The notes beneath the pieces were generated by a model. The model was not told the DNA's origin, made no database searches, and saw only the letters and a list, made by a program, of their open reading frames with translations. This document shows positions 1 through 64,000 of a stretch of 64,000 nucleotides of DNA, one piece after another. Position 1 is the stretch's first letter. Every line of letters begins with the position of its first letter. Source of the stretch: Mugil cephalus (Eukaryota > Chordata > Actinopteri > Mugiliformes > Mugilidae); the NCBI RefSeq assembly GCF_022458985.1, contig NC_061790.1, forward strand, positions 1 through 64,000, read 5' to 3'. The position numbers and the translations under genes are program-made.

Positions 1-27
1 GGGTCGAAACGTCGCCTGGACACACCC
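1..27 (+). ncRNA. 3' half of a hammerhead-like ribozyme of a Penelope-like element (truncated by window edge)
   Basis: The first bases contain GAAA (6-9) followed directly by CGTC (10-13), the same order as in the fuller motif at 831-886. That is the 3' half of a type I hammerhead with a minimal helix III. The 5' half lies outside the window, so only partial support exists. The downstream bases 14-27 would form the 3' strand of helix I. Confidence 0.4.
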
Positions 28-136
28 TCCCTTAGTTGTTTGTTGTTTTTTCACAAAATAATTCATTTTTTGTTTTTTAATTCATATTTTTATTTGTTTT
101 AATTCATTTTTGAAATCCAAAACGTCACCCATAGCT

Positions 137-316
137 ATGGGTGACTATTATGACGATGGCTGGACCCTCGTCCAGCGCGGCGGACGCCGCCAACAGCATC
201 GCCAGCCGCCTCGGGACTACGGGAGGGGGGAGTGGATGGCCCGAGCACCTCCCATGCCCAGACGGGGATGGGATCTGTCCCCTCTCCCTAACCATATTCC
301 CCTAATTTACCCCTAA
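137..316 (+). CDS. Short basic ORF of a Penelope-like element (copy 1)
   Basis: This ATG-initiated ORF of 59 codons lies about 125 bases downstream of a hammerhead-like fragment. It begins MGDYYDDGWTLVQRG and is rich in Arg and Gln, with a W-x-x-RAPP motif in the middle. A second ORF with the same architecture lies at 1196-1372 behind the second hammerhead motif, so the two are probably copies of the same 5' region of a retroelement. I do not know a function for this peptide. The lack of a following reverse transcriptase ORF indicates that only the 5' end survives. Retroelement origin is an inference from position and from the ribozyme. Confidence 0.45.
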   Translation: MGDYYDDGWTLVQRGGRRQQHRQPPRDYGRGEWMARAPPMPRRGWDLSPLPNHIPLIYP

Positions 317-830
317 TCCCAACTATAGCCCTATCCGGTATCCCAGTTGGAGGTTTTAATTAATTAATTTCAAATTGATATTATATTTACAATTATAAAA
401 ACCATTAAAAACTACTATATAAATACTAAAACCACAGTGATATGTCATGTATGATTATAAATTATTAAAAATACATTATAAAAAACTATTCCAAAAACTG
501 TTATAGTGTGGAAATAAGTCAAACAAGTTAGATAAGTTAAATAATTTAAACTGGTTTAAAAATACATAAATTCATTAAAAACTATTAAATTACATTAAAA
601 ATAATGGTATTATATTCAATTCATTGATATATAGGGGATTATAGGGTTAAACATTAGTGGAAAGGGCTTTAGACAAAAAGACGATAACAAAATTCGAACG
701 GAAAACTAAACGAACGAAAAACGAACAGAGGTTACAACAGGGGAAACAAGGGCACGAGCGTCATTTGCGCTTGGACAGTCGACAGAGCAACATCTCTCTG
801 ACTGTGCTCAGAGCCGTAGCTTCTTTTTCT

Positions 831-886
831 GTGTGCCGGACCTGAAGAAGGCCTATAACAGGCCGAAACGTCGTCAGACGGCACAC
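831..886 (+). ncRNA. Type I hammerhead-ribozyme-like motif of a Penelope-like element
   Basis: Helix I is formed by 831-838 (GTGTGCCG) with 879-886 (CGGCACAC), a perfect 8-bp pairing, continued by GAC 839-841 with GTC 873-875 around a three-base bulge. The core CTGAAGA is at 842-848, and helix II is GGCC 850-853 with GGCC 861-864. The second core box GAAA is at 865-868, followed by C869, then GTC 870-872 as the predicted cleavage triplet. One extra A (849) sits between core and helix II. Penelope-like retroelements are known to carry such ribozymes with minimal helix III in their terminal repeats. The pairing is seen directly; self-cleavage is not shown. Confidence 0.65.
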
Positions 887-1195
887 TTTATTAAATTTCT
901 TGGCCATTTCTTTGATTTTTGATAAAAATAAAATATATTAATCTGATTTTAGTTAATGCAAATTAAAAAACAAGAAAGACAGACACGATTTAAGTTCATT
1001 TTAAGAGTTTTTTTAAAAAACAGTATTTAAAAACATTCTCAGTTAAAAACAATCCTTTCCCACCTTTGGGGAAAGTGTTTTTATTTCATTTAAAAACAAA
1101 GATAATTTAATTTTTCCTTTCCCAATTGGGGAAGGTGCTTTTATTTCATTTTAATTCATTCAAATACACAAATAAATATATTAAAACACCACAAC

Positions 1196-1372
1196 ATGGA
1201 CGGACGGTGGACTGAGGTCCGCTACGGCAGGAGGCGCCGTCCGAACTACCGACCTCGCTGGGACCAGGGTTTCGGGAGGTCCTTCGGGTGGATGGACCGA
1301 GCACCCCCCTTCCCCTTTACGGGGGGAAGGGCTCAGATCCCTCCACCTAACCCTAACCCCCTAACCCTCTAA
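1196..1372 (+). CDS. Short basic ORF of a Penelope-like element (copy 2)
   Basis: This 58-codon ORF starts MDGRWTEVRYGRRRR and has the same layout as the ORF at 137-316: an acidic/Trp start, an Arg-rich stretch, W-M-D-RAPP, then a Pro-rich tail. It lies about 310 bases behind the hammerhead-like motif at 831-886. The intervening segment contains an imperfect duplication of a CCTTTCCCA-type block at about 1055-1140. No reverse transcriptase follows, so this is a 5' fragment. I infer retroelement origin; the peptide itself has no function that I recognise. Confidence 0.45.
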   Translation: MDGRWTEVRYGRRRRPNYRPRWDQGFGRSFGWMDRAPPFPFTGGRAQIPPPNPNPLTL

Positions 1373-2740
1373 CCCATAGTTCTAACTTTATCCGTCCCCT
1401 GATACTGACCAAGGGCTCTAAACCCAGCCCCTTAACCCATCATTTGTTTATCTAATTAAGCTAAATATTGTAATTTGGGTGCACCCTATTAACCTGAATT
1501 CTGTTTAAATTTCAAATTTCAGTTCCAATGTAATAGTTTCAATAACCCAGGGGAAAAAAAGAAACAAAATATCAATTAAAATACATCACAACATTCATTT
1601 TGAGGAGGATCATCCTACACAACAGCCATATGTTTCCAATCCCAGGACAAATTTAATGTCTGAGAAAAAGTCAAAAGGTGGGTGCAGGTCTGGTGTTCCA
1701 AGGATTGAGAAAATGTAAATGTAGGGAATTACATGACAGGGCTGAGTGTGAGGGTGTCCCAGGTGTTGGGCCGACCACACTAGAGAGTGTAGCTGGACCT
1801 GTCCAGTGACCACAGAATATCTAGGATTCACTTTACTCTAGATCAAGTGTGTGGCTCGCCATCGCTTCAACCCCCTAATCGGCCCAAGTGGCCAGTGGGG
1901 GCTGTAACGCATCCAAACCACCCTATGACCTTCAATAACTTTCAGTAACTTTTTTTTATTCCTAAGGTTAATTTTGTCTCTTTCAAACTTTTAAAAAGGA
2001 CCCACAACCAGCACAGGACCCATGAGTGATGTGCACCGGTCTATGCATTGCCGTTGGTTCACTAGACCAAACTGTGAAATCATGAGAACACAGGCTGAGC
2101 CACGGAAAGAATTAAGACACATAACCCTCTAAATCTTCCTAGGGTCCAAATGATACTCATGCTTTCTTTGGGCATTATGGGGTACAGTGGGCGGGGTCAT
2201 GCTACCACACGACTGATCACAGGAATCTTGATTTATAAATAGTAGTTTAACACATTATTTATTACATTCATCCTGTTAAGTTTGTTGAAAAGTATTTCTC
2301 TTGAACTTTATTCATTTATTTACGATGAATGTTTGAAACAAGTTTGGTGATGCTTGTCTTTTCACTTTTTACATTACAGCAGACGGACCTGATGAGATTA
2401 CGCTCAGACTGATTTAACGTGGTCTTCTCTGTGGGAACAAATGTTCTCAAACAGGAAGTGATTAACTTTGTATATGCAGCAGAACTAACTAAACAAACAC
2501 AAACCTTTCCTGCTCAAACACAAACACACACACTGAAGATTTGTACAATATGCATCACACAGGCTTCCTGTTTCTTCAAAGAGATGCAAAGGTCTACCAT
2601 GAAGAACACTATAAACCCAATGCTGCAGGAGCACTGATAATAAACACTGTCAAAATAAGACATTGAACACAAAGTTTATTTTTTAAAATATTCTGTTCAA
2701 TATAAAAGCACTTAGACTGATTTCCAAAAAGAAAACTGAA
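1373..2740. other. Intergenic DNA without recognised gene
   Basis: Only short ORFs without family resemblance are present. The stretch is A+T rich and lies downstream of the COX8 3' end, with no repeat family that I can name. Confidence 0.5.
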
Positions 2741-2746
2741 TTTATT
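2741..2746 (-). terminator. Candidate polyadenylation signal of COX8
   Basis: AATAAA is present on the minus strand about 120 bases beyond the COX8 stop codon. A second copy lies at 2675-2680. Confidence 0.5.
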
Positions 2747-2866
2747 GACTCAGTTTTAATATGAGGTGAAGAATAAAAGGAAAAAGAAATGTAGCTTCTA
2801 GGCCTCTGGAGTGTTGATGATGGCAATGATGAAGATAAGGGTCACGTCTTTGGACTCTGATGAGGA

Positions 2867-3400
2867 TCAGGTCTTTGGACTCTGTTGGGCCCTCTGCCGA
2901 TATTCTGGCAGGTGACCGAGGATCCAGGCAGCAGGAGCCAACATGGCTACTGCAAACACTGACATGACGAAGAAGCTTTGCTGTCAAGCACAAATGAATA
3001 AAACATCAACAAGACAGAATGAATCACATAAAACAATAAGTTCATTGTGAGAATGGAGCAACATTTTAGCAGGAACCAGTTTGAATCCTATATACACATT
3101 AAGATTCTTCAATTCAGCTGAATCAAATAACTATTAACATCAGAGTTATCACAGAAGGTCCTTGTGTCATTGTGATTAAATGCAACTAAATTAATTGTTA
3201 ATCTGCAGTAATTATTAGTTATTAGGTGGATAATTATAGGCTGGTCATCATTACTTTGTTAGTTCACAGACACTCACCACTGCTCCAATTCTGTTTCGAG
3301 GAGGTTTACTGTAGATTGTCCTCTTCATCTCCTTCAGGATTTCTTTTGGACGAGTCATAGTCGACACATTTCCCATCATCCTCAAAATCCTCACCATCAT
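2867..3400 (-). CDS. cox8: Cytochrome c oxidase subunit 8 (COX8 family)
   Basis: This is a nuclear-encoded small subunit of respiratory complex IV in the inner mitochondrial membrane. Two exons join in frame: 3278-3400 (41 codons, donor GTGAGT) and 2867-2980 (37 codons plus stop, acceptor TTGACAG). The 78-residue product starts MMVRILRMMG, an Arg/Met-rich amphipathic presequence. It continues with the family motif SKPPRNRIG (31-39), a single membrane span (about 42-62, ending AAWILGHL) and the tail PEYRQR. Length and layout match COX8 proteins. I chose the first Met of the doublet because it gives the best presequence; Met15 is an alternative. In human, COX8C lies close to PRIMA1 and UNC79, so position suggests the COX8C counterpart, but isoform assignment is uncertain. 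Confidence 0.85.
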
Positions 3401-4200
3401 CACAGCAACAGTGATCTGGTCAGTTTGTCTGATGTGTTCGGTCAGAGCTCCTCAGTAAAACTGAAGCTGAAGTCTGCAGGACCACAGAGGAGGTGCAGGA
3501 GGAGGAGGAGCCAACACACTCATGTCTGCCGGGTTAAAGTCAGTTGCCTGATCCCTACTAAAATGCCATTGAGCAAAATAGTGACCCAATCAAGAGTGTG
3601 GCATCAAGTTGATTGGATGAAGGGTTCAGAAGGAAAACAGAATCACAAGTTTATTTTCAGTCTATAAACACCAGCTGCTCTGCAGCTAAACAATCAGCTG
3701 ATTAGATTTCCTCTGCAGAACAAACAGCAACAGAAGTGAGTGATGAGATGGAGGATAAGGAGTGAATGTGATGTTTGATGTGCAGAAACAGACCTGCAGG
3801 TCCAAATCTGTTCAGCATTACCATCACATCAGAGACAGTTTGGTGACGGACTGGCTTCATGCAGCAGTGTGAACTTAGTGTGTAAATTCAGGGTGTAGAT
3901 CCATGAAAATAAAAAAAGGAGCAGAAAACTATGACACTGACAAAATGTAGAGAATCAACTACGAAATATCTTAACGGTAATTTCCCGAGACTTTGGAAAA
4001 ACAAGCAGCAGTTTTCTCTTTAAAAACAGAAGACTGTCACATATGATCAGCTTCCTCTTTTCATCTAAAACGTGGCGACGGCATCAAACAACCCTCTCAC
4101 TGATGTGTAATAGGATTTAGGGTTAGAAAAGAAAAGTTACAAAGTTAAAAATTCCACTCCAAAGACAAAACACCTAGACAGAAACAGAGTAATGTAGTGT
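3401..4200. other. Upstream flank of COX8, no other gene seen
   Basis: This contains the probable promoter and 5' UTR of COX8, transcribed leftwards. No conserved ORF or named repeat was recognised. Confidence 0.4.
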
Positions 4201-4210
4201 TGCTGTTTAG

Positions 4211-4561
4211 TGTAGTGAGGAATGTACAGACTTGTACATTGGGGAAACAAAACAACCCATCCACAAGCGCATGGCCCAACACAGGAGAGCCAGCTCATCA
4301 GGAAACGACTCAGCAGTCCACCTCCACCTGAAGGACAAAGGACACTCCTTTGAAGACACCAATGTCAAAGTCCTGGCCAGAGAGGACAGATGGTTTGAGA
4401 GAGGAGTTAAGGAAGCCATCTATGTCAAAGTGGAAAAACCTTCTCTAATCAGAGGAGGTGGACTGAGATTTAATTTACCAACTATTAATAATTCAGTTTT
4501 GACTTCTGTCCCCAAGAAGTTTCAGCACCATTCACACATTGAGCCTCCAGGCTCCTACTGA
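4211..4561 (+). mobile_element. Penelope-like element fragment: GIY-YIG endonuclease domain
   Basis: The frame open from 4211 reads EECTDLYIGETKQPIHKR, followed by MAQHRRA, a conserved His (HLHLKDKGHSF) and the motif EDRWFERGVKEAIYVK. It ends at a stop at 4559-4561. This is the C-terminal GIY-YIG endonuclease of Penelope-like retrotransposons, which nicks target DNA for reverse transcription. Only the endonuclease end is present; the reverse transcriptase upstream is missing, so the copy is 5'-truncated and inactive. Family assignment rests on memory of the many fish copies of this domain. Confidence 0.8.
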
Positions 4562-4679
4562 CATTAGCTTCATTAGAGCTCTAGAAAGAAACTAACAACC
4601 CTGTTAATATAATACTAAAAAGTAACAACTAAAACAGGAAATAAAACAAAGATAAACTGTTACACAACTGGCTGTTTTC

Positions 4680-5030
4680 ATATGAAAGGGTCGGGGTTGG
4701 TCCAGAGTTTAGGAGCCACCACCTGAAAGGTTCCATTGCCTCTGGTTCTGATTATGGATCTAGGATCCTGGATCTAAGGAGGTTCATGAGCAGCTGTTCT
4801 GTGGATCTCAGAGCTCTGGAAGTAGTTCTGACAGATAAGACGGAGTCGGCCATTAAGACTCTTAAAAACTAGTTATGAATATTAAATGAGTCCTAAAAAC
4901 CCTAAAATGGACTGGAAGCTGGTGTAAGGAGACCAGTACCGGTCCCAGTTAAAAGAGAAACTGCTACATTCTGTTCAGCCTGTAGGTGGCGTACTGAAAC
5001 CATGAGTTATCCTCTGAATTAAAAATACAT
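4680..5030. repeat. Probable LINE-derived interspersed segment
   Basis: The wording of this stretch (repeated GGTTCTGG/GATCTAGGATC blocks, an AACTGGAAGCTGGTG-like phrase) resembles the noncoding 3' parts of fish LINEs as I remember them. No coding domain is present. This is similarity by inspection only. Confidence 0.3.
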
Positions 5031-7300
5031 CTTGACCACTGAGCTAATCAGCTGGAAATCTAAAGGATAAGGATTTCTTCTGACAGGGTGGAGACGTCCC
5101 ATAGACCCCATGTTAGGGTCAGTTTTTAGGAGGCTAGGTCTCAACTTTCAGGCTGCTTTAGCTCCACCCCAACATGACTCTCATTATAGTTTATATTTGG
5201 AGTATCCCAGTGTAGGTGTTTTTCCAAAGTGTTTTTCCTCAGGGCCACATATAGAAAAATACACAAAGGACCGGACCCTAACTAGACGTGAAGTATCGCC
5301 TCTCACTTATAAGGCAAGAATATTGGCAAAATCAATCAAATGCAGCTAAATTATGTCTGATAACTGAACATGTCCTGTATGAATGAAAAGGCGAGAGAGA
5401 TAGGAGATGTGGATATTTCAAGCTTATTATACAAATCAATTATTGGGCTGGCTAACACATTGTTAATACTAATGTTTGTTGCTGCATATGATGCTGAGTG
5501 TTGGTCTGAATGACAGCTGGCAGGTCAGGGCTTAGTGGTTCAGATGGGAAGGACATCACAGAGATGTTGTCAGCCACTCTGGTTCTCAATCTAAAGCCCT
5601 ATTGGCATGAGACTGGTTTTACTGGAGCACGTCCTGTGATTCACATATTAGCCCCTTTGTCTGTGTTTCATGTGGCGCATTCACAGGGGACAAATTCACG
5701 TTGTGTTGTTATGGTTCTGCTACTTTCTGTCTCACTCCACTGCATGTCATGCTTTTAATTACTTTGCAAATTATAATGGATGATAAAACATATTGTTGAT
5801 ACTGTTCATCCCAGGAAAGAAATTACCAATGACCTGTCAGTATTGAAATTAGCTCCACCTTTGCCTAAGAACAACAGAAAAAAGCCGCAAATAAAACAAA
5901 GGTCGTGAAAAGGTAAATCACATTAGGGTTAAGGTTAGTGTGTCGATTCACACTGGATAAATATTATCAGAGGACCTCTATTACAAGAATTATGGAAGGA
6001 ATTTGTGGTGTACTTTTTACTTTACAAATCATGGGCTTGGACAACTTGCACATGTTCACAGACGACCACCATGATTATTAGAAATAACCAGAGGTCCCCA
6101 TGTAAAGCGAATCTCACAGGTCTTCTCCTCCCACTCGGCGTTAAGAATTCTTTAAGTTAGAACAATTTCTGTATTCAGGCTTTAATTTTGAAGGGGGCCC
6201 TTTATTTTGAAGACAGTTTGTGCAGTTCCTCTTCTTTTCTCCATATTCTTCACTTTACATGTTTACAGTGGTGCAGCTGTCACTGATGTAGGTTGTGATA
6301 ATACGAACGTCTACGTTCTACTTAGCTTTCTGATAGTGTTGTTTCACTGCTGGTGTATATTTCTACTCTTTAAAATGTCTGTCTTCACTCCTAACCCCAG
6401 CATGAATGCAATTTAGCATTGTCTGGGCTAACTGAGCTGTTTGTATGGGTGTTAGTCTTTCGATCACTTTCAGTCGATATATGCACATCACATGACTCGG
6501 GGTTAAAGCAGCAACTATAAAATACTAGACGTTTTTATTTACTATATTTTTAGTTAATGTGTTTAAGTTACTGTGGGATGCTGTATTTAATTTACAGCAG
6601 TAAGCGAAGAGAAACCAGTCTTTTATTTCTTGTTACATATACCAGGTACATGCTACTAGAACACAAAGGGAGAGCGCTGAAATCAAAATTCAAAAGGGAT
6701 TTCTACTGTATTCCTCACATGAGCACGTGCTCATGTAGAAGATAGTTGCACTTACTACACTCGTTAAAATTCACAGTTTGTTTGCAATAAACTTTGTTAT
6801 CAAAAAAAGAAAAAAAAAAAAAAAGAACTTAAGAGTGAAGTAGAAAATAAAGGTGTAAAATGGGCGTGAGTGACTTTGTGAAACCAGGAGCTGGGGGGCA
6901 ATTCCAAAGCTACTATGTGATGCAGGTGGATGAACCTGGAAAAAAAACAAATAAAAAGGTATTTGGAGTAGATCAAGATGCGGCGGCACGAGGCTCCCAG
7001 GGCCACATTCCTACTACTACTACTTCCTACTAGTCCTACTCTGATTCTCTGCATATACATCCAGATGCAGTACTTTGTTCCAATCATTGTAAATGGAAAT
7101 GTACACATTTACAGATGAATATTTTAACCCAATTATTCATCATGAACTTGCATTTAACATAGACTTAATTATCTCTATAAGCAGTATTTATATTTTTGAA
7201 CAGCTTTTTTAACCGATATCTTTTATAACTGTAAATGAACTGTATCAATTCACTCTTTTTTAATCAACACGAGTGAAACAGTCACATTATGTTCACGTAC
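5031..7300. other. Intergenic DNA without recognised gene
   Basis: The longest ORFs here are under 110 codons and show no known domain. A poly-A-rich run lies at about 6800-6825. Nothing else could be supported. Confidence 0.45.
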
Positions 7301-7359
7301 ATCAGAACAATATTATCACAACCTGACACCATATTCCATCTGTCTCTCATTAAATATGG

Positions 7360-7860
7360 AGCGAGCATGGTAGCTTAGCCAGCTAACATTAGCCATATTG
7401 AATATAGCTGAGCTAACGTAGCGTTGCTAACCGCGACTAGCGTTAGCGCGGTAGTTAGCGATCTTTCTGAAATATTTTTTTTCCACATATCGCAGTGAAA
7501 CAACAGTACCACGATGCGTTAAATCATTACGAAACATTTCTGTAACTCCGACTGGTTTTACGAAAGTATCTCAATAAGCTGGCTAACATCCACAAGCTAA
7601 TAACGAGGCTTAGCCTCTTAGCATGTACAGGGCTTACACGGCTGAAGTCTCTGTCCTCATAAACAACAGATTTATCAATACACTACGCGGGGACTAATCA
7701 TTAATTTATGAGGTTTACATCACGTTTCGTCCGCACTCACAGTCTCGGGTGTGTCTCAGGAGGAGCTCTCGCTACGGGACCAGGTTACGGGGCAGCGCGG
7801 TAAACTTTCTCTTCAATAGCATAAATGGTCTGGTAGCCACGTGGGCTACAAGACAATACA
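7360..7860. other. Unassigned stretch with TTAGC-type short repeats and raised CpG
   Basis: Many GCTAAC/TTAGC words and several CpG dinucleotides occur at 7370-7450 and 7730-7800. The base composition differs from the A+T-rich surroundings and could mark an unrecognised promoter. No exon with convincing splice sites was found. Confidence 0.3.
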
Positions 7861-8109
7861 TTTTTAACATTAACAACTCTGACAACTGACATTAGCTAAC
7901 ATTAGCTAACATCAGCATCATCATGATTAAGTATTTGCCACAAACCTACACACATCAACTATCAGGGTCCTACAGCTTTCCATCTTTGCCCACCAGTTTT
8001 ATGGCCTGAAGTCCTAGATTTATTTGTTTTTTATCCCTCTCTCTTGAGGGGAGCTGAGGAAATCTCAGAGTTTCATCTTTTAAGAGTGTCAGAAGGGTAG
8101 AGGTAGTAG

Positions 8110-8470
8110 GAGCTGAGGACCTAAATGCAGGGCCAACAATGAGGTACAGGAGTTCAAACAAAACGTATTTAATAATTAACAGACAAGGAAAGGCAGGGAA
8201 ATACAAAATACAAAAATCAAAAAGAATCATGGACATGGCTGGAATCAAGGAACGTGGCAACTTGGGAATAACATTAACAACGAGACAAGGAACAGAGGGA
8301 AGGCAGAGTTATAAATACACATGAGGGCTGAGGGAAGACAAGACACAGGTTAAACGCATGAGGACAATCAACAGGTGCAAAATCAATGAACAATCAAGGG
8401 ACACACAAGAAACAGACAGGAAATCCAGAACTCAACAAAATAAAACAGGAATTACAAGACAATTGTGACA
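8110..8470. repeat. Interspersed repeat of unknown class
   Basis: This A-rich segment, with many CAGG/ACAAGGAA words and phrases of the type AACAAGGAACAG, resembles sequences scattered in teleost genomes as I remember them. It has no coding capacity on either strand beyond chance ORFs. Confidence 0.3.
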
Positions 8471-8559
8471 AAAAGGTTTGAAGAACAATACACAGCACAG
8501 CAACTTCTCCTTTGTTTTCACCCATAAGGGTTTGATGTGGGGTTACTCTAAGTTACTGG

Positions 8560-9665
8560 TTACTGCCTAAGACAGCCCCTTGAGGAACGCCACAGCTAAG
8601 AGGTGATGGCGTTGAGGAATACTGGCCTAGCTGGAGGGGGGGCCTTGTAAACCCCCGGGTCCTGAAGACCTGCACTTCTTGTTTAACCTGAGCCTGTAGT
8701 TGGAAAGGACACCGGTGCTATGGGAAACATCCTGCATAGTAGTGGTGCCGAAGAAGCCCATCCCATCTGACCTCAACGACTTCTTGCACTGACGTCACAC
8801 GTTATGAAGGTCCTAGAGAGACTCGTCCTGGCTCAGCTCAGACCCCTAGTGGTCCCTGGCTGGGGGGTCCCTGTCAGATACCGGTATTAGTAATGTAGGG
8901 GCATCACGGGGCATCGTCTCATCTCCTTTCCTGTCCACTCTGATTTCCGATACAGCTCTGGGTTCTGCCACCTGCAGAAGTTCCCTGATAACTCTGCAGG
9001 TTTAGGGAGTATTAGAGATGGACAGAAGGTGGAGTATAGGACACTGGTCGCAGACCAGGCAAACCAGGCAAACCAGGCAAACCACCTACTCCTGAACATG
9101 GACAAGACCAAGGAGCTGGTCATTGACTTCAGAAGGAAGAGGACATCAGTGGAGCCCATCACCATCCAGGGCCTGGAGGTGGACGTAGTGGACCCCTACA
9201 AGTACCTGGGAGTCTACGTGGACCACAGGCTGGACTGGAGGGACAACAGTGATGTTGTGGACAAGAAGGACCTGAGTAGATTCTAGTTTCTGAGGAAGCT
9301 CAGGTCTTTGAACGTGTGCAGTGAGTTACTAGAGTCTTTCTACCAGTCTGTTCTTTCCTGTGGTTTGTTAGGGAGTAGAACCAGCAAAAAGACATCAGTA
9401 AGATCGACATATGATCCGTAAGGAGTTGGAGTCATTTGTCTCAGTGAGGGACAGGAGGACACTGGATAAACCGACAATCCATCCCATCCACTACAGCAAA
9501 CATTTGAGGGTCAGAGGAGCTCATTCTCCATCAGAATGATTCATAGTGAACGCTACAGAACCTTTTATTCCATATTCTATCCAGCTGTAGAACAGCTCAT
9601 CTTTTTGTGACAATTAAGCTACTGTGATCAATTAATTTCCCTTGTGGATCATTAAAGTTCAAATA
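8560..9665 (+). mobile_element. Degenerate Rex1/CR1-L2-like LINE, plus strand
   Basis: The frame at 9029-9286 contains LLLNMDKTKELVIDFRRK and VDPYKYLGVYVDHRLDW, the conserved region behind the catalytic palm of a jockey/CR1-type non-LTR reverse transcriptase. Upstream, around 8810-8850, the sequence encodes the block [12 protein letters not shown] in a different frame, so the element is frameshifted and internally deleted. The end at 9630-9660 carries the phrase CTTGTGGATCATTAAAG, the usual 3' tail of this fish LINE. Related pieces occur at 46100-46430 and, reversed, at 53650-54920. This copy is inactive. Confidence 0.65.
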
Positions 9666-9669
9666 AGTC

Positions 9670-10480
9670 TGACTGCCGTCCATCAGGATCAACTCAGGAT
9701 AACGTTCAGTTACTTCTCTCATTTTATAAAAGAAAGAAACTACCAGTCACTGATTGTTTGTTCAGACTGTTGAGTGATTTGATGATGAGATGGTTTTAAG
9801 TCAAGGCTCTTAAAGGGCTCAAACATATACTTTACATATATTTACATGTATTTACATACATTTATATACGTATACTTACATTTGAAAATATTCAAGCCAC
9901 AAATTTCAAGACATTGTTTTTTATATATTCAAACCAAGCTTGATTACCAATTGCTAAAGTATATGAAGTCAATTAATTATTTTACCACATTTCCCTGGTC
10001 TTGTCTTTAAATATTGCATTTTTCTTTTCCCTTCCCTCCATCATCAGTAAAATAATCAGCCAGTAGTAACCGTCTCTCTTCTTATTGTTCTAACATATCG
10101 TTTGTTTTCATTCCCTAATGTATAGACGTTTGTTGATGCTAAATCTGGATTTGTGCCATTTTACCATCAGCATTACATTGATTTTAAAACATTTGTTGTA
10201 ATATTCTTAGAGATGATGATAATAATAATAAATCTTCTTTGTGTGACATTTTATGAGTTTACATCAGTCTGCTCATAATGAGTTACTGAGTAGAAACTAC
10301 TGACTGATGTGGTAGAGCAAACAAGGAGTGACGTATGATGCCAGCGGAATTGGTGCATCATGGGTAATGTAGTTTAGGTTCCAGAAGGTATGACCTGGAA
10401 TGATAGAAAACCTCCCGGTAGACCAGAGGGTAAAATGAGAATGGGCCCTGTTTCGGCACCGTAGGTTAACTATTCATGAT
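9670..10480. other. Intergenic DNA without recognised gene
   Basis: A+T-rich sequence between a LINE remnant and the UBR7 3' end. No ORF or repeat was recognised. Confidence 0.4.
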
Positions 10481-10485
10481 TCACT

Positions 10486-10491
10486 TTTATT
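10486..10491 (-). terminator. Candidate polyadenylation signal of UBR7
   Basis: AATAAA on the minus strand, about 300 bases beyond the UBR7 stop at 10794-10796. This would give a 3' UTR of roughly 320 bases. Confidence 0.5.
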
Positions 10492-10793
10492 CATTTTCTT
10501 TAAAAAGAAAACACAAATATGACTCTAACAGAATTTAACACTGGTGACCTGAAACACACAACATTATAAACAAGCTTCGCACAAAGGGAGATATAAACTT
10601 CTCTAAAAATGTCCAGAAAGTCTATAAACACCTGGCTAGCTGACAGGAAATGACAAACTTCACAGGGATTAAAATCAACGTAGGACAATCCCGTCAAATC
10701 TGACAAAGGTCAAATGGAAATCAGAGGTCAAAGGTCAGCGTGAGACCAGAAAAGCCAGAGTTGAGTTGCCGCAAGTTCAGATGTCAGATGTGA

Positions 10794-13700
10794 TCAGGAG
10801 GAGAAGAAGCTCCCAGAATCCACGCGACGTCTTTTACGACTTTGTTGCTCAAAGAACTGACGTATGTCATCAGGAGTCACAACCTATCGGAGAAGAGAAC
10901 AGTCACATGGCACCTATCAGAGAAGAGTCACATGACACCTATCAGAGAACAGTCACATGACACCTATCAGAGAAGAGAACAGTCACATGACACCTATCAG
11001 AGATCATCACATGGCACCTATCAGAGAAGAGAACAGTCACATGGCACCTATCAGAGAACAGTCACATGACACCTATCAGAGAACAGTCACATGACACCTA
11101 TCAGAGAAGAGAACAGTCACATGACACCTATCAGAGAAGAGAACAGTCACATGACACCTATCAGAGAAGAGAAGAGTCACATGACACCTATCGAAGAAGA
11201 GAAGAGTCACATGACACCTATCAGAGAAGAGTCACATGACACCTATCAGAGAAGAGTCACATGACACCTATCAGAGAACAGTCACATGACACCTATCAGA
11301 GAACAGTCACATGACACCTATCAGAGAACAGTCACATGACACCTATCAGAGAACAGTCACATGACACCTATCAGAGAAGAGAACAGTCACATGACACCTA
11401 TCGAAGAAGAGAACAGTCACATGACACCTATCAGAGAACAGTCACATGACACCTATCAGAACAGTCACATGACACCTATCAGAGAAGAGAACAGTCACAT
11501 GACACCTATCAGAGATCATCACATGACACCTATCAGAGAAGAGAACAGTCACATGACACCTATCAGAGATCATCACATGACACCTATCAGAGAAGAGAAC
11601 AGTCACATGACACCTATCGAAGAAGAGAACAGTCTCATGACACCTATCAGAACAGTCACATGACACCTATCAGAGATCATCACATGACACCTATCAGAGA
11701 AGAGAACAGTCACATGACACCTATCGAAGAAGAGAACAGTCTCATGACACCTATCAGAACAGTCACATGACACCTATCAGAACAGTCACATGACACCTAT
11801 CAGAGAAGAGAACAGTCACATGACACCTATCAGAACAGTCACATGACACCTATCAGAGAAGAGAACAGTCACATGACACCTATCAGAGATCATCACATGA
11901 CACCTATCAGAGATCATCACATGACACCTATCAGAGAAGAGTCACATGACACCTATCAGAGAAGAGTCACATGACACCTATCAGAGAAGAGAACAGTCAC
12001 ATGACACCTATCAGAGAAGAGAAGAGTCACATGACACCTATCAGAGAAGAGTCACATGACACCTATCAGAGAACAGTCACATGACACCTATCAGAGAATA
12101 GTCACATGACACCTATCAGAGAAGAGAATAGTCACATGACACCTATCAGAGAAGAGAATAGTCACATGACACCTATCAGAGAAGAGAATAGTCACATGAC
12201 ACCTATCAGAGAAGAGAACAGTGGAAAATTTGTCTCCAGGAAACTTTTGTCTTCTTCTAAACGTTGTCGTGTTCAGTGTTTGTTCTTCTTCATTCGTTTT
12301 TAGCAGGTTTTGGCCACCATTTAAATAAAAGAAGAAAAAACATTTTTATGCTACATAAAATACAAACGATAGGGTTTAGCTGAAGCCCGATACTAATGAC
12401 GTCATTATGAAAATGCTTGGATCCGTCCTGATATCCCAACTCAACTCCAATCATTACTTCCAATCATTGGAGTAACACTCATCATGGCTCATGGGGGCAA
12501 CTACACTCTAGCACCTTGTTGTATGAACCCACTGACAATCAAGGATCAGATCTGAACCACTTTCTCTGAGGGCTACATGGTTTGTACCAGTGCCGTCCCA
12601 GATGGACAGTTCAACACAGGCCAGACAGTCTCCTGAGGGGTCAAATGTCTCCTGTAAAACTCACCTTTCCCTCAGCTGCAAATCTCTGCAGGTAGTCCTT
12701 CAGTTCAGTTTTCATGTCATTGTACCCTGAAACAAACACACCAACACCATCAACACATGACCGTTGGTCCATTTCAGTCCTGGGCTACTAGATGTGACCG
12801 GTACCGTGGATGATCTCCAGCTGCTGAACTCGGTTCAGGTTGTCCAGGGCTGACATCAGAGGGTCGTGTCCCTGTTGTCTCTGTTCATTGTTCTTTCCTT
12901 TGTTTTCATAAGCCAGGACGGTGTCCGACTCGTCCAGCAGGAAGGACAGGCTGGCGTCAGACAGACGCTCCTGAGGACAAACGGGCAGACGGACACCACA
13001 TAAAGTTTCTCAAAGACCCTAATGTCACAGAGACAGTTTTAGATGAACGTTACCTGGCAGGTGCTGCAGGAGCACAGTTTGGAGCGCCATGTTGACGGCC
13101 AGAACACGGCTCCTGACTGGACTCTTTTCTGACCAATCGCCTGCAGTTCCTTTAACCTGCAGCTCGGCGCCGCCTCCTCGCGGCTCCTCTTACAGCTGGG
13201 CTCCGTGGCCTCATCAACCTGAGAACCGATGGTTGATTAAAATGTGTTAAATCTGTTGTCTTTCCTCGGCTCATCAATAACAATCTCAGTCGGTCACAGT
13301 CAAGACCATTAGATCATTAGTTTATCATCCACCGGATCCTCAGGCTCCATTTTTATGGGATTTAGTTTCTACTGCAGATCAAATATTTGTGGCTCTTAAT
13401 TTACTAAGAATGAAACAAAACATCAATCAAAGCCTTAGATCTTAATGCTTTTCAGATTGCACACACACATATTCCCTCCGCTTTTATTATCAGGAAACAT
13501 CCATCACACCCACATACATTTATCATCCTGCCTGCAGACATGGAACCTTTTATACATCAGACTGTTGTCACCATGGTAACCGTGGGTGTCATCCAGGTGA
13601 GTCCTCACCTTTTCCTCTTTGTTCGGGACAATTGTGTTTGTCTCTTCTGTTACAGTTTCCTCCTTCACTTCTGCTGCAGCACCTGGGACTAAACAGGTAG

Positions 13701-15474
13701 TAGGGACAGTATTAGTCCTCGTTCTATGGGGACGAGTGGACTCGTGGTCGGTAGCATTAGTACCTGAAAGGAACTAAAGGTTTGAAAGGTGAGTTGTTAC
13801 CTGCCAGGTGAGCAGCGTACGTCCACAGGAACGGGTTCTTTTTCATACAGGACTCACAGATCATCTCCTGTAACTCCACACAGTCTGGAACCGCGCAGCC
13901 CAGGTGCTACGGAGACACAGGGACAGATTAAAGGACAGGGACAGATTAAAGGACAGGGACAGGTTAAAGGACAGGGACAGGTTAAAGGACAGGGACAGAT
14001 TAAAGGACAGGGACAGATTAAAGGACAGGGACAGGTAAAGGACAGGGACAGATTAAAGGACAGGGACAGATTAAAGGACAGGGACAGGTGAAGAGACAGG
14101 GACAGATTAAAGGACAGGGACAGGTGAAGAGACAGGGACAGATTAAAGGACAGGGACAGGTAAAGAGACAGGGACAGGTTAAAGGACAGGGACAGATTAA
14201 AGGACAGGGACAGGTGTGTTGGACTCACCCTACCGTGCAGCCAGTCCTCACACACCACACACTGAATCATCTCGTCCTCCACCTGGAGAAAAACAACAGC
14301 TTCATCTCAGAGGACACAGCTCAACCGGAGGACAGGTGATGTTCAGGTGTGTGTCTCACCTGGTCCTCTGGGTCGGGGTACGGCCGGCTGCAGGTGCAGT
14401 AAACTCCAAAGAAGTTGTGGCTGTATTTATTCAGAGAGTTGACCTCGTCCTTCTCCTGAAACAGAAAAGGCAAAAGCACCAAGTGACTTTGAGTCTGTGA
14501 GACGATCAAGCTTTAAATGACTCGATTCGTCAACATCTGAACTCACAGGATGAAGTTTACACTGAAGGTCTGAGAACTTCCCATTTCCACAGTCACAGCG
14601 AAAGTTCCTGCAGAAAACACAAACACTGAAGATGTGTCGACGCAGATGATGTGATCAGTTATAACTACAGTACTTCTGACTCTAAGGGTCCTCTGGACAT
14701 CAGTCAGTTAACAACAGGACATCCCATCATGAGCCCATGTGTTCATGTTCAGCTCTGTTCCTTTAGTGACGGGTGGTGGTTCTGGTGCTGAAGCAGTCAA
14801 CAACTGACTTGGTCTCAAGCTTCAATAATTCTCAGAAAATCCTCAATATCGTCTTTTTACAATATGTGTTCAGGTCAAGACTCTAGATTTAGGGTTAGTG
14901 TCTCTACTGAGATGTCTCAGTGTCTCAGGCAGGTGGACACAAAGACTGATGACGATATATTGACAGGTGAGTGGTCACCTCTTGGTGTAGAGTTCAAAGA
15001 GGTCGTGACCTTCGTGACATTTGTATGAACAGGCCAAACAGACTCCGGCCGCCTCGCCTCCCTTTGGTGTACAAGTGCTACAGGCGTATAGAGCCTGGCG
15101 CTTCACGTAGCCCTGCAACACAGAATCAGCTTCTGATCAGCTGTTAGAAACACCATCAGAACATCCGAACACTGATCCTTAAAGACCAGCAGCGTCCTAC
15201 AGAACAAGACGTCTAGTCTCACCTCTGATATTCATTAACCTCCATTCATTCATTTAAATAAACATTCAATCAGTCTTATATTATTATATCATGCTCAAGC
15301 ATATATTATACCTTATACTGATGCTTTAATAATTATTTGAAGTGTCTACAGTCTGACCTGAGGGTATGAGCAGTGGTCAGAGTCGCTTCCTGCCAACACA
15401 GCTGAAGCTTCTTCCTCCAACTCTTCATCTTCCTCCAGGACATCGACCAGAGACACTGTCTGCTCCTCACACAT
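10794..15474 (-). CDS. ubr7: UBR7, UBR-box/PHD-finger protein (putative E3 ubiquitin ligase)
   Basis: Eleven coding exons keep frame and give 376 residues (human 425): 15358-15474, 14979-15112, 14547-14607, 14360-14455, 14229-14282, 13801-13906, 13609-13688, 13054-13218, 12805-12970, 12665-12726, 10794-10883. A noncoding first exon ends at 15797 and joins at 15496. The start MCEEQTVSLVDVLEEDEELE matches the family start. A UBR box spans about 36-105 (CSTC, CLACSY, CDCG). A PHD-like finger follows at about 119-178 (YCTCSRPYPDPED, QCVVCEDWLHGR). The end has WRSKLCSC, LAYENKGK and a basic RKRRR tail. The family's PHD has been reported to act on histone H2B. The gene is nuclear by inference and shares a promoter region with GON7. 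Introns 6 and 11 (counted between coding exons as 5 and 10) are largely minisatellite. Confidence 0.95.
10884..12225 (-). repeat. Minisatellite of 23-30 bp units in the last UBR7 intron, copying the 3' splice site
   Basis: About 50 tandem units begin directly at the splice acceptor of the last UBR7 exon. Read in the sense of UBR7, each long unit carries CTCTTCTCTGATAG followed by GTGT; the real acceptor reads CTCTTCTCCGATAG followed by GTTGTG. Units vary between 30, 25, 24 and 23 bases by loss of AGAGA-type or GAACAG-type blocks. The array thus repeats a polypyrimidine tract with terminal AG. Count and unit sizes are by hand. Confidence 0.95.
13911..14215 (-). repeat. 18-bp minisatellite filling a UBR7 intron
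   Basis: The plus-strand unit is GGACAGGGACAGATTAAA with AGGTTAAA, AGGTAAA and AGGTGAAG variants, about 17 copies. The host intron runs 13907-14228, so about 95 percent of it is array. On the sense strand the unit is pyrimidine rich (CTGTCCCTGTCC), so the array supplies the polypyrimidine tract of the acceptor at 13907. Confidence 0.95.
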
Positions 15475-15797
15475 GTTCAGCTCAGTGGACAAGAGTCTGT
15501 TTACACGGATTTAAAGGAGAGAACAGCTGATCGCACCGGGAGGCTCTAGTGATTGTCTGAGATCTACGTTTAGAGCAGCTCAGCATTAGTCAACATGTAG
15601 TCGCCAACATCATCATTAACAACCAGTAAACATCGTTACGGGTAAATTTAAAAGATACTTTTTTGACCTCATTATTTATCATATATCTCCATCAGTAAGA
15701 GCAGCAACGATCAGTAACTTCCTCCAAACATGGGTCTGCTCCAAGCTAATGCTAATGCTAGCACTGTTAGCTCTCATAATAAACATACGAACTCACC

Positions 15798-16309
15798 GAG
15801 CTGAACCGGAACCGGACCGACAGCGTAGTCGCAGAGTTTACGCCGTTTAATGCGACCGTGATCCCGGAGACCGCCGGACTAACACCGACCAATAATCGGT
15901 TCGGTCTAAAGTTCAGATGATGCGATGTTTCTAATGTTCAGATGATGCGATGTTTTCTCCCAAACTGCTAGCTGCTGCTGGCTAATGACAACTTCCGCTT
16001 TACTACCGCAGATTGTATTTGGCGGCATTCTGGGTTCAGGGGTCACCGAATATAAAAATAAGTCACAGCGACAAATAACAAGTACAACGTCAGCATTGTA
16101 ATACTGTATAAATCCATAATTACGATACGCTAAAACAAAAGTGGCTCCCTACTGGACAGTTGTTTCTCGTTACTTGAAATAAATTCACTTTTGTCACAGT
16201 CTATTCAGAGGAAAATATTTTCATTATTTTTCTAAAAAGGAATATTAACGGGACGCACTTGAAGGCAGCACGCCGTGCGTGATGACGACATTAGATTGTC
16301 GTCGTAAAG
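15798..16309. promoter_or_regulatory. Bidirectional promoter region of UBR7 and GON7
   Basis: UBR7 (minus) has a noncoding exon ending at 15797 and GON7 (plus) starts at 16310, so the two are head to head within about 500 bases. CTTCCG at 15992-15997 is an ETS-type site. A short duplication of TCAGATGATGCGATGTTT occurs at about 15915-15955. No TATA box is visible. The same gene pair adjoins in human as I recall. Confidence 0.6.
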
Positions 16310-16317
16310 ATGGCGGC
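16307..16317 (+). promoter_or_regulatory. YY1-type site overlapping the GON7 start codon
   Basis: AAGATGGCGGC exactly matches the YY1 consensus and contains the GON7 ATG. Such sites just downstream of transcription starts are common in TATA-less housekeeping promoters. Confidence 0.55.
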
Positions 16318-16913
16318 CGTTGCGGTGTTAGCAGAGCTGAAGCTCAGAGACGGACAGAGAGAGAAGATCAGCGTTAAAGTAGAAAATAATCTCACTTCTC
16401 TCATCAGCGGAATTAACGAGCTCAACGCGAACGTGTCGCAGCTGCTCAGCGAACTGGTGGAGCAGGAGAAGACCCACGGAGTCTGCGCACAGGGTGAGTT
16501 CATGCGTTCAGTCACAGCGGAAATGAAGAATGCGTCACCTGGAAGGGGCGGGGTCAGAGGTCGGTGTCGCTATAAAAGAGGTTCGGTTTCTATTTTATTA
16601 TTGATGGAACATCCAAACCAATCAGCTGTGACATCACGTGTTACTCATCATGCACAACAAGTCGACCAGACCCGGTTCTATTACAAAACTCGATGACTAT
16701 CAGCATGAAATTAACTTTAAATGTCAACTACTACCTGCTAAAAGCCTCCTGCTCTGACCACAGGGGGTCATGTAGTTTAGATCTGAGCATTTCAGGAGGA
16801 GGATGATGATCTGCTGTGTTTCAGGTGAGGAAGACGAGGAGAGCGATGAAGATGAACCAGACAACGTCCCAAACGTGGAGCTACAACCTCCAGCTAAAAG
16901 ATCCAGAAGTTGA
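16310..16913 (+). CDS. gon7: GON7, KEOPS complex subunit
   Basis: GON7 is the small fifth subunit of the KEOPS complex, which makes the t6A modification of tRNA. Two exons, 16310-16493 and 16825-16913, join as CAG-G/GT to give 90 residues (human 100). The protein starts MAAVAVLAELKLRDGQREK and has a helical middle (SLISGINELNANVSQLLSEL). An acidic stretch EEDEESDEDE follows, then a basic end PPAKRSRS that parallels the human AKRPKTPS end. The family is intrinsically disordered away from its partner, which suits this composition. An ATTAAA polyadenylation signal follows at 16936-16941. Adjacency to UBR7 and LYSET strongly supports the call. Confidence 0.88.
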
Positions 16914-16935
16914 GGACTCATTTTATTGATGTTGT

Positions 16936-16941
16936 ATTAAA
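16936..16941 (+). terminator. Candidate polyadenylation signal of GON7
   Basis: ATTAAA lies 23 bases after the GON7 stop codon. Confidence 0.5.
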
Positions 16942-17206
16942 GTTGTCATGATAAACAGTGTCACGTGACTCATGTCATTAAATAATCAGAGAATCCTGCT
17001 CGTGGATTGGCTGTGAGCTCATCAGATAAATTACTAACTTATATATTCAGCCAATCACAGCACAGGATCGTCTATGACGTCACAAACATAAAATAACACA
17101 GAGGAACATGATTGACAGTCCGCACCGAGGGCAACATGACCACAGAGTGTTTGCTTAAAGGCACACAGGCAGTGACATCACAAACCAATCGTTCTATCGG
17201 GTCGCC

Positions 17207-17575
17207 CTATGTCTCGATGAGCGTTCCCGCTCTGTGATTGGCCGGTTTGGTGGCGTGGCGGCGGCTGCACAGCAGAGCAATGCAGACAGGAAGGACACAG
17301 TAGCCGATGGATCGTGGGTCGGCCCTCGTACACGAGAACAGGAAGAGGAAGAGCTGCAGGTATGGCAGCAGGAAGGCCGACGCCCACATCCACACAGGAA
17401 GTGGTGGGAGGTTGGCGGCGATGGCTTGGGGCGGAGCCGACGGACTGACACCGCCTCTCTGCACACGCTCCAAACTGAAGCTATGAACCTCAAACACGTA
17501 GTACGCCGCCATGACGCTGAGCAGCAGGTAGAGGACCACGGCCACCCATCCCATCCTCTGACGGAAGTTCATCAT
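17207..17575 (-). CDS. lyset: LYSET (TMEM251), lysosomal enzyme trafficking factor
   Basis: LYSET is a Golgi membrane protein that retains the GlcNAc-1-phosphotransferase needed for mannose-6-phosphate tagging of lysosomal enzymes. The single coding exon gives 122 residues starting MMNFRQRMGW, the same start as the human protein (131 residues). Hydrophobic segments lie at about 9-28, 61-81 and 88-103, with the conserved block FSCTRADPRSIGYC between the last two. The Tyr/Val/Phe motif after the first span (AAYYVFEV) is also conserved. The acceptor CTGTCACAG lies just before the ATG (exon from about 17586), so a noncoding exon must lie upstream. The candidate is at 19522 and beyond. The gene is tail-to-tail with GON7. 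Confidence 0.92.
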   Translation of the reverse strand: MMNFRQRMGWVAVVLYLLLSVMAAYYVFEVHSFSLERVQRGGVSPSAPPQAIAANLPPLPVWMWASAFLLPYLQLFLFLFSCTRADPRSIGYCVLPVCIALLCSRRHATKPANHRAGTLIET

Positions 17576-18144
17576 CCTCCATACTGTGACAGCAGAGATA
17601 CAAGTAAAACATTAATAATAATAATAACTACCCGTCACAGGAAATAATCAACATGATTAATACATGGAGTAAGTCGGTAGGTGCCAGAGTCCATTCAAAT
17701 TTCTGCTGTTTCTATGAGGGACGACTCAAATAAAATCAAATATTATATTTATCTAACTAAACCTTAAACCTGATGTTTTAACGTCTCAATAAATAAAAAC
17801 TAAATCAGACTCGTTTGACGTCAGAGGGTTTGTTAGAAGTTAAGGTGATGAAAATGGAGCAGGAAGATGCCCCTAAACATGGACCATCCTCAGGTTTGTT
17901 CATTAAACCAAAACCCAGAATTTAATCTGTCAGTAAATGAGACTCATTACAAAACATGATCAAACTGAGCATTTAATGTTGGAAATAAAACTTTAAAATT
18001 CATTTAATAATAAATCATTCATCAATAGTCCTCAACCAGATTTCAGCCACTCTTCATTCTCATTTTAATTCATGTTGAACGGCAGATCATCTTCATCGTC
18101 TTCATCATCATCATCATCATAAACCTCCAATTCTGTCCTTTATT

Positions 18145-18200
18145 TCAGAATCAGAATCACTTTATTGATCCCAGGGGGAAATTACTTTTCGTTACAGCAG
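18145..18200 (-). repeat. LINE 3' tail (TTTATTGATCCC type)
   Basis: The phrase CACTTTATTGATCCCAGGG followed by GGAAATTAC is the reverse complement of the 3' end of a fish CR1/Rex1-like LINE. Only the tail is recognisable. Confidence 0.45.
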
Positions 18201-18274
18201 CTCCAGCCCAAAGTACCAGTGTTTAGAATAAAGAGCAATCAGAATAAGTAAGAGAATGTAAACAATATAGGAAA

Positions 18275-18300
18275 TATATATATGTGTGTGTGTGTCTGTC

Positions 18301-18333
<33 letters not shown>

Positions 18334-18345
18334 GTCTGTGTGTGT
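18275..18345. repeat. (TG)n microsatellite with TCTG and TATG interruptions
   Basis: About 70 bases of alternating TG with interruptions are visible directly. This lies in the presumed LYSET 5' UTR intron. Confidence 0.9.
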
Positions 18346-18654
18346 ACAAGTATAAGTGAAGTGAACCTGAGTTCCGAGTTGTTGCTCTACAGAGAAAACA
18401 GTTTTGCACATGGTGAGAATATATAAGGAAATATATACAAGTGTATGAAAATAATGAAGTTATGCATGTGATATTGCACAATCTCAGGGTCAGTACAGTT
18501 ATAAATATGGATTATAGTTACAAACATTATTAAACATTTTAGTTCATTGTTTCTGTTTCACTGAGGAAAGAGACTGGAGGCACGATCCTTGTACATGGAC
18601 ACGTGCTTAGAGGACAGGGGACATCATATCATCAGCTTCGTCCTCCTCTCTTAG

Positions 18655-19500
18655 CCTACTGTCACCCTGTTAGCTTCCCGCTAGCAGCCTGTTAGCCCTG
18701 TGTTAGCAGCCTGTAAGCAGCCTGTTAGCAGTGTATTAGCCCCGTGTTATCACCCTGTTAGCCTCCTGTTTGCAGCCTGTTAGCAGTGTGTTAGCCTCCT
18801 GTTAGCCTCCTGTTTGCAGCCTGTTTGCAGCCTGTTAGCCTCCTGTTAGCCTCCTGTTAGAAGCCTGTTAGCAGTGTATTAGCCTCCTGTTATCACCCCG
18901 TTATCACCCTGTTAGCAGCCTGTTAGCAGCCTGTTAGAAGCCTGTTAGCAGTGTATTAGCCTCCTGTTATCACCCCGTTATCACCCTGTTATCACCCTGT
19001 TAGCCTCCTGTTTGCAGCCTGTTAGCAGTGTGTTACCCTCCTGTTAGCTTCCTGTTTGCAGCCTGTTAGCCTCCTGTTAGCCTCCTGTTAGCCTCCTGTT
19101 AGCCTCCTGTTAGAAGCCTGTTAGCAGTGTATTAGCCTCCTGTTATCACCCCGTTATCACCCTGTTAGCAGCCTGCAGCCTGGTTTGCGTATTAGCCCTG
19201 TTATCACCGTTATCACCCTGTTATCACTGTAGCTCGTTTGCAGCTGTTACAGGTTACCCTCCTGTTAGCTTCCTGTTTGCAGCCTGTTAGCCTCCTGTTA
19301 GCCTCCTGTTAGCCTCCTGTTAGCCTCCTGTTAGAAGCCTGTTAGCAGTGTATTAGCCTCCTGTTATCACCCCGTTATCACCCTGTTAGCAGCCTGTTTG
19401 CAGCCTGTTATCAGCCTGTTAGCAGTGTGTTAGCCTCCTGTTAGCCTCCCGTTATCACCCTGTTAGCAGCCTGTTAGCAGCCTGTTAGCATCCTACTAGC
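18655..19500. repeat. 10-bp minisatellite (CCTGTTAGCx) in the presumed LYSET intron
   Basis: More than 75 decamer-like units of the type CCTGTTAGCC, CCTGTTAGCAG, CCTGTTATCAC and CCTGTTTGCAG form a higher-order pattern. A block of about 230 bases (18830-19060) recurs at about 19060-19190 and 19260-19390. At 19170-19250 the pattern is locally scrambled by small deletions. It ends about 25 bases from a candidate 5' splice donor at 19521. Confidence 0.9.
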
Positions 19501-19521
19501 TGGTGTTTCCAAGACCTTACC

Positions 19522-19650
19522 TTCATCCACTCTTTCAGCTGCAGACTCGATGTTTTAATCCGCTTCAGCTCCAGGAATGAGTCTCGGAATTCTCCTGCAT
19601 CTCTTCCTGTTTAGTCACCTGACCTGTGGGTGACGTCATCTCTTCCTGTT
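19522..19650 (-). other. Candidate noncoding first exon of LYSET
   Basis: On the minus strand the sequence ends GTGGATGAAG followed by the good donor GTAAGG at 19516-19521. Joining it to the acceptor before the LYSET ATG leaves no upstream in-frame ATG, so it would be 5' UTR. The 5' limit is unknown. A 37-base segment with CCTGTTTAGTCACCTGACC is duplicated in tandem at about 19605-19675. This is an inference from splice signals alone. Confidence 0.4.
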
Positions 19651-20085
19651 TAGTCACCTGACCTGTGGGTGACGTCCACCACCTGTTTTATACATCTTAA
19701 AACTTTATTAAGAAATACAATCCAGTGCAAAGACAACCGCCAGGGGTGCGTGCGTTTCTTTTTGTGACCATTTCTTAGTAACGACCAGGAAAGAAGCACC
19801 TGTCACAGCGCCACCTAGTGTTCACCCAGAGTAACGCAGAGAAGGCCCAGGTTCAGGAAGCATGAAATACTACGTGCACTTACAAACCCTAACCATGTTA
19901 ATTATTACATGTATTTTTGTTATGCCGCTTGTTTTAAATAAAACCTTTTTGTCTCCACCCATTTTCTGATTTATTTTTGGGGATCAACGTCCTCAAACTG
20001 AGAACTAATGAATAAAGAGAAGCTTCAAAATCAAACTATTTCATTATCTGGTCACAGCAAAAAACACAGGAAACCTTAATAATAT

Positions 20086-20133
20086 AGATTAGATTAGATT
20101 AGATTAGATTAGATTAGATTAGATTAGATTAGA
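20086..20133. repeat. (AGATT)n microsatellite
   Basis: About nine perfect pentamers are visible. Confidence 0.95.
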
Positions 20134-20279
20134 TGCAACTTTATTGTCATTCCATGTACACAATGAAATGTGGTTTGGCTTCTAATCACATGGGAAACGA
20201 CTATTGTAGTAAGTAAGTTAGTATTTTGATAGTAATAGAAGGCCTATATATTAAAGACAAGTGTAATACTATAATATTA

Positions 20280-20760
20280 ATATATACACCACCACTCACA
20301 CGTTACCATTCAATGCAGTTTTTTTACTTTCTACATTGTAGATTCATACGTTCTATAGAATAGAATGGAGCAAAGATAAAAATGTTCAATAATTCCAAAT
20401 GTGTTTTATATTTTAGGTTCTTCAGAGTAGCCCCTTAGTTTTGTGGAGAGAACCCGGGTCCTTCTCTCCATGAGCTTCATGATGTAGTCACCAGAAATGG
20501 TTCCAGTCCACAGCTGAGCGTTGTGGAGGTTCTAGTCTTCATAGTGGGGCTGGTTCTCATCTAAACCCACCAAGGGCCACGAGGAGCCCGGCTCAGAATC
20601 CGCTTTTAACAGGAAGAAACCTGGAGCAGAACCCAGATCATATGGAGGAACCATCTGCTGAAGGTTCAAGTTCTGTATCTACTGTAAATTACTTGTTTAC
20701 TGTATGTGTTCATTCATAGTTTTGATGCCTTAGTGAGAATATCAATGAAGTCATGAAAAA
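20280..20760. repeat. Degenerate interspersed repeats, including a LINE2 tail fragment
   Basis: 20300-20420 and 20690-20745 contain phrases common in teleost non-autonomous DNA repeats (a CTACATTGTAGATTCATAC phrase, a TCATTCATAGTTTTGATGCC phrase). 20600-20660 is a LINE2 3' tail in reverse orientation (AGGAAGAAACCTGGAGCAGA). The whole is a nested patchwork; the class of the first repeat is not certain. Confidence 0.4.
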
Positions 20761-20777
20761 AAGAAAAAAGCATTAAA

Positions 20778-20899
<122 letters not shown>

Positions 20900-21111
20900 T
20901 AAACGATCAAGGATCATGTTAATAGCAGAAGAGAAGTTTTTATTGGTTGTTGTTCAGATCAGATCATCACAGTCTCTTTCCATCAAAACAACCATAAAAG
21001 CTATGACAACATGTTTTACAGGACGTACATTCATCTGTATTGATGGATTCACTGGACTCACATTATTAAATAACAATAAACTATTGTTCCATGTTTCAAG
21101 AGCAGCTTCCA

Positions 21112-21995
21112 TAACCGAGCCCCAGGCCGCCCAGCGCCCAGCCCAAGACCCAAGCGCCCAGCCCAGCGCCAGCCCAGCCCCAGAGCCCAGCCCCAGCCAG
21201 CCCAGGCCAGCCAGGCCAGGCCCAGGCCCAGGCCCAGGCGAGCCCAGCCCAGGCCAGCCACCCAGCCCCAGGCCCAGGCGAGCCCCAGCCAGGCCAGGCC
21301 CCAGGCCCAGGCCGAGCCCCAGCCCCAGGCCCAGGCCCAGGCCCAGGCCCAGGCCAGCCCCAGGCCCAGGCCCAGGCCCAGCCCCAGGCCCAGGCCGAGC
21401 CCCAGCCCCAGCCCCAGCCCCAGGCCCAGGCCCAGGCCCAGCCCCAGGCCCAGGCCCAGGCCCAGGCCCAGGCCCAGGCCCAGGCCGAGCCCCAGCCCCA
21501 GGCCCAGGCCCAGGCCCAGGCCCAGGCCCAGGCCCAGGCCCCAGGCCCAGGCCCAGGCCCAGGCCCAGCCCCAGGCCCAGGCCCAGGCCCAGGCCCAGCC
21601 CCAGGCCCAGGCCCAGCCCCAGCCCCAGCCCCAGCCCCAGGCCCAGGCCCAGGCCCAGGCCCAGGCCCAGGCCCAGCCCCAGCCCCAGGCCCAGGCCCAG
21701 GCCCAGGCCCCAGGCCCCCAGCCCAGCCCAGCCCCAGGCCCCAGGCCCAGCCCCAGGCCCAGGCCCAGGCCCAGGCCCAGGCCCAGGCCCAGGCCCAGCC
21801 CCAGGCCCAGCCCCAGGCCCAGGCCCAGCCCCAGCCCCAGGCCCAGGCCCAGGCCCAGGCCCCAGGCCCCAGTCCCAGCCCCAGCCCCAGGCCCAGGCCC
21901 AGGCCCAGGCCCAGGCCCAGCCCCAGGCCCAGGCCCCAGGCCCCAGTCCCAGCCACAGCCCCAGGCCACAGCCCCAGGCCCACCCTCCACCACAG
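21112..21995. repeat. CCCAGG hexamer array, G-quadruplex-prone on the minus strand
   Basis: About 880 bases are made of CCCAGG with CCCCAG and CCCAGC variants. The minus strand reads GGGCCTGGGCCTGGG and so on, which satisfies the G3N1-7 quadruplex rule over almost the whole length. All reading frames stay open because the units are free of stop codons, giving apparent Pro-Gly, Gly-Leu and Ala-Trp polypeptides of 300-376 residues. These are artefacts of the repeat. It starts about 355 bases beyond the PRIMA1 stop and may lie in its 3' UTR. Confidence 0.95.
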
Positions 21996-22349
21996 CAAGG
22001 TGACGTCCGTCCCTCCATCCATCTATATCACCAGGTCTGTTCATAACTTTTATGGACAGGATTTGTAGGTGCAGCCGGGTGGTGGAGGGGGTCGAGTTCG
22101 CCTCCTGGACGTCTGCCTTTAGAGGTGTTTCGGGCATGTCCCACCAGTAGGAGGCCTTGGGGTCACTCCAGGACAGGATGGAGGCTTTATATCTCTATAT
22201 CTTTATATCTCTTAATGGGAGCAACTGGAGATTCCTTCAGTGGAGCAGGTGGAAGTGGCTGGAGAGAGGGACGTAAACCAAAGACAATGGAATGGAAGAG
22301 AATAAACTATCATTATTTTATTGTCTTCAAACTGAATCTGTGGTGGAGT

Positions 22350-24290
22350 TCATTTCTTCTTTGTGCTGCTGTGTCCTCCACCGTTTGTGTTCTCTTGTTT
22401 CCTCCGAGGTTTTCTAACAGAAACAGTTTAAAAGTCACTCACACAAGAAACATCAAATAGGATAATAAATAATAAACTCAATTAATGAAACATATGGAAA
22501 TTGCTGCTGTATTTATAATTTCATATGATTTAGGTCATAGACCCTAAATAAAGATGGAGGCAGAACTGCTCCTCTAAAGTAAAGCCAAATATGTAGAGTC
22601 CCGCCCCCTGGTGGCTATAGGTCATATCCTCCGCCCCCTGGTGGCCGACTGCAGTAACAGTCATGAGACTCTGGCTACAAAGTCACATCATGGCACCGCC
22701 CACATCCTCGGGAAAATACTAATGAGAGGAAGTGGAGACATGGCATCCATATTTATATACGGTCTATGGAGACGTGTTTAGTCCATATTTATATACGGTC
22801 TATGTAGGAGACGTGTTTAGTCCATATTTATATACGGTCTATGGAGACGTGTTTAGTCCATATTTATATACGGTCTATGTAGGAGACGTGTTTAGTCCAT
22901 ATTTATATACGGTCTATGGAGACGTGTTTAGTCCATATTTATATACGGTCTATGGAGGAGACGTGTTTAGTCCATATTTATATACGGTCTATGGAGACGT
23001 GTTTAGTCCATATTTATATACGGTCTATGGAGGAGACGTGTTTAGTCCATATTTATATACAGTCTATGGAGGAGACGTGTTTAGTCCATATTTATATACG
23101 GTCTATGGAGGAGACGTGTTTAGTCCATATTTATATACAGTCTATGGAGGAGACGTGTTTAGTCCATATTTATATACGGTCTATGGAGGAGACGTGTTTA
23201 GTCCATATTTATATACAGTCTATGGAGGAGACGTGTTAAGTCCATATTTATATACGGTCTATGGAGGAGACGTGTTTAGTCCATATTTATATACAGTCTA
23301 TGGAGACGTGTTTAGTCCATATTTATATACAGTCTATGGAGGAGACGTGTTTAGTCCATATTTATATACAGTCTATGGAGGAGACGTGTTTAGTCCATAT
23401 TTATATACAGTCTATGGAGGAGACGTGTTTAGTCCATATTTATATACAGTCTATGGAGGAGACGTGTTTAGTCCATATTTATATACGGTCTATGGAGGAG
23501 ACGTGTTTAGTCCATATTTATATACGGTCTATGGAGGAGACGTGTTTAGTCCATATTTATATACGGTCTATGGAGGAGACGTGTTTAGTCCATATTTATA
23601 TACGGTCTATGGAGGAGACGTGTTTAGTCCATATTTATATACGGTCTATGGAGGAGATGTATTAAACACATTTATTGATTTTTGTTCAGAGTAAACACTG
23701 ATCAGCTGTTGTGTTCTTAAACCAGATCCATTACTGTGGAGACTCACCTGATCGCTGTGAAACACACAATAAAGACGATCAATAACATGATTAGCGATGT
23801 GCAGGTGATGGAGATCAACATGGGAGTGGACAGATGTTCAGACGTCACATCTGGACCAGCTGAGGACACTGAGACAGGAGATTTAAAGATGGACCATGAT
23901 TAGTGAGGACGTCCTCCTACATTAAAACTTCTCCCCAGTGTAATTAAACTCAGATTATCCAACCAGCTGTCAAAGCCCCGCCCACACAGGTGCAGTCAGT
24001 AAGCATTCACATCAACCAGCACAATCATATTTACACTGCAGCACTCAATTACCCAAAACACCCCACACACCAAAACAACACAAACAACAACATGATCAGT
24101 GACACAATGACATCAACAATCAAGACTTCCCAGCATGCAGTGGGATTGAGGTGAAGTACACCTGAACAAGTGAGAAGAACGGAGATGTATGTTTACCTGT
24201 GAACGTCACCTGTCTGGGAGGAGGAGGAGGAGGAGGAGGAGGAGGAGGAGGAGGAGGTAACACAGTGTAAAACTGGCAGCTCGTCTCCAT
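22350..24290 (-). CDS. prima1: PRIMA1, proline-rich membrane anchor of acetylcholinesterase (5' end unresolved)
   Basis: PRIMA1 tethers acetylcholinesterase tetramers at neuronal membranes. Three 3' exons were traced. The proline exon ends at 24197 (donor GTAAAC) and codes ETSCQFYTVL, 14 prolines and RQVTFT. Exon 23748-23868 codes the stalk and a membrane span (MLLIVFIVCFTAI). Exon 22350-22413 codes RKPRRKQENTNGGGHSS, three Lys and stop. Phases agree (1, 2). The polyproline stretch is the PRAD that binds the enzyme's C-terminal helices, and the basic KP-R-K-EN tail start parallels human KRKPLRKDENG. The tail is shorter than in human. The signal-peptide exon and the usual Cys cluster before the prolines were not found. 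Position beside ASB2 agrees with human order. The start coordinate here is only a limit of the recognised exon. Confidence 0.75.
22740..23662. repeat. 39-bp minisatellite in a PRIMA1 intron
   Basis: About 24 units of 39 bases, with some of 36 lacking one GGA, run head to tail. Each unit contains GGAGACGTGTTTAGTCCATA and TTTATATACGGTCTAT, with a single A/G difference (ATACAGTC or ATACGGTC). Because 39 and 36 are multiples of three, the plus strand is open for 320 codons, giving the repeated peptide YGGDVFSPYLYTV. It lies antisense in the PRIMA1 intron 22414-23747. Confidence 0.95.
24215..24256. repeat. (GGA)n trinucleotide encoding the PRIMA1 polyproline stretch
   Basis: Fourteen near-perfect GGA triplets on plus give CCT/CCC proline codons on minus. 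Coding length is therefore prone to slippage variation. Confidence 0.85.
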
Positions 24291-24537
24291 GGCAACGCGT
24301 GGACACACTCACCCCCAGGTAGACACCAGGTTCAGGTTTGGGCAATTTCTGCTCTGAGGCTCAGACAGACTTTTTAAAATTAGTTTTTAACGTTTCTGAT
24401 TTTACCTAGAACCCCCAACAGATCCTGGTCCAGAGAAGTTCTGGTCCGATCCAGTCCAGATCAAACCAGATGCTGCTTCTCCTTCTGAAACTTCAGCGTC
24501 TCTGTTGATCTGGTCTGAATCCTGATAAAAGCTGTGA

Positions 24538-24564
24538 GGAGAGAGAGAGAGAGAGAGAGAGAGA

Positions 24565-24640
<76 letters not shown>
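24538..24640. repeat. (GA)n(GT)n compound microsatellite
   Basis: About 12 GA units are followed by about 38 GT units, visible directly. On the minus strand the CT part ends in CTCCTCACAG, a good acceptor sequence. Confidence 0.95.
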
Positions 24641-24699
24641 TGCGTTCAGGTGCAGCTTTAAAAATACATTTATCTAACATGAGCTCAGCACCGCTGCAT

Positions 24700-25564
24700 C
24701 TAAAGCAAATGTAGTAACGTTATTAGAAGGAGGTGGAGGAGGGAGATGTGGTAGAAGAGGTGGAGATTAATGACAGGACAGAAAACACCAACAGTTTTTT
24801 TATTATTATTATTTTATTTGTTCTTTTATTTGTTCCATGACTTGAACATGGTTATGTCCTATTAAATCAACCAATCAGGGGTCTCCACCTGAGTGATGCC
24901 ACAAAGCAGGAAACTAAACTAACAACATGCAGCAAAATGAGTTTGAATAAAGAGAAGAGACAGGTGGTCAGAGTCAACCTATGGGAGGCCAACAGAAAAG
25001 CTGATGGACAAAATCAAATACAGAGGTTTAGATGAGACAATGCATATTAATAACTCATCAACTCGATCCGTCTGAATGTGGTTTATGATCTGAGGTTGTG
25101 GAAGGTCGTCATCATATCCTCGTTAATGTGGATTATTGATCTGCTCAGATTAATTATTAGAGACAAGTGGGAACTGCTGCTGATTTAATGACACAGGAAG
25201 ACATGACATCATCTGTTTCTGCTGCCGTGGCGACAATCAGCTGATTAATGTCTCACAAAGAAACCGTGGCGTCATTGTGAATGTTGATAAATCCTCAGAG
25301 TCTGGGTTCACATGCTGCAGTCCTCATCATTTTCATCAGTCATAGAATCAACACACTGAATGTTTCACTGAAGGAGCTTCCTCTTCTCTTTTCTCTTTTA
25401 GCGTCGACTGAACAACCATCAGTCGATAATCATTCGACCATCAATGGATCCTGCTGATCTAAACCAAATAAAACTCACACATTCTCCCGGGTGTTTGACT
25501 GTCTCTATCACGTAACTGATCAATACGAGGGGACCAGTAGTCATCAGTAGTCATCCTCACACAC
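24700..25564. other. Intergenic DNA and probable ASB2 3' UTR
   Basis: No conserved ORF was seen between the PRIMA1 upstream region and the ASB2 stop at 25565. The part close to 25565 is expected to be ASB2 3' UTR. Confidence 0.4.
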
Positions 25565-26147
25565 CTACTGATGTTGGAGGAAGCGAAGGAGACCTCCAGG
25601 CAGCAGGAGCCTCTTCAAGCTTCGACGTCCAACCAGCTGCAGAATCCGTAGCCTGCAGAGGTGCAGAAGAGGCCGTGGTGGCGCTGCAACCGAGCCAGAC
25701 ACAACCAGACCATGAGACGGAAACGCACCAGACAAACAGACGTGATCAGCTGATTATCGGACATTCAGTCACCTGCTTTTTCCTTGATGCTGCTCCACTC
25801 AGAGTAACTGTCCAGGTGTTCCATCAGCCTGGAGCAGAGAGTCACATGACCAACGTAATCCAATAGGACGGAAATTATTGGCCCCGCCCACCGACAGATA
25901 CTGGGGACGGAGATCATCTCACAGAACTGTCAATCAAACAATCAATCACAGACCTGTCAATCAATCAATCAATCAATCAATCACATATTTGTCAATCAAT
26001 CACAGAACTGCCCATCAATCAATCAATCACAGATCTATCAATCAATCAATCAATCAATCAATCACAGAACTGCCCATCAATCAATCAATCGCAGATCTGT
26101 CTATCAATCAATCAATCAATCAATCAATCAAAGATCTATCAACCAGT

Positions 26148-26181
<34 letters not shown>

Positions 26182-26335
26182 CAGATCTGTCAATCAATCA
26201 ATCAAACAATCAATCAATCACAGAACTGCCCATCAATCAATCAATCACAGACCTGTCAATCAATCAATCAATCAATCAATCACATATCTGTCAATCAATC
26301 ACAGAACTGCCCATCAATCAATCAATCACAGATCT

Positions 26336-26367
<32 letters not shown>

Positions 26368-26446
26368 CAGAACTGCCCATCAATCAATCAATCGCAGATC
26401 TGTCTATCAATCAATCAATCAATCAATCAAAGATCTATCAACCAGT

Positions 26447-26480
<34 letters not shown>

Positions 26481-26540
26481 CAGATCTGTCTATCAATCAA
26501 TCAATCAATCAATCAATCAAAGATCTATCAATCAATCAAT

Positions 26541-26582
<42 letters not shown>

Positions 26583-29500
26583 CAGATCTGTCAGTCAATC
26601 AATCACAGACCTGTCAATCAACCAGTGGCAGCTCTAATGAAGTTGTTGAATGTTGAATGAAAATCCGCTCAGTGTCTCACCTGGACGCCCCTCTCTGGGA
26701 AGACTTGGTCGGCATCCCTCTCTGCACGGGTGGTTTTGATTGGAGGATGAGGTCGGCTGCCATACACACAGTCAAAGCAGGAGAGGGCGTTGCCTCCGTG
26801 GTCCAGCAGGTATTTGAACAGAGGCAGGTACTTCATGGAGAACATGTATACAGCGGGGAAGGTGGTGGGGTGGGTGGGGATGGTGGCGTTGATGTCAGCG
26901 CCGTGTTCCACCAGCAGGGTGACGGTCTGGACGCAGCCCATCCTGGCTGCCACCATCAGAGGCTTAAACACGTCCAGGTTGGGATTCGCACCGGCAGCAA
27001 GGAGCATGTGAACAGCTTCGATGTTTCCGTTGATGACTGCAAAGTAGAGTGAGGTGCTGCGGCGGTCCTCGTACAGTTTGGACCGGTCATGTGACAGCTG
27101 AGCGTTGACGTCGAAGCCAGCTTCAATCAGGACCTCCAAGACATCGTCACGGTTACGTTCAGCGGCCAGATGCAGCGGACTGATACCAGTTCTCCGCACT
27201 CTGGCTTGACTGGTGGGTGCGATTAACATGGAGACAATCCTGGAAACAAAAGAACAACAATCAGCCCGGCCTGATCTGGTTGGATGACATGCATCTCTAT
27301 CTATATCATTTACTGACTTCTACTGACATCTATTGAGCCTACATTTCACTTCCTCTTTGGGCCGCGATGTGGAGTGGTAACAGTCCCGTCTTTCCAGGTT
27401 TGTTGGCATCAGCATTCTGAGAAATGAGGAACTCAACAATTTCCTCGTGTCCATTTTTAGCAGCTTCATACAAAGATGTTGCTCCATCAGCTGCTTGACT
27501 GTTAATGTCTGCACCTGCAGGAAACACAGTGGAGTTACGTGTTAGCAGTGTGAGTTAGCAGTGACAGCAAATGTGTTCAACTGTACAAATTCATTCACCA
27601 TGTTTGAGGAGGAAGCGCAGCGTAGCAAGTTGCCCAGTCTGTGCTGCGGTGAAGAGCGGCGCGATGCCGTACTCGTTGGTGAGACTGAGCTTGGCTCCAG
27701 CCTTCAGCAGCATTTCGCAGATCTCCACATTGTTTCGAATTACAGCTTCCTGCAGAGCCGTGCAGCCCTGAATACAGCGAGTGTTCACTGCAGCTCCGTG
27801 GCTCAGTAGTAACTCCACAATGGCAGCATTGTTCCTCTCACAGGCTACAGAGAAGCAAAACCAGTTTGTTAAAAGACCCTCCACACAAAGTACAGACCTC
27901 ACCAGTTCTCCTGGATAAAATAATCCACCACAAAAACCAGAGCACGGTTTATCAGGACGTGATGTGGTCACTAGCTATGTAGACAGTCTTTGTGTCTCTG
28001 CTCAGCATTGGGTTAGCATTCATACTCCACTGCAAACAACCAACAATCCAATGAAGTGAAGGTAAAGAAACAACATTGTCTCTGGGGTGTGTTACCTTTG
28101 TAGAGTGGAGTCTCTTTATCATGGTTTGTCACCTCAATGTCAGCTCCATATTCTAGCAGAACCTCAACACATCGAAACTGCTCTTTGCTGACGGCTATCA
28201 TCAGCGGCGTCTCCCCGCGCTCTGTCCTCTTGTTGGTCATCCCCGGCTGAGCTATTCAAACAATCAGAGATGAAAAGCCTCTGTCTTCAGGACACCTTGA
28301 TGTCTCTGTGACTGTGTCTGCATGTGGACCTACCTGACAGCAGCACTCTCAGACATGTGTCCTGGCCGTACCACACTGCCTGGTGAACCGCTAGCCAGCC
28401 CGGTTTACTCGGCAGCATCAGGTTCGTCCCTGGACTCATCACCAGTGTTTTGACTTTCCTTATGTCACCTAAACTGATAGCTCTGAACAGAGGCTCCTCC
28501 TCCCTGCAAGGAAAACCACAGCCACATCAGCCACATGTGCACATACGTGGACATTCTCACCTGGTTGGACTTGTTCTTCGCTGACTATTCAACCATTCAA
28601 ATTTAGAAATAGTTTCTAAGTAGTACTTCTGCCTTAAACGTTGCTATCTGAGGCATTTGAAACAACATTTTGTCGTAGTTTGCATGTGTGGTGTGTATTT
28701 TACATGACAAACAAAGATCTATCTATCATATTATACTTTGCGTTACAAAGTTCAAATGACACAGGTGGTTCCACATACAGAGATGTCTGATGAAAACCAA
28801 ACTCACTCATCAGTTTCTGGGCCGATATGAACCAGGCCACCGTCTGCTCTGCGATACGCCATCATCCTCCTCCCTGAACCTGTTATGAACCGACTCACCG
28901 TCCCGTCAAATGTCTTCCTGTCACCAAGACAACAACCAGGCAAAGACAAGGTCAGTAGCCAATCAGTAGCTAATCTGTCAAAGGCCTGTGAGTAGAGATG
29001 TTGAACAGTTCATGTGTTTGAGCTTTTCACTGACTTGTTTCACGACCTGAAACTGTTGCTGGTGGAAATATTATTTCTTAATTTTTCTGAGCTTGAAAAC
29101 CTGAAAACGTTCAGTCTCTTCTTTTTACTTGTTTAGATCACAAGCATATTCTGCATAAATAACTGTGGTGAAATAACCACTGATACAACTAGTCAGTTCG
29201 ACATGTTGGCTCTCCAACCCATTCAACATCTCTAAATACCAAAATGTAGTCAGGTCAACATCACTCATAGGAAATACGAACCTTTTACACACTGAGTCCA
29301 AGTCCAAGTTTAAGGGGTCAGAGGTACGAGGACATGACGTCAGACAGAATCACTGTAAACCCGGATAAGCTGATTGTACTTAACCTTTAAGTTACTGACA
29401 GTAGAAAAAATTCATCTGTTTAAGTATCGTCAACTTAAATGTACAGAAGTCAGAATTTAACATTACATACACTTAATGGTTTACGTAATCACAAAAGAAA

Positions 29501-32500
29501 AGTACAGTGGAGTCTACTTAAAAGTACAATAGTCAAAACTTAATATTGTAAGTCAAATACATACTTAATATATTACATTTTAATATATATATGTATTTGG
29601 GATAATTACTTCCAATTAAATTATTCTTTTGTCAATGACCACACAATGCATGTACATTTTATTTATTTTATTTAGACACACATCAGAGCAATATATATGT
29701 ATTAACAATGACACTGTGTGAAACACTAGATGTAGATCCAAAATAACAGAGTTATTGTTTTCATAAAATTATTAAAATGGTCTTAGGGTTAACAGTATAT
29801 TCTTACTTTTTGCTGCAGATATGACCTTACAGTACCTTTCTATGATGCAGCAAACAGAACCTGTGTATTGAATTAGGAAAGGATTTCCTTCCAAATACAA
29901 TCACAGCATAGTTTTAATTTCTTTGCTTTGTGAACAATTTTCAAGCATGAACAAAAAACAACAACACTGACAACGTAGCAGCATACTGCAAGTGCAAAAG
30001 TAAAAACTGTAGGCTTTGTGTGCCACACACAGAAGCAGGCATTAGGAACAACAACAACAACAACAACAACAAAAAATGCAACTTTCTAAAGTGTGTCTGT
30101 AGAATTATTTCAGTAAAACGAACAACACTAGACACGTGCAGTACAAGAAGTATCACATGTTACTAAGCTCATTTTCAATAATTTACTTGTACTTTGGGGT
30201 TGAAAAACCTTTCAAACTCAGATGCTGAAGTTGTTTTCATTTAGAAAAACCAAGTCCTGGGAACTTGCACCTTTTCAAGAGTACGTTTCAACGTTTGCAC
30301 ATGCTCACTGCACAGGTCAACAACCACCTGCCTCTTGGCGCGTTTCGTTGGACTTGGACAGGGCTGCAGCGATCGTCATTTAAATTTACGGTTTTAGCAT
30401 TTAGCTGCTGCTTGGAACATTGATTTGGTGAGTCCATGCTTGACTAAAAGAGGAACTATGCAAGTCTGTGTGCTTTTCCACTGTTTTGCTAACCGTCCTA
30501 CCGGCCAGTGCATTTGAAATGAAATGAAATCGGCGAGAAAGCAATCAGTAGAGCGATGGATAACATGATCTCTTATGTATATACGATGTACGACGTGTGT
30601 CTCGGTGTAGTCTTATCCGTCATAAACAAGAGATTAGTGGTTACAGGGCGCATTTGTGTAGCAGTGCTACCAAGTCTAGAGCTGGGGGGTGGGGTGGGGG
30701 TGGTTATTTTCTTAGAACTTCGCTTGGAGATGCAAGGACATACTCGCATCCCACGACTTGTCAAACGTAAAATAAAGTTGCAAAATCCTAAAATATCAGT
30801 GAAATTAGGTGCTTGTTGTTATCGCTAATGTACTTGAGGTGAAACCATGCGGGTGGGGGAAGGGAGGCGGTATATGGGTCATGTTCACTTGGTTTCTGCT
30901 TTAATATATTGTTTTCAAGTAAAGTACTCTTTGTCTTACAGTGAGGATTTATGGATTTCACTCAGTGTTATATGAAATAGTATGAAGTGTGATCTTAGCA
31001 TGTTTACCTGGTATTCTCACTGCCCCCATAGTTTATGATGATCGTAGTGTCTAACTATCCAAATACTTCCTGACTACAAATTGTTTTGCTGATTAATGTT
31101 TGTTTCTTTGCAGGAGACAACAAAAGATGAGGCCGTAGAAATACATTCTGTGTTAAGATTCACACTAAATCTGCATATTGTTTATGTTTTTATGACAGAG
31201 AAGAGAGGTTTGAACTGTTTAAAAGTGAAGTGAAAACATTTTATTGTTCAATTGATACTCAGACCTGTTCAGCGCTTTTACCATGGAGCCTTCTTGTGAT
31301 GCAGGTGTTAAATGTTTAAAAGAAGTTTGATATGTTGGATAATGTGGCCAGCAAATAATCCATCAAAAATTGTCAGCACTAAATCTGCATACTGTTAATT
31401 CCGTGCATGTTTGAAATAAATTGAATGCAGATGACATTCATTTTCACAGTATTTTTTCTTTCAAATTAAGAGATGATAACAAAGTTATTTTAAGTAATGT
31501 AGACTCAGAATTGACAAGTTTATTTCAGTACAGTAAAAGTACAATAAATTAGGTATTTTAAGTATAATACAATCATAACAGGCAAGTTAATTCAAGAGCT
31601 GTGAACTCAAAAAACCCAAGTCAGTTAAGTATAGTAAACTCATTATAAACAAGTTCCCGCAAGTACTGCACACTTAATAAGTTAGATGTACTTACTTAAT
31701 CAAGTTTTCTTAACTCAGTTAGTTTAGGAAATGAGTTTGCATATTTTTTGAGTGAAGCCAACTAATTACATCTTACAGTGTGGGAGGTAGCTCACTTCGA
31801 CCCAGATTTAGCATCACCTGCTGAATGAAGGTGAATGTGTTTTTTAAGCACTTGGGGTACTGCAGGTGGAGTGCGTAGGTAAAGCCAAACAAGGTTCACA
31901 ATGTCTGAGGGAGGTCGGTGAGTCCTTCATTATAAGGCTGCTCTCTAGGATGATCCCGGCTGCTTGCAGCACTGGTGTCCTCATAGCAGAGGATTCCCAC
32001 AGGAATGTCCACAGAGTCTCATTAAGATCCTACAGAGCGAGAAACAAGACAAAAGGAGGATATTCAGGTTAACAGCAATTTGACTACAATCAGCTGTTTG
32101 GTCTTTTCAGTTTTCATAATTCACAGTGTTTTTATGTTGGATACTGTATGTGTGTAAACAGGCATTAGAGGCAATGTTTGTATGTTCATGTATAGGTGTC
32201 TGTTGTGGTGTAGATCCCATGTTTTGACAATAGGTGATGTACTGGACGATGTGATATGTGATAGAGAATAGAGAAAGGGTCAATTACTCTTCAAGTATGT
32301 TGCTGACCAGGGAGAAGCACACAGTTTTTTTATTAAAGGCGATATTAGAAATACATTGGAGATGTTTGGATTCATTCTAGTCGACTGGACGTTCCAGCAG
32401 CAGCCCCTCAAGTGACTATACAAGCCCTTTGAATTTTAGCATAAAATTAAATGCAGTAATTTATTTCCTCTTGCTAACAGTGAAAGCACATTATCAAGTT

Positions 32501-35500
32501 AAAATCTTCATAAATGCTAATTATCATAACCCATCATCCCAAATAAACAAAATATAGGAGAATGGAAAAACTGAGTCAAACACCAATCAAAAAACTTTAC
32601 TCACCAAACTGCTCTTAAAGAACACAAACGCATCATTCCCAAGAATGACTGGAGTCCTCTCAGGACAAGGCATCTAATGGCTGTTGGCTCAGTGCTGCAA
32701 AGAGATATAACACAAGAAATATATCTTTATATATATTTGTTCATATAGAGAAGTACCACAAGGAAAGGTGGGACAATTAGTTTTTGTAATATGTATGAAC
32801 TAATCATCAATATCATTACAAGAAAAAACAGAAGTATCAACCCACCGTTGTCTGTTGTCCCAGGTCAGCTGACCGCTTGCCTGTCCCACCATCAAGACAC
32901 AAACCATCAAGACCACCGAACAACTCTTCTTTAAAATTTCTACCAACAACCCTGTTTAACTCCAAGTACACCTGAAAAATATGAAATAGAGTTTCTTATA
33001 ACACTAATAATTCCCTCTGCACATGTTGTCCAATAATGTATGTAACACAAAAAAAGACAATAAATTCAAAGGACACTTTCACAAACCTGGCTTTCAGTGA
33101 AAAGCGCTGGCCAGCGTTGGACCATCTGGCTAATGTCAGGCTCATGCTTTACAACCTCCTCCCTTCTAAGGGCAAATGTGATGTCCATGTTTTTTCAAAT
33201 AAGAGAATCATTTGGGTTTTTATTCTGCATTTCATTGACTATGGTCTCTCAAACAGCTTCAAGCCACACAACACCCGTTCCCTCTGGAAAATCTGGAAGG
33301 TCATTGATCCCCCCTTTTCTTGGCTTCTTTATGTTTTTATGAGAAGACTCACCATCAGCATTGTTTTTTCCACGTTTATCGCCGTTAACTGTTACATCAG
33401 CCCGTCCCAGCAGGCGCATTTTCGTTCTGTAATTCCTCATTTTGAATTTAAGGCCATTATCCATCCCTGACAGCCAGATGATGAGCCTTGTTCTTTAAGG
33501 CAGGGGTGTTCTGTTACCAAGGCTTTTGCAAAAACTTCAAACACCTCTTTCGTTGGGTAACCTTTGTAGCCATAGATTGTGTCCCCAAGCTTCTCAAGAA
33601 TATCATGCTTCATATCTTTTGTCACTTTCAGGTAAGTGGCATCACGAAGATACATGATATTTCCTTTTGGCGGATTTTGTATTCTACGTCTACAGGAAAC
33701 TTTGGAATGTCAAATACTTCAGGATAACTCTTTTCGACCCTCAAGAGATGAGGTAAAGAAGATCTCTGTGTCAGGTTGGCTGCTCATGTCACTGCTTATT
33801 TCACTTTGTGGCACTGGGATGAGATCAAGGACAGGAATAATTTGGATGATAAGTTTCTCAGGGAGGTCAGAAATGTCTGTAAGGTTACACAGTGCATTGT
33901 TGAATTCAGTGTCCTCATACTGTAAAGTGAAGTTGTAATCAGGTTCAACTGTTCCTTAAACCAGTTAATTATTTATGTCCCCCTCACAAAAAATAACTCT
34001 CATCATCAGCTTCTGTTTTGTAACCATCTGAGGAAAAAAGAAACATTGACAGTTTTAGCAAATAACAAGTCGCTTGAGGGTTACTATAAGCTTCCCCTGT
34101 ACTTTGTATCCTGACAGTGGAAAGACATCATTTAAATCAGAGCCGTGAGTGTAGCATAGCTCGTAGGACCCAAAGTGCTCATGGTACCATGCTGTCATTT
34201 TTTTTGCAGACAAACAAAATGTCTGGGTTAGCTGCAACAATTGGTACAATGTGACCAAATTCAGGGAGACCTGAACAGGAACCAATACAGAGCATCGCAT
34301 CTATGTTATACTTGATTCTGTCGATGCAGAACGATGATGCAACAAGCACTGACCCAGTAGTGCTTATGTTTTGAGAGAGTACTAAATGTAACCAGGACCA
34401 TTGCAACCTTTGCCACATCAACTGCTGGCCTGAAAAATGAGGCACAGTCCAAATAGTAGCTGAGTGCTTTCTGGTGTTTTGTAGGAAGAGTCAGCGCCAC
34501 CTTTTTTAAAATTCTGGAGCACTCTGACTACTTTTTTGAAGAATTTATGTTTACCCTCAAAGCGCATAGTCCAAACCTCAGCCAAAGGACCAATTTCTTT
34601 ATCAGGTGAGGGTAATGTTCCACATAGTGATGTTTTGGTAAAATACGCAATCAGGTCTGTCAGACACAGAGACACCGAAACGGGGACAATTCCTTCCAAG
34701 ACATCATGTAAAATGTCCGGAGGTTAACCCATGACCTCATGGAAGTGTTTCAGACTTTTAGTAAGAGGACAGTGCCCTTTCACCCCAGAGTTTTCACTTT
34801 AGCTTGAGTCTTTCATCACCTCTTGCACATGACTGCCATGACAGCCCTTAACCCCGAGATGAAATAAACCAGATAAACCTTACCTGTTGTTGCTGAATGT
34901 CAACTCTGGATGCCGTGCAGACTCAAAAATGTGTTTACTGTGAAACTCTCATGGAAACCTGCAATTGAATGGGCCGCAAGGTTATCAGCTGCTACAAACA
35001 AAACTGTCTACATCAACACCATGCTATTCTAATGAGACAAGATCATGGATAAGAGGTTGCAGAACTTTCTCATATCCACACTGTTTAATTGTGGACGTGT
35101 CGCAGAGTAGAGCAAGCTGAACAGAGTTTAGTGTTGATCTGTATTTAGCAGGTACATTAGCAATAACCCAATACAACGCACACATTTTATGTTCCCAGAG
35201 TATTGGCTACTTCAAAATAATCAAGATAAAGTATCAGTGCAACTGTGAACTCATCCACTGAAAGAAGGAAATTTTCCTTAAAGTGCTCTCTATCGTCATA
35301 TGAACTATACTGATGTGGAACATGCACCATTTCTGACATTGCTTTATCTAAAATGTCAGTTTTGTTTAATGGTTTCTGTGGCTGTGTTGTATGGGGACAT
35401 ATGCAACTGTTTTTGTGCCTTTTTCAACAACGTATTCTATAGGCATCACCAGGGGAAACTTATTCCTCACATAGGCTGCCCTCCTTTTTACCACATCTGG

Positions 35501-38500
35501 ATAATGTTTCTGAAGTACTGCCTTGACATTACTGTACAGTGATGGGATATGAAGAACAGTTTGCATTCTCAATAGCAGAGATACTAGATTGTGTTCAAGC
35601 TGTTTTCCTAGACCATGAAGATCACTGCAGGCTTCTTCCATGACCTCTCGCTCTTCTGTGTCAGAAGTGGCCAGTTGCTCTAGCTCACCCTGACTTTCAT
35701 GGGCTGCTTCATCGAAAGCATCATTGGTTATACTGACAATTATTTCAGATTTAAAATTCTTTCAAGTCTCTATGTGTTTTACTTTTGTGTGCATTGAAAG
35801 TTGAGTATACACTGTTCTGAAACAGTCTTTAGAAGGACAATCAACCTTTTGATTTACTTTTAAGTGAGTACACTGTAAAATAAAATAAAAAAAATGGATG
35901 TCTGCAATAGATTGTTGCATTTTGAGCCACAACTAAAACTCTCAAGTTTTAGTTTTCTTTATTATCTTTATTTATTATTGAAGAAAACTACTTGAAGTTA
36001 AGCCAACACATTATTCTTTGTTGAGAATTTAATTACTTTAAATTCTTTAAACTAACTTTAAACTTTAAATTTTGAGTTTTACAAACAAATATCAGCTTTC
36101 CCAACTAATCACTTTTGGTTCAGGTCAGTTACCTTTCAGATGTATCAAAACTAAACATTTTGAGTTATGCATAAAATGCTCAGTTATGGCAACTAAAACT
36201 GTTCTGTTATGACAATATTTCTTTTTTTATCAATCAATATTTGAAATTTTGGGTTCTACCGACAAAACGTCCTAACAATGACAGTTGTGTCAATTAATTT
36301 CTATACTAGCTCAGTAAAACAAGAGACAAATAGTTCAGTAAAACATGTTTATTTAAAAAATAATGCAGGAGGATGAAACCTCTCTCTTCTAACAGATGCA
36401 AGTACACTGCACACAAACAGAAATATGCAGACTGATCCTCACAACATCCTGGTTTGAGCAAACATGAAACAGTCCAAACTACAGCACAGTTCAAAGCACT
36501 GAAACTACAATCGTGAACTCCGTAACACTATGTTAAACATTACTTATAAATGGTAGTTTAAGTGAACTTGCCTCAATAATTGCTTTTTTCAAATGTTAAT
36601 ATTTTTAATGGAGTGAACAACAAATACAAAAGGTATTTGCAGTTACTACAAGTTACTCTGCACACGCTGTGAGGAAGAGGAGGAAAGTTCCATGAAGATG
36701 TGCTGCACTGTTTCAAACGTATACCTCATGTGTACCTTAGTGCGCCTCCCAGCGAGAAGGTCCGGGTTCGAGTCCAGCTCGGGCCTTTCTGGGTGGACTT
36801 TGCATGTTCTCCCTGCATCCGTGTGAGTTTTCTCCAGGTTCTCCGGTTTCCTCCCACCTCCAAAGACCTGTCGTTAGGCTGATTGGTGACTCAGTGTGGA
36901 TGGTTGTTTGTCTCTGTGTTTGCCCTGAGACAGACTGGACACCTGTCCAGGGTGGACTCCGCCTCTCGCCCGATGTCAGCTTGGAAGCAAAGACAGTGGG
37001 AAGGTCTTTGAGCACATTATCCTTCTCCAACACCACTGGAATGTTGTTGACACCATCATCCACAGACAAGGTGAGCGCTCCATCTGGATCCCTTTGTCTG
37101 CCTGTCTTCTGCATCAGTGTCCTGTTGAAAGCAGAAATTCAACCAAATTCAATATAAAAACTGTAAAGAAAATACTTAACACTCTATGTCAGGGTGTAAT
37201 TTTGAATTTGTGAATGTGTATTATTCGTTTTGTGTGCATACAAGTCCATTCCTGCTGGAAGTGATGTAAATCGTATTGAGACAATTTGTATTGTTATTGG
37301 TGCTATATACAGTAAATAAAACTGAACTGTATTGAAATCGACCCCTGGAGCAACTTTATCCACAGCTTACAGTAAAAGACAGTCTTTTCTTTCGGCCTGA
37401 GTAAACCTGTATGATTCTGATTGCTCTTCATTTGTAGATTTGCTGTAGTTGTAACACTGTGTTAAAGAGAAACTATGCAGTATAAGACAAAGGCCTCTTT
37501 CTAGTGTTAATCTATTTTCATGCACCATGCACCAGACAGCATCAACATATATACTCTGATTTCTCCAGGCTTGTGACCGGAACAAGCGGGACCTGAACCT
37601 TAAACCTTCATATTACAATGCTGCAACTCTCCAAACAGAGAAGAGAACGGAGAGCGCAGTAACGCGCAGTATTTGTCGGCTTTAATTCATTAAAACGTTA
37701 ATGCATTAATAAACCTAACTCTTTGGCAGCGCTAGTAAAAAGCTGAACCACGAGAAAGTTACAAAGTGTCAGAGCGCCACAGTAACCACAGTAACACACA
37801 CACGGTAACCATAGTAACACACACACGGTAACCATAGTAACACACACACAGTAACCATAGTGAGGTCAGTTGTGGACCTTTTCTGGAGAAAACCAGCAGA
37901 AAAATAACTAGAAAATTCCTTCTGGGAAATTCTGAAAGGGCCACAGGGGGCTACTGCCGGGGCCACCATCTCTGTCAACATGGGAGTTAGCACACTTAGC
38001 ATACATTTACCACAGTTAGCGCAGTTAACCCACATTTAGCACAGTTAACTCACATTTAGAATAGTTAGAACACTTAGCCCACATTTAGCACAGTTAGCTT
38101 ACAGTTAGCACAGTTAACCCACATTTAGCACTCACATTTAGCATAGTTAGAACACTTATCCCACATTTAGCACAGTTAGCCTACGGTTAGCACAGTTATC
38201 CCACATTAAGCACAGTTAGCTTATGGTTAGCACAGTTATCCCACATTAAGCACAGTTAGCTTACGGTTAGCACAGTTATCCCACATTAAACACAGTTAGC
38301 TCACGGTTAGCACAGTTATCCCACATTAAGCACAGTTAGCTTACGGTTAGCTTTTTACAGTTAGCTTGAGAGAGTAATTCACACATGTGTGTGTATAACT
38401 GTAATAACAAAGGTACCTGTGTGTGTTGTTGTAACATAAATGTGTGGGACACAGGGATCAGCTGTAATAGCAGCAGACACATCTGAGTCCCTGATTAATG

Positions 38501-39963
38501 AACTGGATTTCCCCCCTTTTCGCTGGTCCCCCAAATGCTTCTCACTGTGATAAAACGGTAGCTCCTATCAGAAACCCAAGCAGACCGTGGGCGTCGTAAG
38601 ACCTTCCTGAAGACTTTGATATGTTTTTTGTTGTTATTTTGGACACATGTGCGAGTTAAAAACAGGGCTCCATTCTGCTTCTCTCAGAAAATATTTGCGT
38701 TAACAGTCAATGGAGAGGAAACAGGGACTTGACCGCAAACAGAGGCTCTCAGTTTAAATTCTTTACGTCTCACTGCTTCGATGAGCACGTTGTGAGAGAC
38801 ACAACACTTTTGTCTACAACTGTGGGAAAATCTTGTGTCTAGTTTGTAAATTGTGGCCGGGACGAGCGTGGAAAGAGAAAAGTTTCAAGCAATACACACT
38901 CATTATAAAGTCAGAATTTCTACAGAAATTTTCATGGTCATGTGACAGTGATTGACCAAAAACTATAAGACTTATCAAAACTAGGATTAATACACCAATG
39001 CACAAGGCTTGAGTCTACATTTAAGTTGTCTACTGTAAGTTTAAATGATTCCATTCAATTCAATTTAATTTATAAAGTGCATTTCATGCACAAGGCAGAT
39101 TCAATGTGCTTTACAAGAGGTAAACACAGTTACAACACAAACAGTTACATAAAAATCAGTTTGGAATCAATTAAAATGTACAAGTGCAAGTAAACAATCA
39201 TATGTTTGTCATTTTCACCACATACACACTTAAACTCATACATGCGCACATGCACACACACACACAGCTCAGCAGAACGCTGTTGAAAAAGGATTTTTAG
39301 AGTTTTTAATCTGTTTTTAAAGATGGCTCCTGATGTAAATGTGTAACTGTGTCAGGCAAAGTGTTCCATGTTTGTGGGGCATTTACACTAAAAGCTGCCT
39401 CCGCTTCTTTGGATCTGGTGCGAGGGATGAGTAAATGTGTAAGTGATGAGCATATCTGTGATGTACTGAGGTAAAAGACCATGTAGTGCTTTATAAACCA
39501 GGAGCAGTATTTTGAGACTGATTCTTGTTCTAACAGGTAACCAGTGCAAAGATTTAAGAACAGGTGTGATGATATTTTTTGGTTCTGGTCAGAATACGTG
39601 CAGCTGCTTTTTGAATTAGTTGTAACCTCTGGAGTCCAGTGAATAAACCTTTACAGTAATCTAATCTACTTGTTATAAACGCATGGATTCATTTATCCGA
39701 GTCTGATTTTGACAGAAAGACCGTCAGTTTGGAGATATTTTAGAGATGATTAAAAAGATGATCTTGTAATGTGATTGATGTGACTTCTGAAATTTAGATT
39801 GCTGTCGATAATTACGCCCAGATTCTAGGTGAAAGTATGCTAACCCTAACCCTGAGCAGTAGACCTTTGATTATACGATGAAAAATAATAATAAGAAGAA
39901 AGGCGCGGTACAACAATAGGGCCTCGAGCGTTGCCCCGTGGTCCTAATAAATGACATCTGAAT

Positions 39964-39994
<31 letters not shown>

Positions 39995-41845
39995 TTTCCT
40001 GTCCAATAAAACTGTGCATCATAGATCATAGATATATATATATATCATATCAAATACGGAAACAAACTTAGTACAAGCTGCATGTAATAACTGTGAAGCC
40101 TGACTTTTAATAACATACTGAGCAAAATACTGACCTCGAGAGTAAAAAGTGTCCACGACGAAGAGACGGCGGCAGCATACGGAAGCAGTGTCGTTATGAA
40201 ATCCCTGCAGATAAGCATTGGAGATCCAGTCCTTCACACTTAACCAACAAACAGGACTGGTCCTGACCTCAAATTCGCTAACTCAAGTTATTAAGTTGGA
40301 CCAACTTTAGCCAACAAACTTGAAAAAGATAGAAATAAATATTTTTATTAGTTTACAACACAATTAAATGATTTTTGTTGAGTTTGCTGAAAAGATGTGG
40401 TAAGGCCAACAAATTTAAGTTTTCATTTTTACAGTGTACTCCGCAGATGAACAAAGGTTCAGTTTCAGTGCAGGGTTCAAGACATTCACATGACAAACAG
40501 CGAAACTTCATTTGAGAGTCTTTGTGGTTGACGGCAGAATAAATGGAGTGCATTGAGAGACTTGAATGTGCACATACGTTCTTGGTGCCTATGATGTTTA
40601 AAAAGCTGTGCTCTCTTCTCACAGATGGCAGGGCAGTACTTGCATTTCCAAAGCATTTTAATATGGCTTTAAACAAAAATAGTAGGGCAAATGAGGCTAA
40701 TGTTAAAAGTGGACAAAAGTGAATTTTTTTTCAAAACTACATCGAGTAATTTGAATTTTACACGTAGAAAACACACAAGTACAATTGCAATTGTCCAACG
40801 CTCAAAATTGACCTAAGTCATCCTCAAATTTACACACATTCAAATATACACATTTCAAACTAGAACTGTTCCAGCAGTTTCTAATCCTTGAAAAGAGAAA
40901 ACAACTCACCTCATTCAGGCAGAAATGATATCCTCTTTACAGCAGCCAAATGTCCTTTAAAAGCGTCCAAATTTGCTAAAAACAGAAGAATGCAGTCGTA
41001 TTGTCCCCAAGGAGCAAAGTGCAAAGACCTTTTTCTGAAGCCGTCAGCAACAAGCACAGACTTCAGTCACAACAGGGCGACACTGTGGCCTGAGCTAGAA
41101 CTGGTTAAACGTGAAAACATGACAGTGACTGTCTCATATACTCTTCATATACTCAGAATGTTTAATGCAATAAAACGGATCTTTAAAGTGGTATTTACTC
41201 AAAGTGTTTGCATAGACTGAACTTTCCGGTTAAGAACCTGAAGGACTTGGACCTGGTGCTGAACCCTCTGAGGTTCTGGTTCTGGTTCTGGTACTGAAGT
41301 TGTTTGTTGAATGTAGTTTATCTACATCAGGACATGATTTTTTAGTTTTTTCCACCAGTCATTTCACCCTAACAGACCATTTTCGTTTGACCTCTTCTAA
41401 ACACTCTGCACTACACTGCTGGTTTTAAAGACTTGGAGCTTATGGTCTGGAGAACAAACCAAACCCATGGAACTGTACAATCGCTCAAAGTCAGGACTGA
41501 ACAGGAAGAGGAAAACAAAACGTGAGTTACATACAGATCAGGAGGCTTCTCACTCGGAGGGTTTGGAGAACTGTAGTGTGCAGTGACCTGGCCAGGTGCA
41601 TTGTGGGAGCTGCAGCTGGCTTGGTTAGTGTTTGCGACTGATGGCGTCTGTTTGTTGTCAGGGCGATGAAGAGGCTGAACAGCGGCGGCGTCACTGGTGG
41701 AGCTGGTGGAGCTGCAGTGGGCTTCAGTCAGACTGCGCTCTATGGCGAGCTGCAGCAGCTCGTCGTCACTCAGATTACTGTAGAGAGAATAATCCTCGAA
41801 GGCCGGAGCTGCTGAGCCCGGCCGGGAAATGCTCGGTGCTGCCAT
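25565..41845 (-). CDS. asb2: ASB2, ankyrin-repeat SOCS-box protein 2 (UIM-containing long isoform)
   Basis: ASB2 is the substrate adaptor of a Cullin-5/Elongin ubiquitin ligase; the human protein targets filamins. Nine coding exons keep frame and give 665 residues: 41535-41845, 28807-28917, 28334-28503, 28096-28251, 27599-27844, 27343-27514, 26681-27239, 25773-25926, 25565-25683. Residues 26-40 (SDDELLQLAIERSLT) form the ubiquitin-interacting motif of the beta isoform. About 12 ankyrin repeats follow (for example TPLMIAVSKEQF, GISPLHLAAERNRDDVLEVL, LYEDRRSTSLYFAV). Then come FCEMISVPSICRWAGP and a C-terminal SOCS box (PLLHLCRLRILQLVG). I took MAAPSIS as start because it aligns with the human beta start MATQIS; an upstream in-frame Met exists. 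Intron 1 is 12.6 kb and full of mobile-element debris; an alpha-type first exon may hide there. Confidence 0.95.
25927..26620. repeat. Compound (CAAT)n-based minisatellite in ASB2 intron 8
   Basis: Runs of CAAT alternate with short spacers such as CACAGAACTGCCCAT, CACAGATCTGTC and AAAGATCTATC, with a repeat period of roughly 45-120 bases. A 250-base block at 25955-26120 recurs at 26260-26430. The array starts at the splice acceptor of exon 25773-25926. On the sense strand the spacers contain CAGTTCTGTG, the same letters as the real acceptor plus exon start. Confidence 0.92.
29351..31782. mobile_element. Candidate non-autonomous DNA element with CACTGTAA...TTACAGTG ends
   Basis: The segment starts CACTGTAAACCCGGATAAGC and ends ATCTTACAGTG, giving short inverted ends. 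Inside both ends are A+T-rich stretches with many AACTTAA/TTAAGT words typical of a widespread teleost repeat. There is no transposase. It lies in ASB2 intron 1. Boundaries are by eye, and no clear target duplication was established. Confidence 0.4.
31860..35850 (-). pseudogene. Decayed multi-exon mobile-element gene (fish SAMD3-like/uncharacterised family)
   Basis: Minus-strand blocks in order encode TNDAFDEAAHESQGELEQLA and VMEEACSDLHGLGKQLEH (about 35760-35560). Then come EVWTMRFEGKHKFFKKVVRV (34570s), KHQKALSYYLDCASFF (34470s), WYHEHFGSYELCYTHGSDLN (34200-34130) and CQGWIMALNSKMRNYR (33470-33420). The last are QRWPALFTESQ (33110) and MRTPVLQAAGIILESS (31960). I recall this series of peptides as a multi-exon family present in many copies in teleost genomes, often labelled sterile-alpha-motif-domain-3-like; its function is unknown. 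Frameshifts and stops break it here (for example around 34430-34500 and 32650), so this copy is dead. It sits inside ASB2 intron 1 on the same strand. Confidence 0.6.
36715..36985 (+). mobile_element. tRNA-derived SINE
   Basis: The head contains GGTTCGAGTCC (about 36768-36778), an RNA polymerase III B-box. It continues with the phrases TTTGCATGTTCTCCCTGC, GGTTTCCTCCCACCTCCAAA and CCTGTCCAGGGTGGACTCC, which are hallmarks of a very common teleost SINE family. The A-box region is degraded. A second, shorter piece lies at 48120-48200. Confidence 0.7.
37255..37330 (+). repeat. LINE2 3' tail fragment
   Basis: The phrase GACAATTTGTATTGTTATTG followed by GTGCTATATACAGTAAATAA is the common fish LINE2 tail, also seen at 50930-50985. 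Confidence 0.5.
37785..37860. repeat. Short tandem repeat (AGTAACACACACACGGTAACC)n, about 3 copies
   Basis: Three to four copies of a 26-base unit containing ACACACACGGTAACCATAGT are visible. Confidence 0.8.
37990..38365. repeat. Minisatellite of TTAGCACAGTTA-type units in ASB2 intron 1
   Basis: Units of about 10-20 bases (CACAGTTAGC, TTACGGTTAG, CACAGTTATCCCACATTAAG) repeat, with the last five in regular 40-base pairs. Confidence 0.88.
39046..39840 (-). mobile_element. LINE2-like 3' region, minus strand
   Basis: It begins CAATTCAATTTAATTTATAA and GTGCATTTCATGCAC, the reversed tail of a fish LINE. It continues with characteristic noncoding phrases (GACCATGTAGTGCTTTATAA, TAAACCTTTACAGTAATC). 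There is no reverse transcriptase domain. It is a 5'-truncated copy in ASB2 intron 1. Confidence 0.55.
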
Positions 41846-42103
41846 GATGCTGAAGACACGGACAGAAAGACACACAAACTTTACTTTTATGGCCATACAA
41901 CATCTGTGAGGTCATCCTGAAATATCTAACACATGTGTTGTCATCGTCCCGGGTTCCAAGCGAACGCTGGACCTTTCATGGTGGTGGCACCAGGGACAAA
42001 CCACGTCAACACCAATGTCCTCCTGAGACAACATCACTGATGATGACTGAGACTGAATCTGAATAGAAAAGAAGAATAGAACTGGCCTTGACCGTTAGGG
42101 GTC

Positions 42104-44393
42104 TAGACCTGTAGAATGAGGGGACGTCCCCCAGTCTAGACCTGTAGAATGAGGGGACGTCCCCCAGTCTAGACCTGTAGAATGAGGGGACGTCCCCCAG
42201 TCTAGACCTGTAGAATGAGGGGACGTCCCCCAGTCTAGACCTGTAGAATGAGGGGACGTCCCCCAGTCTAGACCTGTAGAATGAGGGGACGTCCCCCAGT
42301 CTAGACCTGTAGAATGAGGGGACGTCCCCAGTCTAGACCTGTAGAATGAGGGACGTCCCCCAGTCTAGACCTGTAGAATGAGGGACGTCCCCCAGCAGTC
42401 TAGACCTGTAGAATGAGGGACATCCCCAGTCTAGACCTATAGAATGAGGGGACGTCCCCCAGTCTACACCTATAGAATGAGGGGACGTCCCCCAGTCTAG
42501 ACCTATAGAATGAGGGGACGTCCCCCAGTCTAGACCTGTAGAATGAGGGGACGTCCCCCAGTCTAGACCTATAGAATGAGGGGACGTCCCCCAGCAGTCT
42601 AGACCTATAGAATGAGGGGACGTCCCCAGCAGTCTAGACCTGTAGAATGAGGGGACATCCCCCAGTCTAGACCTATAGAATGAGGGGACGTCCCCCAGTC
42701 TAGACCTGTAGAATGAGGGGACGTCCCCCAGTCTAGACCTGTAGAATGATGGGACGTCCTCCAGTCTAGACCTGTAGAATGATGGGACGTCCCCCAGTCT
42801 AGACCTGTAGAATGATGGGACGTCCCCCAGTCTACACCTATAGAATGAGGGGACGTCCCCCAGTCTAGACCTGTAGAATGAGGGGACGTCCCCCAGTCTA
42901 GACCTGTAGAATGATGGGACGTCCCCCAGTCTAGACCTGTAGAATGATGGGACGTCCCCCAGTCTACACCTATAGAATGAGGGGACGTCCCCCAGACTAG
43001 ACCTATAGAATGAGGGGACGTCCCCTCATTCTATAGGTCTAGTCTGGGGGACGTCCCCTCATTCTGTAGGTCTAGACCTATAGAATGAGGGGACGTCCCC
43101 CAGACTAGACCTATAGAATGATGGGACGTCCCCCAGTCTAGACCTACAGAATGAGGGGACGTCCCCCAGACTAGACCTGTAGAATGATGGGACGTCCCCC
43201 AGTCTAGACCTATAGAATGAGGGGACGTCCCCCAGACTAGACCTGTAGAATGATGGGAAGCTATAGGTCTAGACCTATAGAATGAGGGGACGTCCCCCAG
43301 TCTAGACCTATAGAATGAGGGGACGTCCCCCAGACTAGACCTGTAGAATGAGTGGACGTCCCCCAGTCTAGACCTATAGAATGAGGGGACGTCCCCCAGT
43401 CTAGACCTGTAGAATGAGGGGACGTCCCCCAGCAGTCTAGACCTATAGAATGAGGGGACGTCCCCCAGCAGTCTAGACCTGTAGAATGAGGGGACATCCC
43501 CCAGTCTAGACCTATAGAATGAGGGGACGTCCCCCAGTCTAGACCTATAGAATGAGGGGACGTCCCCCAGTCTAGACCTATAGAATGAGGGGACGTCCCC
43601 CAGTCTACACCTATAGAATGAGGGGACGTCCCCCAGTCTAGACCTATAGAATGAGGGGATGTCCTCCAGTCTAGACCTGTAGAATGATGGGACGTCCCCC
43701 AGTCTAGACCTGTAGAATGATGGGACGTCCCCCAGTCTACACCTATAGAATGAGGGGACGTCCCCCAGTCTAGACCTGTAGAATGAGGGGACTTCCCCCA
43801 GTCTAGACCTGTAGAATGATGGGACGTCCCCCAGTCTACACCTATAGAATGAGGGGACGTCCCCAGACTAGACCTGTAGAATGATGGGAAGCTATAGGTC
43901 TAGACCTATAGAATGAGGGGACGTCCCCCAGTCTAGACCTACAGAATGATGGGACGTCCCCCAGCAGTCTAGACCTATAGAATGATGGGACGTCCCCCAG
44001 ACTAGACCTATAGAATGATGGGACGTCCCCCAGTCTAGACCTATAGAATGAGGGGACGTCCCCCAGACTAGACCTGTAGAATGATGGGAAGCTATAGGTC
44101 TAGACCTATAGAATGAGGGGACGTCCCCCAGTCTAGACCTACAGAATGATGGGACGTCCCCCAGCAGTCTAGACCCATAGAATGATGGGACGTCCCCCAG
44201 ACTAGACCTATAGAATGATGGGACGTCCCCCAGACTAGACCTATAGAATGATGGGACGTCCCCCAGACTAGACCTATAGAATGATGGGACGTCCCCCAGT
44301 CTAGACCTATAGAATGAGGGGACGTCCCCCAGACTAGACCTGTAGAATGATGGGAAGCTATAGGTCTAGACTGGGGGACGTCCCATCATTCTA
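42104..44393. repeat. 34-36-bp palindromic minisatellite upstream of ASB2
   Basis: About 65 units consist of CAGTCTAGACCTGTAGAATG plus AGGGGACGTCCCC. Each carries the 12-base palindrome GGGGACGTCCCC, and many carry ATGGGACGTCCC instead. At 43010-43085 the orientation flips, making a long hairpin. A block ending GATGGGAAGCTATAGGTC and then TAGACCTATAG recurs at about 43250, 43885, 44085 and 44350, so there is a higher-order repeat of about 200 bases in the right half. The array begins 260 bases upstream of the ASB2 ATG. Confidence 0.95.
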
Positions 44394-44399
44394 GAGCAT

Positions 44400-44970
44400 C
44401 ATCACCTGATCAGATTTCAGTAGAACTGGAGCCAAACAAAGTCCATCCAGAGACACTAGATGATCAGAGAGTGAAGCGCTGAGGATTTAGAGACAAAGAC
44501 AAGGACGTCTGTTTGAGTCTGGACGGAGACAGTACCAGCTCATCCTTTATGTCTTCAAGGGGTTTAACCAGCTAATAGATAGATATAGCTGGGTGTCATC
44601 TGCCAGATGGATGTTGACATGTCCTGAGTATTGGTTCTAGTACAGAACCCTGAGGAACTCTATGAATAACTTTAGTATCAGGAGAAGATGGATTCAAACC
44701 AGTCTAATAGGTTCCTTTAATTAATCTTGATCACACTTTTAAGTCTTTATAGTAAAATATTGTGATGAATAGAGTCAAATGCAGCACTAAGATCTGAAGG
44801 GACAAGGACAGAGACAAGTCCACCGTCTGAAGCCATGAGGAGATCGTTGGTATCTTTAACCAACTCTAAAACCTGAAACTTTTCAAACAAACCAGTCATT
44901 TATAAAGGGTGACACAACCGATCAGCAACAACCTTTCGTAGAGTTTTAGAAACAAAACAGAGACTATAAC
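44400..44970 (-). mobile_element. LINE2 fragment, minus strand
   Basis: The text closely follows 59040-59400 of the larger LINE2 copy: GTCAAATGCAGCACTAAGATC, TCTGAAGCCATGAGGAGATC and CTCTAAAACCTGA, which are the antisense of its reverse transcriptase and 3' region. It is truncated at both ends and carries no open frame. Confidence 0.65.
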
Positions 44971-46090
44971 GTTCACAAAGTGCTCACCTGTCTTATAAAT
45001 GAGACTTTCCATCTGAGTGTTTCATCCGAGTGGTTTGCTGTGTTGGTCTGTCTGTAATGGCATCTGCACATGACACTGTGTGTCTATCCGTGGTGGTGGG
45101 GTTACTCCCGGGTGTTTTATTTTAAGACCTGCTGACTCTAATTTTATAGGTGCAATTACATGAACCTGCAGCACAACAGCTGAGTTACCTGAATCCTGTT
45201 ATTCTCAGACTCGGAAACGCACAAAACGAGCTGCTTCTTAACTGGATTCAAACCTTATTAATCTCAAGTCTTCCAGGCTTAATCCCGCTCATTTCTGTCA
45301 TGTTAACTCTTATGTTCGATAAGTCCATCAGTAGCTTGTCTGATATTAAACGTAGATGCTTTGAGCATTGAGCTTTGGTTTTAGTGTTAAAATGATTATA
45401 AAGTTTAGTTTGTTTTGATGGTAAGGTCAGGAGCTTGAGTAGGCATTATTATTGGATGTCCCCACAAAGATAGTCATACCAACATGTGTTTGTCTGTGTG
45501 TGCATGTTATTTTTAGGAACAGCTGCTGTAAGTCAGCTTTGACTTGAAGTGACCTTCAAGTCAAAGCTGACTTGCAGTAACATGAAGTTTCAATGTTGAT
45601 CTGAAACAACCTGCAGATACATCAGTGTAACCAGATTAACACCTTCAATCATATAAAACACAGTATCAACGCGGTTTAAAGACAGAAACGATTAATGAAC
45701 ATTGTTACCTCTGCTGTTGTGAAATGACCTGGTTAGAGTTAGGTTGGGTTTCAACCCTCAAACTGAACCAGGGACTGAAGTTTAACCTGAATCAGGACCA
45801 ATGAACACATATTCAGTCCTACCTGTGACTACCAGGACCACCAATCAGAGTTCTGACTTACTGTAGTTTCATGAGCAGCACAGTCGGCCAGGTCTGATAC
45901 TGGACCTCTGAAGACTGGCTGAAGATCAGCTAAAAGTGACTGACTTTGTGTCCCAGTCTAGTTTTAGGAGAGTTTAAATAAGTGCTTTATAGACAGGTGT
46001 GTTCATAGTCAGGTGTTTTACTAAAAAGAGTCCAGCATGAGCTGAGGTAGAGCCTGAGGCAGGTAAGGATATATTGCACGAGGAAAGTGG
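44971..46090. other. Intergenic DNA without recognised gene
   Basis: Between the LINE2 fragment and the Rex1-like piece there is no conserved ORF. A perfect inverted repeat CAGCTTTGACTTGAAGTGAC with its partner CTTCAAGTCAAAGCTGACTTG lies at 45534-45575. Confidence 0.4.
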
Positions 46091-46099
46091 AGAGGAAGC

Positions 46100-46430
46100 T
46101 GGTGGTCTGAGCCGCTCCAGAGGATCCTCAGTGTGAGTCTACAAACTGGTCCCGGTCCTGTGGTTCCCAAGATTGGGCATCAATGATGAGTTATCAATGA
46201 CTACAGACCGTAGGCCTTTACGTTCACAGCATGAAGACACTGGAGAGGCTGTTTCTCGCCTCCTAAGACCACAGGAGGTACATGGACCCTGTGCAGTTCA
46301 CATACCAGGAACATGGAGTGGGTGATGTGGTCCTGCACCGGGTTCACTCACATTTGGATGTAGTGGGTCAGCCACCACTGGATACAGGTGTTTTACAGCC
46401 AGTTGTGTTCATACAGGTGCTCCGGTTACA
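46100..46430 (+). mobile_element. Rex1/CR1-L2-like LINE fragment, plus strand
   Basis: Scattered frames spell NDYRP, a conserved ERLFLA-type block and the VGDVVLHRVHSHLD block. These match the reverse transcriptase start seen in the 54490-54680 copy. Frameshifts show that it is dead. Confidence 0.5.
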
Positions 46431-46439
46431 TCAGACCAA

Positions 46440-47266
46440 ATCTCTAAAACTTTGTGAATGAGCCGTTTCCATGGGAACCGGTTTGGTTGCTGCACTGCGG
46501 CCATGAGCCCCCATCCTGGTCCTAGTCCGGCATCAGCCTTCTTGGGTTCTGGAGTCGCCTTCAAGCGTTTTGATGAAACGAAGATTGAGACTTAGCGGTA
46601 AAGAAAGGAGTCGGTTTGTTGGTGAGTGTGGGCCGAGCTGAGTGGGATTCTCTTCTATAACGTGGACCCGGTTATACATGAACACAGACGCATTTCAGCG
46701 CTGACACTTTAACGCAGCTCTACGTGACGTTCCCACCGGCTGGAGCCGTGAGAAGGCGGAGAAGGTCTGGGATTCATCGGTGGGTCCAGGTCCCGTGTCT
46801 TCTGGTTAAGACTCGATGTCTGAGCTGTGAGGACCGTCTGCGCCTTGGAAAGCGTCCGGGTGATGCGTCGCTGACAGCGGCAGCTCGAGGCTCCACTGTC
46901 CGCTCTCACTAACGGACCGGGATGTCAGCGATACTCCCCGAAAAACAGGAGATTTTATCAAAATAATCGCAGGTTGGAGGAGACTGTGTGAACCGAAAGG
47001 GCGCCTTGCCCGTGGTGACTTGTAGTTTATTATGTTTGGCGACTGTGGTAGTTAGCTCCGACTGCAAATGACCAAATGGTTGTTAAATTGCAATTATTTT
47101 GAACGGAGTCTGGCGTGACGTTCCTGCGGATAGATCGAACAGGGATCTCCTTGGAAACGCCCCCTCTCCCCACCCCCCACCCCCCCTCCAGGGATGTTGG
47201 TGCTGAGCATCTCTGCCTCCTCTTCTCTATCGACCAGGAGCAAACTGGGCCGTTCCCAGTGAGCTG
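46440..47266 (+). promoter_or_regulatory. Probable PPP4R4 promoter and 5' UTR region
   Basis: G+C content and CpG frequency rise between about 46690 and 47290, directly upstream of the PPP4R4 start at 47267. No TATA box or sharp start site can be fixed by eye. Runs of C (CCCCACCCCCCACCCCCC) lie at about 47165-47190. Confidence 0.45.
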
Positions 47267-48055
47267 ATGTTCCCAGGCAGGATGGCCCTGAGCCCGGCCA
47301 GCCTGCTCTGTGCCCCCCCGGAGGAGCTCCAGGAACTCGCCTTCATCGAGAGGCCGATCCGCAGGAGCCTGAAGGTAGGAGCTGTTCACACATGGAGGAG
47401 GAGGAGGAGGAGGAGGAGGAGGAGGAGGAGGAGGAGGAGATGTGTTGAGCACATGTGTGGGACATGTGATGATGATGAAGATGGTGGTGATGATGGTGAT
47501 GATGGTGGTGATGGTGGTGATGATGATGGTGATAGTGGGGTGAGTCAGTGGGAGGAAGATCAGCCTCTCTGCAGGAAGCTGAGGGGAGACCCACCATCTG
47601 CGCAGCATGACGCAGATTGTCCTCCTATCTGTCTGCCCAGAGGAGGACAGACAGGAGGACAAATGTCTTCCTCATGAGCTGAGAGACTCGTGATCATCAG
47701 TCACCTCAAGAGAAAACTAATACATGATCAATAAACTGCCAGGAGTCTTCGAAAGGATCAACGTTACACATTATTCATCTGTTTTTCTTTGTCAGCGTGT
47801 TCAGTTCAGTTTCACTTAATGTCTTTTCAGCTGAATTAGTGTCAATAACAACACACATTGTCCAAAAAAATGAATCAGAGCAGGACTAAGACAACTGGAA
47901 GAAACCTGGTGCAGAACCAGAACCAGAACCAGAACCAACTCATATGGAGACCAAGTAGAGACAGAAGAGAGAAGGACAGCCAGAGGAGGAACGAAATAAA
48001 TGAGATAAATGAGAGAGAATATGTCATTATTTAATGTTTTCTTAGTCCTCTGCTA

Positions 48056-48090
<35 letters not shown>

Positions 48091-51000
48091 CAAGCAGAAG
48101 AAGAATAGCAACAACACTAGGGCGGCACAGCGGCCCCATGGTCAGCACTGATGCCTCCCAGTGAGAAGTGGGTTCGGGTTCGGGTTCGCTGAGATAAGCT
48201 CCAGCAAACCCAACAATCCTACTGAGGATTAATTGGTATGGAAGATGAGATAAGATGATAACAACAACAGTAATATTTAAAGAACTTTGAATCCCTCTTC
48301 TTAGCCTGATGTCCTCAACAAGTGTGTTCCACAAAATCACCCCAACAAACGGAGATAGAGCAAACATACAACAATGTTTAAAGTTTGCGTTCCCTCTGAG
48401 ATTATAACCCTCCTCAATAACCGCCCAATAACTGATCTATGATCTTTAACTGATCTTAAACTAACCAATAACCGATCCATGATTGATCAATAACTGATCT
48501 ATGACCGATAACTGATCTATAACTGATCTATAACTGATCTATGATCAATAACTGATCTATAACTGATCAATAACTGATCTATAACTGATATATGATCTAT
48601 AGCTGATATGTGACCAATAACTGATCAATAACTGATCAATAACTGATCTATAACTGATCTATGATCGATAACTGATCAATAACTGATCTATAACTGATCA
48701 ATAACTGATCTATAACTGATATATGATCGATAACTGATATGTGACCAATAACTGATCCATGATTGATCAATAACTGATAACTGATCTATAACTGATCTAT
48801 AACTGATCAATAACTGATATATGATCAATAACTGATATATGATCGATAACTGATCTATGATCAATAACTGATCTATGACTGATCTGTAACTGATCAATAT
48901 TCAATGAATGCTCAATAATGAAACTGAAACAGACTGATTCCCCTGTACTTGTGATGATGATGATGAAGATGATGAAGATGAAGGTGATGATTTCATCCAG
49001 GTAAATAATCAGTGTTTCCTGTCAGACTCCAGAGGAGATCGATCAGCTGACTGTGGATGAAGACCTGAATGACATTGAGAGGGCGGTTTACCTGCTCAGG
49101 TGAGATCAGACCCTATTTAATCCAGGTGAGATTCTGAGTCTGCAAGAACCTCTTCTAGTCTTCTAGAGGCCAACCAGTAGCTCTTCCTAGCCTCCCAGCT
49201 AACAGTAGCTCTACCTAGCCTCCCAGCTAACAGTAGCTCTTTCTAGCCTCCCAGCTAACAGTAGCTCTTTCTAGCCTCCCAGCTAACAGTAGCTCTTCCT
49301 AGCCTCCCAGCTAACAGTAGCTCTTCCTAGCCTCCCAGCTAACAGTAGCTCTACCTAGCCTCCCAGCTAACAGTAGCTCTTTCTAGCCTCCCAGCTAACA
49401 GTAGCTCTTCCTAGCCTCCCAGCTAACAGTAGCTCTACCTAGCCTCCCAGCTAACAGTAGCTCTTTCTAGCCTCCCAGCTAACAGTAGCTCTTCCTAGCC
49501 TCCTAGCCTCCCAGCTAACAGTAGCTCTTCCTAGCCTCCTAGCCTCCCAGCTAACAGTAGCTCTTCCTAGCCTCCCAGCTAACAGTAGCTCTTTCGAGCC
49601 TCCCAGCTAACAGTAGCTCTTCCTAGCCTCCCAGCTAACAGTAGCTCTACCTAGCCTCCCAGCTAACAGTAGCTCTTTCTAGCCTCCCAGCTAACAGTAG
49701 CTCTTCCTAGCCTCCTAGCCTCCCAGCTAACAGTAGCTCTTCCTAGCCTCCTAGCCTCCCAGCTAACAGTAGCTCTTCCTAGCCTCCCAGCTAACAGTAG
49801 CTCTTTCGAGCCTCCCAGCTAACAGTAGCTCTTCCTAGCCTCCCAGCTAACAGTAGCTCTTCCTAGCCTCCTAGCCTCCCAGCTAACAGTAGCTCTTTCT
49901 AGCCTCCCAGCTAACAGTAGCTATTTCAAGCCTCCCAGCTAACAGTAACTCTTCCTAGCCTCCTAGCCTCCCAGCTAACAGTAGCTCTTTTGAGCCTCCT
50001 AGCCTCCCAGCTAACAGTAGCTCTTTCGAGCCTCCCAGCTAGGAGTGGTTCTTTCCAGAGCCGTATATTAGAGAGAGTCTGTCCAACTCAAATCATGGGC
50101 GCCATGTTTGCTACATCAGAGGTTAGATTCTGCAGTGTAACCCTGCTGTAAAATGCTTTGTAGCCCAATCACCTCATCAGTCATGGAGCTGTGTTTACCT
50201 CTGTGTCCATCCATCACCATTAATAGATTCAAATTATTCAGAAAAATTAGAAATACTCAGAAATAGTGAAAATTAAACTAGTCATTAGCACGCTAGCCAT
50301 AATAACTTAGTAGTAGCTGAGGTAAAGTTATGTGTCAATTAAATGTGTCTATATGGACATAAATTACATGAAAACATGGGTTTCACAGTATATGTGATGC
50401 TAGCTGCTGTTTTTCTAAGCCTTTAGTCTAGATAGCTAGCTAGCTTCCTTCTGAGATCAAGGTTCACATTAATGATGGTGTGACTTTATATTTTTTCTTA
50501 TATATTATATATTTTATATATATTTTTTTTTATTTTATTTTTCTATATAAAATCTTAATAAACGTCAAAGAAAGACATTGACATTTACCTCATCACATAA
50601 TAGAGAGAAACCAGCTGACGTCCAGTTCTTCCTTTTAATCTTCTGCTCCATAACTTTCTGTGTTTTTGTTCACTGGGGAAACGGTGGAGTTTCCTCCGTG
50701 TTTTCCTGATCCTGTGCTGGAGCCGTAGGCTGAGCACTGTGGCATATTTTACCTTTTAATACAACTTTATCTCTGTTATTGCCACTTGTTTCTCTGGTTC
50801 TACCCGGCTGGTCTGCAGCAGATGGTTCCTCCATATGAGCTGGTTCTGCTTAAGGTTTCTTCCTGTTAAAAGGGAGTTTTTCCTTCATGCTGCTCTGGAG
50901 GTTTCAGGTCAGTTTTTGTAAACAGTCTTGAGATAATTTGTATTGTTATTGGTTCTATATGAATAAAATTGAATTGAACTGAACTTCTGTGTGGGTGAAT

Positions 51001-54000
51001 ATTGGTTAGGTGTATGGCGCCCATGAAACACATGACCAGCTCAGAACAACTCAGCATAGAGGGATAGCTCAGACGCTCCATTCCCTAGTTGGACAGACTC
51101 TCTAACATATGGCTCTGGTTCTTCCTAGCTTCCTGGCCTCCCAGGTAACAGTAGCTCTTTGTAGTTTCTAGCGTTCAGTCCATCTCTGCGACCCAGTAAA
51201 TTCTACGCTAATTAAACTCTGTAGCTAATCAGCATGCTGGTCCCGGAGGATCTAAACTAGTTCACTGAACTTATTCACAATTACCCAGACAAATGACTGT
51301 GGATCTAAACCCAGAAAGTCTCTGGAGGATTCACTTTCAAGTACTCTGTTCTTACTTCAGAACTCTTGTCCCCTCTGTCTCCATCTGTCTCTTCCACGTC
51401 TCTGTCCCTGCTGTCCTTTCTTGTCCTCATGTCTTTCTCCAGTGTGGGTCAGGAGGTCCAGAGAGCCAGCGTCATCAGTAACCTGCCCAGCCTGGTACGC
51501 CAGAATCCAGCAGAGACGTTCCGACGTGTCGTTCCAAAAGTTCGGGTATGTTGGATGAGACTGCAGTCGCTCCAGGAAGAATCTGATTTGTTTCTCCTGT
51601 AACTTGTCTCTCTGTGTGACCCAGGAGGTTCTGAATGGAGCTGGAGCTGAAATCCAGTTGGCAGCAGCAACGTCGTTTTTAACCATTCTGCAAGATGACA
51701 TCATTCTTATCCACACCCACACCTACTCCATCCTGAAGACCATCCTGCTGCACCTGAACCACAGAGACACAGGTAAACTCACCTGAACCACAGAGACACA
51801 GGTAAACTCACCTGAACTATAGAGACACAGGTAAACTCACCTGAACCACGGAGACACAGGTAAACTCACCTGAACCACAGAGACACAGGTAAACTCACCT
51901 GAACTATAGAGACACAGGTAAACTCACCTGAACCACGGAGACACAGGTAAACTCACCTGAACCACAGAGACACAGGTAAACTCACCTGAACTATAGAGAC
52001 ACAGGTAAACTCACCTGAACCACAGAGACACAGGTAAACTCACCTGAACCACAGAGACACAGGTAAACTCACCTGAACCAAAGAGACACAGGTAAACTCA
52101 CCTGAACCACAGAGACACAGGTAAACTCACCTGAACCATAGAGACACAGGTAAACTCACCTGAACCACAGAGACACAGGTAAACTCACCTGAACCATAGA
52201 GATCGTCACTTGAACTGAGGTGATGCTGAGGTTGCCATGTTTGTTGCTGATGTTGTCCATGTGTATTTCCGTGTTGACAGTGGTGAGCAACGCCTGGTTG
52301 GAGACTCTGCTTTCAGCCATCAATGCGCTGCCAAAGGAGACAATTAGACAGGAGGTCAGTTGTTACGTTACAGGATGTTGGATCCAACTCTTTATTATTG
52401 ATGATCAGTCAGGAAGTTAAATGTGAAGAACATGATCAATGATCTTTAAATGACTCATACATTTCATGTTTGTCTATTCTGTCTCTTCTGCTACTTGTCT
52501 CTGTCCATAGGTCCTGAATCCTCTCCTGTATCAGTCCCAGATGTCTCATTCTCTTCAGACTCGTTTGGCTAGCTGTCGCATCTTAGGAAAAGTTGCCTGC
52601 AAGTTTGATTCTCACATGTGTGTAGCATTGTGTACTCTGTACTTCAGTATTACATTAACACAATCTGTACACTGTAGTTCTGTAGAAACAAATGAACACA
52701 ATGACATTTGAGACATGAAGCTCTCAGCAGAACTTGCCGTTGATGCTTTTAAGGCGTTATCTCACTTTCTCTGACGCTGTGTTTCATCAGAGTGAAGAAG
52801 GAGCTGCTGCCGTTGGTTCGATCTTTATGTCAGGACCTGGAGTTTGAGGTTCGAGTCTGTATGTGCCGTCAACTGGAGAACGTTGCTAGAGCCACGGGGT
52901 ACCTGCCACCAAACACGGATTAGAACCCAACACCAAGTACCAAGCACACCCAACCACGACCACACAAACACCACCCAAACTCAAACTAAACACCACCCAA
53001 ACACTGACCAGACACAGCAAAGGTAAAACCTCTCTCTAACCAAACGATGACGGGTAACTATGATGAGACAAGGAGTATTGTTTGTCCATCAGGGTGGAAG
53101 ACATGAGGACAGAGCTTCTCCCTGAACTGGTGGAACTCGCCGGAGATGAGGAGAGCAGCGTCCGTCTCGCTGCTTTTGACACCATGATCAACCTGATGGA
53201 GATAATGGACAGTGGTGAGTCTTTGGATTAGTCTCAGACTGAGACAGACTTTAATGATCCACGGGGGAAATTACTTGGTTGTAGTAGCTTAGTTGCACCT
53301 AAAAACCTAGTTTAAAGCTCTGTCTTCCTCCTCAGACGAGCGACTCCACGTCGTGGTTCCTCTGGTGATGTCCGTGTGCGATGCCTCGTCGCAGGTAGAC
53401 GAAGCCATCATGGCGGCCTTGTCGTTCCAGTTCGGGAAGCTGTGCAGCGGCCTGGCAGGTATAATTCACATTCAGACTAGGAGTTGCACCAACCAGTCGA
53501 CTTTACTGCTGTATCATTACTCTTGAAACATCATGATGTGGGCTAGTCTCTGATTATTTGACAGTAACAACAGTAAGTGAGTTGAAATAAGTGAAAGGTG
53601 AAAGGTAGGAGGTGAAAGAAATGATGTCCAGAGTGTTATGTGTCACATACAGATGAGGAGTTAAACAGGCGCATGGACTGAGGCAGGACAGATTTCCTGT
53701 CGCGTTCTTTGTCTCTTGGAGAAGGAGCTCCGTTGTCTGTCTATCGTCTGGTGGAGAGGGAGGTCAGGATGATCCATGACTGGTATCAGTCTGTTAAGTG
53801 TCCTCCTCTCCCAGCCAATCACAGACCAGCCTTCCTGATCAGGTGATTCAGTATGTAGCTGTTCCTCCAGCAGAACACAGCAGAGAAAAGGGTTCTGGCC
53901 ACAACAGACTGGTAGAAGATCTCCAGCGTCTTACTGCACATGTTGAAGGATCTCAGCTTCCTCTCTGAGGTCTTCTAGGACACAGCTGTACTGTTGGTCC

Positions 54001-57000
54001 TCCAGTTCAGTCTGTTACTGATGCTCACTCCCAGGTATTTGTCCTCCTCCACCACCTCCACGTCCCTGCCCAGGATGCTGAGGGGCTGAGGATCTGTTCA
54101 TCAGTCACCATCTCGTTGGTCTTGTCTACGTTAAGCAGCAGGTGATTCCTTCCAGCCCACCCCAAAAATCTGTCCACAGTCCTTTATACTCCTCCCTCCT
54201 CCCTCCTCCCTCCTCCCTCCTCCTCCTTCTCCTCCTCCCTCCTCCCCACAACCTCAGAGTCATCAGGAAATGTCTGGATGTGACATGAGTCTGAGTTGTG
54301 CTGAAAGTCAGTGGTGTATGAGGTGAACAAGAACGGTCCCCTGTGGGGCCCCCACACCACTCACCACCACATCAGACAGGACATGACCCCCCCCCCAACA
54401 CCAACACCCATTGGTGTTCAGCTTCCCACCCAGCACCAAAGGCTGGATGGTGTTAGAGGCACTGGAGAAATCAAAAAAAGTGATTCTTACTGAGCCTCCA
54501 CCACCATCCAGGTGTGAGAGGTGTGAGTGAGCTGCAGCAGATAGATGACAAAATCATCCACCCCCAGACTCGGCTGGTAGGCAAACTGTAGGGGGTCTAT
54601 AAACAATCTCACCTGTGGCCTTAGGCGGGCCAGGACCAACCTCTCCAGCACCTTCATCACATGGGATGTAAAGGCCACTGGACAGAAATCACTGAGGCCG
54701 GAGGGAGACGACTTCCTGGGAACGGGAACAAGGCAGGATGTCTCCCAGAGAGGCGGTCCCTCTCCAGGCTCAGGTTCAGGTTGAAGAGACGTTGGAGAGC
54801 AGCAGACATCTGTCCTGCACAGGTCCTCAGTGTCCTAGGACTGATGCCATCAGGTCCTGCAGCCTTGCGTTGGTTCAGTCTCTCCAGCTGTCTGACATGT
54901 CAGTCCTGGAATACAACTAAAGTACTACTGACGCTATCGCTGCTCTGGACATCAGCCAGTTAACAACTTCACCAAGGGAGAGGAGGAGGCTGCACATCAA
55001 CTATTTGATAAAGTTAGAGCTTCAGCTTCAGAGAGTGACTTTGTTGCTGTGGTTATACAGCAGGTTCTGTTATTATTAGTGTCAGACTAATGGTGTTTAT
55101 GGTGACCTGGTCTACAGTCCACAGTAGTCTATGTTCAAGCTTCAATAAACTCTTAGTGGGAAGTCTCCTGAAGTCTATGTAGGGACGACATGGAGCTTTT
55201 ATGGCCTCGCTGCCTGCAGGACCAGACACAGGGCACAAATGGGGGGCACATGTAAACCTGTTATAACTCATCTTAGGAATGTGAATGGTTGCTATCTGGC
55301 AGGGAAGTAGCAGTACTGTGTCAACAAAGTCAGGGCCTTGCCCTCATCCACAGTAGGTCTAGAACCATACTTGATTTTTTGTTATGGATGCTCGGAGGGT
55401 CAACTCCCTTATTCAGTTTCACTGCTTGTGCCGAGTCCCATTATTTGGTCTTAGCGGGCTTCTCAGGGACCAGGTTATTTTGTTACTGGACTTCTATGTC
55501 AGGTGGATTTCAGATTTTCTGTTACTGTGCTTCAGGTTCCGTGTCAGATGAGCAGAAAGGTCGCTTACTGCAAAGGTTCAAGGTGCTTTGTGTTGCTGGA
55601 CTCCAGACTGAAGGAAATCAGACTGACGGCAACACAGAATCTACGCTGATCCGCTGCAACTGCTGCTACAACCTCCCGGTAGAAACCACAAACACAAAGA
55701 GTCTCTGTGTTACCCACCTCTGCAGTTGGTGAGGTCACTTCCTGTTCTCTCCATCCAGGCCATGGTAGTGTTTGCAGACCCTGCACACTTTCTGTCGGAG
55801 CTCTATTCTTCTTTCTCCAGTCTTTGTTGTGACCCAGAGGTCAGCGTCCGGCGAAGTGCTGCAGCCAGTTTCCACCAGGTTAGATCACCGCAACACGAAG
55901 GTCCTGCTACATTGACATTTGTTCACTCTGATTGGCTAAGTCCTCTAATGTCATTCAGTGGCCCTGCCTCTTCCTGTAGGTAGTGAAACTGCTCGGTTCA
56001 AATGTCCAGCTGGTCCACAAAGAGCTTCTGTCTCTGCTGCAGGATGATGCTCTGGAGGTGAGAGGTGCAAAGTGGACCAAACTGTCTTCATGTTCTGATG
56101 TATTTCTGTATGTTGTATATTTATTAGTGCAGCTTCATTACTGAGTGAATAAGGAGCACGGATGATCCAGAGTTACAGCAGATCAGGGTCTAGATACATC
56201 ACACATTTAGTGAACAGTCCGATTATTGAATGTTGGAGAAACGTTCAGGTCTAAACATCTGAAGCACTTTGCCAAGGACCAGGTGGTCCAGCAGGTGAGG
56301 ACCTTCTAACAGGACAGATACAAGGTGTTGATGCCTTAACAGTTCTGATACTGACCTTAAAGGACATATAACATTTGCTGCTGATGTTGAAGGAGCAGCA
56401 TTATGTTGGTCAGGAGATTTTTTTCTGGATCATTGGTGTATCACAAATATAGCAAATCACTTAATTCCAGCTGTTGTGCGGTTTGTTAGCTTAGTTTTTA
56501 TTGTTGCTGTTGAGGTTTTGGACGCACTGATGAATCACTTTGAAGAAATTCTTGAGACAGTCCTGTCCAGGGGAGAAAACCTGACACTGGACAACAAGGT
56601 GGGAAATTAAACATAATTTTTCTACTTCCTATGGTTTTCTTTGTGTGGTATCTGGTATTCAGACATCTTTCTCCTCTGTTCTCCTTTGGTTTTCCTCAGT
56701 TCCCAGAGTTGCTGTCGACGTTGCTACTTGCAGAACAGAAGGTCGGATGTTCTCTGCGTTGGCGGCTCCATGAGAAGCTGTTGCAGCGTTACAGCTGCCT
56801 GGCCAGACTGCTGCCGGGAGAACTCCTGCACCAGAGCTTCTCCCCTCGCATCTTCATCATCCTCACCACCAACGTCAGCACCACCAGACGAGCAGAGACA
56901 TACACAATCCCACAGGTGTGAACCAGGTGATAGACCGGTAACTCTGCTTGTTGTGGTTGCAGAAAGTGTTGCCGGTGCAGAAGGAAGCAGCTCGGACTTT

Positions 57001-60000
57001 CTGCACATTCCTGCGGTACAACCGCAAACAAGAGCAGCGTCAGGAGATGATGGAACGACTGATCCAAGGTCAGGACTTCTTTGCCTCTGATATTTCATCG
57101 GCAGAGCATCAAGTGAAACTGTTAATTATTCTTAGTAATGTTTGTGAGGTTGGTTTTCAGTGAGACAACACGAGACCACATCAGTATATCAAACAGACCA
57201 ATGTTCCTCAGATCTTGCTCAGGGTCGCAGCTATTGGAACCGCCTGAGGTTCCTTGACGTTTGTGAAACTGCCACCGAGATTTTCTCCAGAAAATACTTC
57301 AACAAACACTTCCTGATACCAGCACTGGAACTGGTCCATGACCCCGTGGCCAATGTCAGGTAGTTCCTTGTCATTCTGTCCAGTGCAACAAAAATAATCT
57401 GTCTGAAACCAAAGCACCTGTCGATCTGTTCAACTGTTCACAGTCGCTCACATTTCTGTCTCTTAGGTACAAATTGTGCCAGTTGTTGCCCAGGTTACGT
57501 TCATCACTTCGTCTGCCGGCCGACAAACATCTTCTGCAGAAACTTGACTTCTGTGTCCAGAAGCTTCTCTGCAGGGAGAAGGACAAAGACGTGGTGGCTA
57601 CAATTCGCAAGGTAAGACTTATAAGAGACTAGTCCAAATTGTGACTTTACCATTTAACCCCTTTTCCCTGTTCGGGCATTTTTGTACATTTTATTCAACT
57701 TTTTTTTTCATTGTGTTATAATTTTGGCTGTGTTACAGCTTGTGGCTTGAATTTCTGCAGGAACTCTTCTCTTTATCCAAATATTTGAAACCCAGTGTCT
57801 TTTACTCTCACATATCATTTATACTTTCGTTATGCATTTTGACCCCTCTGGACACCTGTGTGGCAAAAATGTACATGTCCAAAAAACAGCCATAAAATCC
57901 TGGCTTGCTAAAAATCAGTTTCTCTAAAATGCACATATGTACATGACATATAGCCCTTGTTTCCAGGTCATATGTTCTGTTGTGTTCTCTTTTGTTGCTG
58001 TATTGCATGTTGTTGCAGCTTGCAATTAAATTCAATTCAATTCAATTTTATTTATATAGCGCCAATAACAATAAAAATTGTTTCAAGACACATCACAAAA
58101 ACCAGCCTGAAACCTCCAGAGCAGCCTGAGGGAAAAACTCCCTTTAACAGGAAGAAACCTGGAGCAGAACCAGCTCATATTGAGGAACCCTCTGCTGAAG
58201 ACCAGCCGGGTAGAACCAGAGAAGATAGAGAGAAGAAGAGCAGGAGAAACAAGATAAACTAACTTCTGTCATAGATACAAACATCAAGCTGAAGGAAACA
58301 TGTAGGATCTAGTAATATAACACATAGCTGATGATCTGTGACAGTTTGTGAGTATAACAGGAATCATGGGCAGGTTGGTGAATAGTTCATCTAGGTAGGA
58401 GTGGACACCTGGAGGAGGACATGAAGACTGGGACAGATGTAATTTATGGAGCTCCACAGGTCTGATACACAGACTCCAGACCATGAAGACTGGGCTGGTT
58501 GATGAGGCCACGGCAGCAGATGTAGCTTAGAACTCCACAGGTCAGATATTCAGCCTCCAGACCAGAGACCCTCACAAGAAGATGGAGGGGAGAGAGGGAG
58601 ACACAGTGGTTAGTAAATTATAAGAGATAGAAAATAAAATGATAAGATATTAGAGGACAAAGAGGAGAGGACATGTCCTCAGTGCATCGTCCCCCTGCAG
58701 CCTCGGCCTATAGCAGCATCACTAAGGGATGGTTAAGTCCAGCTCTAACTATAAGCTTTGTCTAAAAGGAAAGTCTTAGTCCTGACCTTAAACGTAGAGA
58801 CTGTGTCTGCCTCCAGAACCCAAACTGGGAGCTGGTTCCACAGGAGAGGAGCCTGATAGCTGAAGGTTCTACCTCCCATTCTACTTTTAGAACCTCTAGG
58901 AACCACAAGCAGACCTGCACTTAGAGATGGTAGTGATCTGTTGGGACAGTCTGGTTCTATGAGGACTTCATATATGATGGAGCTCGGCCTTTCAGGGCCT
59001 TGTAGGTAAGGAGGAGGATTTTAAATTCAATTCTAGATTTTAAAGGGAGCCAATGAAGAGAAGCTAATACTGGAGTAATATGATCTCTCTTGCTAATTCC
59101 TGTCAGTGCTCTTCAAACTGGAATCTGTCTGAAGATATGATTCAAACCAGTCTAGTGCAGTTCCTGTAATTCTGATCACACTTTCAAGTCTCTGTAGTAG
59201 AATACTGTGATCTATAGTGTCAAATGCAGCACTGAGATCTAGCAGGACAAGTATAGAGACAAGTCCATCGTCTGAAGCCATGAGGAGATCATTGGTAACT
59301 TTAACCAGAGCTGTTTCCGTGCTATGATGAGCTCTAAAACCTGACTGAAACTCTTCAAACAAACCAATACTGTTTAGATGATCAACCAACTGATTGACAA
59401 CAACTCTTTCCAAAACTTTAGAGATAAAAGGAAGGTTGGAAATTGGCCTATAGTTGCTAAAACATCTGGGTCAAGAGTGGGTTTTTTAAGTAATGGTTTA
59501 ATTACAGCAGTTTTAAAAGACTGGGGCACATATCCTGTTAATAAAGAGAAGTTAATCTGATTTAATATGGAGGTATTAATTAATGGATAAACCTCCTTGA
59601 GCAACTTAGTTGGGATGAGGTCTAGAAGACAAGTTGATGGTTTAGATGCTGTAATAACTGAAGTGAGCTCAGGAAGATCAATTAGGGAGAAAGAATCCAA
59701 ATATTGACTCGGTCCTACAGAAGTTTCTAATGACACTGTACTTACATCTTTGACAGATGGAAGGGTGCTATGAATTTTATCTCTAATGCCAACAATTTTA
59801 TCAGTGAAGAAGCTCATGAAGTCATTACTGCTGAGGGCTGAAGGAATAGATGCTCAACAGAGCTGTGACTCTTTGTCAGCCTGGCTACAGCTGAAAAGAA
59901 ATCTGGGGTTGTTCTTGTTTTCTTCTATTAATGAAGAATAATGTGCTGTTCTAATCTTACGGAGAGTTTTTTTATAAGTTGTTAAACTATCTTTCCAGGC

Positions 60001-62963
60001 TATGTGAGCTTCTTCAGAACTAGTGGAATGACAAATTCTTTCCAGCTTTGAACTACACAACTGTGAATTATACCATGGAGCTGCCCTCCTTCCATTTACC
60101 ACCTTCTTTTTTAGAGGAGCAACTAGATTTAGAGTTGTACTAAGCGATGCTGTCGTGCTGTCAACAAAATAATCTATTTGTGATGGAGTTAGATTGTGGT
60201 TGCTGACATCCACATCACTAACATAAGGCACTGAGGTAAATACTGAAGGTATTAATTCCTTATATCTAGTCACAGCATCATCAGATAAGTGTCTACCATA
60301 ACGAAATGTCTTTACAATTCCTGTGTAATTACTTATAGTAAATTCAAATGTTAAAGAGAATGATGGGACAATAGAGGGTTGTGAGAATATACGGTTAGAC
60401 CTTCAGTTTCTAGGCCATAAGTTAGTACAAGATCTAAGGTGTGATTGAAACAGTGAGTTGAACCATTTACATTCTGAGAAAAGCCAATTGAGTCTAATAA
60501 TGACATAAATGAAGAGCTAAGACTGTCACTGCCAACATCAACATGGATGTTAAAGTCACCTACTATAATGACTTTATCTGTTCTAAGCACTAAATCACAT
60601 AGAAACTCAGAGAATTCAGCTAAAAACTCAGAGTAAGGAGCAGGTGGGCGACACACCACAACAAAGAGAACTGGTTTTTGTGTTTTCCAGTCTGGATGAG
60701 CAAGACTAAGAGTGAGGCTTTCAAATGAATTAAAGCTTTGCTTAGGTCTAAGATTAATACATAAATCAGAGTGGAAGATTGCTGCGACTCCTCCTCGGCC
60801 TGAGCCTCCAGGAATGTGATAGTTACTATGACTGGGTGGCCTGGACTCATTTAAACTGACATACTCATCATCCTGCAGCCACGTTTCAGTCAAACTATAT
60901 AGATCAATCTGTTGTACTAGTGAATTTGGATAAGGTTCCTATGAATAACTCCTCTATTGTTATTTTTCCATTTAAAAAATCTGGGAGCAGACAGCACATC
61001 TATGGTTAAATGTTAAATGTTAAAATCACAGAGTCATGGTTTTATACTGGAATAGCAGCCAGATTAATAAATGCAGTTATAATGGAAGTTAATGGAGCAT
61101 TTTTGGCCATGAAGGAGTCCAGAGGGAGATTCTGACTCTACATAAAAAATACTAATGCAATCAAATCAATTTTATTGATAATCTTTGCCACATCCAAGAC
61201 TCTAATTACCAACAGACCCATCCAACTACTGTTTATTTTATGAAAAATCATTCATTTTTTGTGTTTTTTGTAAGAAATAATGACATTCTTTGAATCATTA
61301 GACCAGCATTTAAAGAGTTATAATCCTGAAAACTCTTGAAAGTAGTTTTGAGCAGGTCCTTAGTCGTTTAAGTGATTTATTAAATTAGAAAAAAATATTG
61401 ATGTATGTGGATATTATGGCAGTTTCTTTATGTGTGAACATTTTTGCCACAAAGGTGTCCTGCGGGTAGTAAATTTGAGGAGGACATAAGGGTTAAAACC
61501 GTGAATTAGTTTAGCCTGCCAACTGTAACGGATCATCAGCAATGAACTGTGTTCATCATGTCTTCCAGACAGTCCTGGAACTGGACAAACTGGACCTCTC
61601 TGAGCCTGTAAGTGAAGACACAGCTGTGAATTCATCAGGTTCACTTCTGGCCTGTAACCTCCTTGTTTCTTCTGTTTCGAGAAGTTTCACAAGAGGCAGG
61701 AGAAGGACCTGTTGGATCAGAAGAAGGAAAAAGAAGAAACCCTACTCCTAGAGATGGTGAGGCTGAGCTTGACAGCATCTCTTCAGTCTCAACCTGCCTG
61801 CTTTGTTTTAATGGCATCTTTATGTTGTCAGGAACAGCTGGAGCGCCAGCAGAGCGACGCAAAACTGAACTCTGACAAACACGAAAGGAAACGTGAGCTG
61901 ATGCTTGATTTTTGAAATGTTCCAATTCATCGTTCAGTCACTAAACTATTGTTCTTTGATAGGAAGGGACAGTAAAACCAGTCTGTCTGCAACCAAGTCC
62001 ATGTCTGTGTCTTCATCTGCAGCAACCTCCTCCTCAACTGGTGAGAATGATGAAGGTGTTGGTGATGATGATGATGATGGTGATGATGATGAGTATGATG
62101 ATGATGGTGATGATGGTGATGATGGTGATGATGATGAGTATGATGATGATGGTGATGGTCATGACTCCTCTGTGCAGGTAAAGAAATGAGGAAGGCTAAA
62201 CTCTCTCGGAGTCGGTCCCTGAGCAGCCAGCCGACATCGTCCAAACCATTGAACTCAGACAGACCTCTGTAAGAACAACCACCTCCTTCTCTCTCAGAGA
62301 TCAGGTCTGGAAACCATCTGTGATTCAGTCGATAGGGAGGAAGTAGAGTTCCTCTAAACTCTGACCTGATTTAATTTGTCTGGAATATGTGAGTGCAGGT
62401 CAGCATTGATGTCAACACAGCAAAGACAAACAGGTCTGGGACCGACCTGAACACAACTGGATAAAACCTGGGGCAGGTTCAGGCTCAGTCCAGGGTGGAG
62501 GTCTGGAGACTAAACTGAGGTTCAATGAATGCTTTTGTGTTTCAGGAAGGTTAAAGATCTGAGCTGTTCATCTGGACCTGGGAAGTCGTCCATGTTCTCC
62601 GGCAAAGGTACCCCCTCCCCAAACATCAGGGACTAACCCTAACATCAAGTCTTTATTCTCATATTACTTCCTGTGCGTCACAGATGAGTCCCTGAGGACA
62701 GCACACTTCACCATGGCGACCCAGTCCTCCTCCCCCTCCTCCCCCATGCCAGTCCTGATCCGCAGCAACACCACAAGCCTCCTAGACAGAGCCAGTACCC
62801 ATGACCAGAGAGACCACAGAACCAGTGCACTAGACCACAGAACTAATAGCATGGACCACAGGAACAATAAGATGGATCACAGGACCAGTACCTTGGACCT
62901 GCGCAGTAAAACAATGGACCGGGGGTGCGGAGTGAAGGACAACCAGTCCAGGAAGCTGTCTAT
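47267..62963 (+). CDS. ppp4r4: PPP4R4, protein phosphatase 4 regulatory subunit 4 (3' end outside window)
   Basis: A HEAT-repeat regulatory subunit of PP4. Twenty-four coding exons stay in frame for 883 codons: 47267-47374, 49026-49099, 51443-51545, 51625-51772, 52281-52354, 52511-52617, 52791-52898, 53093-53214, 53336-53458, 55536-55678, 55759-55878, 55980-56057, 56515-56598, 56700-56873, 56963-57068, 57212-57359, 57467-57611, 61569-61607, 61682-61756, 61832-61892, 61963-62040, 62178-62268, 62546-62607, 62684-62963. Family landmarks: [63 protein letters not shown] and HDPVANVR. A Lys/Glu coiled coil ([18 protein letters not shown]) and a Ser-rich basic tail follow. Human has 873 residues, so at most one short exon is missing. 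The last exon found ends in phase 2 at a GTGAGT donor. Exon 24 contains tandem DHRT motifs not remembered in human. Confidence 0.95.
47394..47540. repeat. (GGA)n and (GAT/GGT)n repeats in PPP4R4 intron 1
   Basis: About 15 GGA triplets start 20 bases behind the exon 1 donor, followed after 20 bases by a GATGATGGTGGT-type array. Confidence 0.95.
47880..47960 (-). repeat. LINE2 3' tail fragment
   Basis: GGAAGAAACCTGGTGCAGAA followed by four CAGAAC repeats and CTCATATGGAGACC matches the reversed LINE2 tail seen at 58150-58190. Confidence 0.45.
48056..48088. repeat. (AAT)n microsatellite
   Basis: Eleven AAT units are visible directly. Confidence 0.95.
48425..48910. repeat. Minisatellite of AACTGATCTAT-type 10-12-bp units in PPP4R4 intron 1
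   Basis: About 40 units alternate AACTGATCTAT, AACTGATCAAT and ATGATCGAT. Nearly every unit contains GATC, and many contain the palindrome TGATCA. Confidence 0.93.
49160..50045 (+). repeat. 28-bp minisatellite in PPP4R4 intron 2
   Basis: About 31 units of AGCCTCCCAGCTAACAGT plus AGCTCTTCCT, with TTTCT, TACCT and TTTCG variants and occasional extra TAGCCTCC. In the sense of PPP4R4 each unit carries CTAAC, a branch-point-like word, then CTCTTCCTAG, a pyrimidine tract with AG. Confidence 0.95.
50770..50985 (+). mobile_element. LINE2 3' tail, plus strand
   Basis: The text TAAAAGGGAGTTTTTCCTTC, CTGCTCTGGAGGTTTCAGG and TTGTATTGTTATTGG ends in ATAAAATTGAATTGAACTG, the usual fish LINE2 end. It is severely 5' truncated. 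Confidence 0.6.
51773..52203 (+). repeat. 29-bp minisatellite repeating the PPP4R4 exon 4 donor site
   Basis: The unit GTAAACTCACCTGAACCACA plus GAGACACAG is the last 19 exon bases with the first 10 intron bases. With the authentic donor there are 15 occurrences of AG/GTAAAC. Units vary at three bases (CCACAG, CTATAG, CCACGG) in a partly regular three-unit order. Reading through the first unit reaches TGA after four codons. Confidence 0.97.
53650..54920 (-). mobile_element. Degenerate Rex1/CR1-L2-like LINE, minus strand, in PPP4R4 intron 9
   Basis: The minus frame at 54487-54678 encodes [20 protein letters not shown] and [15 protein letters not shown], the fingers of a non-LTR reverse transcriptase. 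The remaining region to 53650 reads as its antisense 3' part (CTCCCAGGTATTTGTCCTCC is the reverse of the YLGV block). It is broken by stops and a (CCT)n expansion at about 54185-54245. Confidence 0.65.
58024..61010 (-). mobile_element. LINE2 (Maui-like) retrotransposon, minus strand, in PPP4R4 intron 17
   Basis: From the right: an endonuclease (60893-60351; [38 protein letters not shown]), then a linker ORF (60273-59854). Next come the reverse transcriptase start (59817-59374; [20 protein letters not shown]) and its fingers (59413-59093; [36 protein letters not shown]). The catalytic Y/FxDD block and all later reverse transcriptase sequence are absent, and the frames are shifted against each other. 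The 3' noncoding part runs to the tail at 58024 (AATTCAATTCAATTTTATTT). It is dead, with a large internal deletion. Confidence 0.85.
62050..62162. repeat. (GAT/GGT)n repeat filling PPP4R4 intron 21
   Basis: The 137-base intron 62041-62177 is almost entirely GATGATGGTGAT-type triplets with a repeated GAGTATGATGATGATGGTGA block. Confidence 0.95.
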
Positions 62964-63077
62964 GTGAGTTTCAGCCAAAGGTGAAAGGACAAACGGGTCC
63001 TTGAGATCTAACCTCTCAGAACCAGTCCCATTGAATCCTCCACTAAACCACCTGGATCCGTGTTTCATGCTTTAGAC

Positions 63078-63820
63078 CAAGGGTTTGGTAACCTTCAACA
63101 CTCAAAGAGCCATTTGGACCCGTTTCCCACAGAAAAGAAAACACTGGGAAACACAACACCCCTTTGACATCTAAAATAAAGATAACACTGCATATATCGT
63201 TTTCACCTCTATGCTAGGCCTATGTATAAAAAAAACTATAGTGTGTTGCATTTATGAAATGAAAGACCTGCTACAGAGAAAATGAAATTGTATTTCTGCA
63301 TACATAACAGGGTTTTAATCATGGTTGCTTTACCTGCGGTCGATAAATAGCGGGCTGGACCTGCCGGCGGGTGTCGCACATCGGCAGTTGTGACGTATAT
63401 TTTGAGTGACAAAAAATTAAATACATTTTATTTTAATGTTACAAGATCATCATCAATTCAAATTTTAAATTATATTTAAAGAACTAATAGGTAAAACAAA
63501 ATACATTTGAAATAAACACTCGATAACAAGGAGTATGTGCTGCAATGCACTGTGGGAGTTCATTGTTTTTGGTTGATGTTACACATTGACTGTATGTAGA
63601 TGTTACAACCATGAGTTTGGTGTGGCATTCAACGTCATTCAGTTGTTGTGTAACTCCTGCTCGTTAACCCTAACCCTAATGAGCGAATAGTTGCTGCTAT
63701 TCTGAAGCAGTTAGTGTGAAAAAGTGAACAACTTTGGTCAGCGCCCTTGCTCCACACCGCTTACCACAGAGGGACGAAAGAGCTGCATGCAGGTCCAGAG
63801 CCGCGGGTTGCCGACCCCTG
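63078..63820 (-). mobile_element. Non-autonomous hAT-like DNA transposon
   Basis: The right end reversed reads CAGGGGTCGGCAACCCGCGG and GAGCTGCATGC-like text. The left end reads CAAGGGTTTGGTAACC, an imperfect terminal inverted repeat. Imperfect 8-base flanks (CTTTAGAC and ATCTAGAC) suit a hAT target duplication. Inside is GTTTCCCACAGAAAAGAAAA and no transposase. It lies in the presumed last PPP4R4 intron. A similar left end begins near 63930. Confidence 0.6.
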
Positions 63821-64000
63821 ATCTAGACCCTGTTGTATCCCTGGTCTCCCTGGTTTATATTAAGAATTTACACAATCATCAAAACTCTCCACCCAGTCAC
63901 ATCCAGACTCAATCAGAGACATTTAAACCAGGGCTCTTCAACATTTTTCAAGGGCTCGGAGATATTTAGTAGGGACCCCATTCCTATTATATGTGTTCTA

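Follow-up and report, generated by a model that had tools for sequence, protein, structure and literature searches.

In the human CBS gene, according to PMC2630376, a 31-bp VNTR, c.1444_1467+7(16_21), is composed of units with 24 exonic and 7 intronic nucleotides and is polymorphic at 16–21 copies, and a table of PMC1395315 places it at 'exon 13-intron 13'. The first report of this VNTR (Lievers 2001) states in its title that CBS activity is reduced and post-load homocysteine raised. Human genes located in segmental duplications contain variable internal tandem repeats with a mean unit size of 30 bp, in part placed at exon–intron boundaries, by which splicing is altered (PMC2812944). As presented in PMC4974935, tandem duplication of AGGT-containing exonic segments is a widely cited intron-gain model, and the case reported there is a tandem duplication over an intron–exon boundary. 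Competition between identical donors for one acceptor has been followed in engineered two-donor minigenes (PMC9225289).

The array described here lies at the junction of exon 4 and intron 4 of PPP4R4 in the grey mullet, Mugil cephalus, within a window of 64,000 nt (the whole stretch of DNA that was analysed). It resembles the CBS VNTR in that the unit spans the junction, with 22 exonic and 7 intronic nucleotides as compared to 24 and 7 in CBS; the number of copies is 15.6 versus 16–21, the units are of fixed length, near-identical and distinguished by single-base variants, a complete donor is found in all 15 full units, and the first copy serves as the functional exon end, the latter at the level of the annotated protein (P0001). 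The gene, the sequence and the lineage are different, and polymorphic copy number is known for human CBS. Since the anatomy is the same, the mullet array is not a new kind of thing, and the novelty implied by the original prediction was overstated in light of what the CBS sources describe. The repeats of PMC2812944 have minisatellite units of similar size (~30 bp), but, as described there, they average four copies, belong to recent paralogues and may form new introns, whereas PPP4R4 has no new intron in the annotated model. In the PMC4974935 case the copied part was the acceptor side, and a new intron resulted, while in PPP4R4 it is the donor side that is copied; the minigenes of PMC9225289 share identical donors and a single acceptor with the mullet locus, yet contain two engineered donors rather than fifteen natural ones. 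A thin literature search, in which the gene name was rarely queried, retrieved no paper on the PPP4R4 array. What appears to be new is that the same PPP4R4 junction is apparently duplicated in other percomorphs, as suggested by the protein sequences P0132, P0121 and P0133 and, more weakly, by P0014; the original prediction had not noticed this.

Translation of the spliced exons 1–17 (47267–57611) yields 655 residues that form an exact prefix of NCBI protein P0001, the predicted PPP4R4 isoform X2 of M. cephalus (895 aa). The naming of the gene as PPP4R4 holds, as does that of the exon as exon 4 when coding exons are counted. HEAT repeats are the Pfam domains found in P0001, and a PDB search gave 20 matches, PP2A scaffold relatives; the NCBIfam scan of P0001 matched no family in that library, which serves prokaryotes. 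In P0001, the residues ...HLNHRDT are joined straight to VVSN, which requires a donor after 51772 and an acceptor before 52281, although the gene model behind P0001 may owe as much to homology as to reads. The features of the locus are as follows.

47267–47374, + strand: PPP4R4 coding exon 1.
49026–49099, + strand: PPP4R4 coding exon 2.
51443–51545, + strand: PPP4R4 exon 3, followed by the 79-nt intron 3.
51625–51772, + strand: PPP4R4 exon 4, 148 nt, ending in ...LLHLNHRDT, with residues identical to P0001.
51751–52202, + strand: minisatellite in which 15 full units of 29 bp, CACCTGAACCACAGAGACACAG/GTAAACT, are followed by 17 nt of a further one, by Tandem Repeats Finder, direct reading and pattern search.
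From 51751, + strand: first repeat copy, the exonic part of which is the last 22 nt of exon 4, so that the array starts inside the exon.
51770–51778, + strand: donor 1, annotated, CAG/GTAAAC, intron start 51773, required by P0001.
51780–52185, + strand: copies 2–15, each with an identical donor, introns from 51802 to 52179 in 29-base steps, by direct reading and pattern search.
51784–51786, + strand: in-frame TGA reached via donors 2 to 15, reading ACA G/GT AAA CTC ACC TGA.
52186–52202, + strand: copy 16, partial (CACCTGAACCATAGAGA), with no donor, by direct reading.
52203–52280, + strand: non-repeated 3' portion of intron 4, containing the annotated acceptor, potentially common to all 15 donors.
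52281–52354, + strand: PPP4R4 exon 5 (VVSNAWLETLL...), matching P0001.

On the single haplotype analysed, Tandem Repeats Finder delimited the array at 51751–52202 (452 bp in total; period 29, 15.6 copies, 95% matches, no indels), and direct reading showed that the repeat unit is made of 22 exonic and 7 intronic nucleotides of the exon 4/intron 4 junction. The junction itself has thus been amplified, as had been claimed, in 15 full copies that span the exon end and the intron start. The array was rightly recognised, but its start had been set at 51773 (extent 51773–52203) and in fact lies at 51751, within exon 4. On its + strand, the window contains 15 occurrences of the motif CACAG/GTAAACT, with in-register introns starting at 51773, 51802 and so on up to 52179. 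A 21-nt cross-donor pattern searched on both strands with up to three mismatches gave 15 matches, all of them with none, and no match to the same pattern was obtained in 100 dinucleotide shuffles, which bears out the fifteen identical donors. All 15 full units hold the complete donor and the 17-nt partial unit has none.

Differences between the copies are confined to unit columns 10, 12 and 13, all exonic. The order of the unit variants (aabcabcabaadaeae) carries a period-3 signal, with 7 of 13 matches, a value reached by 1.7% of shuffles; this order suggests block duplication and hence past change of copy number. The block order of the variants also argues against a false expansion or collapse during assembly, and the 452 bp of the array are short relative to long reads. 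The published mullet assembly, possibly the source of the window, drew on PacBio subreads >30 kb (PMC9247318). The array length given here is that of the assembled sequence, and an assembly artefact is considered very improbable. As a separate observation, a putative relic copy past the array (CACTTGAAC at 52207) was rejected, being matched as well by 951 of 5000 random 78-mers drawn outside the neighbourhood of the array.

The exonic part of the unit appears to be older than the array. Exon 4 continues directly into exon 5 in 118 of 120 fish PPP4R4 proteins (the best 120 of 653 matches; 117 counted by script and P0119 by inspection, the exceptions being P0014 and P0120). Such continuity indicates that the exonic 22-mer is ancestral coding sequence, not a captured satellite, and therefore that the array arose from the junction; the identification of the seed with the conserved exon end is supported by these sequence comparisons. 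Of the 16 introns read in PPP4R4, 11 are shorter than 250 nt and six measure 79–107 nt. Intron 4 is 508 nt long, and subtraction of the 423 nt of extra copies leaves 85 nt, similar to the shorter introns of the gene. It is thus envisaged that a 29-bp seed, with 22 nt from the end of exon 4 and 7 nt from the start of intron 4, would have undergone duplication and, in the lineage of the grey mullet, expansion up to 15.6 copies, turning an intron of roughly 85 nt into one of 508 nt.

The window is rich in minisatellites. In total, 24 merged arrays of period at least 10 cover 14.7% of positions 1–64000, and ten arrays of at least 250 bp add up to 8511 bp. A 33-bp array of about 68 copies occupies 42101–44355; a 28-bp array of about 27 copies (CAGTAGCTCTTCCTAGCCTCCCAGCTAA) lies at 49175–50055, some 75 bases past PPP4R4 exon 2, and a stretch near 51121–51160 in the same intron resembles it by eye. 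Further downstream, a 137-nt PPP4R4 intron (GTGAGAATGATGAAGG..., 62041–62177) consists mostly of an ATG/GTG-rich tandem array (62047–62157) that starts a few bases past the donor, and a 21-bp tandem repeat within a PPP4R4 coding exon (62812–62899) specifies repeats of the DHRT/DHRN type close to the C-terminus, and these vary in number among the fish proteins compared.

Such surroundings, together with the use of donor 1 in the annotated product, speak for the view that donors 2–15 are never measurably used and that a neutral intronic minisatellite merely chanced to begin at the junction. A crude uniform estimate gives 0.17–0.40 array seeds expected on a PPP4R4 junction in the window, so that a strike on a junction is unremarkable before selection. 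What is unusual is the growth of the array to 15 copies with the gene intact. The insert of the clownfish isoform X1 described below fits the use of a second-copy donor, which runs counter to inert copies. No donor copy is degraded either, but this is not evidence of constraint: selection on the donor copies was rejected, there being a 31% chance that the three variable columns all miss the donor. Inert decoys are quite possible, though they are not the reading that we prefer.

The preferred reading is that the array arose as a junction-spanning minisatellite and that donor 1 remains dominant. The claim that all donors are equally strong is upheld for the local sequence, CACAG/GTAAACT being identical in each. 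Among 16 PPP4R4 donors (the donors of exon 2 and of the last exons excluded), the annotated one takes 5th place on a donor matrix and 6th place when U1 duplex energy is used, hence the array donor is of middling strength. The consensus units of the nine other arrays of at least 250 bp reach a best donor score of 1.03 on either strand, as compared to 4.01 here. On the minus strand, the unit junction reads CAG/GTGAGT, the full U1 donor consensus, at 51777–51785 and every 29 bases to 52183–52191 (15 copies by pattern search), with a matrix score of 8.03 versus 4.01 for the sense donor.

Use of donor k gives an exon of 148 + 29(k−1) nt and an intron of 508 − 29(k−1) nt, from 148/508 to 554/102. 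The prediction that later donors run into TGA at once proved right: an in-frame TGA is present at 51784–51786, 15 nt upstream of the end of the donor-2 exon. Premature stops with many exons downstream are expected to make transcripts targets of NMD, and since many exons follow exon 4, this should apply to the transcripts of donors 2–15.

The repetition of AG/GT in every unit raises the question of recursive or new-intron splicing within the array, in which each CACAG/GTAAAC would act both as acceptor and as donor, as in the AGGT model of intron gain. However, the stretch of 15 nt from −18 to −4 upstream of the unit AG is only 33% pyrimidine, versus at least 60% (mean 75%) in 15 real acceptors, and P0001, taken as the annotated model, has no intron bounded by a duplicated AG and GT. 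A length of 29 nt, that of one unit, is moreover too short for a vertebrate intron. This possibility is hardly credible.

Folding was also considered as a means of donor choice. In hairpin gating, CAGGU would pair with the next ACCUG. The predicted fold of the array had a z of −3.14 relative to dinucleotide shuffles, none of 100 being as low, but 28 of 300 sets of tiled shuffled units were. All of the array donors examined (1, 2, 3, 9 and 15) are predicted to be closed at −3 to +1, with donor 1 more open at +2 (0.51 vs 0.05–0.08), and pairing is likewise predicted in parts of the nine PPP4R4 donors examined outside the array. In view of the tiled-unit control and the pairing at other donors, the hairpin is not used to explain donor choice.

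As the 22 nt upstream of each donor are alike save for single-base variants, the choice would have to depend either on distance or on more distal exon sequence upstream. According to PMC9225289, an upstream donor is favoured among near-equal ones when the downstream intron exceeds 250 nt, the more so with a short upstream intron, and exon-definition minigenes with two identical CAG/guaagu donors used the upstream one exclusively; with short downstream introns, the downstream donor is favoured. When donors are not matched for strength, the downstream one is preferred, according to the same source, in about 60% of human events and in each of the four intron classes. Exon 4, flanked by introns of 79 nt and 508 nt, corresponds to the upstream-donor case of PMC9225289, yet donor 15 lies 102 nt from the acceptor.

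This last distance falls in the range of intron definition, which gives downstream donors the advantage, and it counts against dominance of donor 1, as does, for the preferred reading as a whole, the fact that 11 of the 16 PPP4R4 introns read are below 250 nt. Taken to its end, intron definition would win: the donors at the far end of the array, which lie some 100 nt from the acceptor, would be preferred, premature stops would prevail and mullet PPP4R4 would be largely silenced. The 102-nt intron of donor 15 falls within the range of short PPP4R4 introns, and the downstream preference with short introns in PMC9225289 points the same way. On the other hand, the resulting exon would be 554 nt long, while shorter exons are favoured according to PMC9225289, and the coding frame is intact over exons 1–17, so that the gene does not look abandoned. 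Silencing by intron definition is considered improbable.

A different possibility is a putative copy-number rheostat, in which later donors would take a sizeable share that increases with copy number, the transcripts would be lost to NMD, and array length would tune PPP4R4 output between individuals. The donors share the 22 nt upstream except for the three variable columns, and donors 1–14 each precede another unit; consequently, local context barely separates them, and every later donor brings a premature stop. Lievers and colleagues reportedly discuss splicing from later CBS donor copies. The title of that first report (Lievers 2001) associates the 31-bp CBS VNTR with a reduction in CBS activity and an increase in post-load homocysteine, in keeping with a rheostat. 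The exclusive use of the upstream donor in minigenes with two donors of identical strength under exon definition (PMC9225289) is at odds with it, and a rheostat is regarded as unlikely.

In the explanation that we prefer, most transcripts would use donor 1, paired with the intron 3 acceptor across the 148-nt exon, presumably because the array has lifted intron 4 past the 250-nt limit of intron definition, while in a minority of transcripts later donors would be used, the TGA met and the RNA degraded by NMD. The original prediction had set first-site choice by exon definition against the production of premature-stop transcripts proportional to copy number, which frames the question well; the annotated protein needs donor 1 and favours the former. 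Dominance of donor 1 with some loss to later donors is most likely, as judged from donor geometry and the annotated product. Taken jointly, a junction-spanning minisatellite origin and donor 1 dominance are considered probable; least certain is the minority use of later donors, to which the inert decoys are a rival, so that the likelihoods assigned to the readings overlap and do not sum to one.

The same junction was then compared among fishes. Protein searches with the 148-residue read-through form (79 matches) and with exon 4 plus its flanks (16 matches) both found fish proteins that run from exon 4 into the intron. The comparison set comprised 22 tails including that of the mullet, 21 being from other entries, back-translated from the proteins and set against the exon end. 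The rows are not independent, as several are related, protein ends were treated as stops (an assumption for contig-limited proteins), and P0014 is an annotated spliced protein rather than a read-through form. Left out before counting were P0135 (tail as in P0131), P0176 (like P0174), P0123 (ending in HRDTG), P0122 and P0120 (annotated, leaving exon 4 otherwise), and P0124 and P0125 (continuing into exon 5). P0120, from Leuresthes tenuis, is an irregular gene model at the same junction, which has 13 odd residues after HRDT (APVCLTCTCLSLQ) and no exon 5 sequence.

Six short tails end after three codons (P0126, P0168, P0131, P0203, P0200 and P0202), and all six are fully compatible with CACCTGA at 7 nt past the donor, as in the mullet; among window tails of the same length, 13 of 456 are compatible. 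In the longer tails, a second copy of the exon end was fitted at +7 in P0132 (21 of 22 nt), at +8 in P0121 from Anarrhichthys ocellatus (HRDTGNMYMNHRHTGNIQ; 19 of 22 nt) and at +7 in P0133 (18 of 22 nt), and P0014 from Amphiprion ocellaris gave a fit at +8 (16 of 21 nt). In 11 of the 15 longer tails there was no clear second copy, the nearest being P0171 and P0127 with 15 of 22 nt. Among 4938 control tails from the window scored at +7/+8, none exceeded 17, 34 reached 16 and 111 reached 15 of 22 nt. With the best of offsets 4–12 taken, which is how the fish offsets were chosen, five control tails reached at least 18, one of them 19 and none 20, and 103 reached at least 16; this lowers the weight of P0133 and P0014 and not that of P0132 and P0121. 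By these controls, P0132 and P0121 are strong, P0133 is fair, and P0014 is weak on the tail test alone.

P0014, the clownfish isoform X1, contains ten in-frame residues, GNPHLYYQDA, exactly between HRDT and VISN. The insert is weakly indicative of a second donor, 30 nt further downstream, being used in frame, and since the clownfish protein is annotated with such an insert, donor 1 would not always act alone. A motif scan of the 79 read-through matches recognised 17 and left 62 with no motif, some owing to the form LHHRD; in the sequences inspected from these matches, no protein ending in GKLT, as an annotated mullet-type truncated isoform would, was seen, which is weak either way.

Mugil and Amphiprion belong to Ovalentaria and Anarrhichthys to Eupercaria, all of them percomorphs. 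Several other fishes seem to have a second copy with nearly the same spacing, so that the mullet array probably grew out of a duplication that is older or recurrent, and the protein tails suggest that duplication of the PPP4R4 exon 4/intron 4 junction in percomorphs is either old or recurrent. The fuller scenario is one of an ancient or recurrent site, at which a donor copy at +29–30 nt would have been kept since early percomorphs, serving in frame in the clownfish, as a poison site where followed by TGA, and grown to 15 copies in the mullet; this is put forward tentatively and with considerable doubt. Early percomorphs lived tens of millions of years ago.

The PPP4R4 locus suggests that CBS-type arrays are not peculiar to humans. 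In one natural gene, the possible exons (148–554 nt) and introns (508–102 nt) pass, in steps of 29 nt, the 250-nt limit that separates exon definition from intron definition, and fifteen identical donors facing one acceptor offer a potential dose curve beyond the reach of two-donor minigenes. If related fishes carry the duplication with different numbers of copies, they would form a comparative series. Should the site indeed be ancient or recurrent, a single junction would, depending on the lineage, provide an alternative end to the exon, act as a poison switch or operate as a copy-number rheostat, and percomorphs would provide a natural series from which the rules of choice between identical donors may be derived.
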